NCBI RefSeq assembly: GCF_005938105.1
Contig: NZ_VCPE01000010.1
Location: forward strand, 124,001-188,000
DNA: 64,000 nt
Origin: Brucella haematophila
Lineage (GTDB): Bacteria; Pseudomonadota; Alphaproteobacteria; Rhizobiales; Rhizobiaceae
Reading direction: 5' to 3'
Under the pieces are notes generated by a model that was not told where the DNA came from, made no database searches, and worked only from the letters and a program-made list of their open reading frames with translations. Below are positions 1 to 64,000 of the stretch, piece by piece. How positions within the stretch are numbered: position 1 is the stretch's first letter; each line of letters starts with the position of its first letter. The translations under genes were made by a program, and so were the position numbers.

Positions 1-22
1 GCAGATATTGGCAGCAGGTTAG

Positions 23-82
23 GAGCATTTCCAGCAAAAGTGCGAAGCGGTTTTGCGTTGGACAATGCGGCAAACAAAGACA
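23..82. repeat. Rhizobiales palindromic intergenic repeat, copy 1
   Basis: A short element beginning GCATTTCCAGCAAAAGTGCG and running to AAACAAAGAC. Near-identical copies lie at about 23266-23370 and 62743-62802, with diverged or partial copies at 10022-10120, 29412-29440 and 30513-30570. It resembles the RIME-type mosaic elements of rhizobia; that family assignment is from memory of the general pattern. It overlaps an open frame continuous with the CAP gene but is probably upstream of the true start. Confidence 0.75.
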
Positions 83-90
83 TTCGGACG

Positions 91-585
91 ATGCAGCAAA
101 AACAAGGATTAATGCTTTCCCGGCGTGGCTTTCTGGTGCTCGCCGGGGGCGCGGTTTCGCTCTCCGCCTTGCCGTTTGACGCGGCTGAGGCGGCGACAAA
201 TGTGGTAAGCGCTGGCGATCCTACCGGGCTTTTCAACGCCATCCGCAAGGCAAATGGCCTCTCATTGATGGCGACCGATTCCAAGCTGGAACAGGCTGCG
301 CTTTTTCAGGCGAAGCGCATGGCAAGCTATGGCAAGATTGGCCACAGCGTGGGCTGGGGCAATGGGTTCGTTGCGCGGTTGCGTCAGGCGGGCATTCGCG
401 GGCCAGCGGCAGAAAACGTCGCATCCGGCCAGTCGAGCACCGAGGCGGTGTTTGACGCCTGGATGAAATCGCCCGGTCATCGCAAGAATATGCTCGATCC
501 CACATTCAGCCATTACGGCCTTGCCTGGGCAACGCCGGAAAACAAGCCCAATCGAATTTACTGGGCGATGATGCTCGGTCTCTGA
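91..585 (+). CDS. Tat-exported CAP/SCP-domain protein
   Basis: Secreted protein of the CAP (SCP/PR-1) superfamily, function in bacteria largely unknown. The N terminus carries a twin-arginine signal, SRRGFL, followed by a hydrophobic stretch and an AEA-type cleavage site, so export by the Tat system is likely. The CAP core is visible: a first histidine in KIGHSVGW, then AENVASG, and WMKSPGHRKNML near the C terminus. The frame is open further upstream to 40, but those codons come from a repeat element, so I start at the ATG at 91; the ATG at 112 is an alternative that still keeps the Tat motif. It stands alone, with a perfect hairpin 11 bases past the stop codon. Confidence 0.85.
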   Translation: MQQKQGLMLSRRGFLVLAGGAVSLSALPFDAAEAATNVVSAGDPTGLFNAIRKANGLSLMATDSKLEQAALFQAKRMASYGKIGHSVGWGNGFVARLRQAGIRGPAAENVASGQSSTEAVFDAWMKSPGHRKNMLDPTFSHYGLAWATPENKPNRIYWAMMLGL

Positions 586-595
586 TCTCCACAAA

Positions 596-619
596 CTCCT
601 GACAGATAGCTGTCAGGAG
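596..619 (+). terminator. Perfect 10-bp stem-loop after the CAP gene
   Basis: Arms CTCCTGACAG and CTGTCAGGAG flank a 4-base loop. There is no following T-run, so it may be a Rho-dependent end, an mRNA-stabilising hairpin or a weak terminator. Confidence 0.45.
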
Positions 620-713
620 CTGCGACAATCTATGGGCCGAATTCTCTGTAGTTTCGAGCGATTCCAGAGTAGACGTTCTCGAACAACAGGCATGAATTCG
701 GGGACAGTTGACT

Positions 714-2066
714 ATGGATCAGTCGCAGCGCGTTGGAAGCGTTACGAGGCCGTTCGATGTGACGCATCGCATGGTCATGCTGATCGCTATTCCCATGACA
801 CTTGCCGCCGTCACGACGCCACTTCTCGGCCTCGTCGACATGGGCGTGGTCGGCCAGATGGGCAAGGCCGAGCTGATCGGCGGATTGGCCATTGGCGCGC
901 TGGTGTTCGACTTCCTGCTGTCCATGTTCAATTTCCTGCGCTCCGGCACCACCGGTCTGGTGGCGCAGGCCATGGGTGCTGATGACGCCGTCGAAGAACA
1001 GGCGATCTTCTGGCGCGCCATCATCATCGCTGTCGCTGCCGGCGTGCTGATGATCCTGACACTGCCGCTGACACTGGCGGCGGCTTCAAGCTTCATGCAT
1101 CCGACAAGCGCGACCCAGGAAGCCATGGCGACCTATGTGTCGATCCGTATGCTGGCGGCCCCGGTTGCTCTCATCAATTACTCCGTGCTGGGGCTGGTAC
1201 TCGGGCGCGGGCAGGGGCTGCTCGGCCTTGGCCTTCAGGTTCTGCTCAACGGCATCAATATTGTGCTGTGCATTGTTCTCGGTCTGGAACTCGGCTGGGG
1301 TGTGACGGGCGTGGCATGGGCCACGGTCACCGGCGAAACGGTCGCGGCGATTGTCGGCCTTTTTCTGGTGGTCCGGCATTTCCGCAAGGATGCAACCAAG
1401 CGCCCGAGCCGCCAGCGCATTTTCCAGAAGGAAGGCATTGTGCGCATGTTCGCGGTCAATCGCGATATCATGATCCGCTCCTTCCTGCTTCTGACCGCTT
1501 TTGCCTTTTTCACACGTGCGGGTTCCGATCTCGGACCGGTGACGCTTGCGGCCAATGCCGTGCTGATGAATTTCTTCCTTGTGGCGGGCTTCTTCCTCGA
1601 TGGCATGGCCGCCGCCGCCGAACAGATCGTTGGGCGGTCCATCGGTGCTCGCTATAGCCCGGCCTTTGTGCGCGGTGCGAAACTGACCTTTGTCTGGGGG
1701 CTGGTGATGGCAAGCATCATCGCCTTCGCGCTTCTGGTTTTCGGTGATCCGATCATAGGCCTCTTGTCCAAGGCCGAGGATGTGCATGCCGAGGCGCTCA
1801 AATATCTGCCATGGGCCGCACTGACCGGGATGACCGGGCTGCTCGCCTTCCATATGGACGGCGTCTATATCGGGGCCACATGGTCGCGCGACATGCGCAA
1901 CATGATGTTCCTGTCGCTGGCCTTCTTCATGGCCGTGCTTTATGCCGCAAAGCCCGCGATGGGCAATCACGGGCTTTGGCTGGCGCTCAATCTGTTCCTG
2001 TCGGTGCGCGGCATCACGCTTCTGGCGATGCTGCCACGCCGTTACAGGCTGGAATTCACGAGATAA
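714..2066 (+). CDS. MATE family multidrug/toxin efflux transporter (DinF-like)
   Basis: Integral inner-membrane protein of about 450 residues, the usual MATE length, with some 12 hydrophobic segments. It would export cationic or drug-like compounds using a sodium or proton gradient. Typical features are the N-terminal PMTLAAVTTPLLGLVDMGVVG segment and the mid-protein helices around the FFTRAGSDLGPVTLAANAVL region. An in-frame TTG lies two codons upstream at 708; ATG at 714 is preferred. Its stop codon abuts the stop of the convergent pyrD with no spacer. It is only distantly related to the second MATE gene near 44 kb, so the two are not a recent duplication. Substrate cannot be told from sequence. 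Confidence 0.88.
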   Translation: MDQSQRVGSVTRPFDVTHRMVMLIAIPMTLAAVTTPLLGLVDMGVVGQMGKAELIGGLAIGALVFDFLLSMFNFLRSGTTGLVAQAMGADDAVEEQAIFWRAIIIAVAAGVLMILTLPLTLAAASSFMHPTSATQEAMATYVSIRMLAAPVALINYSVLGLVLGRGQGLLGLGLQVLLNGINIVLCIVLGLELGWGVTGVAWATVTGETVAAIVGLFLVVRHFRKDATKRPSRQRIFQKEGIVRMFAVNRDIMIRSFLLLTAFAFFTRAGSDLGPVTLAANAVLMNFFLVAGFFLDGMAAAAEQIVGRSIGARYSPAFVRGAKLTFVWGLVMASIIAFALLVFGDPIIGLLSKAEDVHAEALKYLPWAALTGMTGLLAFHMDGVYIGATWSRDMRNMMFLSLAFFMAVLYAAKPAMGNHGLWLALNLFLSVRGITLLAMLPRRYRLEFTR

Positions 2067-3161
2067 TCAGGCAGGCAGCTGACGGGCTGCCCAGTCTTTT
2101 GCGTCGCGGTTGCGCAGCTCGGCAATATTGGCAACGCCTTCGCGTTTGACCGCTGCCGACAGCCCACGCAGGATATCACTCGGCAGACCCGGGCCACGAT
2201 AGATGAGACCCGTATAAAGCTGCACCAGATCTGCTCCGGCCTTGATCTTGGTCAGGGCGGTTTCAGCGCTGTCGATGCCGCCAACGCCGATCAGCGGCAT
2301 GTCGGGGCCGACGCGCTCACGCATGCGGGCCAGCACCACGGTTGACCGTTCAAACAGCGGCGCACCGGAAAGTCCGCCGGTTTCATCGCGGTTTTCGGCG
2401 CTTTTCAGCCCCGTGCGCGACAGGGTCGTGTTGGAAACGATGATCCCGTCCAGCTTCTGCTCGGTGGCCTCGGCGGCGATGTCGTCCAGTTCCTCATCGG
2501 CCAGATCAGGCGCGATCTTGAGGAACACGGGGCGCTTCAGCGTGCACATGCTGCCTTCTTCGTTACGCGCTTCCAGCACGCGGCTCAAAAGCTCGCGCAA
2601 GCTGTCGCGCGCCTGAAGATTGCGCAAGCCCGGTGTGTTGGGCGAGGAAATATTGACGGTGAAATAGCGCGCCAGCTGGTAGAACCGGCGAATGCCCGCC
2701 ACATAATCGGCAATGCGATCTTCCGCATCCTTGTTGGCGCCGATATTGACACCGACAATGCCGCTCTTGCCTGCGCGTTGCGACAGGCGCTTGAAAGCCG
2801 CTTCGTGGCCCTCATTGTTGAAGCCGAGGCGATTGATGACGGCCTTGTCATCCACGAGGCGGAAAATGCGCGGACGCGGATTGCCGCTTTGCGGGCGCGG
2901 CGTGATGGTACCGATCTCGGTGAAGCCGAAGCCGAGCTTCAAAAGCGCATCCGGCACTTCGGCATTCTTGTCGTAGCCGGCGGCCATGCCGAGCGGATTG
3001 GGAAACTGCAAGCCCGCAACCTTCACCGACAAAGCGGGGTCGCTCGGCGCGCTGCAGCTGACGAGCCCGGTTTTCAGCCCGGCAATGGACAGGCCATGCG
3101 CCTGTTCGGCGTCGAAAGAGAAGAGGGCGCGTCGGCCGAGAGTTTCAAAAAGTCCGCTCAT
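2067..3161 (-). CDS. pyrD: Dihydroorotate dehydrogenase (quinone), class 2
   Basis: Fourth step of de novo pyrimidine synthesis, oxidising dihydroorotate to orotate with FMN and passing electrons to the quinone pool at the inner membrane. 364 residues, the class 2 length. An amphipathic N-terminal extension (MSGLFETLGRRALF) typical of the membrane-associated class is present, then NPLGMAAGYDKNAEVP, the TITPRPQSGNPRPR loop, NRLGFNNEG, and NISSPNTPGLR, which includes the catalytic serine region. The DUF952 gene lies directly upstream and its stop overlaps the pyrD start by four bases, so the two are co-transcribed and translationally coupled. Confidence 0.96.
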   Translation of the reverse strand: MSGLFETLGRRALFSFDAEQAHGLSIAGLKTGLVSCSAPSDPALSVKVAGLQFPNPLGMAAGYDKNAEVPDALLKLGFGFTEIGTITPRPQSGNPRPRIFRLVDDKAVINRLGFNNEGHEAAFKRLSQRAGKSGIVGVNIGANKDAEDRIADYVAGIRRFYQLARYFTVNISSPNTPGLRNLQARDSLRELLSRVLEARNEEGSMCTLKRPVFLKIAPDLADEELDDIAAEATEQKLDGIIVSNTTLSRTGLKSAENRDETGGLSGAPLFERSTVVLARMRERVGPDMPLIGVGGIDSAETALTKIKAGADLVQLYTGLIYRGPGLPSDILRGLSAAVKREGVANIAELRNRDAKDWAARQLPA

Positions 3162-3511
3162 TCGTCTTTCAGCTCCGGGAAAATATGAAGTCCGTCGTCA
3201 TCGAGCAGCAAGGGCTCGACAGTCACGACCGCATCAAGCGGAAGATCCGCATAGAGATGAGGGAAAAGCGCGCCGCCGCGCGAGGCCTCATATTTAAGGT
3301 TTTCACCAAGACGGGTCGCGTCCACGCTCACAAGAACCAAGTTGTTCTGGTTCGCAAAATGCTTAGCCGCTGTTTCGCGCACCTGTGTTGCAGTAGAGAA
3401 ATGGATATAGCCATCGGCAATATCAACCGGCGCGCCCGTAAAGCTTCCCGCCTTTTCCGCTTGCGCCCAGAGGTCGCGCGGGGCGATCTTGTAGATGATC
3501 TTGTTGGTCAT
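3158..3511 (-). CDS. DUF952 family protein
   Basis: 117-residue soluble protein of the DUF952 family, no established function. The family signature is visible in GYIHFSTATQVRETAAKHF and ALFPHLYADLPLD. It overlaps pyrD by ATGA (3158-3161) and is first in the two-gene unit; the same pairing is common in alphaproteobacteria, but it does not by itself show a role in pyrimidine synthesis. Confidence 0.85.
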   Translation of the reverse strand: MTNKIIYKIAPRDLWAQAEKAGSFTGAPVDIADGYIHFSTATQVRETAAKHFANQNNLVLVSVDATRLGENLKYEASRGGALFPHLYADLPLDAVVTVEPLLLDDDGLHIFPELKDE

Positions 3512-3615
3512 GGCTGCTCTCTAGACCGAAATTGTCAGGAAATCAAAGTCTCCAACGTTCGATTTTCGTCGCAAAGCTCCCATATGATGACAGGAAGCCA
3601 AAGGGAGATCGGATT

Positions 3616-4092
3616 ATGTCGAACAAAAACACCTTTTTTGCTGCGCGTCCCGTCATCCGCGGTCTGGCGGCGGTGGCTCTGGTCGCGCCGGTTCTGACCG
3701 CATCCGGAGCAGTCGCGCAGGAAACTGGCCGCTATCGTCTCGAACAGACCGAAACCGGCTATGTGCGCCTCGATACCAAGACCGGCGCGATTTCGGTTTG
3801 CACCGAACAGTCGCAGGGTCAGATGGTCTGCAAGATGGCGACGGAAGACCGCGAGGCTTATGAAAACGATCTGGCGGATTTGCAGGATCGCGTGAAGGTG
3901 CTGGAAGACCGGCTGGCGGCCATCGATCAGAAGGGCAGCGGCAACACGGCATCGGGCCTGCCGAGCGAACAGGAGTTCGAACAGTCCATGAGCTATATGG
4001 AGCGCTTCATGCGCCGCTTCATGGATATCGCCAAGAGCTTCGATAGCGAGCCGGAAAAGCCTTCAAATCAAGCTATGCCTGATAAATCATGA
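3616..4092 (+). CDS. Periplasmic coiled-coil protein of unknown function
   Basis: 158 residues. A cleavable signal peptide is clear (positively charged start, hydrophobic LAAVALVAPVLTASG, cleavage after AVAQ). The mature part has a beta-like section YRLEQTETGYVRLDTKTGAIS with two cysteines (CTEQSQGQMVC) that could form a disulfide, then a predicted coiled coil (DLADLQDRVKVLEDRLAAI) and an acidic, methionine-rich C terminus. The frame is open back to 3532, but AAGGGAG at about 3601 and the signal peptide fix the start at 3616. I do not recognise the family. Confidence 0.75.
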   Translation: MSNKNTFFAARPVIRGLAAVALVAPVLTASGAVAQETGRYRLEQTETGYVRLDTKTGAISVCTEQSQGQMVCKMATEDREAYENDLADLQDRVKVLEDRLAAIDQKGSGNTASGLPSEQEFEQSMSYMERFMRRFMDIAKSFDSEPEKPSNQAMPDKS

Positions 4093-4443
4093 CGGCCACA
4101 ACATGTGTTTTCTACAATCCTCGATGAGGGCTGGAATTAGGGACAATATAGCGGCGATAAGTGCAAATTTTAGGAACGCTACGCCTTGGATTGGTGCATT
4201 TGTTACAAACGGCCCTATGGAAAACCCGACAAGATATCCGGCTTTGCGAAAATAATAATTAGATAATGATAAATTAAAGCCAGAAATACTGTTGTAAAAA
4301 ATAAGCGGGATTATCACTGTCACAGGGATAATATGGAGAAAGAAACGTATTATCAAATCGTACGAATTGTGGCCTGTCCAGCAAAGTATGGACGAAGTGA
4401 AGCCAAGGAAAATTGGGAAATGGAGATTTGAGAAATATCTCAT
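4087..4443 (-). CDS. Small hydrophobic membrane protein, AT-rich, unknown
   Basis: About 118 residues with three or four hydrophobic stretches (FPIFLGFTSSILCW, FFLHIIPVTVIIPLIFY, IQGVAFLKFALIAAILSLIPAL). Base composition is far more AT-rich than the flanking genes, which suggests foreign origin. The frame continues upstream to 4491 but would then run through a strong hairpin, so ATG at 4443 is the better start. Its stop overlaps the stop of the convergent gene. No family recognised; a real gene is likely but unproven. Confidence 0.5.
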   Translation of the reverse strand: MRYFSNLHFPIFLGFTSSILCWTGHNSYDLIIRFFLHIIPVTVIIPLIFYNSISGFNLSLSNYYFRKAGYLVGFSIGPFVTNAPIQGVAFLKFALIAAILSLIPALIEDCRKHMLWPS

Positions 4444-4477
4444 ATTGCATGACCTGAATGATAAAAATTGATGATAA

Positions 4478-4506
4478 AAAGACGGCGCCATTTGGCGCCG
4501 TTTATT
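4478..4506. terminator. Bidirectional rho-independent terminator
   Basis: Stem ACGGCGCCA/TGGCGCCGT (4482-4501) with a 2-base loop, A-run on the left and T-rich sequence on the right. It ends the pip transcript on the minus strand. Confidence 0.85.
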
Positions 4507-4521
4507 GTTTCAATGAGAATA

Positions 4522-5526
<1,005 letters not shown>

Positions 5527-5704
5527 TTAATTGCCGGCGCAACCCTACCACACAATGCGGCCAGATGGCGGCAATGAGAAATGCGAAAACACGTTAGCAA
5601 CGTGATTTTTGGTTGCTCCGGATAAAAATAGGCATAAAAACTTGATTGGTCGCATTGGATGCACCGCACGGGGAGGAACCACTTGAAATTGGCGCGCGAG
5701 GCAC

Positions 5705-6346
5705 ATGCACTTTATCATCGCTGACGATCACCCGCTTTTCCGCGGCGCATTGAGACAGGTTCTGTCGGGGCAATCCGAAAACGTGGAGATTGTCGAAGTT
5801 GGCGATTTCGATGCTGTCAGGAAACTGGTTGCCGAGCGCGACGATATTGACCTTCTGTTGCTCGATCTGACGATGCCCGGCGGCGCAGGTCTTTCAGGAC
5901 TGGTCGCGCTGAAGGCGTTGCAGCCGGCTTTGCCGGTGGTGATCGTTTCCGCCACGGATGACGCCGCCACCATCCATCATGCGGTGGAACTGGGCGCATC
6001 GGGCTTCATTTCCAAATCGGCCAGCATGGAAACCATCGGCGAGGCGGTTCGCGCCGTGCTGGCTGGCGATATCTGGACGCCGGAAGGTATCGATCTCGAT
6101 CACCCGAAAGACCCGGAAATCGAAGGACTGATTGCGCGCCTGCGCACGCTGACACCACAGCAGACCCGTGTGTTGACCATGCTTGCCGAAGGTCTCCTCA
6201 ACAAGCAGATCGCCTATGAGCTGAGCGTATCGGAAGCGACCGTCAAGGCGCATGTTTCGGCAGTGTTGCAGAAGCTTGGCGTCGATAGCCGCACCCAGGC
6301 CGTCATTCTTCTGTCGCGCATCGGCAGTGATGTAATCAGCAGCTGA
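5705..6346 (+). CDS. NarL/LuxR-family response regulator, CrbR/ErdR/ActK-like
   Basis: 213 residues: receiver domain (about 1-120; phosphoacceptor Asp54 in LLLLDLTMPGG) and a LuxR-type HTH (about 145-210; LTPQQTRVLTMLAEGLLNKQIA then SEATVKAHVSAVLQKL). Its partner is very probably the SLC5-type hybrid kinase encoded convergently just 7 bases downstream. This pair corresponds to CrbS/CrbR, MxtR/ErdR and Sinorhizobium ActJ/ActK, which activate acetyl-CoA synthetase genes in acetate use; the target here is inferred from the family, not seen. Start chosen at the ATG that begins directly with the receiver strand MHFIIADDHPLF. Confidence 0.88.
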   Translation: MHFIIADDHPLFRGALRQVLSGQSENVEIVEVGDFDAVRKLVAERDDIDLLLLDLTMPGGAGLSGLVALKALQPALPVVIVSATDDAATIHHAVELGASGFISKSASMETIGEAVRAVLAGDIWTPEGIDLDHPKDPEIEGLIARLRTLTPQQTRVLTMLAEGLLNKQIAYELSVSEATVKAHVSAVLQKLGVDSRTQAVILLSRIGSDVISS

Positions 6347-6353
6347 TCCAGTT

Positions 6354-9300
6354 TTACTGCGCAGCCGTCTGTGCCGAGCTGCTGTCCTGTCGCGCATGAT
6401 AGAAATGCGACAGCAGCGAGCGCAGGGCCGCCGGACGAAGCGGCTTGTTCAACAGGGTTATATTCTCTTCCTCGGCGCGCTGGCGCACTTCCTTGGACCG
6501 GTCGGCGGTCAGCAATATGGCCGGTATCTCCGTTTTGAAATGCTCTCGCGTGTAACCGATCATGTCGATCCCGTTTTCATGGATCAGGTGATAATCGGCG
6601 ACGATCACATCCGGCGCGGTGCTGCGATTGGCGCAGAACGCTCTCAACGCCGCTCCGTTGCGCAGCGTGGTCACATTGCAGCCCCAGCCGGAAAGCAGCG
6701 TTTCCATGCCGGACAGGATGTCGGCATCATTGTCGATGCACAGTACGTCCAGGCCGGTCAGTTCCAGCGCACGTGCATGGCCGCGACGGCTTCTGGTTTC
6801 CTCCACCGGAACCGGCGCGTTTGAAACGGGAATGCGCAAGGTGAACGTGGTGCCTTTGCCCTGAACCGAGCGCACCGACAGCGGGAATGCCAACAGCCGG
6901 GCGATGCGGTCGACGATGGACAGGCCAAGCCCCAGCCCTTCCGCCTCGCGCATGCCTTCATCAAGGCGGGTGAACTCACGGAAAACGAGCTTCAGCTTGT
7001 GTTGTGGAATGCCGATGCCGGTGTCGAGCACCTGCAACTCGACAAAAGCCCCGCGGCGCCGCACGCCGAGCAGTATGCCGCCGCTGCGGCTGTATTTGAT
7101 CGAATTGGAAACGAGGTTCTGGATCAGGCGGCGCAGCATGTTGCGGTCAGTTTTCACGACGATGCTCGACGGTACCACGCGCAGTTTCAGCGCCTTTTTG
7201 CGTGCCAGCGGGGTGAAATCGGTGGCGATCTGGGTCAGCAATTTGTCCAGCCGGAACACCGAGACTTCCGGCTTTAGCGCTCCGGTATCGAGGCGCGAAA
7301 TATCCAGCACCATGCCCAGAATGGCCTCGACCGCCTCCAGCGAGGAATCGATGTTGCGGGCAAATTCGCTGGTTTCAGAACGCCCCAGTTTTTCCGAAAG
7401 CGCGGTGGAATAGAGGCGGGCGGCATTGAGCGGTTGCAGAATGTCGTGGCCAGCGGCAGCGAGAAAGCGCGTCTTGCCGAGATTGGCCTCTTCGGCAGCA
7501 GCCTGCGCACGCGCCAGCGCCTGGTTCACATGCGTCAGCTCCGCCGTGCGGTCGGCCACGCGCTGCTCCAGCATTTCGGCAGCTTTCTGGCGCATCAGGT
7601 CCGCTTCAACGGCAGCGGTGATGTCGGTATAGGTCGCGACGATGCCGCCATCCGGCATTGGATTGGACTGGATTTCGAGGGTCTTGTTGGTGGATTTCAT
7701 CTTCATGCGCAACGGCTTGCGGCTGGCCGTCAGCGAATGAATGATGGTGTTGCGCGTGTTGAAGGCGATATCTTCGCGGCGGATCAGATGCTCGACGATC
7801 TCCGAAACCGGTATGCCGACCTGCATCACCTCGTCGGGCAGGTTGAGCAGGGTGCGGAACTGGCGGTTCCAGAATGCCAGCCGGAAATCCTTGTCGAACA
7901 CCGTGATGCCCTGTTCCATCTGGTCGAGCGCGATCTGCAACAGGTCACGATTTTGTTGCAGTGCGGCGGAGGCGTCATCGAGAAGCTGGCGCGCATCCCG
8001 CCCGGAAGCATCGTTGCGTTGCAAAAGCAGCGACAGTACAAGCCGCGCCGACGCCGTGCCTACCGCCGTGCCGAGCAATTGTTCGGCATAGCGGATCAGG
8101 GGCGTGTCCACCGTCATGCCCGGATCGAGCCTGCGCTGCTGATGCCCTTCAAATCGCAGCAAGGCGCGCTCGACACGCTCGGAGCCCAGATAGCGCGCCA
8201 TGGTGGCTTTCAGTTCGGCCACGGTGACCGTGGTGCGAAAGCGTTTCAGGGTTGGCGCGGCGATGGAATAGCGCGGCAGGAAGATGCTGGCCTGAATGCG
8301 CTCCAGCGGCGTCGAGGCGCGCGACAGCGAACCCAGAACATAGAACAGCGTATTGGCGGCAAGGCTCCAGATCACGCCATTGGTCAGCGGCAGCGCATCG
8401 GTGCCGAACAGCGCTTCGGGGCGCAGTGCTGTGAAGCCGAGAAAACCGTCGCGCAAAATGGCGGCGTCTTCCGGCGCCATGGTGGGCAACAGCAGCGTAT
8501 AGGCCCAGACGAGGAACCCTGCGGAAAGGCCAAGCATCGCGCCGCGCCCATTGGCATTGCGCCAGAACAGACCGCCGATGAAGGCGGGCGCAAATTGCGC
8601 AATGGCGGCAAAAGACACAAAGCCGATCGAGGCCAGATGGATATTGTTGGAGGTGAAACGATAATAGGCGAAGGCAAGCGCCAGAATGGCGATGATCGTC
8701 ACGCGCCTTGTATTGAGAATGACCTTGGTGAGGTCAGGCTGTTCGGCGGGATGGCGCTTGGCCATGCTGCGGATGAAAAGCGGCAGCACGAGATGGTTGG
8801 AAATCATGATCGACAGCGCCACGCAGGCGACGATCACCATGGCGGTTGCAGCGGACAACCCGCCGAGGAAGGCAATGAGCGCCATCCAGTGTGCTTCGGC
8901 GGCAAGCGGCAGGGCGAGCACGTATAGATCGCCGCTGACCGTGTTGCCGAGCGTCATCACGCCGATCAATGCAATTGGAAAGACGAAGATATTGATCAGC
9001 ACCAGATAGACCGGGAACAACCAGGATGCGGTGCGCAGTTCCTTGTCGCTGCGGCTTTCAACAACCGTGACGTGGAACTGGCGCGGCAGCATGATGATGG
9101 CAGCAGCACTGAGAGCCGTCTGGATAATCCAGGTGCCGATGGAGGTCTGATAGTGAAACGCTTTCAGCGCATCCGTGGATTGGGAAACCTGGCTGATGAG
9201 CTGCGAGGGCGAGCCGAACAGAAAGAAGGTGCAGGCGAGACCGACCGTCAGAAATGCGCAGAGCTTGATGACGGATTCCACCGCAATGGCGAGGATCAGC

Positions 9301-9869
9301 CCATTCTGGTGTTCGGTCGCATCGGTATGGCGCGTGCCGAACAGGATGGCGAAAACGGCCAACACCGCAGCGACGGCCAGTGAAATATCGCCGAAGATGA
9401 AGGCTGGCGGGGCAAGGGTGCGGCCATAATGGTCCATCACCAGCCCGACGCTGCCCGCAACCGCTTTCAGCTGCAAGGCGATATAGGGGATGGATCCAAC
9501 GGCGGCGATGCAGGTGGCAAGCGACGCCACGCCGAAACTCTTGCCGTAACGGGCAGCCAGAAAATCGGCGATGGAGGTGATGCGCTCCGCCTTGGCCAGC
9601 CGCACGATATGGCGCAGCAGCCGGTTGCCGAGCGTGAAAACCAGAATGGGGCCGATATAGATGCCGAGGAATTCCAGTCCGCGCTGCGCGGACAGACCAA
9701 CGGAGCCGAAAAAGGTCCACGACGTGCAATAGACCGCGAGGCTCAGCGCATAGACATAGGGGCGTGGCGCACTGTTCCAGCGCGACGATCTGCGGTCACC
9801 GATACTGGCGACAGCAAAGAGCAGCAGCAGGTACAAGAAGGCAGCGCCGATGATTCCCCAGCCTTGCAT
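6354..9869 (-). CDS. SLC5-STAC-PAS hybrid histidine kinase, CrbS/MxtR/ActJ-like
   Basis: 1171-residue membrane sensor. The first ~500 residues are a sodium/solute-symporter fold with many transmembrane helices, followed by a STAC-type linker (about 530-610, with ERVERALLRFEGHQQRR), a PAS domain (about 630-740, QMEQGITVFDKDFRLAFWNR), a dimerisation domain with phospho-accepting His808 in AAAGHDILQPLN, a HATPase domain (NSIKYS, DTGIGIP, GLGLGLS) and a C-terminal receiver with Asp1092 in VIVADYHLI. The architecture is that of CrbS/MxtR, which control acetate utilisation; whether the transporter part moves a substrate is unknown. It is convergent with its likely response regulator, so the two are not in one operon. 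Confidence 0.9.
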   Translation of the reverse strand: MQGWGIIGAAFLYLLLLFAVASIGDRRSSRWNSAPRPYVYALSLAVYCTSWTFFGSVGLSAQRGLEFLGIYIGPILVFTLGNRLLRHIVRLAKAERITSIADFLAARYGKSFGVASLATCIAAVGSIPYIALQLKAVAGSVGLVMDHYGRTLAPPAFIFGDISLAVAAVLAVFAILFGTRHTDATEHQNGLILAIAVESVIKLCAFLTVGLACTFFLFGSPSQLISQVSQSTDALKAFHYQTSIGTWIIQTALSAAAIIMLPRQFHVTVVESRSDKELRTASWLFPVYLVLINIFVFPIALIGVMTLGNTVSGDLYVLALPLAAEAHWMALIAFLGGLSAATAMVIVACVALSIMISNHLVLPLFIRSMAKRHPAEQPDLTKVILNTRRVTIIAILALAFAYYRFTSNNIHLASIGFVSFAAIAQFAPAFIGGLFWRNANGRGAMLGLSAGFLVWAYTLLLPTMAPEDAAILRDGFLGFTALRPEALFGTDALPLTNGVIWSLAANTLFYVLGSLSRASTPLERIQASIFLPRYSIAAPTLKRFRTTVTVAELKATMARYLGSERVERALLRFEGHQQRRLDPGMTVDTPLIRYAEQLLGTAVGTASARLVLSLLLQRNDASGRDARQLLDDASAALQQNRDLLQIALDQMEQGITVFDKDFRLAFWNRQFRTLLNLPDEVMQVGIPVSEIVEHLIRREDIAFNTRNTIIHSLTASRKPLRMKMKSTNKTLEIQSNPMPDGGIVATYTDITAAVEADLMRQKAAEMLEQRVADRTAELTHVNQALARAQAAAEEANLGKTRFLAAAGHDILQPLNAARLYSTALSEKLGRSETSEFARNIDSSLEAVEAILGMVLDISRLDTGALKPEVSVFRLDKLLTQIATDFTPLARKKALKLRVVPSSIVVKTDRNMLRRLIQNLVSNSIKYSRSGGILLGVRRRGAFVELQVLDTGIGIPQHKLKLVFREFTRLDEGMREAEGLGLGLSIVDRIARLLAFPLSVRSVQGKGTTFTLRIPVSNAPVPVEETRSRRGHARALELTGLDVLCIDNDADILSGMETLLSGWGCNVTTLRNGAALRAFCANRSTAPDVIVADYHLIHENGIDMIGYTREHFKTEIPAILLTADRSKEVRQRAEEENITLLNKPLRPAALRSLLSHFYHARQDSSSAQTAAQ

Positions 9870-10343
9870 AGGCGGTTTTATTCCTCTCCCAGGTCTTCAA
9901 GTCTGTTTGACGCAAGCACTTTCACGCCATGCGCGCAAGAATATTGATGGAAAACCGGATGTTTTACCGGCGGATACACGTGTTTATCTTTTCTTTGAAG
10001 ATTTTCGAATACAAACTGCGAGCACATCCTGAAAAGTGTGAAACGGTTTTCGGATGGGATGTGCGTGAAAACAAATATCTGGAGCGGCAAGCTGATCCAA
10101 TCGGATCGAAATGCGCTCTGAGAGTGTGTCGGGATATGTGCGGTTTCGCAAAGATTGTGCAGCCGTTCCTCTCTCGGCAATTGAATGCAGTATAGTTTGA
10201 TAGAACGGTTCTTCGAGCCTCCCCCAGTCAGGAGCAGTTCTATCGTTCACCGTCAGAGCGATCTGACGCCAGATTAATTCGACGAGCGCACCGCAACAAC
10301 GACGGCCCGGTTATGCAGTCGCACTCGTGAGGGAGACAGGCTA
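9870..10343. repeat. Intergenic region with diverged palindromic repeat
   Basis: Between the kinase gene and mscL. About 10022-10120 is a diverged copy of the window's palindromic repeat (GAAAAGTGTGAAACGG, then GTGCGTGAAAACAAA and GAGCGG). Short open frames cross the repeat in both directions, but none has a ribosome site or recognisable product. The rest probably holds the promoters of the two divergent genes; I cannot define them. Confidence 0.55.
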
Positions 10344-10754
10344 ATGTTGAAAGAATTCAGGGAATTCGCTCTCAAGGGCAATATGGTCGATCTGGCCATC
10401 GGTGTGATCATTGGCGGCGCTTTCGGTGGCCTCGTCAATTCCATCGTCAACGATATCATCATGCCGATCATCGGTCTGGTTACCGGCGGTATCGACTTCT
10501 CGAACATGTTCATCCAGCTTGCCGGTGAGCCGAAGACAACGCTTGCCGCCGCCCGTGAAGCCGGTGCGACCGTTGCTTATGGTAACTTCGTCACCCTGCT
10601 GATCAATTTCCTGATCATCGCCTGGGTTCTGTTCCTCGTCGTCAAGGGCATGAACCGCATGAAGAAGAAGGAAGAAGCAAAGCCTGAGCCGGAAGCCCCG
10701 CGCGAGGAAGTGCTGCTGACGGAAATCCGCGATCTGCTTTCCAAGAAGGCCTGA
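10344..10754 (+). CDS. mscL: Large-conductance mechanosensitive channel
   Basis: 136 residues, standard length for MscL, the homopentameric inner-membrane valve that opens at near-lytic tension on hypo-osmotic shock. The N-terminal amphipathic helix [18 protein letters not shown] leads into TM1 ([22 protein letters not shown]), a periplasmic loop, TM2 ([23 protein letters not shown]) and a charged C-terminal bundle ending [11 protein letters not shown]. Single gene followed by a strong terminator. Confidence 0.97.
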
Positions 10755-10781
10755 TCGGGATTTTTCCTTTGGAATGCAAAG

Positions 10782-10812
10782 CGGAGCCTGCAAAGGCTCC
10801 GTTTTCTTTTTT
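10782..10812 (+). terminator. Rho-independent terminator of mscL
   Basis: Stem CGGAGCC/GGCTCCG with a 6-base loop, followed by TTTTCTTTTTT. Confidence 0.9.
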
Positions 10813-10916
10813 GCATTCATCAATACCGATGATCGGATCATCACAAAATGCCGAGTGATTTTGTGCTCGCGTCTTGGTAAGGCCGATATACACATACCAA
10901 GCAGCGCAGGATCATC

Positions 10917-12083
10917 ATGACACTTTTAGCCAGTCTCCGCCGCGAAGCAGCGCAAGCGCCAGAAAGCGGCATTGTCGCCGTTGCCAATCATGGCCGAGGC
11001 CGCGAGGGTCTCATTCCGTTGTGGGTCGGCGAGGGCGATCTGCCGACGCCCGATTTCATTCGCGATGCGGCACAGAAGAGCATTACCGATGGCGAGACCT
11101 TCTATACCTGGCAGGCCGGTATTCCTGAACTGCGCGAGGCGCTGGCCCGTTATCATGCGCGTCATTTCCCGCTGCCCCTGAAGCCCGAAAATTTCTATGT
11201 CACCGGCTCCGGCATGCACGCCATCGAAATGGCGCTGACGGCGACAGTCGGTGCGGGCGAGGAAGCGATTTATCTGTCCCCGGCCTGGCCGAATTTCGTC
11301 GGCGCAGCTGGTCTTGCCGGCGCGGTGCCCGTTGCGGTCGAACTGGAATTCGGCGCGAATGGCTGGGTGCTCGATCCGGAGAAAATCGCCGCCGCCATCA
11401 CGCCGCGCACGCGCGCGCTGTTCATCAACACGCCGTCCAACCCGACCGGATGGACGGCTGATCGCGAGACGCTGCGTTTCATCCTCGATCTCGCGCGCAA
11501 GCACGGGCTATGGATCATCGCCGACGAAATCTACACGCATTTCTATTATGGCGGCGGCCATGCCCCGTCCTTCATGGAAATCATGGAGCCTGACGACCGC
11601 ATCATCTTCGTCAATTCCTTCTCCAAGAACTGGGCTATGACCGGCTGGCGCGTCGGCTGGATGACCGTGCATCCTTCCGTCGGTCCGGTGATCGAAAACA
11701 TGATCCAGTATTCCAATTCCGGCGTGGCGCCGTTCATGCAGCGCGGTGCGGTGGCGGCGCTGGATCAGGGCGAACCGTTTATTGCCATGCAGGTGGAGCG
11801 CGCCCGCGCCACCCGCGACAGGCTTTGCTCGGCATTGCAGGCAACCGGCAAGGTGCGCCTCACACCGCCACAAGGCGCATTTTATCTGTTCTTCGGCGTT
11901 GAAGGTGTAACGGATTCCGTCAAGGCGGCCATCGATATGATCGACCGGGCCAATGTTGGTCTCGCTCCCGGCAGCGCCTTCGGACAGGGCGGCGAGGCGT
12001 TCTTCCGGCTTTGCTTCGGTCGTGCGCCGCATCAGATCGACGAGGCCGCAGCGCGGCTCGTAAAATGGATCGAGCAGCTTTAA
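10917..12083 (+). CDS. PLP-dependent class I/II aminotransferase
   Basis: 388-residue fold-type I aminotransferase, cytoplasmic. The PLP lysine is in SFSKNWAMTGWRVGW, the ring-binding aspartate region is WIIADEIYTHFYYGG, and NTPSNPTG is the conserved substrate loop. The C-terminal FRLCFGRAPHQIDEAAARL carries the carboxylate-binding arginine. Family membership (AspC/aspartate-tyrosine-like subgroup I) does not fix the substrate. Upstream spacing (160 bases from mscL, with a terminator between) indicates an independent transcript. Confidence 0.9.
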   Translation: MTLLASLRREAAQAPESGIVAVANHGRGREGLIPLWVGEGDLPTPDFIRDAAQKSITDGETFYTWQAGIPELREALARYHARHFPLPLKPENFYVTGSGMHAIEMALTATVGAGEEAIYLSPAWPNFVGAAGLAGAVPVAVELEFGANGWVLDPEKIAAAITPRTRALFINTPSNPTGWTADRETLRFILDLARKHGLWIIADEIYTHFYYGGGHAPSFMEIMEPDDRIIFVNSFSKNWAMTGWRVGWMTVHPSVGPVIENMIQYSNSGVAPFMQRGAVAALDQGEPFIAMQVERARATRDRLCSALQATGKVRLTPPQGAFYLFFGVEGVTDSVKAAIDMIDRANVGLAPGSAFGQGGEAFFRLCFGRAPHQIDEAAARLVKWIEQL

Positions 12084-12091
12084 TCTAAAAC

Positions 12092-12120
12092 AAAAGGCCG
12101 GTGAAAACCGGCCTTTTTTC
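12092..12120. terminator. Bidirectional rho-independent terminator
   Basis: Stem AAGGCCGGT/ACCGGCCTT with GAAA loop, A-run before and T-run after; shared by the convergent aminotransferase and hemA genes. Confidence 0.92.
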
Positions 12121-12141
12121 ATTCAGCACTTTGCGAAGCGC

Positions 12142-13419
12142 TTAGCCGCCCGCTTTGGAAACCATCAGCGGCACGACGCGGTCAGAACTGGCTGCCTGCG
12201 GGGCATCGTTTTCGGCAAAGGGAATGCCAAGCGCGTTCCAGACTTCCAGCAGCGCATCCTTCAACCCGTCGATCAGCGCATCGTCATGCAGCGGCGATGG
12301 CGTGATGCGCAGGCGTTCGGTGCCGCGCGGCACAGTCGGATAGTTGATCGGCTGGATATAGATGCCATGGACATCGAGCAGGCGGTCGCTGGCCTTCTTG
12401 CAAAGCTCGGGATCGCCGACCAGCACGGGCACGATATGCGTGTCCGAAGGCATGACGGGCAGGCCCGCTGCCGAAAGCACGTCCTTGGCCTGCTGCGCCT
12501 GACGCTGCTGACCATCGCGTTCAACCTGTGATGCCTTGAGATGGCGGATCGAAGCGGTTGCAGCCGCTGCTACCGATGGCGGCAGGGCGGTCGTGAAGAT
12601 GAAGCCCGGCGCATAGGAGCGAACAGCGTCGATGATGGCGCGTGAGCCGGTAATATAGCCACCGAGTGCGCCGAAAGCCTTGGCAAGCGTGCCTTCGATA
12701 ATGTCGATGCGGTGCGCCAGACCATCGCGGTCCGTGATGCCGCCGCCGCGCGTGCCGTACATGCCGACGGCATGAACTTCATCGATATAGGTCATGGCAT
12801 TATATTTGTCGGCCAGATCGGCAATCTTTTCGATTGGCGCAATATCGCCATCCATCGAATAGACGGATTCGAACACGATCAGCTTGGCGCGCGCCGGATC
12901 GGCGGCCTTCAGAAGCTGTTCCAGATGCTCGACGTCGTTGTGACGGAAAATCTTCTTCTCTGCGCCCGAGCGGCGCACGCCTTCGATCATCGAGGCATGG
13001 TTCAGCTCGTCGGACAGGATCAGGCAGTTCGGCAGCAGGCGTGCAATGGTCGAGATCGAGGCTTCGTTGGAAATGAAACCGGAGGTGAAAACCAGACCGG
13101 CTTCCTTGCCGTGCAGATCGGCCAGTTCGGCTTCCAGCTCAACCAGCGGATGGTTGTTGCCGGAAATGTTGCGCGTGCCGCCAGCGCCGGAACCGGCATT
13201 GCTTGCGGTGTCGCACATGGCCTTGATCACGTCGGGATGGTGACCCATGCCGAGATAATCGTTGGAACACCAGACGGTGATTTCACGGGCCGTGCCGTTG
13301 TTCCGCCAGATCGCACGGGGGAAACGTCCGACGATGCGTTCAAGATCGGCGAAAACGCGGTAACGCTTCTCGGCGTGCAACTGATCAATCGCTTCTTCGA
13401 AAAACCGGCGATAATCCAT
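12142..13419 (-). CDS. hemA: 5-aminolevulinate synthase
   Basis: Condenses glycine and succinyl-CoA to 5-aminolevulinate, the C4 (Shemin) entry to heme used by alphaproteobacteria. 425 residues from the chosen start [15 protein letters not shown]; the frame extends 14 codons upstream, but AAGGAG sits six bases before this ATG. PLP-binding Lys is in [37 protein letters not shown] and [12 protein letters not shown] are diagnostic. A perfect FNR/FixK box lies about 200 bases upstream, fitting oxygen control of heme synthesis, a known feature of hemA in related bacteria. Confidence 0.96.
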
Positions 13420-13501
13420 CATGCGCTCCTTAGAGGGCCGCGCGTCCTTCCGGGCGCACAAAACTCGCTCTAACTATTTGATTCGACGCACCGTGTTTCC
13501 G

Positions 13502-13521
13502 AAAAATCGCTCCCGATTTTT
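13502..13521. other. Stem-loop in the hemA upstream region
   Basis: Arms AAAAATCG/CGATTTTT with a 4-base loop about 85 bases upstream of hemA. It may be part of a repeated element or of the hemA leader; no T-run on the hemA side beyond the stem itself. Confidence 0.5.
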
Positions 13522-13617
13522 AGGCCGATGCGCTTGTCTTTGCCTTAACTAGCGCTTTTGGCCTTTGTCGTCCATGGCGCGGTTGCGGGCAATTTGCCAC
13601 GTTTTATTGAAGCAGCA

Positions 13618-13631
13618 TTGATCGAGATCAA
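13618..13631. promoter_or_regulatory. Perfect FNR/FixK-type box
   Basis: TTGATCGAGATCAA matches the consensus TTGAT-N4-ATCAA at every defined position. It lies between divergent hemA (start about 200 bases away) and the glycosyltransferase gene (about 135-150 bases away). Regulation of hemA by Fnr/FixK proteins is established in several alphaproteobacteria; which gene it serves here is inferred. Confidence 0.75.
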
Positions 13632-13782
13632 GCAAATGCAGCCAAAAGCGCGGGGCTGGCAGATATCGGTGTTCACGCATTCTTGTCGCGACATAACACA
13701 GCGTGATTCGTGCGGGCATAGATTTGCCAGCAAAAAACACCAATATGTCGCTGATTAGTTCCCCGTGAAAGACAACCCACTT

Positions 13783-14862
13783 ATGAAGTCCGCTTTGCCG
13801 CCCATGCACTATCCAGCGTCAAACGAGTTGGATTGGGCCGCCTATTGGCGCGCCTCGTCGGCACAGCAGTTCAAGTTGCGCTGGCGTCATGCGCGGTTGT
13901 CTGTTCCCAAGAGGCGCGGCAAGGCCAATCTGATTGCGTCGTCTGGAAGTTTTGCAGCTTTGCTGCCGGATGATCTGCCGCTGATCTGCGTGGTGCGCAA
14001 TGCCGCCGCCTACCTGAATTCGTTCCTGCGTTATTATCGTGCGCTGGGTGTGACGCGTTTCATCGTCGTGGATGACAAGTCGGATGACGGGACGGCTGAG
14101 ATTCTCACCAATGCCGCCGATGTCGATCTGTTCGTCTCCGATGTTCGCTATGCTGAAGCCGATCGCGGACGCGCCTGGCGCGATGCGCTGTTCAATATTT
14201 ACGGTCGCCGCCGCTGGTATCTTTCGGTGGATGCCGACGAGTTCTTCGTCTTTCCACGCATGGACCAGCGCAGTCTGCGCGATTTCATTCAGGAACTGGA
14301 AGCGAGCGGTATCCGGCGCTGTCTGGCGCCGATGATCGACATGTATCCCGCCGGTCTGCTGCGCGACGGTGTATTCGTCGATGACGGAACGAAATATCCG
14401 TTTGAAGTGTCGTCACATTTTGATGGCGACGGCTATACGGTCCGGCAGGAGCGCTTCGGCGTCGCCGTGCGCGGCGGTCCGCGCCAGCGCCTTTTTGGAC
14501 GCAGCATGCGCCTGTCCAAGTTCCCGCTGATCTGGGTCGATCACAAGACCGACTACCGCCGGGGCAGCATTCACGGGCCGGGGCCCTGCTTCCGCAACTA
14601 TCTGCCTGTTACCGGGGCGCTGCTGCACTACCGGTTTTCGTCGCGCTCGGTGGAAGAGTTTCAGCGGATTGCGTCGGAAGGAAGCCACGCAGGCGGGTCG
14701 GAGCATTACAAGGCTATCGTCGGAAGTGGCCGGTTTTCTGACGACCTGTCGCTGGTCTATTCCGGCTCCGTTCAATATACGGGACCGGAATGTCTGGTCG
14801 AACGCGGCTTCATGGTAGATCTCCAGAAGCGGTTAGCCGCGTTTCCTGCGATGAAAGCATAA
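13783..14862 (+). CDS. Glycosyltransferase family 2-like protein
   Basis: About 360 residues, cytoplasmic. The GT-A fold start LPLICVVRNAAAYLNSFLRYYRALGV is followed by VVDDKSDDGTAEIL and a metal/nucleotide-sugar motif in YLSVDADEFFVFP (DxD-type). This is the subgroup of short family 2-like transferases (Glyco_tranf_2_4 type) often found near polysaccharide genes. A GTG six codons upstream (13765) is an alternative start. It opens the polysaccharide region but points away from the five minus-strand genes that follow. Donor and acceptor unknown. Confidence 0.82.
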   Translation: MKSALPPMHYPASNELDWAAYWRASSAQQFKLRWRHARLSVPKRRGKANLIASSGSFAALLPDDLPLICVVRNAAAYLNSFLRYYRALGVTRFIVVDDKSDDGTAEILTNAADVDLFVSDVRYAEADRGRAWRDALFNIYGRRRWYLSVDADEFFVFPRMDQRSLRDFIQELEASGIRRCLAPMIDMYPAGLLRDGVFVDDGTKYPFEVSSHFDGDGYTVRQERFGVAVRGGPRQRLFGRSMRLSKFPLIWVDHKTDYRRGSIHGPGPCFRNYLPVTGALLHYRFSSRSVEEFQRIASEGSHAGGSEHYKAIVGSGRFSDDLSLVYSGSVQYTGPECLVERGFMVDLQKRLAAFPAMKA

Positions 14863-14922
14863 GTTTGATTGCTAATCTGAGCTTGGCACTGAGATTGGCT
14901 TCGGATTGGTGGGAATCTGGAC

Positions 14923-16860
14923 TTAATGATCACCACCACCCTGGTTACGAATGCCAGCGAATGTGATTGTTCGCCATAACGCGCGAACGCCCCTTTTTAT
15001 CATAGAGCGATTGTGAACGGCGAGTTGTGAGCCAGCCCAGCGCAAGGGTTGAGTGACACGCCAAGACGAGCTGGATCTAAGCGAATTTAACTCGCCTTGG
15101 GCTGCTGCAAGCGCGGCCTGCAGATCTAAGACCTTGCTTTCGGTCTCGTTGCGCAAGGCGGTTTCCTGCGTAAGCGCATTTTGCAAAGCCGCTGCCGTGT
15201 TTTCAAGGCGCCCCATTTCAACATGAGGAATTCTCAGGACATTGGACAATTGTCCTCGGGTTACATTGGTCTTGCGTTGGCGACTGACGGGCCACTGATG
15301 CTTGTCCGTTAGGAACAGATCCATGTCTATACCGTGCGCCGGGAGACCAGTGACAGAAAGAGCATAGTTAAGTGATAATTGGTCTCTTCGCGAATAACGA
15401 AGTATCTGATCGTACCATAGGCGCATCGCTTCGCGCAGGTGGGTGGTGTGTCGGCGCGCCATAAAATTGGTCGCGTATGGCTTTTCTTCCAGTACGGCAG
15501 GACGTACTGCTGCATAGGTGATCATCTGTTCGTAAATGCGTGATGGATCGTCGTAGCCAGCGGCGTCGACAGCATCGAATTCACCCGCGACGCTTTCGCG
15601 AAAACCATGCAGGGGAAGTGCGAAATCCGCATCGGCGATCCATTCATCAAGAATAGACTCAGGCGTTGCGCGAAGAACTATGGAATTATCGATCCATAAG
15701 GACTCATCATATTCACCCAGTATATCCGGTCCCATGACTTTCAGATACCGAGCGCTGCGAATAGTGTCCCTTGGGAATCGTGGTTCAATCAATCGAATTT
15801 CCCAACTATCGCTGACAAGGACTGGGTCATCTGTAAAGCAGATGAAATCGATGTTGCTACTCTTTGCGATGGGTTGTTCGTTGAGCAGTTCATACGCACC
15901 AATCAGCGCCGTATACACCACACGCCTTGGAGCACTTTCCGTTGAATTTGGGTGACCAAGTTTGTGCGCCTGGAGTCCGCCGTTGTCGGCTGGCATCTGG
16001 AACAGTATTTTATCGTTGATGATCGTATCGGAACTAACCAAGAGAGCGTCTTGTAGATAAAGCGAAAGGTCAGAAATTTGATGTTCCAGGCGGCTGGGGT
16101 TGGCAGCGTCTAGCTTGACAATTTTCTCCGAGTTCTTTTCGAGAACATAGAGGGAATAATCTTTCGCAAGTTTCGATATTTCTGTAGGGCGCATATGTAG
16201 AATTTCGAGTACGACCGCCCAATTCGCGGCTTGCTCAAAAAGATTCTTTGCACCTGCCAGAACGGAAAACTCATGGCCCTCGACATCTATTTTGATGCAG
16301 ATATTCGCTGGCTGGCTTTCCAGAAATTCATGATCCAGCGTAGTCACGGCAACCGAAATATCGGAATGTCTATGATTATGACCAAAAACTGTCTCGTCTG
16401 TCTCTTTCGGCAGGCCAGAAGTTCCAGACCAGTCTTCATCGACCACAAAAATGGTCGATTCCTTAACAGTATCGGCGACGGCACGTTCGATCAATCGGAC
16501 GGGCGTTCCACTCTCTGATAGGGTCTTCCTCAAATAAGGAAGTATGCGTGGGTTCGGTTCAAATGCGACGATCTCGGCATGGACGGGTAAATCCGCAGAA
16601 ACCAGCATCTCTCCATAATTGCACCCGACATCAATCACGTAGTCCCACGGACACAGCTTCAATGCGACATTCCAAAGGGCCAAAGAATGCGGGGCTAATG
16701 TCCCTTCGGAACCCGCAAGTTGTTCACCACGCTTATCGGTGGGATCAAAGTAAATCCGTTTCCCAGATCTATTGATAATGCTTTGGTCGATTTGCATCGG
16801 TGAGTTGCCTAGATTGTTGTCATTGCGATTCGGTGAATTCCGATTGTCTAAATTAGACAT
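14923..16860 (-). CDS. FkbM methyltransferase / DUF616 glycosyltransferase-like fusion
   Basis: About 645 residues in three parts. First an FkbM-family methyltransferase: SAM-binding VIDVGCNYGEM and the hallmark IKIDVEGHEFSVL about 115 residues later. Next a DUF616-type glycosyltransferase-like domain: VVYTALIGAYE, FICFTDDP, then ESLWIDNSIVL. Last a coiled coil (ALQNALTQETALRNETESK) ending in SSSWRVTQPLRWAG, a motif common at the ends of polysaccharide-assembly transferases. The open frame reaches a TTG at 16917; I use the ATG at 16860, with no strong ribosome site at either. Codon use and AT content differ from the neighbours, suggesting transfer. It probably modifies and extends a surface glycan. 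Confidence 0.78.
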   Translation of the reverse strand: MSNLDNRNSPNRNDNNLGNSPMQIDQSIINRSGKRIYFDPTDKRGEQLAGSEGTLAPHSLALWNVALKLCPWDYVIDVGCNYGEMLVSADLPVHAEIVAFEPNPRILPYLRKTLSESGTPVRLIERAVADTVKESTIFVVDEDWSGTSGLPKETDETVFGHNHRHSDISVAVTTLDHEFLESQPANICIKIDVEGHEFSVLAGAKNLFEQAANWAVVLEILHMRPTEISKLAKDYSLYVLEKNSEKIVKLDAANPSRLEHQISDLSLYLQDALLVSSDTIINDKILFQMPADNGGLQAHKLGHPNSTESAPRRVVYTALIGAYELLNEQPIAKSSNIDFICFTDDPVLVSDSWEIRLIEPRFPRDTIRSARYLKVMGPDILGEYDESLWIDNSIVLRATPESILDEWIADADFALPLHGFRESVAGEFDAVDAAGYDDPSRIYEQMITYAAVRPAVLEEKPYATNFMARRHTTHLREAMRLWYDQILRYSRRDQLSLNYALSVTGLPAHGIDMDLFLTDKHQWPVSRQRKTNVTRGQLSNVLRIPHVEMGRLENTAAALQNALTQETALRNETESKVLDLQAALAAAQGELNSLRSSSSWRVTQPLRWAGSQLAVHNRSMIKRGVRALWRTITFAGIRNQGGGDH

Positions 16861-16939
16861 TACGCAATTAGATCGGGCAACGAATGAGTAGGGTGGAATC
16901 ACATTTTGTGAGGCCAATGTAGACTAAGAATATCTAAAG

Positions 16940-17653
16940 CTAACCCAACATGCACTTCCGCAGGAACTGTAGCCATATATCATTACGCCGGATTGTCAGG
17001 CGCGGAATGCCGAATGGGTCGTCTGTCGGCTTTGCGCGACGTCTTTCCGTCGTGGTCGCATATTTATAGCCTGCCTGCTCGACGATCTTGCGCGTTCTGT
17101 CGTTTTCGCCGCCATAGGGATAGGCGAAGGAGATCACTTCCTGCCCGAGCATATCCTCGATCTTTTCGCGGGATTGCCGGATCTGCACTTGCGCCTCTGC
17201 GTCGCTGGCCTCACGCAGATTGATATGGTCGAGCGTGTGCGACCCCACCTCGTGACCGAGCGCGGCCCATTCCCGCATTTCGGCGGTGCTCATGCAATTG
17301 GCCCGCGCCACGCCGATCTTCTGATCCCAGAGGTTGAAGCCGCCGATCTGGTTGGCGACGAAATAATTCGTGGCGGTGAAGCCATGCTCCTGCAAGACAG
17401 GCAGTGCGTTACGGAAGACATTTTCAAAGCCGTCATCGAAGGTGATAACCGCGACTTTGCCCCTTTTGCCGCCATAGATGTAGGGCAGCGCATCCTTGAA
17501 CGACAATCCCTGGTAACCGAGGCGTTTCAGCCAGGTCATCTGGCTGCGAAAGCGGTCGGGATGCACGGTCATGCTGCGAAAGGGCGCCTTGTGCCGGGGT
17601 GGAACGTCGATCTGGTGATAAAGAAGAATTGGAACTGACAAGGCAATCCTCAC
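16940..17653 (-). CDS. NodB-type polysaccharide deacetylase
   Basis: 237 residues, carbohydrate esterase family 4. Motif 1 is TFDDGF (catalytic Asp and metal Asp), motif 2 is SHTLDH (metal-binding His pair), motif 3 is FAYPYGG. The N terminus VPILLYHQIDVPP is typical of deacetylases acting on envelope sugars. No classical signal peptide is obvious, although the first residues are hydrophobic. GTG start. Lies in the polysaccharide cluster, so a role in trimming an N-acetylated surface glycan is likely; substrate unproven. Confidence 0.88.
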   Translation of the reverse strand: MRIALSVPILLYHQIDVPPRHKAPFRSMTVHPDRFRSQMTWLKRLGYQGLSFKDALPYIYGGKRGKVAVITFDDGFENVFRNALPVLQEHGFTATNYFVANQIGGFNLWDQKIGVARANCMSTAEMREWAALGHEVGSHTLDHINLREASDAEAQVQIRQSREKIEDMLGQEVISFAYPYGGENDRTRKIVEQAGYKYATTTERRRAKPTDDPFGIPRLTIRRNDIWLQFLRKCMLG

Positions 17654-17743
17654 GAGAATATTCCAGCAAAGCTGCGCGGTTTCGCGGATCGCGACATGCG
17701 CAAGACAAATAGCTAGGGCAGTTCTATTTCAAAGGAAACCGCT

Positions 17744-18580
17744 TTATCCTTTAAGAGAGCGGGACTTGATTTTCCAGCGATAGAGCGGACGCAGGATTTC
17801 CCGCTTCAGCTTATCCGGCAGTGAACGGGATTTCTGGATAGTGCTGCCACCTAATCGCACTGACACTTCGCGCACGCCGCCGGGCAAGACCGAAAGCGGT
17901 TTCAGCCCCGTCACCCAGTTCATCTGCGCCGTGGTGTCGACCGGCCGGTCAAACATCTCGGTCGCGGCCAGCAACCGTCTTGCAGCCTCGCGCCCGACAA
18001 GCTGGGCGACCATGCCAAGGCCAACCGGTACAGGCAGGATAACACGGACGCCGTCGATATTCAGCACTTCCCGGCCTGTTTCCCGCTCGCGAAAGGGGAA
18101 ACGGATGAAGCTGTCATGGTCAACGAGTTGCAGAGCAGCCTGAAAAGCCGCTGCAAATTCCGGCGTCAGTTCGACATCATCTTCCAGCACGAAACCGGCG
18201 TCGATCTTCTGATCGACAATGGCCTGCCATGCCTTGCGATGCGACAGAAAGCACGCAATTTCGTTGGTGCTGAGGGGAAAGGGGTAGTGCGGCTTGTGCA
18301 CTGAGCGGTGATAGACGCGCTGGATGGTGTCTTCATCGAGCACACGCCCGTCAATGGCGTCGATCACTTCAGCCCGCATTGGCAGGCTTTCAATGAGCTG
18401 CGCCACCTGCGGCTGGCGATCGCTTGCCCGCTTCAGATGGATGATGAAGGCCTTGACGGCCCTCTTCGGGCCGTCTTTTGACACAACAGAGCTGGCCCTC
18501 TTCGGGCCGTCTGGTTTTTGCTGCGCGGCAGGCTTTTGTGGTTCGCCTTGCGCTGGAGATTCATGACGCGTTTCGTTCAT
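17744..18580 (-). CDS. Glycosyltransferase family 25 (LPS-type)
   Basis: 278 residues. The GT25 start VKAFIIHLKRASDRQPQ is preceded by a ~40-residue low-complexity tail (Gln/Pro/Lys-rich), which is unusual for the family and contains the hexapeptide DGPKRA twice. Also visible: LSTNEIACFLSHRKAWQ and FVLEDDVELTPEF, the family's acidic motif. GT25 enzymes add galactose or glucose to LPS or LOS cores; the LPS-core transferase WadA of Brucella belongs to the same family. The real start may be downstream if the tail is not translated. Confidence 0.85.
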   Translation of the reverse strand: MNETRHESPAQGEPQKPAAQQKPDGPKRASSVVSKDGPKRAVKAFIIHLKRASDRQPQVAQLIESLPMRAEVIDAIDGRVLDEDTIQRVYHRSVHKPHYPFPLSTNEIACFLSHRKAWQAIVDQKIDAGFVLEDDVELTPEFAAAFQAALQLVDHDSFIRFPFRERETGREVLNIDGVRVILPVPVGLGMVAQLVGREAARRLLAATEMFDRPVDTTAQMNWVTGLKPLSVLPGGVREVSVRLGGSTIQKSRSLPDKLKREILRPLYRWKIKSRSLKG

Positions 18581-18645
18581 GGCATCTATGTAGCGTGGAG
18601 CCGGTTAAAAAGCTGTAGGATTTTTCGCGCGATCAAGGCTGGCGA

Positions 18646-19347
18646 TCAGATCGGCTTCCAGCCCGGTTCAACAATGTCGGCCTCGGCGCGCCAGAGATCG
18701 GCATAATCGACATTCTGCCAGTCCTTGAACCACGGACCGCCGCTCGTGTAATGCACGACTTTCGGCAGGCCCTGTTCCGGCTTTTCGTTCCAGCCTTCAA
18801 GCCAGTTATATTCGGTCGGCAATGCGCCGATTTCATCGTCGCCAGCCCATTGCATGCGATGCAGGAAAGCGCCCGTTTCGCGGTTGATGAGTTCCGGCGT
18901 CAGCTGGCGCGTCGAAGGATGTTCGCAGTTGAACAACATGCAGGACGACCAGTTTTTGCGCGGATAGGTGGTCTGCACCTTGCCATCCATCTTGACGCTG
19001 TCTTTCGGCTGATAGTCGTGCTGAACGCAATAAACCGCCTTGGACGGGTCGTTATAGGCCTGCAATCCGGCAATATCGCCGAGAAACAGGAAGTCGCAAT
19101 CGCAGAACAGCGCCCAGCCCTTATAGCCCGCAAGCCATGGAGTGAAGAAGCGCGAGTAGGTGAATTCCGTGGAGGCCAGCGGATCGATGTCGCGTGTATA
19201 AACGCCCTGATCAACCAGGTCCTGCAGCTTGATCGGCACTATCTCAAGCGGAATGGAAGAATGCTTCAGCGCCGAGGCCTTGGCGACTTCATATGCGATT
19301 GGTTCGCGGGAATCCCAGCCAATGAAAATGCGTAACGGTTCAGTCAT
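18646..19347 (-). CDS. GT8-like glycosyltransferase
   Basis: 233 residues. FIGWDSREPIAYEVAKAS opens the protein and WALFCDCDFLFLGDI holds a DxD nucleotide-sugar motif; EFTYSRFFTPWLAGYKG and VVHYTSGGPWF are typical of this group of small alphaproteobacterial and phage transferases. It is flanked by the GT25 gene and a GT29-like gene on the same strand with short gaps, so a shared transcript is likely. A ribosome site (AGGAG) lies a few bases before the start. Substrate unknown. Confidence 0.82.
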   Translation of the reverse strand: MTEPLRIFIGWDSREPIAYEVAKASALKHSSIPLEIVPIKLQDLVDQGVYTRDIDPLASTEFTYSRFFTPWLAGYKGWALFCDCDFLFLGDIAGLQAYNDPSKAVYCVQHDYQPKDSVKMDGKVQTTYPRKNWSSCMLFNCEHPSTRQLTPELINRETGAFLHRMQWAGDDEIGALPTEYNWLEGWNEKPEQGLPKVVHYTSGGPWFKDWQNVDYADLWRAEADIVEPGWKPI

Positions 19348-19396
19348 TCAAATACTCCTTTAACGAGATCTGCTGCCAAGACCCGAGCTAATCGGG

Positions 19397-20011
19397 TTAT
19401 TCGATGATACTGATGCGTCCAGAGGCCACTTTTTTCTCGACCCAGCTGCGCTCGTCGCCCCATGTGTGCCGCTTCCAGCCTTCCCAGGTGAAACCGCACA
19501 GCTTCACGTCCCAGCTTTCGGCGGGACACTTGCCCAGCATGTGCCAGATGCCGAAAAAGCCGGTGCTCGGAAACACCTTGCTCAGGTTCTCCTCGTCGAC
19601 GCCCAGTTCCTTGCAGCCGTTGATGTAGAACTGCGGCGGCATGAGGCGGATTTCCTTGCCTGCGCCGCCGACGACTTCGATGGTCTCGACGGTCCAGTCG
19701 GAACGCCGTCCCTTGAGGCGCGAGAGAATGTTCGGCTTGGGGTGATACAGGCGCATGATGCTCGGATGATAAGCGAGCATTACTTCCTTAGCGGCCCTGA
19801 ATGTCGGGGTTTGCACAAAGCCCGGATCACGCAGGCGGCGCTGCATCGGCTTGCTGGAGGTCGCCAGAATCAGAAGGTCGGTGCGCGTGCCGCTCATGCC
19901 GATGGACTGCTTGGGCTCGTTGAAACGAACCACGAAATCCGCTGCATCGACCTCACGCGACAGGTCGCGGGGCAGGGGAGCGTTACCGACTATAATGAGC
20001 GTTTTTTTCAT
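19397..20011 (-). CDS. GT29 (sialyltransferase)-like protein
   Basis: 204 residues. LIIVGNAPLPRDLSREV plus ADFVVRFNEPK resembles the large sialyl motif, and FPSTGFFGIWHML resembles the small sialyl motif of CAZy family GT29; a late His-containing stretch (EGWKRHTWGDE) could supply the catalytic base. Bacterial homologues are often annotated as glycosyltransferase 29 or, by tradition, as a urease accessory protein; no urease gene is near. First gene of the minus-strand polysaccharide set. The donor need not be CMP-sialic acid. Confidence 0.7.
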   Translation of the reverse strand: MKKTLIIVGNAPLPRDLSREVDAADFVVRFNEPKQSIGMSGTRTDLLILATSSKPMQRRLRDPGFVQTPTFRAAKEVMLAYHPSIMRLYHPKPNILSRLKGRRSDWTVETIEVVGGAGKEIRLMPPQFYINGCKELGVDEENLSKVFPSTGFFGIWHMLGKCPAESWDVKLCGFTWEGWKRHTWGDERSWVEKKVASGRISIIE

Positions 20012-20151
20012 TCTTACCGGCTTGCATCGACTTTAGAAGGCACTCGACCTCCCGTCTAACCGGAAAAGTTTCACTTTAAAAGAGCAACCTAAATTAGAAG
20101 AAAAATTATTTGAGCTAAATTTGTAGGATTTCGCCAATCACATTGCAGCCA

Positions 20152-20164
20152 TGCAGTAACTGCA
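20152..20164. promoter_or_regulatory. 13-bp palindrome upstream of the DUF1127 gene
   Basis: TGCAGTAACTGCA, 70 bases before the start codon in an otherwise AT-rich spacer. Could bind a dimeric regulator; no regulator identified. Confidence 0.3.
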
Positions 20165-20233
20165 CTTCTCAAAGAAGCGGGAAAAGCGGAAGCTCATCAA
20201 TGGGAGGAAGATAAAAACAAGGGGAATATCACC

Positions 20234-20398
20234 ATGAGCCTTCCAATCAATCTTCGTACCCAATTCAATCGCTGGATGCAGTATTGCGAAAACCTGCGCG
20301 AGCTTGAAGGCTGCAGCGACCGCGAACTGAGCGATCTGGGTCTCAGCCGCAACGACATCCGTCGTGTCGCGCGCGAAGCTGCCTACGCAGCCGCCTGA
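20234..20398 (+). CDS. DUF1127 (YjiS-like) microprotein
   Basis: 54 residues, MSLPINLRTQFNRWMQYCEN then LRELEGCSDRELSDLGLSRNDIRRVAREAAY. The arginine-rich amphipathic helix and the SDRELSDLGLSRxDI core define DUF1127. Small proteins of this family in alphaproteobacteria have been linked to RNA-binding roles, phosphate and carbon metabolism; the role here is unknown. It has its own AT-rich upstream region of over 200 bases and no co-directional neighbour, so it is a single-gene transcript. GGGAGG upstream of the start at about 20200 is too far to be the ribosome site; GGGGAA at 20221-20226 is a better candidate. Confidence 0.88.
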   Translation: MSLPINLRTQFNRWMQYCENLRELEGCSDRELSDLGLSRNDIRRVAREAAYAAA

Positions 20399-20476
20399 TC
20401 ATGCCGACAGAAGGAGCCGCACGCGTTCGGCGCTATACCGGACGCGCGCTCCAATCGCGATTGATTAAGTCAGCCG

Positions 20477-20665
20477 TTAAACATCTCCGGGCTTCTTAAA
20501 GCGGACGTGAATATCGTCGCCCGCAAGGTCAAAGCCGGCATAGTTGCGCTGGAAGGCGATCAAGGCGTCATTGACGCCCTTGGAATAATCGTCGTCCTGC
20601 ACTTCGATATGATGCCGGTAAAGGATCCTGTCGCCTTTGTAGAATATAACCTGACCGTCCATCAT
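20477..20665 (-). CDS. Small hypothetical protein
   Basis: 62 residues, begins MMDGQVIFYKGDRILYRHHI and ends in a short Lys-Lys-Pro tail; predicted mostly beta followed by a helix (YSKGVNDALIAFQRNYAGF). A strong ribosome site, AAGGAGG, stands 4-7 bases before the two possible ATG starts, which supports a real gene. No family recognised and no operon partner. Confidence 0.6.
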   Translation of the reverse strand: MMDGQVIFYKGDRILYRHHIEVQDDDYSKGVNDALIAFQRNYAGFDLAGDDIHVRFKKPGDV

Positions 20666-20759
20666 AGCCTCCTTCTTAGTTGATAAGGGTCAAGACGGAA
20701 CGCCGCCGGATGGCGCGTAGAGTAGGTGTCTATTTGAGATAGGCGCTGGTTCGCGCGCT

Positions 20760-21647
20760 TCAAGGGCTTTTTGAAGTTCCACTACTAGCAAGTGTGAGCC
20801 AGGCTCGCGCCGCATGGGACAGAAACGCGCCTTTGCGCCAGATCAGAGCCATGTTCCAGTTCATGTCCGCATCGGTGATTTTCTGAATGCGGACGCCGGA
20901 ATGGTGGCGTTGCTCGGCGATCATCAGGGGCAGGAAGCCGACGCCCATGCCCGCCGCCACCAGCTCGACGATGAAATCGATCTGGCTGGAGCGGACCGCG
21001 ACATTCGGGGCAAAGCCATGCTGCTGGCAGGCATCGAGGATAATATGATTGAGTGCGAAGCCGCTTTCAAAAAGAATGAAGGGCGAGCCTGCGATCTGGT
21101 CCAGCGTGACGCCGTCGCCGGAAGCCGCTTCATGGGTCGCGGGGAGCAGGGCCACGACAGGCTCACAGCGCACGTCCTGCCACTCGAAACTGTCTTCGAC
21201 CGGCAGAAGCGAGGCGGCAAGCTCGACATCGCCCGCCAGCAGAAGCTCTTCCAGACGGCGGCTGCCATGCTCGACCAGCTGAATGTCGATATCCGGGTAA
21301 AGCTTGGTATAGGCGGCGAAGACCGGTGCAAACAACATGCTGGAGCCGATGGGCGGCAGTCCGAGACGCAGGAGGCCGCGTTTCAGGCCGCGCAATTCAC
21401 CAAGCTCCGCCAGCAGATCGTCTTTCTCGGCCAGCATGGCCAAGGCGCGGCGATAAACAATGTCGCCCGCCGCAGTCAGGCGGGGTGGGGAAGCATCGCG
21501 GTCGAGAAGGGCAAGGCCCAGCTCTTCCTCCAGCTGCTTCACCGCTTTGCTGACCGTGGACTGGGTCGCGTGAATGGCTCTGGCCGCCGCGGAAAACCCG
21601 CCCTGGCGCACCACCTCCACAAATGCCTGAAAGCTCCTCAAATTCAT
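20760..21647 (-). CDS. LysR-family regulator, CidR-like by context
   Basis: 295 residues: N-terminal winged HTH (FVEVVRQGGFSAAARAIHATQSTVSKAVKQLE) and a C-terminal effector-binding domain. It is divergent from cidA/cidB-type genes, the usual arrangement of CidR, which responds to acetate or overflow metabolism in Firmicutes; transfer of that signal to this organism is inference. A 21-bp inverted repeat begins three bases from its start codon, suggesting autoregulation together with control of the divergent pair. Confidence 0.85.
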   Translation of the reverse strand: MNLRSFQAFVEVVRQGGFSAAARAIHATQSTVSKAVKQLEEELGLALLDRDASPPRLTAAGDIVYRRALAMLAEKDDLLAELGELRGLKRGLLRLGLPPIGSSMLFAPVFAAYTKLYPDIDIQLVEHGSRRLEELLLAGDVELAASLLPVEDSFEWQDVRCEPVVALLPATHEAASGDGVTLDQIAGSPFILFESGFALNHIILDACQQHGFAPNVAVRSSQIDFIVELVAAGMGVGFLPLMIAEQRHHSGVRIQKITDADMNWNMALIWRKGAFLSHAARAWLTLASSGTSKSP

Positions 21648-21649
21648 GA

Positions 21650-21692
21650 GCTATTCTATATCGGAATAGCTGCAATGAAATCAATTCATTTC
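21650..21692. promoter_or_regulatory. Inverted repeats in the LysR/cidA divergent promoter
   Basis: GCTATTC-N7-GAATAGC (21650-21670) and GAAAT-N6-ATTTC (21677-21692). The first contains the spacing typical of LysR recognition sites and sits between the regulator and the genes it probably controls. Confidence 0.55.
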
Positions 21693-21770
21693 TAGAATAA
21701 GCCAAGACGGCCTATATTGAGCCTCAACAACAGACCGAATGCAAACGGGCAACGGCCCGGGAAGAAGCCC

Positions 21771-22190
21771 ATGAACGCCTCCAGAAATGCTCGTACTCTT
21801 GCTGTCCGCTTCCGCTATGCGCTGCACCACAGCCGCATGATGCAGATTGCGACGCTGGTCGGCTTCTGGCTGGCGGGTGAAGCTTTTGTGCGCGCGGTCG
21901 GTCTGCCCCTGCCGGGTGGTATCATCGGTATGGGACTGGTGCTGGCGCTGCTGTTGAGCGGTCGCGTCAGCCTGTTCAGCATGAAGCGCGGCGCGGAATG
22001 GTTTCTCGCCGAGATGCTGCTGTTCTTCGTGCCCGCCGTTCTGGCGATCCTTGAGCACCGCGAACTGATCGGCGTGCTCGGTCTCAAGATCATGGCTGTC
22101 ATCCTGCTCGGCACGCTGACGGTGATGAGCGTCACCGCATTGACGGTAGACCTCTGCTATCGCTGGAGCCTCCGTTATGCTGCCAAGTAA
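21771..22190 (+). CDS. CidA/LrgA family membrane protein
   Basis: 139 residues from the ATG at 21771 (an in-frame TTG at 21717 is less likely). Four hydrophobic helices; LPLPGGIIGMGLVLALLLSG and LFFVPAVLAILEH are the family signatures. CidA/LrgA proteins were described as holin-like and later linked to pyruvate and overflow-metabolite transport together with a CidB/LrgB partner. Here the partner gene follows with a 14-base overlap, so the two are translationally coupled. Confidence 0.9.
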   Translation: MNASRNARTLAVRFRYALHHSRMMQIATLVGFWLAGEAFVRAVGLPLPGGIIGMGLVLALLLSGRVSLFSMKRGAEWFLAEMLLFFVPAVLAILEHRELIGVLGLKIMAVILLGTLTVMSVTALTVDLCYRWSLRYAAK

Positions 22191-22872
22191 CCCCTTCGTG
22201 GCAACGCTATTCTGGTCGGCGGCCACGATCCTGCTTTATCTTGCGGCAAAGCGCGTTTATCGCCGCTTTCCCATGTGGTGGCTGACGCCTCTGGCCGTCA
22301 CGCCGCTTCTGCTGATGGGGCTGGTGGTCGCGCTCAACGAAAACTATCGCGGCTATTTTGGCGCAACGCACTGGCTGGTAGCGCTGCTTGGGCCTGCAAC
22401 GGTTGCCTTCGCAATTCCCATCTATCAGCAGCGCGCGACGATCCGCCGGTACTGGCCGGTTCTGCTGGCTGGCGTGCTGGTCGGCAGTTCGTCGGCCATG
22501 GCTTCGGCCTGGGGACTGGCGCATCTGCTCGGCCTCAACGAGGCGATCAGCCTCAGCCTGATGCCGCGTTCGATGAGCACGCCTTTTGCGATGACTGTTT
22601 CGGGTGATATTGGCGGTACGCCGGACCTGACCGCCATCTTCGTGGTGCTGACCGGTGTTTTCGGTGCGGCGCTCGGCGAAATGATGCTCAACTGGCTGCC
22701 GCTGCGTTCGACGCTGGCGCGCGGCGCACTGTTCGGCATGGGTGCGCATGGCGCTGGCGTGGCGAAGGCCCACCAGATCGGCAGCGAGGAAGGTTCCATC
22801 GCCGGTCTCGTCATGGTGCTGGTTGGACTGGTGAATGTGCTGGCTGCGCCGCTGATTGCACAGTTCCTGTAA
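22177..22872 (+). CDS. CidB/LrgB family membrane protein
   Basis: 231 residues, seven or so hydrophobic segments. Family hallmarks are LMPRSMSTPFAMTVSGDIGG and GAHGAGVAKAHQIGSEEGSIAGL. It overlaps cidA by 14 bases. The pair forms the two-component membrane system, likely a transporter or cell-envelope modulator; exact cargo unproven in alphaproteobacteria. A hairpin follows 30 bases after the stop. Confidence 0.92.
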   Translation: MLPSNPFVATLFWSAATILLYLAAKRVYRRFPMWWLTPLAVTPLLLMGLVVALNENYRGYFGATHWLVALLGPATVAFAIPIYQQRATIRRYWPVLLAGVLVGSSSAMASAWGLAHLLGLNEAISLSLMPRSMSTPFAMTVSGDIGGTPDLTAIFVVLTGVFGAALGEMMLNWLPLRSTLARGALFGMGAHGAGVAKAHQIGSEEGSIAGLVMVLVGLVNVLAAPLIAQFL

Positions 22873-22902
22873 GTTTCTGATATATAAAGATAAAAAAACT
22901 GA

Positions 22903-22929
22903 ACAGGCGCCCGTTTTGCGGGTGCCTGT
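22903..22929. terminator. Hairpin after cidB-like gene
   Basis: 11-bp stem (ACAGGCGCCCG/CGGGTGCCTGT, one G-T pair) with a TTTTG loop. The T-run lies on the left when read on the minus strand (AAAAAAA before it on plus), so it may stop transcription in both directions only weakly. Confidence 0.6.
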
Positions 22930-23004
22930 GCAATTTTGGCGACTGCCTGTTTCTTGAGCATTGTCGAATTTGCATAACTGACATGCATTATTAACCGTTG
23001 TTGA

Positions 23005-23145
23005 AAAATGAGCCACCGGTTAGAACTTGGTCATCGAGTTCACTCCTCCTCCCAGAACTCGATACCGGAATACGGCACTCCTCCTCCCAGCCGTATTCGA
23101 AGATCAGGCCGCGCATCCTCCTCCCGCGCGGCCTTTTTCTTTTTC
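23005..23145 (+). ncRNA. Probable small RNA with three CUCCUCCC-loop hairpins
   Basis: Three consecutive stem-loops. Hairpin 1: ATCGAGTT/AACTCGAT (23033-23063). Hairpin 2: GAATACGG/CCGTATTC (23068-23098). Both carry the identical 15-base loop CACTCCTCCTCCCAG. Hairpin 3: GGCCGCGC/GCGCGGCC (23107-23133) with loop ATCCTCCTCCC and a following TTTTTCTTTTT, so it is also the terminator. The loops are complementary to Shine-Dalgarno sequences. Alphaproteobacterial RNAs with CCUCCUCCC loops are known (the 'cuckoo' RNAs and CcsR RNAs of Rhodobacter). The strand follows from the terminator; the 5' end is a guess. Confidence 0.8.
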
Positions 23146-23265
23146 TGAACCTCCCCAGACAAGCACTGTTCCCGTACCGCACTTTGACCGCATGCGTTGA
23201 CAATCCGTCACCGCATAGCCCCATGGGCAATCTGCGCTGGCTGTATTATCTCTCCTGCAACGCAT

Positions 23266-23370
23266 GAAGCATTTCCAGCAAAAGTGCGAAGCAGTTTTGC
23301 GTTGGATAATGCGTGAAAACAAACAGATAGAGCGGTCCCGATGATTCCCTTAAAACAGGGACCGCTCTCG
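23266..23370. repeat. Palindromic repeat, copy 2, with terminal hairpin
   Basis: GCATTTCCAGCAAAAGTGCG core followed by an 11-bp inverted repeat AGAGCGGTCCC/GGGACCGCTCT (23329-23368). It lies immediately upstream of the next gene and would be in its 5' leader. Confidence 0.75.
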
Positions 23371-23383
23371 GGAGATCGCAATC

Positions 23384-24934
23384 ATGACCAGTGGCATCCA
23401 TCATCTCACGCTGATCACGCGCAAGGTGCAGGCGAATGTCGATTTCTATGCGGGCTTTCTGGGTCTGCGTATCGTCAAGCGAACGGGCGGCTTCGAGGAT
23501 GCGGAGCAGCTGCATCTGTTCTATGGCGACCGCTCCGGCACGCCGGGCTCCCTGATCACCTTTCTGGTCTGGGAAGACGGTTCAAAAGGCCGCGTCGGTC
23601 ACGGACAGGTCAGCGAAATTGCGCTTTCCATCGACCGGACGGCCATCGGCTTCTGGCTGGAGCGCGCCTTGCGTCATCACGTACAGTCCGAAGGTCCCGT
23701 GCAGGAATTCGGCGAACCGGTTCTGCGGCTGCGCGATCCCGATGGCGTGATCGTCAAGCTGGTCGGCAGTGATCTGGCAGCCAATGATCCGTGGTCCGGC
23801 GAGGGTATTCCGGCTGAATTCGCCATTCGCCGGATACGCTCCGCCACCATCCTGTCGGAACAGCCAGAACAGACTGTCGCTTTTATCGAGCGCTATTTCG
23901 GCTTTCACCGTCAGGGGAAGGAAGAAACCATCGACCGGCTTGTGTCGGATTCCGGCGACGCCATCGATGTGCGCGATGCGAGCGGCTTCTGGCCTGGCAT
24001 TCCGGGAACCGGCATTGCCGATCATGTGGCCTTTCGCGCCAGCACGACCGACGATGTGACAACGCTGGAAAAGGAGCTGTCGAAGCTCAATTCCAGCGAG
24101 GTCAACGTGCACGACCGCAAGTATTTCACCTCGCTCTATGTTCGTGAGCCGGGCGGAACTTTGTTCGAATTTGCCACCGACGCCCCCGGTTTTACCGTGG
24201 ACGAGCCGGTGGAAACACTGGGGCAGCTTCTGTTCGTACCGCCGGGCAATGAGAAGCAGGCCCATGCGATCCGCGCCCGCATGCCGCAATTCGGCCTGCC
24301 GGGTGAGGAGCGGGTGATCTATCGCGATCTGCCCTTCGTCCATCGTGTTCATCAGCCGGAAGACCCGGATGGCAGCACGCTGATCCTGCTGCATGGTTCG
24401 GGCGGCAACGAGAATGATCTCATGCCGCTCGCCCGCATGGCTGCGCCGCGTGCTACGCTTATCGGTGTTCGCGGTCGCAGCACGGAAGAGGGTATTCAGC
24501 GCTGGTTCCGCCGTTTCGACCAGAAGCGGTTCGACCAGAAGGATATCCGTTTTGAAGCGGAAGCCTTTGAGGCTTTTGTCGAGGGCGCGATTGCGGCCTA
24601 TGACATCGACCCGGACCGACTGGCCTTTATCGGCAATTCCAACGGGGCAAACCTGCTTGCAGCCTTCATGCGGCTTCATCCGCATATCGTGCACAAGGCG
24701 GTTCTCCTGCGTGCTTCGGAAGTGCTGGAAGAACAGCCGGATGCCGATCTGTCCGATGCTTCCGTTCTTCAGTTGAACGGTGCAGCCGATCCGTTCGGCG
24801 ATGCTTCTGGCGCATTGGCAAAGGCGTTGCGGGATGATGGTGCCGATATCGACGTTCGCGCAATCGAGGGTTGGCATGGTCTGACCGACGACGATATTCG
24901 GGTCACGGCTGAATGGCTGAAACAGAAACTCTGA
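23384..24934 (+). CDS. Ring-cleaving dioxygenase (VOC) fused to carboxylesterase, MhqO-MhqD-like
   Basis: 516 residues. The first ~300 form two glyoxalase/VOC modules (GIHHLTLITRKVQANVDFYAGFLG; later IADHVAFRAS and REPGGTLFEFATD with the metal glutamate), as in MhqO/LinE-type dioxygenases. The last ~200 are an alpha/beta-hydrolase of the phospholipase/carboxylesterase type: LLHGSGGNENDLMPLA, nucleophile Ser in GNSNGANLL, His in GWHGL. In Bacillus the equivalent MhqO and MhqD are separate genes in quinone and catechol detoxification, so the fusion supports a joint role here. A single-domain paralogue lies convergently just downstream. Confidence 0.85.
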   Translation: MTSGIHHLTLITRKVQANVDFYAGFLGLRIVKRTGGFEDAEQLHLFYGDRSGTPGSLITFLVWEDGSKGRVGHGQVSEIALSIDRTAIGFWLERALRHHVQSEGPVQEFGEPVLRLRDPDGVIVKLVGSDLAANDPWSGEGIPAEFAIRRIRSATILSEQPEQTVAFIERYFGFHRQGKEETIDRLVSDSGDAIDVRDASGFWPGIPGTGIADHVAFRASTTDDVTTLEKELSKLNSSEVNVHDRKYFTSLYVREPGGTLFEFATDAPGFTVDEPVETLGQLLFVPPGNEKQAHAIRARMPQFGLPGEERVIYRDLPFVHRVHQPEDPDGSTLILLHGSGGNENDLMPLARMAAPRATLIGVRGRSTEEGIQRWFRRFDQKRFDQKDIRFEAEAFEAFVEGAIAAYDIDPDRLAFIGNSNGANLLAAFMRLHPHIVHKAVLLRASEVLEEQPDADLSDASVLQLNGAADPFGDASGALAKALRDDGADIDVRAIEGWHGLTDDDIRVTAEWLKQKL

Positions 24935-24955
24935 GTGCTTGTCGATCAAACAACG

Positions 24956-24989
24956 AAAAGGGCCGCCGGATCTCTCCGGCGGCCCTTTT
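24956..24989. terminator. Bidirectional rho-independent terminator
   Basis: 15-bp perfect stem AAAAGGGCCGCCGGA/TCCGGCGGCCCTTTT with a TCTC loop between the two convergent VOC genes. Confidence 0.95.
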
Positions 24990-24995
24990 TACTTT

Positions 24996-25949
24996 TTAGT
25001 CTAATGGCTTGAGGCCTTTTTCGATGGCTGCGCGCTTGCTTTCCAGGAAAGGCGGCAGCGACAGGCTTTCACCGAGGCTCTCCAGCGGTTCGTCGACGGC
25101 AAAGCCCGGGCCGTCGGTTGCGATCTCGAACAGGATGCCATTTGGTTCGCGGAAGTAGAGCGAACGGAAATAGTAGCGTTCGACTTCACCGCTGGATGGC
25201 ACCCGCAGCGACCGCAGGCGTTCGACCCATTCCTGCATGCTTTCCTGATCGGGCGTGCGGAAGGCGACATGGTGCACCGCGCCCGCACCCTGCCATGCTG
25301 TTGGCAGGTTTGGCTGTACGGCGACATGCAGTTCGGCTGCCGCGCCGCCCGGTCCCATCGAGAAGACATGGACATGGCCTTCGCCATCGGGCGAGGCATA
25401 GTCGCCGGTCTCGCTCATGTTCATCAGCTTTTCGAGCACGATCCTGGTCGGCGCGAGATCTGGAACGCTGAGCGTGATCGGGCCGAGGCCACGAATCTGC
25501 CTGTCGGCAGGAACAGGGCTTCTGTCCCAGCTATGGGCGTCGCCTGCGCCGCCATCGTCGGTCAGCCGCAGACGCTGGCCTTCAGGGTCTTCGAAATCGA
25601 GTACGGCGCGGCCAGCCACTTCAAAAATATCGCCGGTTTCGATGCCTTGTTCGTTCAGGCGCTTCTGCCACCAGTCGAGACTTTCGACGCCATTCACGCG
25701 CAGACCCGTGCGGGCCACGCTGTTGGTGCCGCGGCGTTCGCGCTCAACCGGCCAGTCGAAGAAGGTGATGTCGGTGCCCGGCGATGCCAGACCATCGGCA
25801 TAGAACAGATGGTAGGCGCTGGTATCGTCCTGATTGACGGTCTTCTTGACGAGCCGCAGCCCGAGCGTATCGGTGTAAAAGCGACGGTTGCCCGGCGCAT
25901 TGGCGGTGATAGCCGTCAGGTGGTGCAGTCCGGTAAGTTCCAAAGCCAT
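24996..25949 (-). CDS. Ring-cleaving dioxygenase, VOC family (MhqO-like)
   Basis: 317 residues with two VOC modules: [28 protein letters not shown] at the start, [11 protein letters not shown] in the middle and [18 protein letters not shown] carrying the metal-binding glutamate. Same family as the N-terminal half of the neighbouring fusion protein but only moderately similar, so an old duplication. Likely acts on hydroquinone- or catechol-type compounds. Start supported by a GAGG ribosome site (AAAGGAGGCAATC before the ATG). Confidence 0.88.
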
Positions 25950-26251
25950 GATTGCCTCCTTTGTTCAGGGAGTTACGTTTGCTGTTGGTCCCTATATCGG
26001 CGGTCAGGGTGTTCGCGAAAAGTGTTAGTTGCTGAACAGTGTGTAACCGATAAGTCGCAGCCGGCCTGTGATCGTTCTGCGGGTGATAAAAGGGGCTTGG
26101 CAGAACTTCCCCGGTAAAGAATATGTTAATTTGCAGAATTCGCGGTGTAAAAGAAACTCGGGTTTATTGACGTGGCGCGTCTTGGCTTCCAGAAATCGGT
26201 TCTGGTTTTTGGTTGAAGCGGTGGCGTAAAGGGAGCTTGGTTTTGCAGAGC

Positions 26252-27490
26252 ATGTTTCGTCGGGCTGTGCCTGCATTGCTTGTTTTGATGACACTGCTCG
26301 CAGGCTGCGCTGGCCGTCCTGAAGGCGTGCTTCTGCCTGTTGGCAACGTGTCCACGCCCGGAGCGACCAAGGTCGACCTCCTCGTCGCGACTACCCGCCG
26401 CCCGTCCGACAATCCCGGCATTCTCTTCTCCGGCGAGCGTGACAAGCTGGTCTCTATCAATGATATCGTCGTGTCCATTCCGCCGGAAAAGAACCGCAAG
26501 GCGGGTGAGGTGCAGTGGCCGAAGAAGCTGCCGCCCAATCCGCAGACCGATTTTACCACCGTCAGCGTGACGCCGATCAAGACCGATGTTGAAGTGGCAG
26601 GCTGGGTTCGCCCGCATCTTACCAAGAGCCGCCGCGTGATGGTGTTCGTGCACGGCTTCAACAACACGTTCGAGGATTCCGTCTATCGCTTTGCGCAGAT
26701 CGTGCACGATTCCGGGGCCGATGTTGCGCCGGTGATTTTCACCTGGCCGTCGCGCGCCAGCGTGTTCGACTATAATTACGACAAGGAAAGCACCAACTAT
26801 TCCCGCGATGCGCTGGAGCAGGTGCTGCGCGCCATCGCCCGCGAGCCGGAGGTGAAGGACATCACCGTCATGGCCCATTCGATGGGCAGTTGGCTGACGG
26901 TTGAAGCACTGCGCCAGATGGCGATCCGCGACGGGCGTGTGAATGCCAAGGTCACAGACGTCATTCTGGCTTCGCCCGATCTGGACGTGGATGTGTTTGC
27001 CAAGCAGTTTCTGGCGATGGGCAAGGATCATCCGCGCTTCACGCTGTTCACGTCGCGCGATGACCGCGCGCTTGCGCTGTCGCGGCGCATTTCGGGCAAT
27101 ATCGACCGCCTTGGCCAGATCGACCCGTCGATCGAACCTTACCGCTCGGGACTTGAGAAGGCGGGTATTACCGTCATCGATCTCACCAAGCTGAAATCGG
27201 GCGACAGGCTCAATCACGGCAAATTTGCCTCCAGTCCCGAGGTCGTGCAGCTAATCGGTCAGCGTCTTGTCGCGGGCCAGACCATCACGGATTCGCAGAT
27301 CGGCCTTGGCGATCGTCTGGGAGCGGTGGCGATTGGCACGGCGCAGGGCGTTGGTACGGCGGCCTCTCTGGTGGTCACAGCGCCGATTGCCGTGTTCGAT
27401 CCGAAAACGCGCAAGACCTATGACGAGCAGATCGACCGTTTCGGTCGTGCTGTCGGCAATACGGTAGGCGCGGTGGCGACGCCCCAATAA
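26252..27490 (+). CDS. Lipoprotein alpha/beta hydrolase (DUF900 family)
   Basis: About 412 residues. The N terminus FRRAVPALLVLMTLLAGC is a lipoprotein signal with lipobox LAGC, so it is membrane-anchored outside the cytoplasm. The DUF900 hydrolase core follows: VMVFVHGFNNTFED, VIFTWPSR, and the nucleophile in VMAHSMGSWL; a later SPDLDVDVF fits the acid. A TTG at 26243 is closer to the GGGAG ribosome site and is a possible start. Substrate unknown. A ~35-residue C-terminal tail past the hydrolase fold is Gly/Ala/Val-rich. Confidence 0.85.
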   Translation: MFRRAVPALLVLMTLLAGCAGRPEGVLLPVGNVSTPGATKVDLLVATTRRPSDNPGILFSGERDKLVSINDIVVSIPPEKNRKAGEVQWPKKLPPNPQTDFTTVSVTPIKTDVEVAGWVRPHLTKSRRVMVFVHGFNNTFEDSVYRFAQIVHDSGADVAPVIFTWPSRASVFDYNYDKESTNYSRDALEQVLRAIAREPEVKDITVMAHSMGSWLTVEALRQMAIRDGRVNAKVTDVILASPDLDVDVFAKQFLAMGKDHPRFTLFTSRDDRALALSRRISGNIDRLGQIDPSIEPYRSGLEKAGITVIDLTKLKSGDRLNHGKFASSPEVVQLIGQRLVAGQTITDSQIGLGDRLGAVAIGTAQGVGTAASLVVTAPIAVFDPKTRKTYDEQIDRFGRAVGNTVGAVATPQ

Positions 27491-27633
27491 GCAGCCACAT
27501 ACGCCATGCCTTCGCTGTTGTCATATCTGAGCTGACGCTGTAGAACTCGCGCCCATGCATTTTGAGCCGCATTTATGCAATGCCAAATGTTGCATTTGGC
27601 TGCAAAATGCGCTGGCCGCGAGGAGGAACGCGC

Positions 27634-28503
27634 ATGCAGATTATCCGCACCATCGAGGAGTTGCGGCAGGTGCTTGCGCCTGCGCGTCGTGCGGGCAAGC
27701 GCATCGGCTTCGTGCCGACCATGGGCTATCTTCACAAAGGCCATCTGGAACTTGTTCACCGGTCGCGTGCCGACAATGACGTGACTGTCGTGTCGATCTT
27801 CGTCAATCCGCTGCAATTCGGCGCGAACGAGGATCTCGATAAATATCCGCGTGATCTGGAGCGCGATGCCACTCTGTTGCGCGGAGCAGAGGTCGATTAC
27901 CTCTTCGCGCCAGCAGTCAGCGACATGTATCCGCGCCCGATGCAGACCGTGGTGGATGTGCCCACCCTTGGCAACCAGATGGAAGGCGAGGCGCGTCCCG
28001 GCCACTTCGCCGGTGTCGCAACCGTGGTCAGCAAGCTTTTCAACATTGTTGGTCCCGATGCCGCCTATTTCGGTGAGAAGGACTTTCAGCAGCTCGTCAT
28101 CATCCGCCGCATGGTGGACGACATGGCCATTCCGGTCCATGTGGTCGGCGTCAAGACCGTGCGGGAGGATGACGGGCTCGCCTGTTCGTCGCGCAACGTC
28201 TATCTGTCGCCGGAGCAGCGCGCCGCAGCCATCATCGTGCCGAAAGCGCTCGATGAAGCCGAGCGGCTTTATCGGTCCGGTGTGGACGATCCTGACGCGC
28301 TGGAAGCGGCAATTCGTGCGTTTATTGCTACAGAACCGCTTGCTGCTCCGGAAGTTGTGGCGCTGCGCGACCCCGAAACGCTGGAACGCCTGACGGCGGT
28401 GCAGGGGCGGCCCGTGCTGATTGCGCTGTTCGTGCGGCTTGGCTCAACGCGGCTTCTCGACAATCGCGTTATCGCGCATGTCGCGCAGGAACAGGCGGCC
28501 TGA
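27634..28503 (+). CDS. panC: Pantothenate synthetase
   Basis: Ligates pantoate and beta-alanine with ATP in vitamin B5 synthesis. 289 residues, normal. Nucleotide-binding HIGH-type motif is in [11 protein letters not shown], followed by [21 protein letters not shown] and the KMSKS-like region [14 protein letters not shown] stands seven bases before the ATG at 27634; upstream in-frame codons are not used. panB follows one base after the stop. Confidence 0.96.
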
Positions 28504-28504
28504 G

Positions 28505-29332
28505 ATGAGCGCACCCGTCAAACAGAAGCGACTGACGCCCAAGGCCGTTTCGGCCCTGAAGGGTGAACGCCCGATTGTCAGTCTCACTGCCTATACGACG
28601 CCGATTGCGCGGCTGCTCGATCCGCATTGCGACCTGCTGCTGGTGGGGGATTCGCTCGGCATGGTGCTTTACGGCATGGATTCCACCCTTGCTGTCACGC
28701 TTGATATGATGATCGCCCATGGGCAGGCGGTGATGCGCGGGGCCGAGACGGCCTGTGTCATCGTCGATATGCCGTTCGGTTCCTATCAGGAATCCAAGGA
28801 ACAGGCGTTCCGCAATGCTGCCCGCGTGATGCAGGAAACCGGTTGTGATGGCGTCAAGCTCGAAGGCGGTGAGGAAATGGCCGAAACGGTCGATTTTCTG
28901 GTCCGGCGGGGCATTCCGGTGTTCGGTCATGTCGGCCTGATGCCGCAACAGGTCAACACGGTTGGCGGTTTCCGCTCGCTCGGACGCGATGACGATGAGG
29001 CCGACCGTATTCGTCGCGATGCGCAGGCTATCGCCGATGCCGGTGTGTTTGCGCTGGTCATTGAGGGCACAGTAGAGCCGTTGGCGCGCGAGATCACCGC
29101 ATCGCTTTCCGTCCCGACGGTTGGCATAGGCGCGTCGGCTGCCTGCGACGGGCAGATACTTGTTTCGGACGATATGCTGGGGCTGTTTCAGGATTTCACA
29201 CCGCGCTTCGTGAAGCGCTTTGCACAATTGGCGCCGCAAGTGTCCGATGCTGCAAAAGCCTATGCCGAGGAGGTGCGAGCGCGCACATTCCCTGGGCCGG
29301 AGCATGTTTTCGGTGCTAAACCGAAAGCCTGA
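28505..29332 (+). CDS. panB: Ketopantoate hydroxymethyltransferase
   Basis: Adds a hydroxymethyl group from methylene-tetrahydrofolate to ketoisovalerate, two steps before PanC. 275 residues; [28 protein letters not shown] (metal Asp) and [20 protein letters not shown] and [14 protein letters not shown] are all diagnostic. The gene begins one base after panC, so panC-panB is an operon. Order is panC then panB, the reverse of Escherichia. Confidence 0.96.
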
Positions 29333-29355
29333 CCTCTCTTTGCTTTTCGCATTAT

Positions 29356-29440
29356 CCTACGCATCGGAGCGGGATCAGAAATCAGTCCAGTGGACTGATT
29401 TCCCCGCGTAGGCGCTTCGCACTTTTGCTGGAAATGCTTA
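29356..29440. repeat. Nested palindrome plus partial intergenic repeat
   Basis: Outer arms CCTACGC (29356-29362) and GCGTAGG (29406-29412) enclose a perfect 12-bp inverted repeat, GAAATCAGTCCA/TGGACTGATTTC (29378-29402). A reverse-strand fragment of the common repeat (GCACTTTTGCTGGAAATGC) follows at about 29420-29440. Confidence 0.7.
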
Positions 29441-29493
29441 AAACCTGTGCCGTATGGCGGTAGCGCCTTGTAATTATTCGTCAATCGCGTTCA

Positions 29494-30444
29494 ATGTCGG
29501 AAGTGTTTTCCGGAGTTGCTGTGACCGACGATATTGCCCATACCGAACTGATTGCCGTGCTGGCCGCCGTAACCAGTGAACAGCCGCGCGTCATGACTGT
29601 GCGACAGGGGCAGGCTCTTCCCTCTGGCCCGTTCGAAAGTGAGCACCGTTCGTTGCAATCCGGTCTGCGCGCCTGGGTACAGTCGGAAACCGCACATCCG
29701 GTCGGCTATCTGGAGCAGCTCTACACCTTTGCCGACCGTGACCGTCACGCACAGGGCGAACGTATCATCTCGATCAGCTATCTCGGCCTTGTGCGCGAAA
29801 GCGATGCGGCAGCGGGGCAGGCAGGCTGGCGCGGCTGGTATGATTATCTGCCGTGGGAAGATCACCGTCAGGGCGAACCGGCCATCATGGAGCATCTCAA
29901 CAATGCGCTCCTTGTCTGGGCCTATCGGGCCGAAACGCCGGAACTCACCGCGCAGCGCATGCGGCGCATCTCGTTCACATTCGGCTTCGACAATGGAGAA
30001 TGGGGCGGACGCTGGAACGAAGACCTCGTGCTGCAACGCTATGAACTGCTGTTCGAAGCCGGTCTGGTGGCGGAAGCCGGGATGAAGGAAGACGAGAACG
30101 GTCGCTCCATGTTTGCCGATCATCGCCGCATCCTTGCCACGGCGATTGCGCGGCTGCGCGCCAAGATCAAATATCGCCCGGTGGTGTTCGAATTGATGCC
30201 GGACAGTTTTACGCTTTTACAACTCCAACGGACTGTCGAAGCGCTGGCGGGCCTGCGCCTGCACAAACAGAATTTCCGCCGCCTGATCGAGCAACAAGAT
30301 CTCGTCGAGGAAACCGGCGAAAGCGACAGCGAAACCGGCGGTCGCCCGGCAAAACTGTTCCGTTTCCGTTACTCGATTGTCGAGGAACGTGCCCTTTCCG
30401 AGCGCCATCTGGCCGGAGCCAAGCTGCCAATCTCCCGCGATTGA
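29494..30444 (+). CDS. nadQ: NUDIX-fold/winged-helix regulator of NAD synthesis (NadQ/NrtR-like)
   Basis: 316 residues. The first ~150 have a NUDIX-like fold, seen in GYLEQLYTFADRDRHAQGE and RIISISYLGLV, but the catalytic Nudix box (GX5EX7REUXEEXGU) is missing, as expected of a sensor rather than an enzyme. The C-terminal ~90 residues are a winged helix (TLLQLQRTVEALAGLRLHKQNFRRLI). Alphaproteobacterial NadQ proteins have this form and repress nadABC, which starts 150 bases downstream here with two palindromic operators in between. ATG at 29494 used; the GTG at 29521 is possible. Confidence 0.78.
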   Translation: MSEVFSGVAVTDDIAHTELIAVLAAVTSEQPRVMTVRQGQALPSGPFESEHRSLQSGLRAWVQSETAHPVGYLEQLYTFADRDRHAQGERIISISYLGLVRESDAAAGQAGWRGWYDYLPWEDHRQGEPAIMEHLNNALLVWAYRAETPELTAQRMRRISFTFGFDNGEWGGRWNEDLVLQRYELLFEAGLVAEAGMKEDENGRSMFADHRRILATAIARLRAKIKYRPVVFELMPDSFTLLQLQRTVEALAGLRLHKQNFRRLIEQQDLVEETGESDSETGGRPAKLFRFRYSIVEERALSERHLAGAKLPISRD

Positions 30445-30499
30445 CAATATACTCGAATCGAGTATAAGTTCGTAAACATGAAATACTCAAATTGAGTAT
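30441..30499 (+). promoter_or_regulatory. nadABC promoter with two palindromic operators
   Basis: TTGACA (30441-30446) and TATAAG (30463-30468) are spaced 16 bases. A 19-bp palindrome TATACTCGAATCGAGTATA (30448-30466) lies between and over them. A second palindrome, ATACTCAAATTGAGTAT (30483-30499), has its centre 34 bases away, about three helical turns. Shared core ATACTC-N5-GAGTAT. The promoter overlaps the end of nadQ. Confidence 0.78.
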
Positions 30500-30512
30500 A
30501 AATGAGCATGCC

Positions 30513-30570
30513 AGCGTATTTCCAGCAAAAGCGCAAAACGCTTTCGTGTGAGGTTGATGCGTAAACGCAT
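30513..30570. repeat. Diverged palindromic repeat in the nadA leader
   Basis: GTATTTCCAGCAAAAGCGC then GATGCGTAAACGCATG; a diverged copy of the family, downstream of the operators and 25 bases before the nadA start. Confidence 0.6.
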
Positions 30571-30594
30571 GTCGATGAGCTGGGAGGCTCGCAC

Positions 30595-31566
30595 ATGAAC
30601 GATCATGTTTCCGTTTCGCAACTCTATGACCGCGTGGCCAAGGTGCTGCCCAAGGCGGAGTGGCTGGGCTTCGAAGACGATGTCGCGGCCATTCTCGAGC
30701 TGAAGAAAAAGCGCAATGCCGTCATCCTTGCGCATAATTACCAGACGCCGGAAATCTTCCACTGCGTGGCCGATATTGTCGGCGACAGTCTGGCGCTGGC
30801 GCGCAAGGCTGCGGAGGTCGATGCCGATGTGATTGTGCTGGCGGGTGTGCATTTCATGGCCGAGACGGCCAAGCTGCTCAATCCAGGCAAGACGGTGCTG
30901 ATTCCCGATATGGCTGCGGGCTGTTCGCTGGCCGACAGCATCACGCCGGAAGATGTGGCGCTGTTGCGCGAGGCGCATCCCGGCGTGCCGATCATCACCT
31001 ATGTCAACACATCTGCTGCCGTGAAGGCGGCATCCGATATTTGCTGCACCTCCGGCAATGCCAAAAAGGTGGTGGAGTCGCTTGGCGTACCGCGCGTGCT
31101 GATGATCCCCGACGAGTTTCTGGCGCAGAATGTGGCCCGCGAAACCGATGTCGAAATTCTCGCCTGGCATGGCCATTGCGAGGTGCATGAGCGGTTCACG
31201 CCCGACGATATCCGCGAATTGCGCGAAAGCCACCCCGGCGTGGTGGTTCTGGCCCATCCCGAATGCCCGCCGGAAGTGGTGGCGGTTGCCGATTTCGCCG
31301 GTTCCACGGCGGTCATGTCGGACTATGTCGGCGAGAAGAAGCCGCAGCGTGTCGTGCTTTTGACTGAATGCTCGATGAGCGACAATGTTGCTGTCGATCA
31401 CCCGGATGTCGAGTTCATCCGACCGTGCAATCTCTGCCCGCATATGAAGCGGATCACGCTCGCCAATATTCGCGATGCGCTGGAAAACAATCGCCACGAA
31501 GTGACGGTCGATGCCGCACTGATGGAGCCTGCCCGGCGCGCCGTCGAGCGGATGCTGGCGGTATGA
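30595..31566 (+). CDS. nadA: Quinolinate synthase A
   Basis: [4Fe-4S] enzyme that condenses iminoaspartate with dihydroxyacetone phosphate to quinolinate. 323 residues. Cluster cysteines are expected among [23 protein letters not shown] and [11 protein letters not shown]; other hallmarks are [12 protein letters not shown] and FLVGDSLxLA-like [10 protein letters not shown]. First gene of nadABC; its stop overlaps the nadB start by ATGA. Confidence 0.96.
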
Positions 31567-33098
31567 CTACGACCCCGCTCCCGGTCCTCGTCATTGGCAG
31601 CGGCCTTGCCGGTCTGATGACGGCGCTGACGCTGTCTCCACAGCCGGTGTTGCTGGTGACAGCGGGAAGCCTCGGCCTGTCCGGTTCCAGCACGCTGGCG
31701 CAAGGCGGCATTGCCGCAAGTGTTGGCGCGGATGACAGCGCGGCATTGCATCTGGCCGATACGATTGCGGCTGGCGACGGCCTGTGTGACCGGGGCGTGG
31801 CTGCCGAAATCATAGCAGCAGGCGCGGACGTCGTTGCTGCGCTGGAAGCGCATGGCGTGCACTTCGACCGCAAGACGGACGGTTCATTTTCACTCGGTCT
31901 GGAGGCCGCCCATAGCCGCCATCGCATTGTGCATGTGGATGGCGATGCGACAGGGGCGGGCATCATGCGTGCTCTGACCGCCAAGGTTCTGGCGACGCCT
32001 TCAATCACCGTCATGGAAAACACCCGCGCTCTCCGGCTCATGCGGCAGGATGGTCGTGTCGTCGGTGCCTGTCTTGAAAATGTCGGCCCGGTTGCAGCAA
32101 CTGCCGTGGTACTGGCGACGGGCGGGATCGGCGGACTTTATAACGCAACAACCACGCCGCTCGGCAATCTAGGCCAAGCTGCGATATTGGGGGCCGCTCT
32201 GGCAGGCCGCGCAAGCGCTGTGCTTGCCGATATGGAATTCGTGCAGTTCCACCCGACCGCGCTAGCCGTTTCTGCGCCGCGCCTGCCGCTGATCAGCGAG
32301 GCCGTGCGCGGGGAGGGCGCTCAACTTGTCAATGATCGCGGTGAGCGCTTCATGGCGGATGTTCCGGGCCGCGAGCTTGCGCCCCGTGATGTGGTGGCGC
32401 GTGCCATTGGCAGCGAGATAGCGCAAGGGCGCAAGGTCTATCTCGATGCACGCTTGGCTCTGGGTGCGCGGTTTGCAACGCGGTTTCCCGGTATCGATGC
32501 GCTTTGCAAACAGCATGGCATCGATCCGTCCCGCGATCTGATCCCGGTCAGACCGGCCACGCATTACCATATGGGCGGGATCAGGGCCGACGCCGACGGG
32601 CGCAGCAGCCTGCCGGGTCTCTGGGCCGTGGGCGAAGCGGCCTGTACCGGCCTGCACGGCGCCAACCGGCTTGCCAGCAACTCGGTGCTTGAAGCCGCCG
32701 CGATGGGGCTGCGCGCCGCCCGCGCGCTTGGCGATGAAGAGGCGGTCGCCGTGCGGCATCCCGTGCCTGTCAGCCTGCCCCAGAGTTCCGATCCCGAACC
32801 GGTTCGGCGCATTGTTTCCAGTCATCTTGGCCTGCTGCGTGATGAAGAAGGTTTGCGCTCTGCAATCACCACCCTTCTCCCCCTCGCGGAGACCGACGAT
32901 GCCGCAGCCGTAGCGCTGGTCGCTGTGGTTGCGGCATTTGAACGACGCGAGTCGCGCGGCAGCCATGCCCGCACCGACCACCCGCAGAAACATGCGGAGG
33001 CCAAGCGTCGCTTCCACACTTTCGAGACGGCATTCGCCCTTGCCCGCGACATCGCCGCCCCCGAACGCTTACTTCAACGAATTTCAAGGACTGCATGA
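31563..33098 (+). CDS. nadB: L-aspartate oxidase
   Basis: FAD enzyme making iminoaspartate for NadA. 511 residues from the ATG that overlaps the nadA stop. FAD-binding [15 protein letters not shown] at the start; [36 protein letters not shown] and [16 protein letters not shown] are diagnostic. The C-terminal helical region is slightly shorter than in enterobacterial NadB. Coupled to nadC by another four-base overlap. Confidence 0.96.
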
Positions 33099-33955
33099 TG
33101 AACCTGCCGCGCTTGTCTCCGCTTGTCGTCGAACCGCTGGTGCGCGCCGCACTTCTGGAAGATCTGGGGCTTGCTGGCGATATTACCAGCAATGCGGTGG
33201 TGCCGGAGGATCACCGCTCGGCCATGCTGTTCAGCTTGCGTCAACCGGGCGTCATCGCCGGGCTGGATGTGGCCGAAATGGCGTTTCGTCTGGTCGATCC
33301 GGATGTCACATTCGAACGTCTGGCGCGGGACGGTCAGTCTCTTGAAAAAGGGGCGGATGTCGTCCGCGTTTCTGGCTCCTCCCGCTCCATTCTGGCGGGG
33401 GAGCGGACGGCGCTCAATTTTCTCGGTCACCTCTCCGGCATTGCCACGGCGACGGCCAATCTGGTCAAGGCTGTTCAGGGCACCAAGGCGTCCATCGTCT
33501 GCACGCGCAAGACGACGCCGGGGCTGCGCGCCTTGCAGAAATATGCGGTGAGGGCAGGCGGCGGCATGAACCACCGTTTCGCGCTCTATGATGCGGTGCT
33601 GATCAAGGACAATCACATCGCGGTCGCTGGCGGTGTGCGTGAGGCCATCGAACGCGCCAAGGCCGGTGCCGGTCACATGGTCAAGATCGAGGTCGAAGTC
33701 GATACGCTGCAACAGCTCGACGAAGCCATGGCGACGGGCGTGGATGCGGTGCTGCTCGACAATATGTCACCTGCGCAATTGCGCGAGGCGGTATCGGTGA
33801 TCGGCGGGCGCGCCATTTCGGAAGCCTCCGGCGGCATCACGCCGGAAACAGTGGCGGCGGTCGCTGCCAGCGGTGTCGATCTGATCTCGGTTGGCTGGAC
33901 CACGCACAGTGCTCCGAACCTCGATATCGGGCTCGATTTCGAAGAGCTGAAATGA
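33095..33955 (+). CDS. nadC: Quinolinate phosphoribosyltransferase
   Basis: Converts quinolinate and PRPP to nicotinate mononucleotide. 286 residues; CTRKTTPGLRALQKYAV, GGGMNHRFALYDAVLIKDNH and EVEVDTLQQ are characteristic, and EASGGIT is near the end. Two consecutive ATGs; the first overlaps the nadB stop. A terminator follows the stop at once, closing the operon. Confidence 0.96.
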   Translation: MMNLPRLSPLVVEPLVRAALLEDLGLAGDITSNAVVPEDHRSAMLFSLRQPGVIAGLDVAEMAFRLVDPDVTFERLARDGQSLEKGADVVRVSGSSRSILAGERTALNFLGHLSGIATATANLVKAVQGTKASIVCTRKTTPGLRALQKYAVRAGGGMNHRFALYDAVLIKDNHIAVAGGVREAIERAKAGAGHMVKIEVEVDTLQQLDEAMATGVDAVLLDNMSPAQLREAVSVIGGRAISEASGGITPETVAAVAASGVDLISVGWTTHSAPNLDIGLDFEELK

Positions 33956-33984
33956 AAAAAGGGAGGCGATTGCCTCCCTTTTCT
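33956..33984. terminator. Bidirectional terminator between nadC and fpr
   Basis: Stem GGGAGGC/GCCTCCC with GATT loop, A-run before, TTTTCT after. Confidence 0.9.
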
Positions 33985-34003
33985 ATTTGCAGACCTGCAA
34001 AAT

Positions 34004-34780
34004 TTACTTTTCGACGAAAGCCTTTTCGATCACGAAATGACCGGCTTCGCTCTGGCTGCCTTCCTTGAAACCGCGCTCTTCCAGAAGCTGCTTGGTTTCA
34101 GCCAGCATTTCCGGGCTGCCGCACAGCATCACACGATCATCTTCCAGATTGAGTTCCGGCATGTCGATATCGGTGAAAATCTGGCCGGAGCGAATGAGAT
34201 CGGTCAGGCGTCCGCGGTTCTTGTAAGGCTCGCGGGTGACGGTCGGGTAATAGATGAGCTGCTTTGCCGCCATCTCGCCGAGGAATTCGTCCTGCGGCAA
34301 TTCGTTGGAAATGAAATCCGTATAGGCCAATTCTGCTACCTGACGCACGCCATGAACGAGAATGATCTTCTCATAGCGCTCATAGGCTTCCAGATCGCGA
34401 ATGATCGACAGGAACGGCGCGAGGCCGGTGCCGGTCGAGAGCAGCCACAGATTCTTGCCGGGTTTCAGATTGTCATAGAGCAGCGTGCCGACCGGCTTCT
34501 TGGACAGGATGATCTGGTCGCCAACTTTCAGATGCTGGAGCTTGGAGGTCAGCGGACCGTTCGGCACCTTGATCGAGAAGAATTCCAGCCCGTCCTCATA
34601 GAGGCTCGAGGCAATGGAATAGGCGCGGGTGAGCGGCTTGCCGTTCACTTCAAGGCCCATCATGATGAACTGGCCGCTCTGGAAGCGGAAGCCCGGATCA
34701 CGCGTCGTACGGAAGGAAAACAGCGTGTCGGTCCAGTGATGGATATCGGTGACGGTTTCCTGATTAAAGTTGCTGCTCAT
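34004..34780 (-). CDS. fpr: Ferredoxin (flavodoxin)-NADP+ reductase
   Basis: 258-residue FAD protein of the bacterial FPR subclass. FAD-binding RAYSIASS, then NADP-binding LLSTGTGLAPFLSIIRD and VMLCGSPEML; the C terminus GHFVIEKAFVEK is typical of subclass I proteobacterial FPR. It supplies or drains reducing equivalents between NADPH and ferredoxin/flavodoxin, often in oxidative stress. It neighbours sodB on the same strand with a 180-base gap, so probably separate transcripts with a shared theme. Confidence 0.95.
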   Translation of the reverse strand: MSSNFNQETVTDIHHWTDTLFSFRTTRDPGFRFQSGQFIMMGLEVNGKPLTRAYSIASSLYEDGLEFFSIKVPNGPLTSKLQHLKVGDQIILSKKPVGTLLYDNLKPGKNLWLLSTGTGLAPFLSIIRDLEAYERYEKIILVHGVRQVAELAYTDFISNELPQDEFLGEMAAKQLIYYPTVTREPYKNRGRLTDLIRSGQIFTDIDMPELNLEDDRVMLCGSPEMLAETKQLLEERGFKEGSQSEAGHFVIEKAFVEK

Positions 34781-34958
34781 CTTCGGAACTGTCTCTGTTG
34801 TTCTCCGGCACCACGCTTGGGAGGACGGCGCCTTATGGATTGGGTCGGTTGGTTTGGTCTTTATCGGTCATTGCTGCGGCCCGCCCGCATAGATGCAACT
34901 CCGTGGAGTTTGCATCCTGAACAGGCAAGCCGCTTTGACCGCAATCAATATAAGCGCG

Positions 34959-35567
34959 TCAGGCTGCCTTCAGGGTGGCTTCCGCGAATTCGTAGTTGGC
35001 CAGCTTGTCGAGGAAGTTCGTTACATAGTCAGGCCGACGATTACGGAAATCGAGATAATAGCTATGCTCCCAGACATCAAGCCCTAATAGCGCCTTGCCT
35101 TCACCGGTTGCCAGCGGATTGGAGCCATTTGGCGTCTTGGTGACCTTCAACTTGCCGTCATTGGCCAGAACCAGCCACGCCCAGCCCGAGCCGAACTGGC
35201 CGACAGCCGCCGTCTTGAAGGCTTCCTTGAACTGGTCGACGCCGCCGAAATCCTCGACGATCTTCTTTTCCAGCGCGCCCGGAAGGCGTCCGCCGTTTGC
35301 CGACAGGTTCTGCCAGAACAGATCATGGTTCCAATGCTGGCCGGCATTGTTGAAGACCGGAGCGAGATCGGCCTTGTCTTTCGCAAAGAGCACGATTTCC
35401 TCAAGCGACTTGCCCTTGAGCGCATCGTTCTTCTCGACGAAGCCGTTCAGCGCCGTTACGTAGGCCTGATGATGCTTGCCATGGTGCAGCTCAAGTGTTT
35501 CGGTGCCCATGCCGACGCCTTCAAGAGCGTTGGTCGCATAGGGAAGCGGAGGCAAGGTGAAGCTCAT
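34959..35567 (-). CDS. sodB: Superoxide dismutase, iron type
   Basis: Cytoplasmic SOD, about 202 residues. Metal ligands His in ELHHGKHH and in GQHWNHDLFW, Asp and His in LDVWEHSYYLDF. The outer-sphere glutamine in NAGQHWNH (where Mn enzymes have Gly) points to Fe rather than Mn, though cambialistic activity cannot be excluded. Start at MSFTLPPLPYA, with AAGGAG seven bases upstream; the longer frame to 35588 is not used. Divergent from a SufR-like regulator. Confidence 0.94.
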   Translation of the reverse strand: MSFTLPPLPYATNALEGVGMGTETLELHHGKHHQAYVTALNGFVEKNDALKGKSLEEIVLFAKDKADLAPVFNNAGQHWNHDLFWQNLSANGGRLPGALEKKIVEDFGGVDQFKEAFKTAAVGQFGSGWAWLVLANDGKLKVTKTPNGSNPLATGEGKALLGLDVWEHSYYLDFRNRRPDYVTNFLDKLANYEFAEATLKAA

Positions 35568-35589
35568 TTTAGACTCCTTGATATACAAC

Positions 35590-35631
35590 TATCTTGATAA
35601 TTCAGATCGGATCGCTTAATTTAACAAGATA
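35590..35631. promoter_or_regulatory. Inverted repeat between sodB and the SufR-like gene
   Basis: TATCTTG (35590-35596) and CAAGATA (35625-35631), 28 bases apart in an AT-rich divergent promoter. Candidate operator for the adjacent regulator; weak on its own. Confidence 0.4.
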
Positions 35632-35659
35632 ATGCTTCTTTAAATCGAAAACAGGCAAT

Positions 35660-36328
35660 ATGTCAAGGAATGACTTTCTAAATACGGACCTTTCGGGAGC
35701 ACGTTCGCCCGCAGAACGCATCATGCTGGCGCTCAAGATGCGCGGTGCGCAGACGGCTGCCGCAATCGGCGAACATCTCGGCACGACGGGCGAGGCGGTG
35801 CGCCAGCAGCTGGTGCGGCTGGCCGAGGAAGGTCTCGTTGCGCCGCATTCCGTTTCGCAGGGCGTTGGCCGTCCGTCGCAGTTCTGGGATCTGACGGAAA
35901 CCGGCAATAAGCGCTTTCCCGATACCCATGCCGATCTGACCGTGCAGCTTCTGCATTCCGTGCGCACCATCCTTGGTGAAGACGCGCTGGAAACGCTGGT
36001 TGCGCATCGCGAGACTGAAACCCGCCGCCAGTATCATGCGCGCCTCAAGGACATGGCTTTCGACGAGCGCGTCAAGGCGCTTGCAGATATCCGCTCGACC
36101 GAAGGCTATATGGCCGATGCCGAGCGGCAGGAGGATGGTTCGTGGCTTTTTGTCGAGAACCATTGTCCCATCTGTGCCGCCGCTGATGCTTGTCAGGGTT
36201 TTTGCCGGGCGGAGCTTCAGGTGTTTGAAGCGGTTCTCGGCCCGGATGTGTCTGTTGCCCGTACCGAGCATATTCTGGCCGGGGCGAGGCGCTGCGCCTA
36301 TGTTTTTACTCCGGCCAGTCCTTCCTGA
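35660..36328 (+). CDS. SufR-like winged-helix Fe-S regulator
   Basis: 222 residues. The N-terminal wHTH is GAQTAAAIGEHLGTTGEAVRQQLVRLAEEGLV. The C-terminal part has a cysteine cluster, NHCPICAAADACQGFCRAEL, and a further cysteine in RRCAYVF, matching the [Fe-S]-binding region of SufR-type DeoR/ArsR-like regulators. No suf genes are adjacent; sodB is divergent, so control of sodB in response to iron or superoxide is a reasonable inference. Its stop abuts that of the convergent MFS gene. Confidence 0.75.
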   Translation: MSRNDFLNTDLSGARSPAERIMLALKMRGAQTAAAIGEHLGTTGEAVRQQLVRLAEEGLVAPHSVSQGVGRPSQFWDLTETGNKRFPDTHADLTVQLLHSVRTILGEDALETLVAHRETETRRQYHARLKDMAFDERVKALADIRSTEGYMADAERQEDGSWLFVENHCPICAAADACQGFCRAELQVFEAVLGPDVSVARTEHILAGARRCAYVFTPASPS

Positions 36329-37771
36329 TCAGCACGATGCCGCTTGCGGCTGTCTTGCGCTGTGCACCAAAGCCAGCGCGGACAGGAATGCCAGCGTCGA
36401 CATGACCGCAAAGCCGGAGAACAGCCACATGGCGGCATTGGCGGTGCCTGCAAACCCGCCCGGATTGCTGAGGCCTGCCATATTGGCGATCATGCCTGCC
36501 AGCGATGCGCCGAGCGCAGTGGTGAAAAGCTGCACGGTGGTGACGGAGGCTGACGCCAGATTCTGGTCGTCCGCATCGGCGCGCTTGAAAATACGCGTCA
36601 GAAGATGCGGCCATGTCATGCCCACGCCGAAGCCGATGACCGCCAGCGCCAGACAGATCGGCAGCAGGCTGACCCAATGACCGTCGCTGCCGACGGGGAC
36701 CAAAGCGGCAAGCGTGACCATGCCCGCTATGCCCATCAGCGGCGCGGCGATGATCACCCGGTCAACACGACCGGAGGAAACACCTGAAGAACCGATGGAG
36801 CCGAGCGTCCAGCTTCCGCCCATGATGGCGGCCAGATAACCGGCGACCAGGGGCGACTGGTTGTGCAGCACCTGGAAGAACAGCGGCACGAACACTTCCG
36901 CGCTGGTTACCGAGGCGCTGAGGAAGGCGAGCGTGAGATAGAGCGCGCCGAGGCGGTGAAGGCTGAACGATCCTTTGGGAAGAATACGCCGCGACGAATT
37001 GCGCTCGATGATGAAGAGCAGGAGCAACAGCACGACAGCCAGCGCGACGCCTGCCGCATTCATGACGGCATTGACCGAAATACTGGCGGCTGAAACGGCA
37101 AGGACTGCCGCCGTCAGCAGAATGAGCTGCGGCCAGGCCAGTGGTGCGCGGCTGCCAGCATCGCCGGAGGCGCGCGGCAGCACAACCATGGCCATGATGG
37201 CGAAGATGCCGATCACCGGCGCCAGCGACCAGAAGGCGGCGCGCCAGATGCCAAGCTCGGCGAATATGCCGCCAATCGCCGGACCGACGAGGGTTGCAAC
37301 GCCCCACATGCCGGAAACAAGGCCAATCGCGCGGGGCCACAGGTTTTCGGGAAAGACGATGCGGATCATCGCATAGGAAAGGGCCAGCATCATGCCGCCG
37401 CCAAGGCCTTGCACCGAGCGCCCGGCCAGCATGACCGGCATGGATGGCGCGAGACCGCAAGCCAGCGTACCGGCTGCAAAAATAATTGCCGCCATCAGAT
37501 AAGCACTGCGCGGACCCGCTTGCGAAAGCAGGCGCGGAACGAGCGCCGAACCGAGAATGGATGCCGTCACGAATAGCGCCGTGTTCCAGGCATAATAATC
37601 CATACCGCCAATATCGGCGACGACCGTTGGGAGGATGGTCGTCGCGATGAATACGTTGATGGCGTGCAATGCGACGCCGCCGACAAGGGTGAGCGACCGG
37701 ATGGCATTCTTACCGGCAAACAGGTCTCCCCAACCGGCGGGCTGGCCGCTAGCGGATGTTTGGTCCTGCAT
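36329..37771 (-). CDS. MFS transporter, DHA2 (14-TMS) drug exporter type
   Basis: 480 residues from the ATG at 37771, which has AAGGA nearby; two upstream in-frame ATGs (37789, 37840) are less likely. About 14 hydrophobic segments. FIATTILPTVVADIGG (motif D1-like), GRSVQGLGGGMMLALSYAMI, and GMWGVATLVGPAIGGIFAELGIWRAAF (motif C region) mark it as a proton-driven drug exporter of the DHA2/EmrB type. No membrane-fusion partner is adjacent. A TetR-like operator overlaps a -35 hexamer upstream. Confidence 0.85.
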   Translation of the reverse strand: MQDQTSASGQPAGWGDLFAGKNAIRSLTLVGGVALHAINVFIATTILPTVVADIGGMDYYAWNTALFVTASILGSALVPRLLSQAGPRSAYLMAAIIFAAGTLACGLAPSMPVMLAGRSVQGLGGGMMLALSYAMIRIVFPENLWPRAIGLVSGMWGVATLVGPAIGGIFAELGIWRAAFWSLAPVIGIFAIMAMVVLPRASGDAGSRAPLAWPQLILLTAAVLAVSAASISVNAVMNAAGVALAVVLLLLLFIIERNSSRRILPKGSFSLHRLGALYLTLAFLSASVTSAEVFVPLFFQVLHNQSPLVAGYLAAIMGGSWTLGSIGSSGVSSGRVDRVIIAAPLMGIAGMVTLAALVPVGSDGHWVSLLPICLALAVIGFGVGMTWPHLLTRIFKRADADDQNLASASVTTVQLFTTALGASLAGMIANMAGLSNPGGFAGTANAAMWLFSGFAVMSTLAFLSALALVHSARQPQAASC

Positions 37772-37848
37772 GATTTTTTCCTTACACATCTGAATAACCG
37801 GACATGGAGGGCCAAAAATGCCCCTCGATCCGAACTGCATGCCAATCG

Positions 37849-37890
37849 CTACGCCTGCCCTATTAATTTGTCAAGCAAATGCTTGTTTAA
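37849..37890 (-). promoter_or_regulatory. Promoter with TetR-like operator upstream of the MFS gene
   Basis: Read on the minus strand, a palindrome CAAGCATTTGCTTG (37872-37885) is followed at once by TTGACA-like sequence, a 17-base spacer and TAGCGA. The palindrome shares bases with the -35 element, as in repression by a TetR-type protein. No TetR gene lies next to it. Confidence 0.5.
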
Positions 37891-38244
37891 TTATCCGGGT
37901 GACTTTTCAGGCAATGATAGAGCCGTCAATCGAGCGCAGGAAGCAGGGCCTGTGCACAAAGACTTTCAATCAAAACAAGGGAGAAGCTTGTAAGGGGTTC
38001 AAATTCTGGCGAAAAGCTCTATATCAGGGCCAACCGTTGAAGGCAGGGCAGCCAAAACAGAAGTGATCCGCGACAGCTTATGGGGAAATTTTTCTCGATG
38101 GCGCTGTGGCGGATTTGTGTTTCTGTCACAAGCTTCCTATAAGCCTTTGAATAATTCCAGAAGAAGCGTCTGACGCTCCTTCCCAACGTGGCGACCAGCC
38201 TTGCTGGACAGGCCAGATTTCCCCATTGGACGACCCGAAGAGCC
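37886..38244. other. Intergenic region without recognised gene
   Basis: Spacer upstream of nspC. It is AT-richer than the genes, and short frames lack ribosome sites. It must hold the nspC promoter, which I cannot define. Confidence 0.5.
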
Positions 38245-39342
38245 ATGATCCAGACGCCTTATTACCTGATCGACAAGACCAAGCTGAAGCGCAACATGGA
38301 AAAGATCGCCTATGTGCGCGAGAAATCCGGTGCGAAGGCGCTTTTGGCGCTGAAATGCTTCGCGACATGGTCGGTGTTCGATTTTATGAGCCAGTATATG
38401 GACGGCACCACCTCGTCCTCGCTCAATGAAGTGCGTCTCGGCCACGAGAAATTCGGCGGCGAAACCCACGCCTATAGCGTTGCCTATGCCGATCACGAGA
38501 TCGACGAAGTCATCGCCAATGCCGACAAGATCATCTTCAATTCCATTGGCCAGCTGGAACGCTTTGCGGATCAAGCGGCGCATATCAAGCGCGGCCTGCG
38601 CCTCAATCCGGGCGTGTCGTCATCGAGCTTCGATCTCGCCGATCCGGCGCGTCCGTTCAGCCGCCTTGGCGAATGGGATGTGGCGAAGGTCGAGACGGTC
38701 ATGGACCGCGTCACCGGCTTCATGATTCACAACAATTGCGAAAATTCCGATTTCGGTCTGTTCGACAAGATGCTGACGGAGATCGAAGACAAGTTCGGCT
38801 CGCTTCTGCACCGGGTTGAATGGGTCAGCCTTGGCGGCGGCATTCATTTCACCGGTGAGGATTATCCGGTCGATGAATTCTGCGCGCGCCTGAAGGTGTT
38901 TTCGGAAAAGTTCGGCGTACAGGTCTATCTGGAGCCGGGCGAAGCCTCGATCACCAAGACCACGACGCTGGAAGTGACGGTTCTCGACACGCTGTTCAAC
39001 GGCAAGAACCTCGCCATCGTGGATAGCTCGATCGAGGCCCATATGCTCGATCTGCTGATCTATCGCGAAACCGCGAAGATGGAGCCGAATGAAGGCGAGC
39101 ATCGTTACATGGTCTGCGGCAAGTCGTGCCTGGCGGGCGATGTGTTCGGCGAGTTCAATTTCGGTCAGGAGCTGAAGGTCGGCGACCGTCTCTCTTTTGC
39201 GGATGCCGCCGGTTATACGATGGTCAAGAAAAACTGGTTCAATGGCGTGAAAATGCCTGCGATTGCCGTGCGTGAACTTGATGGCACGGTCAATGTTGTC
39301 CGCGAATTCACCTTCGCGGATTTTGAAGGGTCGCTTTCCTAA
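38245..39342 (+). CDS. nspC: Carboxynorspermidine/carboxyspermidine decarboxylase
   Basis: 365-residue PLP enzyme of fold type III (alanine-racemase-like). PLP lysine in GAKALLALKCFATW, glycine loop in VSLGGGIHFTGEDYP, and the active-site cysteine region in VCGKSCLAGDVFGEF. It removes CO2 from carboxyspermidine to give spermidine in the route that uses aspartate semialdehyde instead of decarboxylated SAM. The dehydrogenase for the preceding step lies 112 bases downstream on the same strand. Confidence 0.93.
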   Translation: MIQTPYYLIDKTKLKRNMEKIAYVREKSGAKALLALKCFATWSVFDFMSQYMDGTTSSSLNEVRLGHEKFGGETHAYSVAYADHEIDEVIANADKIIFNSIGQLERFADQAAHIKRGLRLNPGVSSSSFDLADPARPFSRLGEWDVAKVETVMDRVTGFMIHNNCENSDFGLFDKMLTEIEDKFGSLLHRVEWVSLGGGIHFTGEDYPVDEFCARLKVFSEKFGVQVYLEPGEASITKTTTLEVTVLDTLFNGKNLAIVDSSIEAHMLDLLIYRETAKMEPNEGEHRYMVCGKSCLAGDVFGEFNFGQELKVGDRLSFADAAGYTMVKKNWFNGVKMPAIAVRELDGTVNVVREFTFADFEGSLS

Positions 39343-39454
39343 AGATCCTGTTGCGGCTTCACGCTGCAACGAACTCATGTGTTCCGAATGAGAAGGCAAT
39401 CGGGACGGTCAATAGATGGCGGGAAACCGCTGGAAGAGGAAGCATCGACAGAAA

Positions 39455-40696
39455 ATGAAGAAGAACGTTCTCATTATCGGCGCCGGGGGCGTGGCACAGG
39501 TTGTTGCACATAAATGTGCGCAAAACTCTGACATATTGGGCGATATCCATATTGCGTCCCGCACGGTTGAGAAATGCCGCAAGATTATCGATAGCGTGCA
39601 TGAAAAGAAGAGCCTCAAGACCGAGGTGAAGCTGGAAGCGCATGCGCTGGATGCTCTGGATGTTGAAGCCACCAAGGCTTTGATCCAGAAGACGGGCGTT
39701 CAGATCGTCATCAATGTCGGCTCGGCCTTCCTCAATATGTCGGTCCTTCGCGCCTGCATCGATACGGGCGTTGCCTATATGGACACGGCCATTCACGAAG
39801 ATCCGAAGAAGATCTGCGAAACGCCGCCATGGTATGGCAATTACGAATGGAAGCACCTCAAGGAATGCGAAGAGAAGGGCATCACCGCCATTCTCGGCAT
39901 CGGCTTCGATCCGGGCGTGGTTAACGCCTATGCGCGTCTGGCCGCTGACGATTATCTGGATGAAGTGAAGTCCATTGATATCGTCGACATCAATGCCGGT
40001 TCGCATGGCCGCTGGTTCTCGACCAATTTCGACCCGGAAATCAATTTCCGCGAATTCACCGGCACGGTCTATTCCTGGCAGAAGGGTGCCTGGCAGTCGA
40101 ACAAGATGTTCGAAGTCGGCCACACGTTCGATCTGCCCGTCGTCGGCCCGAGCAAGGCCTATATGACCGGCCATGATGAAGTGCATTCGCTGTCCAAGAA
40201 CTATCCGAATGCGGATGTCCGCTTCTGGATGGGCTTTGGCGATCACTACATCAATGTCTTCACGGTGCTGAACAATCTCGGCCTTCTGTCCGAGCAGCCG
40301 GTCAAGACCGCTGAAGGTCTGGAAGTCGTGCCGCTCAAGGTGGTCAAGGCTGTACTGCCCGATCCGTCTTCGCTGGCGCCGGATTATACCGGCAAGACCT
40401 GCATTGGCGATTTCGTCAAGGGCACCAAGGACGGTAAGGAAAAGGAAGTCTTCATCTACAACGTTGCCGACCATAAGGACGCTTATAACGAAGTGGGTTC
40501 GCAGGGCATTTCCTACACGGCTGGCGTTCCGCCGGTTGCCGCTGCAATCCTGATCGCTTCCGGCGAATGGGACGTGAAGAAGATGGTCAATGTGGAAGAG
40601 CTGAACCCGAAGCCTTTCCTGAACATCCTGAACCATATCGGCCTGCCATCCCGTATCAAGGATGAAAACGGCGACCGCGCGCTGGACTTCGCGTGA
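39455..40696 (+). CDS. Carboxynorspermidine/carboxyspermidine dehydrogenase (saccharopine dehydrogenase family)
   Basis: 413 residues. The NADPH-binding start KKNVLIIGAGGVAQVVAHKCAQ and the family segments DTAIHEDPKK, GFDPGVVNAYA and INAGSHGRWFSTNF identify the carboxynorspermidine synthase branch of the saccharopine dehydrogenase family. It condenses putrescine (or diaminopropane) with aspartate semialdehyde; NspC then decarboxylates. An upstream ATG at 39416 is in frame, but the Rossmann start at 39455 is more typical. Followed by a terminator. Confidence 0.92.
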   Translation: MKKNVLIIGAGGVAQVVAHKCAQNSDILGDIHIASRTVEKCRKIIDSVHEKKSLKTEVKLEAHALDALDVEATKALIQKTGVQIVINVGSAFLNMSVLRACIDTGVAYMDTAIHEDPKKICETPPWYGNYEWKHLKECEEKGITAILGIGFDPGVVNAYARLAADDYLDEVKSIDIVDINAGSHGRWFSTNFDPEINFREFTGTVYSWQKGAWQSNKMFEVGHTFDLPVVGPSKAYMTGHDEVHSLSKNYPNADVRFWMGFGDHYINVFTVLNNLGLLSEQPVKTAEGLEVVPLKVVKAVLPDPSSLAPDYTGKTCIGDFVKGTKDGKEKEVFIYNVADHKDAYNEVGSQGISYTAGVPPVAAAILIASGEWDVKKMVNVEELNPKPFLNILNHIGLPSRIKDENGDRALDFA

Positions 40697-40731
40697 GGTT
40701 ATACTCTTACCGTCGGTGAGATGTAGTTTTG

Positions 40732-40764
40732 AAAAAGGGCATCCAGCGATGGATGCCCTTTTTT
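40732..40764. terminator. Bidirectional rho-independent terminator
   Basis: Stem AAAGGGCATCC/GGATGCCCTTT with a 6-base loop and flanking A- and T-runs, between the polyamine genes and the convergent beta-helix gene. Confidence 0.93.
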
Positions 40765-40773
40765 ATAAGTCGG

Positions 40774-42030
40774 TCAGATTGTCTCGAAGCCGCCGCTTGC
40801 TGCGGTAAAGCCGCCCGCGATGCGCAAGGTTTCGATGGCTCCATGCTGCTCGATCGGGGTGACGCCCTTGCCATTCGTGCGAACTCCGCCTGCAATATCG
40901 ATCTCGCGCGCCGATCCGCCCGGCTTGATGCTGAGGCCAATGGCGGAAAGCTCCACCACGACGCCTTTCACCAGCGAAGGGCCGGTTCCGCCGAAAGTTT
41001 CGATGCCGCGGCGAACCGTCAGTTTGCCGATAGGGCGGCTGATCTGAATTCCAACTGCACCGTCGGCATGGGTAACGACGCGGTCGAATTCTGCCAGATC
41101 GACAGTGCCGGTATAGACGTTGAAGCCGCGCGCACCCTGACCGAATGTTTCAATGGGTGCGTGGACCGTCAATTCGTTGATCGTGCCAAAATTGACAAAG
41201 CCGATGCCGCTTGGTCCGTAGGACGTGATCTTCGCGTCGGCGGTCCAGCGATCCACGGCTCCCCAATTGTCGAGCACCATATCGTTGACGCCATATGTGA
41301 CGACCGGGCCGCGATTGTGAACCGCATCGACATAGGCGCCGTAGACGGTGAACACGCCGCCGGTAATCTGATCCGGCGTTCCGGCCTTGATGCCGCCGTC
41401 GCTATAAACGGCGTCGGTTTCGAGGTTGCGCACCGCCAGCCGCCCAGCCTTATCGCCGCCGCCGCTGACGAAAATTCCGCTGCCGCGCACCGGCGCACCG
41501 TCGCGCCCGGCTGAAAGGCCAAGCAGATTGGCGCTGATAGTGACGCTTTCGTCGTCATGCATGTTCCACAGGGTGAAAGCGCCTTGCAGCACATAGACGC
41601 CGTAGCCCTTTGGACGGTCCGTTTCCCCGCGCGCATCAGCGGCGATAATGTCCAGCCCATCCACGTCCACATGCCCGGCGCGCAGCCTGTCGCGAAACAG
41701 AATCTGTACTCGCCCGATTGTCGTGACGCCCGCCAGTTCGGCGCGTCCGATCGTATCGACGGTGGTGTCATTGAAAATGGCGCGCTTTTCCGGCGATGTC
41801 TCCAGCCGGATATTGCTGATGCGATTGTTCGAAGAAAGCTCCACACCATCATTGTCAGCAAAACGGAGAAGCGCATCATTGCCGCTGCCTTGCAGGGTCT
41901 GGCCGGGCCTCAGTCTGATCACCGGCAGGTTGTCGATTGCACCGCTGATGACAATATGTCGGACAGTTTCGTTCCCTGTGGCCGCAACCAGTGCTTCGAC
42001 TGTTGAAATCGTCTTCTCGGAATTACTCAT
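40774..42030 (-). CDS. Right-handed beta-helix protein of unknown function
   Basis: 418 residues. The sequence alternates short hydrophobic strands with Asn/Gly/Asp turns, e.g. VIRLRPGQTLQGSG, NDGVELSSNNRISNI, AGRLAVRNLETDAV and GTINELTVHAPIETFG, the pattern of a pectate-lyase-like parallel beta-helix. LRPGQTLQG is a common cap motif of such folds. There is no signal peptide, which is odd for a polysaccharide-acting enzyme, and no catalytic motif I can name. Alone on its strand after a shared terminator. Confidence 0.72.
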   Translation of the reverse strand: MSNSEKTISTVEALVAATGNETVRHIVISGAIDNLPVIRLRPGQTLQGSGNDALLRFADNDGVELSSNNRISNIRLETSPEKRAIFNDTTVDTIGRAELAGVTTIGRVQILFRDRLRAGHVDVDGLDIIAADARGETDRPKGYGVYVLQGAFTLWNMHDDESVTISANLLGLSAGRDGAPVRGSGIFVSGGGDKAGRLAVRNLETDAVYSDGGIKAGTPDQITGGVFTVYGAYVDAVHNRGPVVTYGVNDMVLDNWGAVDRWTADAKITSYGPSGIGFVNFGTINELTVHAPIETFGQGARGFNVYTGTVDLAEFDRVVTHADGAVGIQISRPIGKLTVRRGIETFGGTGPSLVKGVVVELSAIGLSIKPGGSAREIDIAGGVRTNGKGVTPIEQHGAIETLRIAGGFTAASGGFETI

Positions 42031-42270
42031 GGCTTAACTCTCTCAAACGGTTACGCTTGCTCCAAACTAACACAATGAGTTGGCAGCAAATAGTAACGGT
42101 AGGGATGGCCGCAGTAACATTCCCGTTTGTCGCCAGAATTGCTTCATTTTCTGGTGCTGTGGCGCGTATTCGCAAATGTAATTGTGGTGGGTGCTGTTCA
42201 AGAGCCGCGGTTTGAGAGAATTCGAGAAATATCTACTTCCGCGAAGATTTCCTTCTGCTGGTGTCGGGGT

Positions 42271-43299
42271 TCAATCGCCCCGGGGCCAGGTGTCAGACAG
42301 CCGATACCCGCCCGGAAACGGATCGCTTGGATCAAGCATCAGCTGCGAGGTGCCCGTGACCCATCCACGCCCGGAAATGATCGGGCTGATGGCGGGCTTG
42401 CCGCCAAGTTCGGTCAGCCTGTCCAGCCGGCAGTGAAACTCGGTGCCAAGCACAGATTTGCCAATGAAGCGCTCACCCACTTTCATCTGGCCCTTGGCGT
42501 GCAGCACGGCCATGCGGGCCGAGCAGCCGGTGCCCGTCGGGGAACGGTCGAGCTTGGCCGGACGGATCGCCACCGTGTTGACGCCCGTCAGAACATCGCC
42601 GTCGCGCGTCACTGGCTCGGTGATCTGGCAAAAGGAAATGTGGTTCCAGTCCTTTTCCGGGTGGCGGAAACCAAGCTGCTCATTGGCGGCCTTGGTGATC
42701 TTCACGCCAATCTCGGCCAGTTCACGCGCCTGACCCGGCTCGATCTTCATGCCGATCTGCGCGGCCTCGATAATGACGAAACTGTCGCCGCCATAGGCCG
42801 TATCGACGGTGACGGTGCCAAGTCCTTCGACTTCAAGCGCGGCATCCAGCCGGTCGGCGAAAGACGGCACGTTGCGTACGCTGATGCGCTCGGCCCTGCC
42901 GTTGCGGCATTCAGCTTCCACCTCAATGAGGCCGCCGGGCGCTTCCAGCACCATGCGCGTCACCGGCTCCTGCATCGGGATGATGCCGCTATCGAGCAGC
43001 ACAGTTGCAACGCAGATCGAGTTCGAACCCGACATTGGCGGCGTATCGGCTGGCTCCATGATGATGAAACCCATCTGCGCGCGCGGATCTTTTGGCGGCA
43101 CCAGCAGATTGATGTGACGGAACACGCCGCCGCGCGGCTCGTTCAGCACGAAGTTGCGCAAGGTCTCGTCGCTGGCAATGAAGCGCGACTGCTCCCACAC
43201 TGTGTCACCCGGAGGCGGCGCGACACCGCCGACGATGACATCGCCGACTTCGCCTTCCGCGTGACAGCCGACAATATGGATGACCTTGGTGCTGCGCAT
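42271..43299 (-). CDS. Proline racemase family protein, Ser/Cys type (hydroxyproline epimerase or trans-3-hydroxyproline dehydratase)
   Basis: 342 residues from the ATG at 43299 (GAGG upstream); the longer frame to 43386 is not used. Family features: [28 protein letters not shown], and [14 protein letters not shown]. The first catalytic position, normally Cys in an MCGxx motif, is Ser90 in MSGSNS; the second, Cys259, is kept. Ser/Cys pairs in this family have been associated with 4-hydroxyproline epimerase and 3-hydroxyproline dehydratase activities rather than proline racemase. A TACAA-N9-TTGTA repeat lies 15 bases upstream. Confidence 0.85.
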
Positions 43300-43314
43300 G
43301 GGAACCTCGCAAAA

Positions 43315-43333
43315 TACAACAAGTATATTTGTA
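43315..43333. promoter_or_regulatory. Candidate operator upstream of the racemase-family gene
   Basis: TACAA (43315-43319) and TTGTA (43329-43333), an inverted repeat 15 bases before the start codon. GntR-type regulators of hydroxyproline genes bind sites of this general form; the match is weak. Confidence 0.35.
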
Positions 43334-43573
43334 GCCGGGTGTGGCGCCGGGTCAATCAATAATCGGGTGGTGAATGGCTCTTTCACGGCAGCAGTGAAAA
43401 CTGGTTTCCCGGCGTGTCGGCATGTTAGAATTTACGTCTCAAGATGTGTTGCTCTTTTAAGCAAGTCTGATATCCATGTGCTGCTAAATTGTGCATATCG
43501 ATGCGCGGTGGGCGCCTTTGTCTTCAACAGTAAGGCTGCTCGCAGAGCCTGAATCGAAAAGCGGCATGTGTGT

Positions 43574-43657
43574 GCGAAAATGGTGATTTTCGAGTACCGG
43601 AGCGGAGCGTACTTAAAGGTACGTGAGCACCGGAACGCAGAAAATTGCCATTTGCAG
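43574..43657. repeat. Bru-RS-like palindromic repeat, copy 1
   Basis: About 84 bases starting GCGAAAATGGTGATTTTCGAG and ending TTGCCATTTGCAG, with central GTACTTAAAGGTAC. A reverse-oriented copy with only about ten differences lies at 59052-59141. It resembles the Bru-RS repeats of Brucella; the assignment is from memory. The rest of the 540-base gap (43300-43841) shows no gene. Confidence 0.75.
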
Positions 43658-43841
43658 CCACACAGGACGACTTTTGGAACAGGCTCTTAGCCGACATTGG
43701 GACGGTCGATGACCGGTAACGCGACGCCACTCTCCTCAGATTGACCCGGTCTCTGAGTCTTTGATGTCTCGGCGCGTGGTTTTCAGGTTTTGAATTTTCC
43801 GGCGGGGTGACGACTCTCTGGATGATTCTGGGGAGTGGAAT

Positions 43842-45254
43842 GTGAGCAGTACAACCAATGTGGGCTTTCATGAGCCCCACCAGAACAGCGTGCAACGTTT
43901 GCGCAGAGAACTTTCCGCAGCGCTGAAACTTGGCTGGCCGCTGATCCTGACCAATGTTTCGCAAGCCGCATTGACGGCAACCGACATTATCTTCATCGGA
44001 CGACTGGGCAAGGATACGCTGGCCTCGGCGCTTCTGGCCACGAGCTTCTACCACACGCTGGTCATCTTCTCGATGGGACTTGTTTCGGCTGTCATGCCGA
44101 TGATCGCCATCGCGCTCGGCAAGAACCGCCATTCGGTGCGCGATGTGCGCCGCACGGTCCGTCAGGGCTTCTGGACGGCGATCATCATCTCGATCCCGAT
44201 CTGGGTCGTGCTGTGGCATTGCGAGGAGATATTCCTGTTCCTCGGACAGCAGCCGGATATCGCCGCGCGCTCGACCGACTTCATGCACACGCTGCAATGG
44301 GCGCTGCTGCCCTATCTGTTCTACATCGTGTTGCGCTCGTTCTTCGCGGCGATGGAAAAGCCCATGTGGACATTGCTGATTGCAGGCGCAGCGATCGGCT
44401 TCAATGCGCTGGCCGGGTGGACGCTGATCTTCGGTCATTTCGGATTTCCGCGCATGGAACTGCATGGCGCTGGTATTGCGACCACGCTTTCCAGCACAAT
44501 GATGTTTCTCGGCATGGCGGCGATCACGCTGCGTCATCGCCGCTTCCGTCGCTATCACCTGTTCGGCCGTTTCTGGCGTCCCGACTGGCCGCGCCTGCGT
44601 GAGCTGTGGCGCATCGGTTTTCCGATGGCGCTGACTTTCGTGTTCGAAACCTCGATCTTCTATGCAGCTGTGGTCATGATGGGCCGGATCAGCGCGACCG
44701 CCATGGCGGCCCATGCGGTAGCGATCCAGATTGCATCGCTCAGCTTCATGGTGCCGCTCGGTTTCGGGCAGGTGGCGACCGTGCGCGTCGGACGCGCTTA
44801 TGGTGCGGGCAATCCCAGGGCGGTGGCTTATGCGGGCTGGAGCGCCTATGCGCTGGGCGTCGGCTTCATGATGATCATGGGTCTCCTGATGGTGCTGATC
44901 CCGCGCCTGTTCATCGGCGTGTTTCTCGATCTGCACGATCCGGAAAATCTGGCCGTTATGGAGCTGGCCGTCAGCTTCCTTGCGCTGGCCGCTCTGTTCC
45001 AGACGGTCGATGGCGCGCAAGCGGTTGCTGCGGGCATGTTGCGCGGCATGCGTGACACCCGTGTTCCGATGTTTCTGGCGCTGCTTGGCTATTGGGGCGT
45101 GGGCCTGCCACTCGGTGCGCTGCTGGCTTTCAAGGTCGGTATGGGCGGGCAGGGCATCTGGCTCGGTCTTGCCGCTGGTCTCGGCATCGTTGCCGTGATG
45201 ATGACCTTGCGCTGGCGCAGGCATCTGGCCCATATTTCCAGAACGCTCGCATAA
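43842..45254 (+). CDS. MATE family efflux transporter (NorM-like)
   Basis: 470-residue inner-membrane protein. GWPLILTNVSQAALTATDIIFIGRLGKDTLA is the classic NorM N terminus; about 12 TM segments follow, with GFGQVATVRVGRAYGAGNPR and GAQAVAAGMLRGMRDTRVP in the second half. Exports cationic drugs or dyes driven by Na+ or H+. GTG start with GGGGAG six bases before. Belongs to the NorM branch, unlike the MATE gene near 1 kb. Confidence 0.92.
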   Translation: MSSTTNVGFHEPHQNSVQRLRRELSAALKLGWPLILTNVSQAALTATDIIFIGRLGKDTLASALLATSFYHTLVIFSMGLVSAVMPMIAIALGKNRHSVRDVRRTVRQGFWTAIIISIPIWVVLWHCEEIFLFLGQQPDIAARSTDFMHTLQWALLPYLFYIVLRSFFAAMEKPMWTLLIAGAAIGFNALAGWTLIFGHFGFPRMELHGAGIATTLSSTMMFLGMAAITLRHRRFRRYHLFGRFWRPDWPRLRELWRIGFPMALTFVFETSIFYAAVVMMGRISATAMAAHAVAIQIASLSFMVPLGFGQVATVRVGRAYGAGNPRAVAYAGWSAYALGVGFMMIMGLLMVLIPRLFIGVFLDLHDPENLAVMELAVSFLALAALFQTVDGAQAVAAGMLRGMRDTRVPMFLALLGYWGVGLPLGALLAFKVGMGGQGIWLGLAAGLGIVAVMMTLRWRRHLAHISRTLA

Positions 45255-45293
45255 AACAAAAATGCCGTACGGCCTGAAGGTCGTACGGCATAG
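45253..45293. terminator. Terminator between MATE and IalB-family genes
   Basis: Long stem ATGCCGTACG/CGTACGGCAT extended by GCC/GGT; T-rich on the minus-strand side (AAAACAAAAA on plus), so it mainly serves the IalB-family gene. Confidence 0.8.
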
Positions 45294-45340
45294 TTGCATG
45301 CTGCGGATATCATACCGTATCCGCGATCTCGCTTCTGCGA

Positions 45341-45862
45341 TTACTTTGTCAGATTGCTGATACGATCAAGCGCGCTGCCGAAGCCCTTCAGGGAAATCTT
45401 AAAGGCAACCGGTTGGCTAGGGCTGAGCGCCGTTGCCGTCACGTTGATATTGGCGCCCGCCTTGATGGCTGCAACCTGCTTGGCATCGAAGCTGATCGGT
45501 GCGAGGCAACCCTGCGGAAGGCAGGTGGAAAATGCCAGGTTCGGGCCAGCCGCATCATCGACCTTGATGGTCGCACCCTTGGCCAGATCAAGACCGAATG
45601 GCATCAGGATGACGCCGTCGACCTTTCCGCCGGCCACATTGCGCAGCTCGACGGTCAAGACGCGCTGGCCGGTCTGAGAGCTGTTCTGTTCCTGGCGGAT
45701 AGCACAGGCGGACGCGTCCTTCTGCGTCTGGCAGGAGACAGTCCAGTCCTGATAGGTTTCCTGCAAGGTGCTTGCGCCGCCCGGAAGGGGGGCTGCAAAA
45801 GCAGGCGTTGCCAGAAGTGCTGCCAGCGTGCAAGCAAGGCCGAGCGCGCGATGGTTTTTCAT
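45341..45862 (-). CDS. Invasion-associated locus B (IalB) family protein
   Basis: 173 residues, with a signal peptide cleaved after AFA. The mature part shows [41 protein letters not shown] and [13 protein letters not shown], the pattern of IalB-family periplasmic or surface proteins, including four cysteines that probably form two disulfides. Named after a Bartonella protein tied to erythrocyte invasion; homologues are widespread in non-pathogens, so no virulence role should be read from the name. Confidence 0.88.
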
Positions 45863-46120
45863 AAATATATTTCTCTCTAAAAAACAATCTTGTGAAGCCG
45901 GTTACCCAAAAGGGAGGGCTTTGAAAATTTATTGAGCACAATTCAGCTGTGCATTCAACTACATTCCCGTCAAATTATCTTGTTTCTGCGAATAATCGCA
46001 AAAGGTTATCGAAGTCTAATATAGTCTTCACTGCAACGTTTGCTTGAAAACAGCAGGGCGGCAGTTGTGACCGGCAGGTATCCGGCGCATTTTGGCCGGA
46101 TACCGTGCTGAAACGACAGT

Positions 46121-46942
46121 CTATCGCGTCAGTTTCATATGGCGGTTCACGTCCTTGTACAGCAGATAGCGGAACTTGCCCGGACCACCTGCATAGCAAG
46201 CCTGCGGGCAGAAAGCGCGCAGCCACATGAAATCACCGGCTTCCACTTCCACCCAATCCTGATTGAGCCGATAGACCGCCTTGCCTTCCAGCACATAGAG
46301 GCCGTGCTCCATGACATGGGTTTCGGCAAAGGGGATCACGCCGCCCGGTTCAAGGGTGACGATGGTGACATGCATGTCGTGGCGCAGATCGTTCGGATCG
46401 ACAAAGCGCGTCGTCGCCCAAACGCCATTGGTGTCCGGCATGGGCGAGGGGGCGATGTCGTTTTCATTGAGGAATAGCGGCTCCGGCACATCGAGCCCGT
46501 CCACATATTCATAGGCCTTGCGGACCCAGTGGAAACGCGCGGTCTTGCTGGCGGTGTTGCGCAGGCTCCAGCCGCTCTTGGGCGGCAGATAGGCATAACC
46601 GCCTTCGGTGAGCGTGTGGGTCTTGCCTGCGATGGTGACAGTCACTTCGCCTTCGACCACGAACAGAACGCCTTGCGCCGTGTCGTCAAGCTCGGCGCGG
46701 TCGCTGCCGCCGCCTGGCTGCACTTCCATGATATATTGCGAGAAAGTCTCGGCAAAACCGGACATCGGACGCGCAATCACCCACAGTCTGGTCTTTTCCC
46801 AGAAAGGCAGGAAGCTCGTCACGATATCGCTGAACGTGCCTTTCGGAATGACGGCATAGGCTTCCGTGAACATGGCGCGGTCGGTCAGAAGCTGCGTCTG
46901 GGGCGGCAATCCGCCGGTCGGTGCGAAATAGGTGCGGGTCAT
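46121..46942 (-). CDS. allE: (S)-ureidoglycine aminohydrolase, bicupin
   Basis: 273 residues with two cupin barrels: VLFVVEGEVTVTIAGKTHTL in the first, and ETHVMEHGLYVLEGKAVYRL with metal-binding His and Glu in the second. Hydrolyses ureidoglycine to ureidoglycolate and ammonia in allantoin breakdown (AllE/UGLYAH). Start at MTRTYFAPTGGLP, with AGGAA upstream; the longer frame overlaps the preceding gene. It follows puuE-uraD by 14 bases on the same strand. Confidence 0.92.
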   Translation of the reverse strand: MTRTYFAPTGGLPPQTQLLTDRAMFTEAYAVIPKGTFSDIVTSFLPFWEKTRLWVIARPMSGFAETFSQYIMEVQPGGGSDRAELDDTAQGVLFVVEGEVTVTIAGKTHTLTEGGYAYLPPKSGWSLRNTASKTARFHWVRKAYEYVDGLDVPEPLFLNENDIAPSPMPDTNGVWATTRFVDPNDLRHDMHVTIVTLEPGGVIPFAETHVMEHGLYVLEGKAVYRLNQDWVEVEAGDFMWLRAFCPQACYAGGPGKFRYLLYKDVNRHMKLTR

Positions 46943-46956
46943 TTTCCTGTTCCTGA

Positions 46957-48384
46957 TCAGTAAAGTGTCTCTGGAAGGATGTCCTTCAGTCGCAAAAGCG
47001 CGATGCGCTCGACTTGCGCGCAAGCGGTAGCGAATTCGGTCTCGCGGTCATTGGCGACGCGGCGCTGGAACGTGTCGAGGATTTCCTTTTTGTTGCGCCC
47101 CTTCACGGCGATGATGAAGGGAAAGCCGAATTTCTGCGTATAGGCATCGTTCAGTTGGGTGAATGTCTGCTTTTCCGCATCGGTCAGTGCGTCCAGACCG
47201 GCACCGGCCTGTTCGGCGGTGGATTCGGCGGTCAGGCGTTTGGCCTGCGCCAGCTTGCCGGCGAGATCCGGGTGGGCATTCAAAACGCCAAGCCGTTCTT
47301 CCGGCGAGGCAGTACGGAAGATTTTCGTCATCGCGCCGGCAAGACCGGAGGCCGTGTCCTCGGCGGCGGCGAAGCCTGCATCATAGGCGCGCTCGGCGAT
47401 CCACGGCGAATGCTCGAAAATGCTGCCATAGCGGGCCACGAAATCGGCCTTGCTGGCCTTCGATGGCACCACATCAGCCACTTTCGGCTTGTGATGTTCG
47501 TGCCAGTGATTGGCAATGTCGATGCGCTTGGCGACCCAGACCTTGTCATGGCTCTGGACATAATCGAGGAAACGTTCAAGTGCTGCCGCGCGACCCGGAC
47601 GTCCGACCAGACGGCAGTGCAGGCCGATGGACAGCATTTTTGGCGCGCCTTCCGCGCCTTCGCGGTAAAGCACGTCGAAGGCGTCTTTCAGATAGGTGTA
47701 GAACTGGTCGCCGGAATTGAAACCTTGCGGGGTTGCAAAACGCATATCGTTGGCGTCAAGCGTGTAGGGCACGATCAAATGCGGACCTTTGGGTCCCTTG
47801 ACCCAATAGGGCAGCTCATCGGCATAGGAATCGGCGGAATAGACAAAGCCGCCTTCTTCCATCACCAGCTTCAGCGTGTTGTCGGACGGCTTGCCCTGAT
47901 AAATGCCCAGCGGGCGCGAGCCGGTGACTTCGGTGTGCAGGCGCACGGCTTCGCGAATATGCTCGCGTTCCACCTCTTCCGGCACGTCCTTATATTCCCA
48001 CCAGCGCAGGCCGTGGCTGGCGATTTCCCAATCGGCTTCCTTCATCGCGGCGACGGCTTCGGGATTGCGCGCCATGGCCAGCGTCACGCCATAGACGGTG
48101 ACGGGCATGTTGCGTCGCGTGAAGGCGCGCCAGAGACGCCAGAAGCCGGAACGCGCACCATATTCGTAGATGGATTCCATGTTGAGGTTGCGCTGGCCGT
48201 TCCAGGCCTGCCCGCCGACAATTTCAGACAACAGGCATTCGGACGCGGCATCGCCGTCGAGAATGCAGTTCTCGGCGCCTTCTTCGTAATTGACCACGAA
48301 CTGGACGGCTATATTGGCCCCGCCGGGCCAGCGCGGATCAGGTGTGTTCCGGCCATAGCCGATCAGATTGCGTGGGTAACTCAT
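46957..48384 (-). CDS. puuE: Allantoinase PuuE fused to OHCU decarboxylase UraD
   Basis: 475 residues in two enzymes. Residues ~1-305 are a cofactor-free polysaccharide-deacetylase-type allantoinase (RWPGGANIAVQFVVNYEEGAE, YEYGARSGFWRL, ASHGLRWWEY, IGLHCRLVGRPGR). Residues ~310-475 are 2-oxo-4-hydroxy-4-carboxy-5-ureidoimidazoline decarboxylase (SKADFVARYGSIFEHSPWIAE, LNAHPDLAG, YTQKFGFPFIIAVKGRNK). The second domain makes (S)-allantoin and the first opens its ring to allantoate, so the fusion joins consecutive steps in reverse order along the chain. ATG at 48384 with AAGGGA nearby. Confidence 0.93.
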   Translation of the reverse strand: MSYPRNLIGYGRNTPDPRWPGGANIAVQFVVNYEEGAENCILDGDAASECLLSEIVGGQAWNGQRNLNMESIYEYGARSGFWRLWRAFTRRNMPVTVYGVTLAMARNPEAVAAMKEADWEIASHGLRWWEYKDVPEEVEREHIREAVRLHTEVTGSRPLGIYQGKPSDNTLKLVMEEGGFVYSADSYADELPYWVKGPKGPHLIVPYTLDANDMRFATPQGFNSGDQFYTYLKDAFDVLYREGAEGAPKMLSIGLHCRLVGRPGRAAALERFLDYVQSHDKVWVAKRIDIANHWHEHHKPKVADVVPSKASKADFVARYGSIFEHSPWIAERAYDAGFAAAEDTASGLAGAMTKIFRTASPEERLGVLNAHPDLAGKLAQAKRLTAESTAEQAGAGLDALTDAEKQTFTQLNDAYTQKFGFPFIIAVKGRNKKEILDTFQRRVANDRETEFATACAQVERIALLRLKDILPETLY

Positions 48385-48722
48385 GCCATATCCCCTTGAT
48401 GTCAGCGCCAGCGCATTCCGAAAACCGTTTAACGGCATGCGGATCACGCTTTGGTTTTGCCCATGATAATAAAGATTTGCGGTGTGAATTCCCCTTCAAA
48501 ATTTTGAAAGACATCCAATGAGAAAGCTCTTTCTTAATGCCGAATAAGGCGGAATACTTCACGATGGGAACAAAAGCGGGAACGCCGCCGGTCTGCCATA
48601 TAAATGTGTTTTGATAGCAAAAACGATACTGGCAAACCGAGTGAAATCAGCGACTTGCAGCGGATCCGTTTCATGGACAAGGTTCATGGGCCGGAGAATC
48701 GCGCAAGGGGTCAGGAGTGCAA
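48385..48722. other. Divergent promoter region, puuE-uraD / uraH
   Basis: 338 bases between two purine-catabolism operons. It holds a short repeat-like stretch (GCGCATTCCGAAAACCG, near 48411) and AT-rich sequence. I see no convincing operator or gene. Confidence 0.45.
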
Positions 48723-49100
48723 ATGGGTCAGGGACATCACGGCGACGAGGGCAAGACGGGTCGGTTGACGACCCATGTGCTCGATACGGTCAGCGGCAAA
48801 CCGGCTGCTGGATTGCGTATCGAACTGCGCCGGATCGAGAATCACACGCCGCACAGCATCAAGGAAATCCGCACCAATCAGGACGGGCGCAGCGGCGAGC
48901 CGCTACTTGCCAATGGCGACCTGCAACGTGGTTCCTATGAACTCCTGTTTCATGTCGGCGAATATTTCGGCAAAGACGAAGACGGCGTGCCGTTTCTCGA
49001 TGTGGTGCCGTTGCGCTTTGGTGTTTCTGATGAAAAGGCGCATTATCATGTGCCGCTTCTGGTTTCGCCTTTTTCCTATTCGACCTATCGCGGGAGCTGA
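48723..49100 (+). CDS. uraH: 5-hydroxyisourate hydrolase (transthyretin-like)
   Basis: 125 residues. Opens 5-hydroxyisourate, the product of urate oxidation, to OHCU. LTTHVLDTVSGKPAAGL is the N-terminal HIUase motif (catalytic His), RRIENHTPHSI and the C-terminal tetrapeptide YRGS complete the active site. AGGAG stands six bases before the ATG. xdhA begins five bases after the stop, so uraH leads a uraH-xdhABC operon. Confidence 0.95.
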   Translation: MGQGHHGDEGKTGRLTTHVLDTVSGKPAAGLRIELRRIENHTPHSIKEIRTNQDGRSGEPLLANGDLQRGSYELLFHVGEYFGKDEDGVPFLDVVPLRFGVSDEKAHYHVPLLVSPFSYSTYRGS

Positions 49101-49105
49101 GCAGG

Positions 49106-50584
49106 ATGGTTCAGTCTGTGAGAAACAGAATATGTTTTCTTCTCAATGGCGAGCGGGTTGAACTCGACCGGGTTTCGCCAACGGAAACGCTGCTCGATTA
49201 TCTGCGTCTGGCCTGCAAGCTGCGCGGCACCAAGGAAGGCTGCGCCGAAGGCGATTGCGGCGCTTGCACGGTGCTGGTCGGCAAGATCGTGGGCAGCGAG
49301 CTGGTTTATGAAAGCGTCAATGCCTGCATTCGCTTCGTCGGTTCGCTGGATGGTTGCCATGTGGTAACGGTCGAGCATCTGCGCGGGGCGGATGGCGGTC
49401 TGCATCCGGTGCAAAAGGCGATGATCGACTTTCACGGGTCACAGTGCGGCTTCTGTACGCCGGGCTTCGTCATGTCGCTTTACGGGCTGTGGATGCGCAA
49501 TCCCAAGCCCGCCGATCCGGCCATCGAAAAGGCGCTGCAAGGCAATCTCTGCCGCTGCACCGGCTATGAGGCGATCATTCGCGCCGCTCGCGCCATTTCC
49601 GATTACGGTAACACGACGGAAGATCCGCTGGCGGCAGAACGCGCCCATGTGCTCGAACAGTTGAAATCCATGCGCGACGGTTCGCGCGTCGAAGTGGGCG
49701 AGGGCAAGGACCGTCTGGTTGTGCCTGCCGATCTCGATGATTTCGCAGCACTGCTGGCCGATGAGCCGAAGGCGACCGTGGTGGCCGGTTCCACCGATGT
49801 GGGCCTCTGGGTCACGAAGATGATGCGCGATATTTCGCCGGTCGTCTTTATCGGCCATCTCACGGAATTGCGTTCTATTTCCGAGGACAACAACGTCGTC
49901 ACCATTGGCGCGGGCGTAACCTATACGGAGGCCTTCTCCTTCCTCGCCAGGCGCATTCCGCAGCTCAGCGGTCTCATCAACCGCATCGGCGGGGAACAAG
50001 TGCGCAATATGGGCACCATCGGCGGCAATATCGCCAATGGTTCGCCGATTGGCGATACGCCACCACCGCTGATCGCACTCAATGCACGTCTGACGCTGCG
50101 CAAGGGCGATAGCCGCCGCACCATTCCGCTTGAAGATTTCTTCATCGCCTATGGCAAGCAGGACCGTCAGCCCGGCGAATTCGTCGAGGCGGTGCATGTG
50201 CCAATTCCGGCGGAAGGCAACCACTTTGCGATCTACAAGGTGTCCAAGCGTTTCGAGGAAGATATCACCGCAGCGCTGGGTGCATTCCATATGACGCTCG
50301 ACGCGGCAGGCAAGGTCGCTTCCATCCGCATCGCCTATGGCGGCATGGCGGCGACGCCGAAACGCGCCTTTGCAGTTGAGGCTGCCCTGTTGGGTCAGTC
50401 ATGGAGCGAAGAAACGGTGGAGGCCGCAATCGGTGCCTATGAGCAGGACTATCAGCCGCTCAGCGATATGCGCGCCACGGCGGATTATCGCCTGATGGTC
50501 TCGAAGAATTTGTTGCGCCGTTTCTATGACGAAACGCAAGGGCAAGCCGAACCCTTGCGCGCTCAGCATATCGAAGCGGTTTGA
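49106..50584 (+). CDS. xdhA: Xanthine dehydrogenase small subunit
   Basis: 492 residues carrying both 2Fe-2S clusters and FAD. Plant-type cluster ligands in GTKEGCAEGDCGACTVL, second cluster in CGFCTPGFVMSLYGL and NLCRCTGYEAI. FAD domain: VVAGSTDVGLWVTK and GTIGGNIANGSPIGDTPP. Transfers electrons from the molybdenum subunit to NAD+. Downstream xdhB starts 11 bases after the stop. Confidence 0.97.
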   Translation: MVQSVRNRICFLLNGERVELDRVSPTETLLDYLRLACKLRGTKEGCAEGDCGACTVLVGKIVGSELVYESVNACIRFVGSLDGCHVVTVEHLRGADGGLHPVQKAMIDFHGSQCGFCTPGFVMSLYGLWMRNPKPADPAIEKALQGNLCRCTGYEAIIRAARAISDYGNTTEDPLAAERAHVLEQLKSMRDGSRVEVGEGKDRLVVPADLDDFAALLADEPKATVVAGSTDVGLWVTKMMRDISPVVFIGHLTELRSISEDNNVVTIGAGVTYTEAFSFLARRIPQLSGLINRIGGEQVRNMGTIGGNIANGSPIGDTPPPLIALNARLTLRKGDSRRTIPLEDFFIAYGKQDRQPGEFVEAVHVPIPAEGNHFAIYKVSKRFEEDITAALGAFHMTLDAAGKVASIRIAYGGMAATPKRAFAVEAALLGQSWSEETVEAAIGAYEQDYQPLSDMRATADYRLMVSKNLLRRFYDETQGQAEPLRAQHIEAV

Positions 50585-50595
50585 AGGAGGCAGGC

Positions 50596-52953
50596 ATGAA
50601 CAAACATCCTGCAAGCACGATCAAAGCTGCCGCTATCAAAGGTGGTGTCGCCACCGATCAGAGGCATGATTCCGCGCATAAGCATGTGACGGGCGATGCG
50701 GTCTATATCGACGATATTCCGGAACCCGAAGGCACGCTGCATGTCGGTGTCGGCCTTGCGTCGGTCGCCCATGCCAGTATCAAGTCTGTCGACCTTTCCG
50801 CCGTGCGTGCAGCGCCCGGCGTTGTCGATGTGCTGACCTATAAGGACATTCCCGGCGAAAACGATGTCTCGCCGTCCGGCATGCATGACGATCCGATCTT
50901 CGCAGTGGACACGGTACAGTTCCACGGGCAGCCGATCTTTGCCGTCATTGCCCGCACCCGCGATCAGGCCCGCCGCGCCGCGCGTCTGGCCAAGGTTGAA
51001 TATGAGGAAATGCCGGGCCTGTTTTCCATTGCAGGCCTTGATGGCGCCAAGGACCGTCTCGTCTTCACGCCGCTCACGCTCAATCGCGGCGATGCCCGCA
51101 AGGCTATCGATGATGCGCCGCGCAAGGTGAAGGGCCGCATGATGGTTGGCGGTCAGGACCATTTCTATCTTGAAGGGCAGGCTTCGCTGGCTGTTCCCGG
51201 CGAGGATGAAGATGTCACCATCTATTGCTCCACACAGGGACCGAGCGAAACGCAGCATCTGGTTGCCCATGCGCTGGGCGTGCCGAGCCATTCGGTCACG
51301 GTTGAAGTGCGCCGCATGGGCGGCGGCTTCGGCGGCAAGGAAACGCAGGCCAATCAATGGGCTGCCATTGCCGCTATCGCCGCCAAGAAGCACAAGCGCG
51401 CGGTGAAAATCCGTCTCGACCGCGACGAGGACATGACTGCCACCGGCAAGCGTCATGATTTCATGATTGATTACGAGGTCGGCTTCGACGACGAAGGCAA
51501 TATTCTGGGCGTCGACTATATGTTCGCGCTTAATGCCGGTTTCTCGGCGGATCTTTCGGGGCCGGTCGGCGATCGCGCGCTGTTCCATTGCGACAATGCC
51601 TATTTCTTCCCGGCAGTGCATGCGCAGTCCGCGCCGCTTTACACCAACACCGTGTCCAATACAGCGTTCCGCGGTTTTGGCGGTCCGCAGGGCATGGTCG
51701 GTGCGGAACGTGTCATCGAGGAAGTGGCCTTTGCGGTCGGCAAGGACCCGCTCGACATCCGCAAGCTCAATTTCTACGATGCGATGGGGACCGAAGGCGC
51801 AACGCGCAATATCACGCCCTATCACCAGAAGGTGGAAGACTGCATCATCCAGCGCATCGTCGCGGAACTGGAAGAGAGCGCCGATTACGCCGCGCGGCGT
51901 GAGGCAATCCGCGCATTCAACGCCAAAAGCCGCACTGTGAAGCGCGGCATGGCGTTGACGCCGGTGAAATTCGGCATTTCCTTCACCAAGACCGAGTCCA
52001 ATCAGGCTGGTGCGCTGGTGCATGTCTATAATGACGGCTCGGTGCATATGAACCACGGCGGCACTGAAATGGGGCAGGGGCTCCATCTGAAAGTGGCGCA
52101 GGTCGTGGCGGAAGAATTCCAGATCGATCTCGACCGGGTGAAGATCACCGCGACCACCACTGCCAAGGTGCCGAACACTGCGCCAACGGCGGCATCGTCC
52201 GGCGCTGATCTCAACGGCATGGCGGCGCAGGATGCCGCGCGTCAGATCAAGAAGCGGCTGATCCGTTTTGCTGCCGAGCAGCATCAGGTGCCCGAAGATC
52301 AGGTTGTCTTCCTGCCCAACCGCATCCGCGTCGGCAATCAGGAAATCAGCTTCAACGAACTGGTGAAACAGGCCTATATCGGCCGCGTACAGCTTTCCGC
52401 TGCCGGGCATTACAAGACGCCGAAAATCCACTGGGATCGTGCCAAGGGCAAAGGCCATGCCTTCTATTACTACGCTTATGGCGCGGCCTGTTCGGAAGTC
52501 TCGGTCGATACGCTGACCGGCGAATATGTGGTGGAACGCACCGATATCCTCCACGATACCGGACGGTCGCTCAACCGTGTCATCGATATCGGCCAGATCG
52601 AAGGCGGCTTTGTGCAGGGCATGGGCTGGCTCACCACAGAAGAACTGGTCTGGGACAATAAGGGGCGGCTGCGCACCCATGCGCCGTCCACCTACAAGAT
52701 CCCGCTGGCATCCGACCGGCCCAAGATTTTCAATGTGGCGCTGACCGACTGGTCGGAAGCCTATGAGCCGACCATTCATCGCTCAAAGGCGGTGGGCGAG
52801 CCGCCGCTGCCGCACGGCATGTCGGTGCTTTATGCACTGTCGGATGCGGTGGCGAGCGTTGCCGATCACAAGATCAGCCCGCGTCTCGATGCGCCAGCCA
52901 CACCTGAGCGTGTGCTGATGGCTATCGAGCGGCTGCGCGGGCAAAAGGGGTAG
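50596..52953 (+). CDS. xdhB: Xanthine dehydrogenase molybdenum-binding subunit
   Basis: 785 residues. Molybdopterin-binding GGGFGGKETQANQWA, substrate-pocket segments FRGFGGPQGM and EMGQGLHLKVAQVVA, and the catalytic glutamate near KAVGEPPLP in the C-terminal part. Oxidises hypoxanthine and xanthine to urate in the cytoplasm with XdhA. The frame is open to TTG at 50581, but AAGGAGG (50583-50589) sets the ATG at 50596. xdhC follows four bases after the stop. Confidence 0.97.
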   Translation: MNKHPASTIKAAAIKGGVATDQRHDSAHKHVTGDAVYIDDIPEPEGTLHVGVGLASVAHASIKSVDLSAVRAAPGVVDVLTYKDIPGENDVSPSGMHDDPIFAVDTVQFHGQPIFAVIARTRDQARRAARLAKVEYEEMPGLFSIAGLDGAKDRLVFTPLTLNRGDARKAIDDAPRKVKGRMMVGGQDHFYLEGQASLAVPGEDEDVTIYCSTQGPSETQHLVAHALGVPSHSVTVEVRRMGGGFGGKETQANQWAAIAAIAAKKHKRAVKIRLDRDEDMTATGKRHDFMIDYEVGFDDEGNILGVDYMFALNAGFSADLSGPVGDRALFHCDNAYFFPAVHAQSAPLYTNTVSNTAFRGFGGPQGMVGAERVIEEVAFAVGKDPLDIRKLNFYDAMGTEGATRNITPYHQKVEDCIIQRIVAELEESADYAARREAIRAFNAKSRTVKRGMALTPVKFGISFTKTESNQAGALVHVYNDGSVHMNHGGTEMGQGLHLKVAQVVAEEFQIDLDRVKITATTTAKVPNTAPTAASSGADLNGMAAQDAARQIKKRLIRFAAEQHQVPEDQVVFLPNRIRVGNQEISFNELVKQAYIGRVQLSAAGHYKTPKIHWDRAKGKGHAFYYYAYGAACSEVSVDTLTGEYVVERTDILHDTGRSLNRVIDIGQIEGGFVQGMGWLTTEELVWDNKGRLRTHAPSTYKIPLASDRPKIFNVALTDWSEAYEPTIHRSKAVGEPPLPHGMSVLYALSDAVASVADHKISPRLDAPATPERVLMAIERLRGQKG

Positions 52954-52957
52954 CACC

Positions 52958-53812
52958 ATGAGCAGCGGCACGCTGGGCAGGCGGGACGATATCCGGGCGT
53001 TCCTGAACCGTCGCCACGACAGCGTGCTGGTGGAGGTCACGGATGTGAAGGGCTCTGCGCCCCGCGATGCCGGGGCCTGGATGCTCGTCGCCCGCGACAT
53101 GATCTTCCGCACCATCGGTGGTGGACAGCTCGAATATATGGCCATCGACCATGCCCGGAAAATACTTGCTGGCGGTCGCGATTCACCGATGGACGTGCCT
53201 TTAGGGCCGGAGATCGGCCAATGCTGCGGTGGGCATGTGGCCTTGAATTTCAGACGCGTCAATCGCGGCCTTGCGGATGAACTGGTCAGCAAGGTCGATG
53301 CGGAAATCGCCACCCGTCCACATGTCTATGTCTTTGGCGCAGGCCATGTCGGCGATGCGCTGGCCTATGCGCTGTCGCTGACGCCGGTACGGGTGGTGCT
53401 GGTGGATACGCGCGAGGCGGAGCTGATGGCTGTCGACGCGCCGGGTGTCGAAACCTGCCTCGCGGCGATGCCGGAACAGGTGGTGCGCTCCGCACCGCCG
53501 GGCAGTGCGTTCATCATCCTCACGCATGATCACGCGCTTGATTTTCTGATCGCCGCCGAGGCGCTGCAACGCCGCGATGCGATCTATGTCGGCATGATCG
53601 GCTCGAAGACCAAGAAGGCGACTTTCAAAAATTGGTTGAAACGCGAGTTCGGCAGCGATGATCTGTTTGAAGATCTGATCTGCCCGGTCGGCGGTGCTGT
53701 CGTGAAGGACAAACGCCCCGAAGTCATCGCAGCGCTTGCGGCGGCCGAAGTGCTGACCGCCGCATTATGCTCTGTTCGTGTTTTAGAATCTCAAGCATCA
53801 GATGCACGTTAG
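52958..53812 (+). CDS. xdhC: XdhC, molybdenum cofactor maturation factor for xanthine dehydrogenase
   Basis: 284 residues. XdhC binds sulfurated Moco and inserts it into XdhB but is not part of the mature enzyme. VTDVKGSAPRDAGAWMLV and IGQCCGGHVAL (Cys pair likely ligating Moco) mark the N domain; VYVFGAGHVGDALAYAL starts the Rossmann-like C domain, followed by YVGMIGSKTKK. Last gene of uraH-xdhABC. No terminator is visible before the convergent protease gene 8 bases away. Confidence 0.95.
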   Translation: MSSGTLGRRDDIRAFLNRRHDSVLVEVTDVKGSAPRDAGAWMLVARDMIFRTIGGGQLEYMAIDHARKILAGGRDSPMDVPLGPEIGQCCGGHVALNFRRVNRGLADELVSKVDAEIATRPHVYVFGAGHVGDALAYALSLTPVRVVLVDTREAELMAVDAPGVETCLAAMPEQVVRSAPPGSAFIILTHDHALDFLIAAEALQRRDAIYVGMIGSKTKKATFKNWLKREFGSDDLFEDLICPVGGAVVKDKRPEVIAALAAAEVLTAALCSVRVLESQASDAR

Positions 53813-53819
53813 CATTTGC

Positions 53820-55286
53820 TTAATGGCTCGTTGCAGTTGGTCGCACTTGTCGTAAGACACGCATCGAATACGGCCTGGAAAAATCTATGTTAATACCGTT
53901 ATGGGCCTCTACCCGCTTTAGATCCCAATTTTGTACAAACCCTGAAAAATCAGCAATCCGATTATATGAGAGATTATCCCAATCCGATAGCCTCACCATA
54001 GTTTCAGGCGCTGCCTGCACCTGTACTTCATGCCCATATATCCAAGACGGCAACGAGTAAGGATAGTCCTGTTCTATCGTTCGGCAATATTGCGCCGAGG
54101 ATGTCAGGCTGATAATGCAGCTGACGGGAATTGTATTAGACAAAACTTGCATCGAATGCGGTCTCGAGAAATCGAGAACTTGGCCGTTATTTGCTTCTAC
54201 ACTCTTAAGTTCATCGTTTAAGACAGTTCCGTGAAATTCCGCCAAACGGTTGTATGCGAGGTTCTCATAATCTGACAACATCACAGTAGTGTCCGGTCCG
54301 GCATCCACGTAAATCTCCTGTCCATAAAAATCCGGTGGTAATTCGCTTATCTTTTCTCCGATCGGCAAACAGTACTTCAAATCTGTATTCAAAGTTACGA
54401 TGCAGCCCTGTGGCTTCTCATTGGATAAAAAGCGAGCGTTCGGGTAAATTGACTTAATCCAATCCACGTATTTGGAAACACGCGCACCGGTAGAATTTTT
54501 TGATCCACCGCCGTTGGTGGTTGCAATGATGACCGGGTGGTTTCCACGAATTTGCCACCAAGCTGACCCACTATCTCCAGCTGCTACTCGTGCCCAAGAC
54601 GCTGAGGGCCCGTCTGGCTGGTATGATGCGCCAATCCCGTACTCTAGCTCAAAAATACTATCAATCCGACTGCGTGCATACAGTCGTCTTTCGCCTTTCT
54701 CCGGCCAGTAACCACTGCTTTGATTCAAGCCAACGCCCCATGTACCATAGCCAGCAAAGATGACATCGCGTCCTTCTTCGTCCAGCGCATCGTTCAAAAT
54801 TGGCCGTTCAATCGGCTGACCAGCGGCATCTACTATAGGATTTTTTGAAGGTAGCTTCAGGATAGCGATATCCGTTGATGCGCCACCCATGCCGGTTGGC
54901 ACATTGACGCGTTGCGGCGGCACGTATGCTCGACCTTCGCCCGACGCAATAATGGTTCCATCCCACGCCCAAAAAAGACCTTCGTAGGGCGTGTCGGTTC
55001 CCTGATACCCGGAGCAATGGGCTGCAGTGAGGATATAACTCCAACCGGCCTCATCGCCCAACCAGGTTGCAGTGCATTCGCCAATGTTACCAACAGCAAG
55101 CCAAGGGGTTTCGTAACTAAACTCGCGTAGCTTATCATTGTGAGTTTTGAGACCGTCTTCTATATCGGCTGTATCTCCGCCATAGTATTTGAAAGTCGCT
55201 TCGTCAATAACCAAAGAATAAGCATTTGAGCATAAAAATAATAGAAGAGATGCAATCAAACCGGCGCATAATGAGCCTTTTTTCAT
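53820..55286 (-). CDS. Secreted trypsin-like serine protease with two tandem C-terminal repeats
   Basis: 488 residues. Signal peptide of about 24 residues (KKGSLCAGLIASLLLFLCSNAYS), then a chymotrypsin-fold protease with His90 in LTAAHC, Asp139 in TDIAILKL and Ser239 in AAGDSGSAWW, so the triad is complete. Residues 294-388 and 389-478 are a tandem duplication; each has a Cys pair (GCIVTLNTDLKYC; SCIISLTSSAQYC), a YGQE/YGHE turn, LSDYENLAYNR/LSDWDNLSYNR and DFSRP near the end. The repeat resembles no domain I can name with confidence; a beta/gamma-crystallin-like fold is one guess. The gene is AT-rich next to GC-rich neighbours and interrupts the purine cluster, which suggests acquisition. 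Confidence 0.85.
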   Translation of the reverse strand: MKKGSLCAGLIASLLLFLCSNAYSLVIDEATFKYYGGDTADIEDGLKTHNDKLREFSYETPWLAVGNIGECTATWLGDEAGWSYILTAAHCSGYQGTDTPYEGLFWAWDGTIIASGEGRAYVPPQRVNVPTGMGGASTDIAILKLPSKNPIVDAAGQPIERPILNDALDEEGRDVIFAGYGTWGVGLNQSSGYWPEKGERRLYARSRIDSIFELEYGIGASYQPDGPSASWARVAAGDSGSAWWQIRGNHPVIIATTNGGGSKNSTGARVSKYVDWIKSIYPNARFLSNEKPQGCIVTLNTDLKYCLPIGEKISELPPDFYGQEIYVDAGPDTTVMLSDYENLAYNRLAEFHGTVLNDELKSVEANNGQVLDFSRPHSMQVLSNTIPVSCIISLTSSAQYCRTIEQDYPYSLPSWIYGHEVQVQAAPETMVRLSDWDNLSYNRIADFSGFVQNWDLKRVEAHNGINIDFSRPYSMRVLRQVRPTATSH

Positions 55287-55441
55287 TTTTTCCTCAAAAA
55301 AATATTTTAAATTTTTCTAGAATAGGTTACCGTTGATTTAATATTTAGAATTATCCTTTAAAAAAATTCAGAGTAGATATAGCGGTAATTTGTATTTATT
55401 GGTAGCTGGAATGTTTACTCACTTGTAAGCCTGTTGATTAC

Positions 55442-56356
55442 TCAGGCCAGCGCTTCCCGTATCAGCCGCTGGCAGCGCTCCGTCATGAAATCGATGATCA
55501 GACGCACCTTCGGGTCCTGAAAACGCTTGTGCGGATAGATCGCCGCAAGCTGGATCGGTGCCGGCGGCGTGCTTTCGAGAAGCGGTATCAGCCGACCGTC
55601 GCGGAGATATTCCTTCACCTCGAACAGCGGCTTGTTGATGATGCCGCGCCCGCCCAGCGCCCATTGCGTCAATACGTCGCCATCATCGGAATCATAAGGC
55701 CCGGTTACTTCGAATTTGCGAAGACCTTCCGATGTTTGAAGCGACCAGTAATATTCCTTCGACCCCGGAAAACGCAGCAGCAAACAGTCATGCGTGTCGC
55801 CCAGAAGCTCTTCCGGCGATTGCGGAACTCCATGTTTTTCAAGATATTGCGGCGCAGCGCAGATTACGCGCTCACAATTCAGGATGCCGCGCATGCGCAA
55901 GTTGGAGTTTTCCAGAACCCCGAGTTTGAAGGCGACATCCACGCTTTCGCTCATAATGTCGATCTCGTGGTCAGATAGTCGCAGGCGCACTTCGATGTCC
56001 GGATATTTGTCGTGAAACTCCGGAATGCCCGATGCGATGAGCCTGCGGCCAAGCCCCAAAGGCGCGGTAATGCGAATCGATCCCTTGGGATTTTTCGCAA
56101 GTTCCGCGACGGCTGCTTCCGCCTCATCTACCGCTTCAAGGATTTTCAACGCGCCGTCATAGAATATGCGGCCATGCTCGGTCGGGGTCAGCTTGCGCGT
56201 GGTACGGTTGAAGAGCCGGACGCCAAGATGCTTCTCCAACTCCTTGATTCGATTGCTCGCAACCGCCGGAGAGGCGCGCTGGTCGCGCCCGGCGGCAGAA
56301 AGATTTCCCAATTCGACAACGCGCACGAAAACGCGCAGATTATCAAGATAAGACAT
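55442..56356 (-). CDS. LysR-family regulator, divergent from puuD
   Basis: 304 residues from the ATG at 56356, with GGAGGGG before it. HTH region MSYLDNLRVFVRVVELGNLSAAGRDQRASPAVASNRIKEL is slightly atypical at the start but clearly LysR; the effector domain follows (RLIASGIPEFHDKYPDIEVRL). It is divergent from puuD with 124 bases between, so it probably regulates urate breakdown. Effector unknown; a purine intermediate would fit. Confidence 0.88.
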   Translation of the reverse strand: MSYLDNLRVFVRVVELGNLSAAGRDQRASPAVASNRIKELEKHLGVRLFNRTTRKLTPTEHGRIFYDGALKILEAVDEAEAAVAELAKNPKGSIRITAPLGLGRRLIASGIPEFHDKYPDIEVRLRLSDHEIDIMSESVDVAFKLGVLENSNLRMRGILNCERVICAAPQYLEKHGVPQSPEELLGDTHDCLLLRFPGSKEYYWSLQTSEGLRKFEVTGPYDSDDGDVLTQWALGGRGIINKPLFEVKEYLRDGRLIPLLESTPPAPIQLAAIYPHKRFQDPKVRLIIDFMTERCQRLIREALA

Positions 56357-56480
56357 GCGTCCCCTCCACGATTGTCTAGTTTTTTTTGAAAGTGATGGTC
56401 GTGTTGTGACGTTCCCTCGGACGCAAAGCTTTGGCACATAATAGGATAACGAACAATGGGGCGAACAATGGGAGTGCCTG

Positions 56481-57716
56481 ATGTATGATTTTGCCGTAGC
56501 CTGGGACTGGCTGGGCTTCGCAGCGCGGTGGCTGCATGTCATTACCGCGATTGCGTGGATCGGCTCGTCTTTCTACTTCATCGCGCTTGATCTCGGTCTG
56601 CGCCAGCGTCCCGGCTTGCCGGTTGGCGCTCATGGCGAGGAATGGCAGGTCCATGGCGGCGGCTTCTATCACATCCAGAAATATCTGGTTGCGCCAGCCG
56701 AGATGCCGGAACATCTCACCTGGTTCAAATGGGAATCCTACGCCACCTGGCTGTCGGGCTTCACGCTGCTTTGCATCGTCTATTACACGGGCGCCGATCT
56801 TTACCTGATCGATCCGAATGTGCTCGATGTGTCTGTTCCGGTCGCCATTGCAATTTCCATCGGCTCGCTGGCGTTTGGCTGGGTCGCCTATAACACCATC
56901 TGCAAGCTGATGCTGGGCAAGAGCGATACGCTTTTGATGGTCATGCTCTATGTCGTGCTGGTGTTCGTGGCCTGGGGCTATACGCATCTGTTCACGAGCC
57001 GCGCAGCCTTCCTGCATCTGGGCGCTTTCACGGCGACGATCATGTCGGCCAACGTGTTCATGATCATCATCCCGAACCAGAAAATCGTGGTGGCCGATCT
57101 CATCGCCGGCCGCAAGCCCGATCCGAAATACGGCAAGATCGCCAAGCAGCGCTCGACGCATAACAACTATCTGACGCTGCCGGTTCTGTTCCTGATGCTG
57201 TCGAACCACAATCCGCTGGCTTTCGGCACGCAGTATAACTGGATCATCGCATCGCTGGTGTTCCTGATGGGCGTGACCATCCGCCATTGGTTCAACACCC
57301 AGCATGCCCGCAAGGGCAAGTCGACCTGGACCTGGCTGGTGACGGTCATCCTGTTCATCATCATCATGTGGCTTTCCACGGCCCCGAAGATTCTGACCGG
57401 CCAACCGGAAGAACAGAAGGTTTCCGCTTTACAGCAAACTTTCATCTCGGACCCGCACTTTGGCAAAGTGCGGGATACCGTTTTGGGACGCTGCGCTATG
57501 TGTCACGCGGCGCAGCCCGGCTGGGAAGGCATGATCACGCCGCCAAAAGGCGTGACGCTTGAAACGGACCGGGAAATCGCCGCCCATGCGCGCGAAATCT
57601 ATTTGCAGGCCGGTCGCTCCCATGCCATGCCGCCCGCCAATGTCACCGGGGTAACGGATCAGGAGCGCCAGCTTCTCGCCTCCTGGTATGAATCCGCTAC
57701 TGCTGGAGCAAAGTAA
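56481..57716 (+). CDS. puuD: Membrane urate oxidase with cytochrome c domain
   Basis: 411 residues: eight TM helices (ARWLHVITAIAWIGSSFYFIALD onwards) and a C-terminal cytochrome c domain with heme ligands Cys338, Cys341 and His342 in CAMCH. PuuD oxidises urate to 5-hydroxyisourate and passes electrons to the respiratory chain rather than directly to oxygen, unlike soluble uricase. This gives UraH its substrate. guaD starts two bases after the stop. GGGAG ribosome site lies in one of two copies of an 11-base direct repeat. Confidence 0.95.
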   Translation: MYDFAVAWDWLGFAARWLHVITAIAWIGSSFYFIALDLGLRQRPGLPVGAHGEEWQVHGGGFYHIQKYLVAPAEMPEHLTWFKWESYATWLSGFTLLCIVYYTGADLYLIDPNVLDVSVPVAIAISIGSLAFGWVAYNTICKLMLGKSDTLLMVMLYVVLVFVAWGYTHLFTSRAAFLHLGAFTATIMSANVFMIIIPNQKIVVADLIAGRKPDPKYGKIAKQRSTHNNYLTLPVLFLMLSNHNPLAFGTQYNWIIASLVFLMGVTIRHWFNTQHARKGKSTWTWLVTVILFIIIMWLSTAPKILTGQPEEQKVSALQQTFISDPHFGKVRDTVLGRCAMCHAAQPGWEGMITPPKGVTLETDREIAAHAREIYLQAGRSHAMPPANVTGVTDQERQLLASWYESATAGAK

Positions 57717-57718
57717 CA

Positions 57719-59023
57719 ATGACCAGACTTCTCATCCGTGGCCGCGTGCTGACCTTTCGCGATGAGCCGCAAAGTCTCGATGACAGCGCTTCCTATCGCT
57801 ATATCGAAGATGGCGCCATTTTGGTCGAAGACGGACGCATTGCGCGCCTTGGCGATTACGCCGAATTAAGCGCGGAAGCGGGCAGCGATGTGAAACTGGC
57901 CGATCATCGCCCGCATCTGATCCTGCCGGGCTTCATCGATACGCATATCCATTATCCGCAGACCCAGGTGGTCGCGTCCTATGCCGCCAATCTTCTGGAA
58001 TGGCTTAACACCTATACATTCGTGGCCGAACAGAAATTCGCCGATGAGCAGCACGCGGAATTCATCGCCGAGCGCTTTCTGGACGAACTGATCCGCCACG
58101 GCACCACCACGGCTGTCGCTTACTGCTCGGTGCATCCGCAGAGCGTCGACGCCTATTTCCGCGCTTCGCAGCATCGCAACATGCGCATGCTGGGCGGCAA
58201 GGTGATGATGGACCGCAACGCGCCGCCCGCTTTGTGTGATACGGCGCAATCCGGTTACGACGACAGCAAGGAACTGATCGCGCGCTGGCACGGCAAGGAC
58301 CGCCTCGACTATGTGATCACGCCACGCTTCGCCATTACTTCGACCCCGGAACAGCTCGAAGCCAGTCAGGCGCTGGCCCGTGAACATCCCGAATGCTTCA
58401 TCCAGACGCATCTGTCGGAGAACCACGACGAAATCGCCTTCACCAAGTCGCTCTATCCGGATGCGCCGGATTATCTCGGCATTTACGAGCATTACGGGTT
58501 GCTGGGAAACAAGACGCTGCTTGGCCATTCCATCCATCTGGAAGAACGCGAAGTGGGCGTGATGTCGGAAACCGGCTCGGTGGCCGTGTTCTGCCCGACC
58601 TCGAACCTGTTTCTCGGTTCCGGCCTGTTCGACCGTGATCGCCTGAAGGCGTCGGGCGTGCGCATGGCTGTGGCGACCGATGTCGGCGGCGGCACAAGCT
58701 TCTCCATGTTGCGTACCATGGACGAGGGTTACAAGATTTTGCAGTTGCGCGAACAGCGTCTGAACCCGTTCCAGTCCTTCTACATGATGACGCTTGGCAA
58801 TGCTCGGGCGCTGTCGATGGAAGACAAGATCGGCACGCTGGACGAAGGCACGGAAGCCGATATCGTGGTGCTGGACTCAGCCGCCACATCGCCGATGCGT
58901 CTGCGCATGGCAGCAGGGGCTACGCTGGAACAGGAGCTGTTCCTGCTGCAAACGGTCGGTGATGACCGCGCGATTGTTGAAACCTATGTGGCGGGTAGGC
59001 CGCTCAAGGCGGAACTTGCCTAG
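57719..59023 (+). CDS. guaD: Guanine deaminase
   Basis: 434 residues, amidohydrolase superfamily. Zinc motif in GFIDTHIHYPQ, further ligands in FIQTHLSEN, LLGHSIHL and AVATDVGGG. Converts guanine to xanthine, the substrate of XdhAB. Nearly overlaps puuD, so the two form an operon even though their reactions are not adjacent in the pathway. Confidence 0.95.
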   Translation: MTRLLIRGRVLTFRDEPQSLDDSASYRYIEDGAILVEDGRIARLGDYAELSAEAGSDVKLADHRPHLILPGFIDTHIHYPQTQVVASYAANLLEWLNTYTFVAEQKFADEQHAEFIAERFLDELIRHGTTTAVAYCSVHPQSVDAYFRASQHRNMRMLGGKVMMDRNAPPALCDTAQSGYDDSKELIARWHGKDRLDYVITPRFAITSTPEQLEASQALAREHPECFIQTHLSENHDEIAFTKSLYPDAPDYLGIYEHYGLLGNKTLLGHSIHLEEREVGVMSETGSVAVFCPTSNLFLGSGLFDRDRLKASGVRMAVATDVGGGTSFSMLRTMDEGYKILQLREQRLNPFQSFYMMTLGNARALSMEDKIGTLDEGTEADIVVLDSAATSPMRLRMAAGATLEQELFLLQTVGDDRAIVETYVAGRPLKAELA

Positions 59024-59051
59024 GATTTGCTGATATTCCGGCTCTGACGGC

Positions 59052-59141
59052 CTGCAAATGGCGCTTTTCTGCGCTTCCGGTGCTCATGTACCTTTAAGTA
59101 CACTCCGCTCCGGTTCTCGAAAAACACCATTTTCGGCTCGT
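59052..59141. repeat. Bru-RS-like palindromic repeat, copy 2 (reverse)
   Basis: Reverse-oriented relative of 43574-43657, from CTGCAAATGGCG to TTTCGGCTCG, in the gap between guaD and the IclR gene. It may also end the guaD transcript through its secondary structure. Confidence 0.75.
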
Positions 59142-59165
59142 CATAACCAGAATCTCAACAAATCC

Positions 59166-59984
59166 TCAGAGTTCTTCCGGCCGCTTGCCGCCAATGACGC
59201 GGGTCAGTTGATCGGCGGTCGCGCGGATGAGCGGCCCCAGCTCTTCAAGCTTCTTCTTTGGCAGGCGCACGGCGGGACCGGAAACGGAAATGCCCGCAAT
59301 GCCCTCGCCATATTCGTTGAAAATCGGCGCGGCGATACAGCACATGCCGAGCGTGTGTTCCTCGTCATCGATGGACCAGCCGCGCATACGCGTCGCCTGA
59401 ATGTCTTTCAAAAGTGCGGGCAGGCCATCGAGCGTGCGCTGGGTGAAATGCTCCAGCACCTTTCCCGAAAGCGCGCGGGCAATTTCGCCATCCGACCACG
59501 TTGACAGAATTGCCTTGCCGATGCCCGATGCGTGGATCGGTCCACGCCGCCCCGGACGAAAGAAGGCGCGCATCGGCGCGTGACTTTCGATCTGCGAGAT
59601 GAACACGACATCGCCATCATCCTCGACGCCGATATTCGCGGTCTCGCCGCTTGTTTCCATGAGCTGCTTTAAATAGGGGCGCGCCAGCGTGCCCAGCTTG
59701 CGGAAACGGCGAAAGGCATTGCCAATCTCGAAAGCCTTGACGCCGATGGTCCAGTCGCCGGTTTCCACATCGTGGGAAACCATGCCGTGATTGGCGAGCG
59801 AGGATAACAGACGGTGCACCGTGGAAGGGGCCATGCCGCTCGCGTCAGCAAGGTCTGTCAGGGTCGAACCGTCATTATCGGCGATCAGCGCCAGAAGCTT
59901 GAGGCTGCGGTCCAGAACCTGCACGGATGAGGGCGCGGCATTCTCCGCCGCCTTGCGGCCCCGCTTTGCTTTGGCCTGTTCCAT
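59166..59984 (-). CDS. IclR-family regulator of glyoxylate/allantoin genes
   Basis: 272 residues. HTH: SLKLLALIADNDGSTLTDLADASGMAPSTVHRLLSSL; C-terminal IclR effector domain: AMRAFFRPGRR-type loop PMRAFFRPGRRGPIHASGIGKAIL. Divergent from gcl-hyi-glxR, the arrangement of AllR/GclR-type repressors that sense glyoxylate or allantoin in other proteobacteria. ATG at 59984; a GTG one codon earlier is possible. Confidence 0.9.
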   Translation of the reverse strand: MEQAKAKRGRKAAENAAPSSVQVLDRSLKLLALIADNDGSTLTDLADASGMAPSTVHRLLSSLANHGMVSHDVETGDWTIGVKAFEIGNAFRRFRKLGTLARPYLKQLMETSGETANIGVEDDGDVVFISQIESHAPMRAFFRPGRRGPIHASGIGKAILSTWSDGEIARALSGKVLEHFTQRTLDGLPALLKDIQATRMRGWSIDDEEHTLGMCCIAAPIFNEYGEGIAGISVSGPAVRLPKKKLEELGPLIRATADQLTRVIGGKRPEEL

Positions 59985-60096
59985 CACCCGTCTCCGAATC
60001 CCGCCTGAACTTCAGAGTTACCACTATCGCATCCATTGTCAGTCGGAAAGGCGCAGAGGGTATCGCCGATTATCTCCATTCCGTTGAAAATCTTTA

Positions 60097-60162
60097 TTTC
60101 CATATAATGGTATGCATTTCCATTTTTAAATTATAGCTTTTGTAAATGGAGAATGTTTCCAT
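60097..60162. promoter_or_regulatory. Clustered TTTCCAT repeats upstream of gcl
   Basis: TTTCCAT at 60097-60103, 60117-60123 (20 bases apart) and 60156-60162; the last is half of an inverted repeat ATGGA-N7-TCCAT (60146-60162). TGGAAA-type half-sites are typical of IclR proteins. Likely operators of the adjacent IclR regulator. Confidence 0.6.
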
Positions 60163-60175
60163 AGGAGGATTGGCC

Positions 60176-61960
60176 ATGGCCAGAATGCGTGCAGTCGATG
60201 CAGCCGTGCTTGTGCTGGAGAGGGAAGGGATCAATTGCGCTTTCGGCGTGCCGGGCGCGGCTATCAATCCATTTTATTCAGCGATGAAAGCGCGCGGTTC
60301 GATCCGCCATGTCCTGGCGCGTCACGTTGAGGGCGCTTCGCATATGGCCGAAGGCTATACGCGGGCAAAGCATGGCAATATCGGCCTGTGCATCGGCACC
60401 TCCGGCCCGGCGGGCACGGATATGATCACTGGCCTTTATTCGGCATCCGCTGATTCCATTCCGATCCTCTGCGTGACGGGTCAGGCGCCACGCGCGCGTC
60501 TCGACAAGGAAGATTTTCAGGCGGTCGATATCGCCAAGATCGCGGCGCCTGTCACCAAATGGGCGGTCACGGTCATGGAACCGGCGCTGGTGCCATTTGT
60601 CTTCCAAAAGGCGTTTCATATCATGAAGTCGGGCCGTCCCGGTCCGGTGCTGATCGATCTGCCAATCGACGTGCAGATGGCCGAAATCGAGTTCGACATC
60701 GACACCTATCAGCCGATGGAAGCCTATAAGCCAGCCGCCACGCGGGCGCAGGCCGAAAAGGCGATTGCCATGCTGAATGCAGCGGAACGTCCGCTGATTG
60801 TCGCAGGCGGCGGCATCATCAATGCCGATGCGTCGGATCTTCTGGTCGAATTCGCCGAGATCACCGGCATTCCGGTCATCCCGACCCTGATGGGCTGGGG
60901 CGTCATCCCGGACGATCACCGTCTGATGGCGGGCATGTGCGGTCTTCAGACCTCGCACCGTTATGGCAATGCCAACCTGCTGGCTTCCGATGCGGTCATC
61001 GGCATCGGCAATCGCTGGGCCAACCGGCATACCGGCAATGTCGATACCTATCGCAAGGATCGCACCTTCATCCATGTCGATATCGAACCGACGCAGATCG
61101 GGCGCGTCTTTGCGCCGGATTTCGGCATCGTGTCCGATGCGGGCAAGGCGCTGAAGCAGTTGCTCGACGTCGCAACCGAATGGAAGGCGGCAGGCAAGCT
61201 GCGCGACTGGTCCGGCTGGGCGAAGGAATGCGAAGGCCGCAAGCGCACCATGCTGCGCAAGACGCATTTCGACCAGACGCCGCTGAAACCCCAGCGGGTT
61301 TACGAGGAGATGAACAAGGCTTTCGGTCGCGACACCTGCTATGTCACCACCATCGGCCTCAGCCAGATTGCGGGTGCGCAGTTTCTGCATGTCTATCGCC
61401 CGCGCAACTGGATCAATTGCGGACAGGCTGGCCCGCTCGGCTGGACCCTGCCTGCGGCTCTGGGTGTCCGCGCTGCTGATCCGGAGCGGCCCATCGTGGC
61501 GCTGTCGGGCGACTATGACTTCCAGTTCATGATCGAGGAACTGGCGGTCGGCGCGCAGCACAAACTGCCTTACATCCATGTCGTCGTGAACAATTCCTAT
61601 CTCGGCCTGATCCGTCAGGCGCAACGCGGCTTCAATATGGATTTCGAGGTCAGCCTTGCCTTCGACAACATCAATGCGTCCGGCGATGCAGAGAAGGGGT
61701 ACGGCGTCGACCATGTGGCAGTTGCGGAAGGCCTCGGCTGCAAGGCAATCCGGGTGCGCAGCCCCAACCAGTTTGCAGAAAGTTTCGAGCAGGCCAAGGC
61801 GTTGATGCAGGAGCATCAGGTGCCGGTCGTGATGGAATTCATTCTGGAACGCGTCACCAATATTTCCATGGGAGCCGACATCGATCAGGTGGTCGAGTTC
61901 GAGGAACTGGCCGAACGCGGCGAGGATGCGCCGACTGCGATTGCGGCTTTGCTGGATTAG
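60176..61960 (+). CDS. gcl: Glyoxylate carboligase (tartronate-semialdehyde synthase)
   Basis: 594 residues, ThDP and FAD enzyme. Joins two glyoxylates with loss of CO2 to tartronate semialdehyde. [17 protein letters not shown] replaces the usual catalytic glutamate region with valine, as in true Gcl; [35 protein letters not shown] and [15 protein letters not shown] follow. AGGAGG is seven bases before the ATG. First gene of the operon. Confidence 0.97.
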
Positions 61961-61977
61961 AATTGGAGAAGTTTAAC

Positions 61978-62790
61978 ATGCCAAGATTTGCAGCCAATCT
62001 CACCATGCTTTTCACCGAAGCGCCGTTCATGGATCGCTTCGCGCTCGCCGCCAAGGCGGGTTTCACCGGGGTGGAATATCTGTTCCCCTACGAGTTCAAC
62101 CGGCATGAGCTGAAAGCAGCATTGACCCGTCACAATCTGGCGCAGGTGCTGCACAATCTGCCTGCGGGCAATTGGGCGGGCGGCGAGCGCGGCATTGCGG
62201 TGCTGCCGGATCGTGTAGACGAATTCCGTCGTGGGGTGGCCGACGCCATCGATTATGCCACGACGCTCAACTGTTCGCAGGTCAACTGCCTTGCCGGTAT
62301 CGCACCGCAGGGCATCGACCCGGATGTGATGCGGGCGACTTTCGTCAGCAATCTGCGGCTGGCGGCGAAGGAACTGGGAAAGCACGGCATCCGCCTGCTG
62401 ATCGAGCCGATCAACCATTACGACATTCCCGGCTTCTATCTGAACACGGTGGAGCAGGCGGTTTCGATCATCGATGAGGTGGGCAGCAACAACCTGTTCA
62501 TCCAGTATGACCTTTATCACCAGCAGCGCACGCGCGGCGAACTCGTCGCCACCTATGAGCGCTACAAGCCGCTGATTGCGCATGTGCAGCTTGCCGACAA
62601 TCCGGGGCGCAACGAGCCCGGCACCGGCGAGATCCATTATCCGAACGTCTTCGAAGCGCTGAAGGCAGCGGGCTACAAGGGCTGGATTGGCTGTGAGTAT
62701 AAGCCGAAGACAACGACCGAGGAAGGTCTGGGCTGGTTCAGAGCATTTCCAGCAAAAGTGCGAAGCGGTTTTGCGTTGGATAATGCGTGA
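61978..62790 (+). CDS. hyi: Hydroxypyruvate isomerase
   Basis: 270 residues. Interconverts hydroxypyruvate and tartronate semialdehyde. MPRFAANLTMLFTEAPFMDRF, EPINHYDIPGFYL and QYDLYHQQ with metal ligands and GEIHYPNVF near the end are diagnostic. The last ~15 codons (FPAKVRSGFALDNA) come from a copy of the palindromic intergenic repeat, so the normal C terminus has been replaced or lengthened. 17 bases after gcl. Confidence 0.93.
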   Translation: MPRFAANLTMLFTEAPFMDRFALAAKAGFTGVEYLFPYEFNRHELKAALTRHNLAQVLHNLPAGNWAGGERGIAVLPDRVDEFRRGVADAIDYATTLNCSQVNCLAGIAPQGIDPDVMRATFVSNLRLAAKELGKHGIRLLIEPINHYDIPGFYLNTVEQAVSIIDEVGSNNLFIQYDLYHQQRTRGELVATYERYKPLIAHVQLADNPGRNEPGTGEIHYPNVFEALKAAGYKGWIGCEYKPKTTTEEGLGWFRAFPAKVRSGFALDNA

Positions 62791-62802
62791 AAACAAAGAC
62801 TT
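62743..62802. repeat. Palindromic repeat, copy 3, overlapping the end of hyi
   Basis: AGCATTTCCAGCAAAAGTGCG core through GAAAACAAAGAC, nearly identical to copies 1 and 2. The hyi frame runs through it to its stop codon (62788-62790). Confidence 0.85.
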
Positions 62803-62850
62803 ATATGAAGCCGAGCGTCTCAGCGCTTAATAAAATAGGGAGTAAGCGAA

Positions 62851-63735
62851 ATGGCCAAGATCGGCTTTATCGGACTGGGTATCATGGGCAAACCGATGGC
62901 GCAGCATTTGCAGAATGCAGGCCACCAGCTTTTCACCTCGAAACATAGCCAGCCGCCACACAAGGACCTGCTGGATGCGGGGCTGACGGTTCTCGATACG
63001 CCCAAGGCGGTGGCCGCGGAATGTGAAACGACCATCCTCATGCTGCCGGATACGCCGCAGGTGGCCGAAGTCCTTTTCGGCGAAAATGGCGCGGTTGAAG
63101 GTCTGGGCAAGGGCAAGACGCTCATCGACATGAGTTCGATTTCGCCCATCGAGACAAAGGAATTTGCGAAAAAAGTCCGCGCTGCCGGGGCTGAATATAT
63201 CGACGCGCCGGTATCGGGCGGCGAGGTCGGCGCGAAAAATGCCAGCCTCTCCATCATGGCTGGCGGCGCGCAGGCAAGCTTTGATGCGGCGTTGCCGCTT
63301 CTCAAGCTGATGGGCAAGAATATCACGCTGGTCGGTGATTGCGGCGATGGCCAGACCACCAAGGTCGCCAATCAGATTATCGTGGCGCTCAACATCGAAG
63401 CGGTTGCCGAAGCGCTGGTTTTTGCCTCAAAAGCGGGTGCAGATCCGACCAGGGTGCGCGAAGCGCTGATGGGCGGCTTTGCCTCCTCGCGCATTCTCGA
63501 AGTGCATGGAGAGCGCATGATCAAGCGGACCTTCGATCCGGGTTTCCGCATCTCCCTGCACCAGAAAGACCTCAATCTGGCGCTTCAGGGCGCGAAGGCT
63601 CTGGGTGTCTCGCTGCCCAACACGGCCACGGCGCAGGAACTGTTCAATTCCTGTGCGGCGCATGGCGATGACGGTCTCGACCATTCCGGTCTGGTGCGCG
63701 CGCTGGAGCGTATGGCCAATCACGATGTTGCCTGA
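62851..63735 (+). CDS. glxR: 2-hydroxy-3-oxopropionate (tartronate semialdehyde) reductase
   Basis: 294 residues, beta-hydroxyacid dehydrogenase family. NAD(P)-binding KIGFIGLGIMGKPMAQHL, substrate loop DAPVSGGEVGAKNASLSIMAGG, catalytic Lys in GDGQTTKVANQIIVALN. Reduces tartronate semialdehyde to D-glycerate, after Gcl. 60 bases beyond hyi, which include the repeat tail, so probably one operon. Could equally be called garR. Confidence 0.95.
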   Translation: MAKIGFIGLGIMGKPMAQHLQNAGHQLFTSKHSQPPHKDLLDAGLTVLDTPKAVAAECETTILMLPDTPQVAEVLFGENGAVEGLGKGKTLIDMSSISPIETKEFAKKVRAAGAEYIDAPVSGGEVGAKNASLSIMAGGAQASFDAALPLLKLMGKNITLVGDCGDGQTTKVANQIIVALNIEAVAEALVFASKAGADPTRVREALMGGFASSRILEVHGERMIKRTFDPGFRISLHQKDLNLALQGAKALGVSLPNTATAQELFNSCAAHGDDGLDHSGLVRALERMANHDVA

Positions 63736-63867
63736 GCCTCGGGCCTGATCGGTTCTCTGGAGGGGAGAGCGTGGAGCTGGCTATCTGGAGGGAGATGGCC
63801 GGCTCCATTGATTTTATATGCCGCGCGGGGAATAGTGCCGCCGTTGATTTGTGAAGCCGGGATTCTC

Positions 63868-64000
63868 ATGACTGCCACGAGCGCCATCGCCGATCCGAAG
63901 AAATTTCTGACCAGCCTTTTCGATGCCGCCGTGGCGGCTGCCGATCCCGAACTGGTCATCCGCGCCAATTTGCCCGCCAAGCCAAAGGGGCGCACGATCG
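63868..64000 (+). CDS. Glycerate kinase (MOFRL family), N-terminal part only
   Basis: The frame starts ATG at 63868 and runs off the window. The 44 visible residues, including SAIADPKKFLTSLFDAAVAA and LPAKPKGRTI, match the start of the glycerate kinase/TtuD family. In this position it would phosphorylate D-glycerate made by GlxR, ending the glyoxylate-to-phosphoglycerate route. Most of the gene, including all catalytic parts, lies outside. Confidence 0.75.
   Translation, partial: MTATSAIADPKKFLTSLFDAAVAAADPELVIRANLPAKPKGRTI

What the first reader, a model, noticed from the sequence alone, without database searches (positions are those of the whole stretch)
23005..23145. Triple-hairpin RNA presenting anti-Shine-Dalgarno loops
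Three successive stems have unrelated sequences but the loops repeat: CACTCCTCCTCCCAG twice, identical over 15 bases, and CCTCCTCCC in the third, which ends in a T-run. Stem sequences diverging while loops stay fixed is the mark of selection on the loops. Loops of this kind (cuckoo RNAs, CcsR) are known in alphaproteobacteria and could pair with AGGAGG-type ribosome sites. Three units in a row, with the last doubling as terminator, is a compact translational-repressor design. Several genes in this window have AGGAGG sites that could be targets.
Basis: partly seen in the sequence, partly recalled or inferred. Interest (0 to 1): 0.7.

Follow-up and report, generated by a model that had tools for sequence, protein, structure and literature searches.

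The report
Known ar14 anti-Shine-Dalgarno small RNA
The three hairpins are a copy of an already described small regulatory RNA (ar14, also called NfeR1 or cuckoo RNA), whose loops look like the ribosome's own docking sequence and can block the start of translation; the modest new part is a conserved site suggesting which regulator switches this copy on.

Summary
Window 23029-23139 matches Rfam ar14 (RF02344), 83.7 bits against a gathering score of 58.8. Three 9-bp stems carry CCUCCUCCC loops; the third ends in a T-run. The genome (Ochrobactrum/Brucella group) has five ar14 loci over cut-off; 34 of 35 genus genomes hold this copy. Correction: in 30 aligned orthologues the loop bases do not change, but stems 2 and 3 hardly change either; stems differ between hairpins and between paralogues. 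What I add: a conserved LsrB/VtlR-type box, GCAT-N3-TG-N3-T, at 22972-22984 (29 of 30 orthologues). Its strict form TTTGCATANCTG occurs 6 times in 5.5 Mb, 4 of them upstream of ar14 loci, two of which follow DUF1127 genes. An LsrB orthologue lies beside trxB. So this copy is probably an LsrB/VtlR-activated translational repressor. Expression and targets were not tested.

The parts
22969..22990 (+). Conserved LysR-type (LsrB/VtlR-like) box, TTTGCATAACTGACATGCATTA; core GCAT-N3-TG-N3-T at 22972-22984
   Evidence: 18 of 22 columns invariant in 30 orthologues, against 0 of 41 at 22910-22950; core exact in 29 of 30; strict 12-mer 6 times in the genome, 4 upstream of ar14 loci
22998..23026 (+). Probable weak sigma-70 promoter TTGTTG-N17-TAGAAC
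   Evidence: By eye, from spacing and conservation (mean identity 0.91 and 0.80 in the hexamers, 0.71 in the spacer); the consensus scan found no promoter-like site. Inference.
23029..23139 (+). ar14 small RNA gene (Rfam RF02344); predicted start near 23033
   Evidence: 83.7 bits, gathering 58.8, whole model 1-123; fold z -5.85
23033..23063 (+). Hairpin 1, loop ACUCCUCCUCCCA at 23042-23054
   Evidence: Fold; pair 23037-23059 is A-U in 17 and G-C in 13 of 30 rows; pairs 23034-23062 and 23039-23057 go U-A to U-G in 2 rows each, the wobble expected if the + strand is the RNA; one row has A-A at 23033-23063
23068..23098 (+). Hairpin 2, loop ACUCCUCCUCCCA at 23077-23089
   Evidence: Fold; pair 23069-23097 A-U in 23, G-U in 7 of 30 rows; loop bases invariant, with one extra base at a loop edge in 14 of 30 rows
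23106..23134 (+). Hairpin 3, loop AUCCUCCUCCC at 23115-23125
   Evidence: Fold; stem and loop invariant in 30 of 30
23135..23145 (+). T-run TTTTCTTTTTC: intrinsic terminator tail of hairpin 3
   Evidence: Sequence; 23135-23142 invariant in 30 of 30
21717..22872 (+). lrgA-lrgB (CidA/CidB-type) genes upstream: neighbours, not part of the RNA
   Evidence: Pfam LrgA and LrgB; lrgB lies upstream on the same strand in 29 of 30 orthologous loci
22904..22928 (+). Terminator-like inverted repeat after lrgB, possibly separating lrgB from the RNA
   Evidence: By eye; not reported by the terminator scan; lies in a poorly conserved stretch (1 of 76 columns invariant at 22870-22945)

Best explanation
The locus is an ar14-family trans-acting small RNA of about 110 nt. 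It is probably transcribed from its own promoter and activated by the LysR-type regulator LsrB/VtlR bound at 22969-22990. Its three single-stranded CCUCCUCCC loops mimic the 16S anti-Shine-Dalgarno tail and pair with purine-rich ribosome sites of a set of mRNAs, blocking translation start; the stems mainly display the loops, and the third hairpin also ends transcription. Shown here: family membership, predicted structure, conservation, copy number, conservation of the box, presence of an LsrB orthologue. Inferred from the S. meliloti relative NfeR1: expression, LsrB control, translational repression. Not known: targets of this copy and its signal.
For: Rfam ar14 over cut-off. Five ar14 loci in the genome; 3 to 8 matches at E<=0.001 in each of 35 genus genomes; 116 of 121 family genomes at E<=1e-4, 108 of 121 over cut-off. 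From 64 ar14 loci, 148 distinct hairpins with the exact motif all keep at least 6 arm-to-arm pairs (mean 12.1 pairs); with arms swapped between hairpins, 20 shuffles gave mean 6.0 pairs and on average 88 of 148 (at most 98) with 6 or more. In 30 orthologues all 39 loop columns of the window copy are invariant while flanks are not (0 of 41 upstream at 22910-22950, 1 of 55 downstream). Box: core in 29 of 30 orthologues; 4 of 6 genomic sites of the strict form lie upstream of ar14 loci. The LsrB orthologue lies directly downstream of trxB and matches PDB 9HH1, named as LsrB in PMC11975290, over its whole length, 483 bits. If the RNA starts at 23033, the core lies at -61 to -49, the place reported for the same consensus in the S. 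meliloti abcR1 promoter. NfeR1's three motifs act redundantly in translation inhibition, and LsrB binds its promoter in vitro.
Against: No transcript data. In S. meliloti only one of six NfeR1 copies is reliably seen on northern blots, so this copy could be silent. The sigma-70 consensus reported for NfeR1 homologues was not seen; the scan gave no promoter. The box consensus is loose: even with a two-base extension it has 71 matches in the genome. In the wider family 17 of 30 best loci have it within 450 nt upstream but 10 of 30 have it downstream; some downstream hits may belong to tandem ar14 copies, which I did not check. One of the five own copies has no exact box. Loop pairing with start regions in the window is only slightly above background.
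Confidence: 0.85

Rival explanations
1. A silent or nearly silent ar14 paralogue: right structure, little or no expression, with the active copies elsewhere in the genome.
For: Only one of six S. meliloti copies is reliably detected by northern blot in the conditions tested; no consensus promoter was found here.
Against: The unit with its upstream region is kept in 34 of 35 genus genomes (the miss is a 72% complete assembly), and RNA and box are nearly invariant while flanks drift, which argues for use.
Confidence: 0.1
2. The loops act on the ribosome or on a protein and not on individual mRNAs: a decoy that resembles the 16S tail and titrates Shine-Dalgarno sites or an RNA-binding protein broadly.
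For: The same 9-base motif is used in most units and paralogues (175 exact motifs among 64 three-hairpin loci), so target choice has little room for specificity.
Against: Motif-mutant and reporter tests in S. meliloti point to defined mRNAs for NfeR1 and AbcR1/2 (passages).
Confidence: 0.15
3. A small protein gene: an ORF runs from ATG 23008 through the region.
For: An open frame exists on the + strand (read by eye).
Against: The stretch 23004-23020 that holds the ATG is unconserved (0 of 17 columns invariant), and linkers and loop edges gain or lose single bases between orthologues, which shifts the frame.
Confidence: 0.01
4. Only a terminator or untranslated tail of lrgAB, without a function in trans.
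For: It lies about 160 nt downstream of lrgB on the same strand, in 29 of 30 orthologous loci, and ends in a terminator-like hairpin.
Against: A box conserved at 18 of 22 columns lies between lrgB and the RNA; one orthologous locus (L121) has no lrgB upstream; four paralogues lie elsewhere in the genome, two of them after DUF1127 genes.
Confidence: 0.05

Closest known systems
ar14 / NfeR1 (Smr14C2) of Sinorhizobium meliloti, Rfam RF02344
   Same: Three hairpins, CCUCCUCCC in every loop, stems of unrelated sequence, several copies per genome, LysR-type box upstream
   Different: lrgAB as neighbours here; the published -35/-10 was not recognised here; an NtrC site was not looked for; expression and targets of this copy unknown
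CcsR1-4 with CcaF1 (DUF1127) of Rhodobacter sphaeroides, Rfam RF02791; the 'CIN1' arrangement of CcsR-like RNAs with DUF1127 genes
   Same: CCUCCUCCC loops in a row of hairpins
   Different: Below the CcsR1 cut-off (37.6 against 65.3); no DUF1127 gene within 700 nt upstream of the window copy, while two other copies of the genome have one
AbcR1/AbcR2 (ar15, Rfam RF02345)
   Same: aSD-type motifs in S. meliloti AbcR; a VtlR/LsrB consensus upstream of the C52 copy in this genome
   Different: RF02345 finds two other loci in this genome, not this one

Membership tests
ar14 (RF02344) | Covariance score at or above the gathering score | tested here: met
   83.7 against 58.8 bits, full model
ar14 (RF02344) | Three hairpins each with unpaired CCUCCUCCC | tested here: met
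   (predicted structure)
ar14 (RF02344) | Stems differ in sequence between members but keep pairing | tested here: met
   148 of 148 distinct hairpins pair; positions -16 to -3 and +10 to +22 carry 0.04-0.49 bits. Hairpins were picked by the exact motif and loci by the Rfam model, so loop identity there is no test; only the arms are. Within the window's own orthologues stems are nearly fixed.
ar14 (RF02344) | Several copies per genome in this part of the alphaproteobacteria | tested here: met
   5 over cut-off in this genome; 3-8 matches at E<=0.001 in 35 of 35 genus genomes
ar14 (RF02344) | LysR-type (LsrB) box upstream | tested here: met
   Consensus core exact in 29 of 30 orthologues; binding not tested
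ar14 (RF02344) | Sigma-70 promoter CTTAGAC-N17-CTATAT | tested here: inconclusive
   No consensus site found; weak TTGTTG-N17-TAGAAC by eye
ar14 (RF02344) | Represses translation through the loops, Hfq-independent | not testable with these tools
   Known for NfeR1 (PMC10746234, PMC8844928, passages)
CcsR1 (RF02791) | Covariance score at or above the gathering score | tested here: not met
   37.6 against 65.3 bits
CcsR1 (RF02791) | Encoded downstream of a DUF1127 gene | tested here: not met
   No DUF1127-like ORF within 700 nt upstream of the window copy (L003)
AbcR / ar15 (RF02345) | Covariance match | tested here: not met
   Two genomic loci at E<=0.01, neither in the window

The most novel reading that the evidence does not exclude
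In the Ochrobactrum/Brucella group one redox-linked LysR regulator (LsrB/VtlR) drives a whole battery of anti-Shine-Dalgarno RNAs together: stand-alone ar14 genes such as this one, two DUF1127-ar14 transcripts, and an AbcR. The effects reported for VtlR-activated DUF1127 'small proteins' would then come in part from the ar14 RNA encoded just downstream of them.
Probability: 0.45. Interest if true: 0.5.

Novelty: already known. Interest (0 to 1): 0.27.

Why it matters
The RNA design is not new. The useful addition is a concrete regulatory hypothesis: the same strict 12-base site sits upstream of 4 of the 5 ar14 loci of this genome, in two cases ahead of a DUF1127 gene. In Brucella melitensis VtlR mainly activates three DUF1127 genes and AbcR2 (PMC12595884, abstract and passages); ar14 RNAs did not come up in the passages I saw. 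If the link holds, protein-only readings of such genes need re-testing with the RNA kept separate. Whether those three Brucella genes are the same as the DUF1127 genes found here was not tested.

Tried and rejected
Rejected: CcsR1 membership (below cut-off); AbcR membership; small ORF; lrgAB terminator only. The consensus scan found no promoter and no terminator in 22860-23390; its terminator rule allows loops of at most 8, so it cannot see loops of 11-13 nt.

Corrected on the way: I first took the C52 locus (L006) for a single-hairpin cuckoo RNA, also in my notebook entry, which says the box is at 5 of 6 cuckoo loci; one search shows that C52 is an AbcR (ar15), so the count is 4 of 5 ar14 loci plus that AbcR. 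In one search the block 'orth_window' was anchored on the wrong base (it shows 0 of 30 near boxes) and is discarded; one search replaces it with the right anchor. L136 is the one orthologue without the exact core (one changed base). The 30 aligned orthologues are those returned as loci out of 34 genomes with a match; the other four were not aligned. Invariant columns count only positions present in the window copy: relative to it, 12 of 30 orthologues have an extra A on the 3' side of loop 2, 2 an extra T on its 5' side, 1 an extra C at loop 1. In one search, 64 loci gave 52 with three exact motifs, 9 with two, 1 with one and 2 with none; the last were left out of the hairpin test.

Targets: loop-to-start-region duplexes for 50 ORFs that I chose by hand out of the 57 (7 dropped) gave a mean of -6.8 against -5.2 kcal/mol for random stretches (Mann-Whitney p 0.019); 8 of 50 lie at or below the 5% background cut. 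Starts were not verified. Four of those eight are purine/urate breakdown genes lying in one neighbourhood (48717, 49106, 52958, 56481), a weak lead only. Plasmid search with 22180-23400: no match.

Literature: the original ar14 and cuckoo papers, the CcaF1 RNA-binding paper, and the Brucella and Agrobacterium DUF1127 papers that I asked for are not held; I rely on passages of papers that cite them. That I found no print of the LsrB/VtlR-ar14 link in this group rests on the searches only (listings, with passages of some papers). LsrB binding at NfeR1 in S. meliloti is in print (PMC10746234, section 5), and a paper on a LysR regulator of many small RNAs in Agrobacterium appears in a reference list but was not seen.

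Full report
What is there. The stretch 23029-23139 (+) is a full-length match to Rfam ar14 (83.7 bits, gathering 58.8), the only match at or above gathering score in the 64-kb window. It folds into three 9-bp stems (23033-23063, 23068-23098, 23106-23134) with loops of 13, 13 and 11 nt, each holding CCUCCUCCC. The motif occurs three times in the window, all here; none of 100 shuffles gave three.

Which organism. The neighbouring LrgB protein found 48 loci in named records; the 24 at 89% identity or more are Ochrobactrum or Brucella species or isolates and bins named only as Rhizobiales or Hyphomicrobiales bacterium. Of the 48 loci, 23 have a row of three CTCCTCC units shortly downstream of lrgB; the 25 without include other genera, Brucella endophytica and a contig that ends within the gene.

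Conservation. 34 of 35 genomes of the genus (own included) have a match to the 231-bp stretch with promoter region and RNA; the miss is a 72% complete assembly. Of the 30 returned as loci, 29 have lrgB upstream on the same strand. In these 30, loop columns are 39 of 39 invariant; arm columns are 12 of 18 (hairpin 1), 15 of 16 (hairpin 2) and 18 of 18 (hairpin 3); flanks are 0 of 41 (22910-22950) and 1 of 55 (23146-23200). Loop edges gain one base in some rows: 12, 2 and 1 of 30. One stem-1 pair changes on both sides (A-U 17, G-C 13); two stem-1 pairs go U-A to U-G (2 rows each) and one stem-2 pair A-U to G-U (7 rows), which fits the + strand as RNA. Against the structure: one row breaks a stem-1 pair (A-A), the outer extension 23028-23031/23064-23067 is not kept, and pair 23099-23139 is missing in 25 of 30; of 1080 cells in 36 predicted pairs 993 are standard.

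Family in the genome. Five ar14 loci pass the cut-off. Two (contigs C45 and C34) lie about 105-135 nt downstream of 48-residue DUF1127 genes (Pfam PF06568). Among 29 best loci from near relatives (28 of the genus, one of another genus of the family) 15 have such a gene, among 30 from the wider family 4. The association of DUF1127 genes with CcsR-like RNAs is known ('CIN1 locus', PMC10253847, passage). The C45 locus has a further CCTCCTCCC upstream of the Rfam match. Beyond the genus, 116 of 121 family genomes have ar14 at E<=1e-4; in the 60-genome set that reached other families of the order, 45 of 60 had a match at E<=0.001 and 37 of 60 over the cut-off.

Control region. The best conserved DNA outside the RNA is TTTGCATAACTGACATGCATTA at 22969-22990 (18 of 22 columns). 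It contains GCAT-N3-TG-N3-T, the VtlR/LsrB consensus of Brucella, Agrobacterium and S. meliloti (PMC7486931, PMC8844928, passages), in 29 of 30 orthologues. The strict form TTTGCATANCTG occurs 6 times in the 5.5-Mb genome (reversed control: 1); four lie upstream of ar14 loci, counting the two ahead of DUF1127 genes. The consensus also lies upstream of the AbcR on C52; AbcR2 is a VtlR target in Brucella (PMC12595884, passages), though whether the C52 copy corresponds to AbcR2 was not tested. Within 450 nt upstream the consensus is found at 4 of 5 own loci, 25 of 29 loci from near relatives and 17 of 30 from the wider family; in the downstream control at 1 of 5, 2 of 29 and 10 of 30; the reversed motif upstream at 0 of 64. 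So the box is well supported in this group and less so beyond it. The genome has an LsrB orthologue directly after trxB, matching PDB 9HH1, which PMC11975290 names as LsrB. The LysR gene inside the window (20760-21647) is a different protein, nearest to CidR (253 bits, below that model's cut-off of 415), and probably serves lrgAB (inference).

Mechanism. By analogy with NfeR1, whose three motifs act redundantly in translation inhibition and whose promoter LsrB binds in vitro (PMC10746234 section 5 and passages; PMC8844928 and PMC7143759 passages), this copy most likely represses translation of a set of mRNAs when LsrB/VtlR is active. The window itself offers little on targets.

Verdict. The finding is correct but describes a published family; the interest lies in the regulatory site and in the DUF1127-linked sister copies.

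Noticed in passing
L001 (G000:C45, about 35650-36160): ar14 copy downstream of a DUF1127 gene with a further CCTCCTCCC unit upstream of the Rfam match, and a VtlR-type box upstream of the DUF1127 gene in reverse orientation.
   Followed up: partly
L004 (G000:C34, about 239980-240445): Second DUF1127-ar14 pair with a reverse-oriented VtlR-type box upstream; an AbcR (ar15) lies about 5.6 kb away on the same contig.
   Followed up: partly
window 22953-22959: CTTGAGC, conserved in orthologues (mean identity 0.90, 3 of 7 invariant) just upstream of the LysR-type box; role unknown.
   Followed up: no
window 48717-57716: Purine/urate breakdown genes (HIU hydrolase, xanthine dehydrogenase parts, urate oxidase) whose start regions are among the strongest predicted partners of the loops; weak evidence.
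   Followed up: partly
window 24955-24990: G+C-rich hairpin with T-runs on both strands between convergent genes, probably a two-way terminator; gives only Rfam matches far below gathering score.
   Followed up: no
L183 546-1451 (-): LsrB/VtlR orthologue directly downstream of trxB, on the same contig (C52) as an AbcR about 6 kb away.
   Followed up: yes
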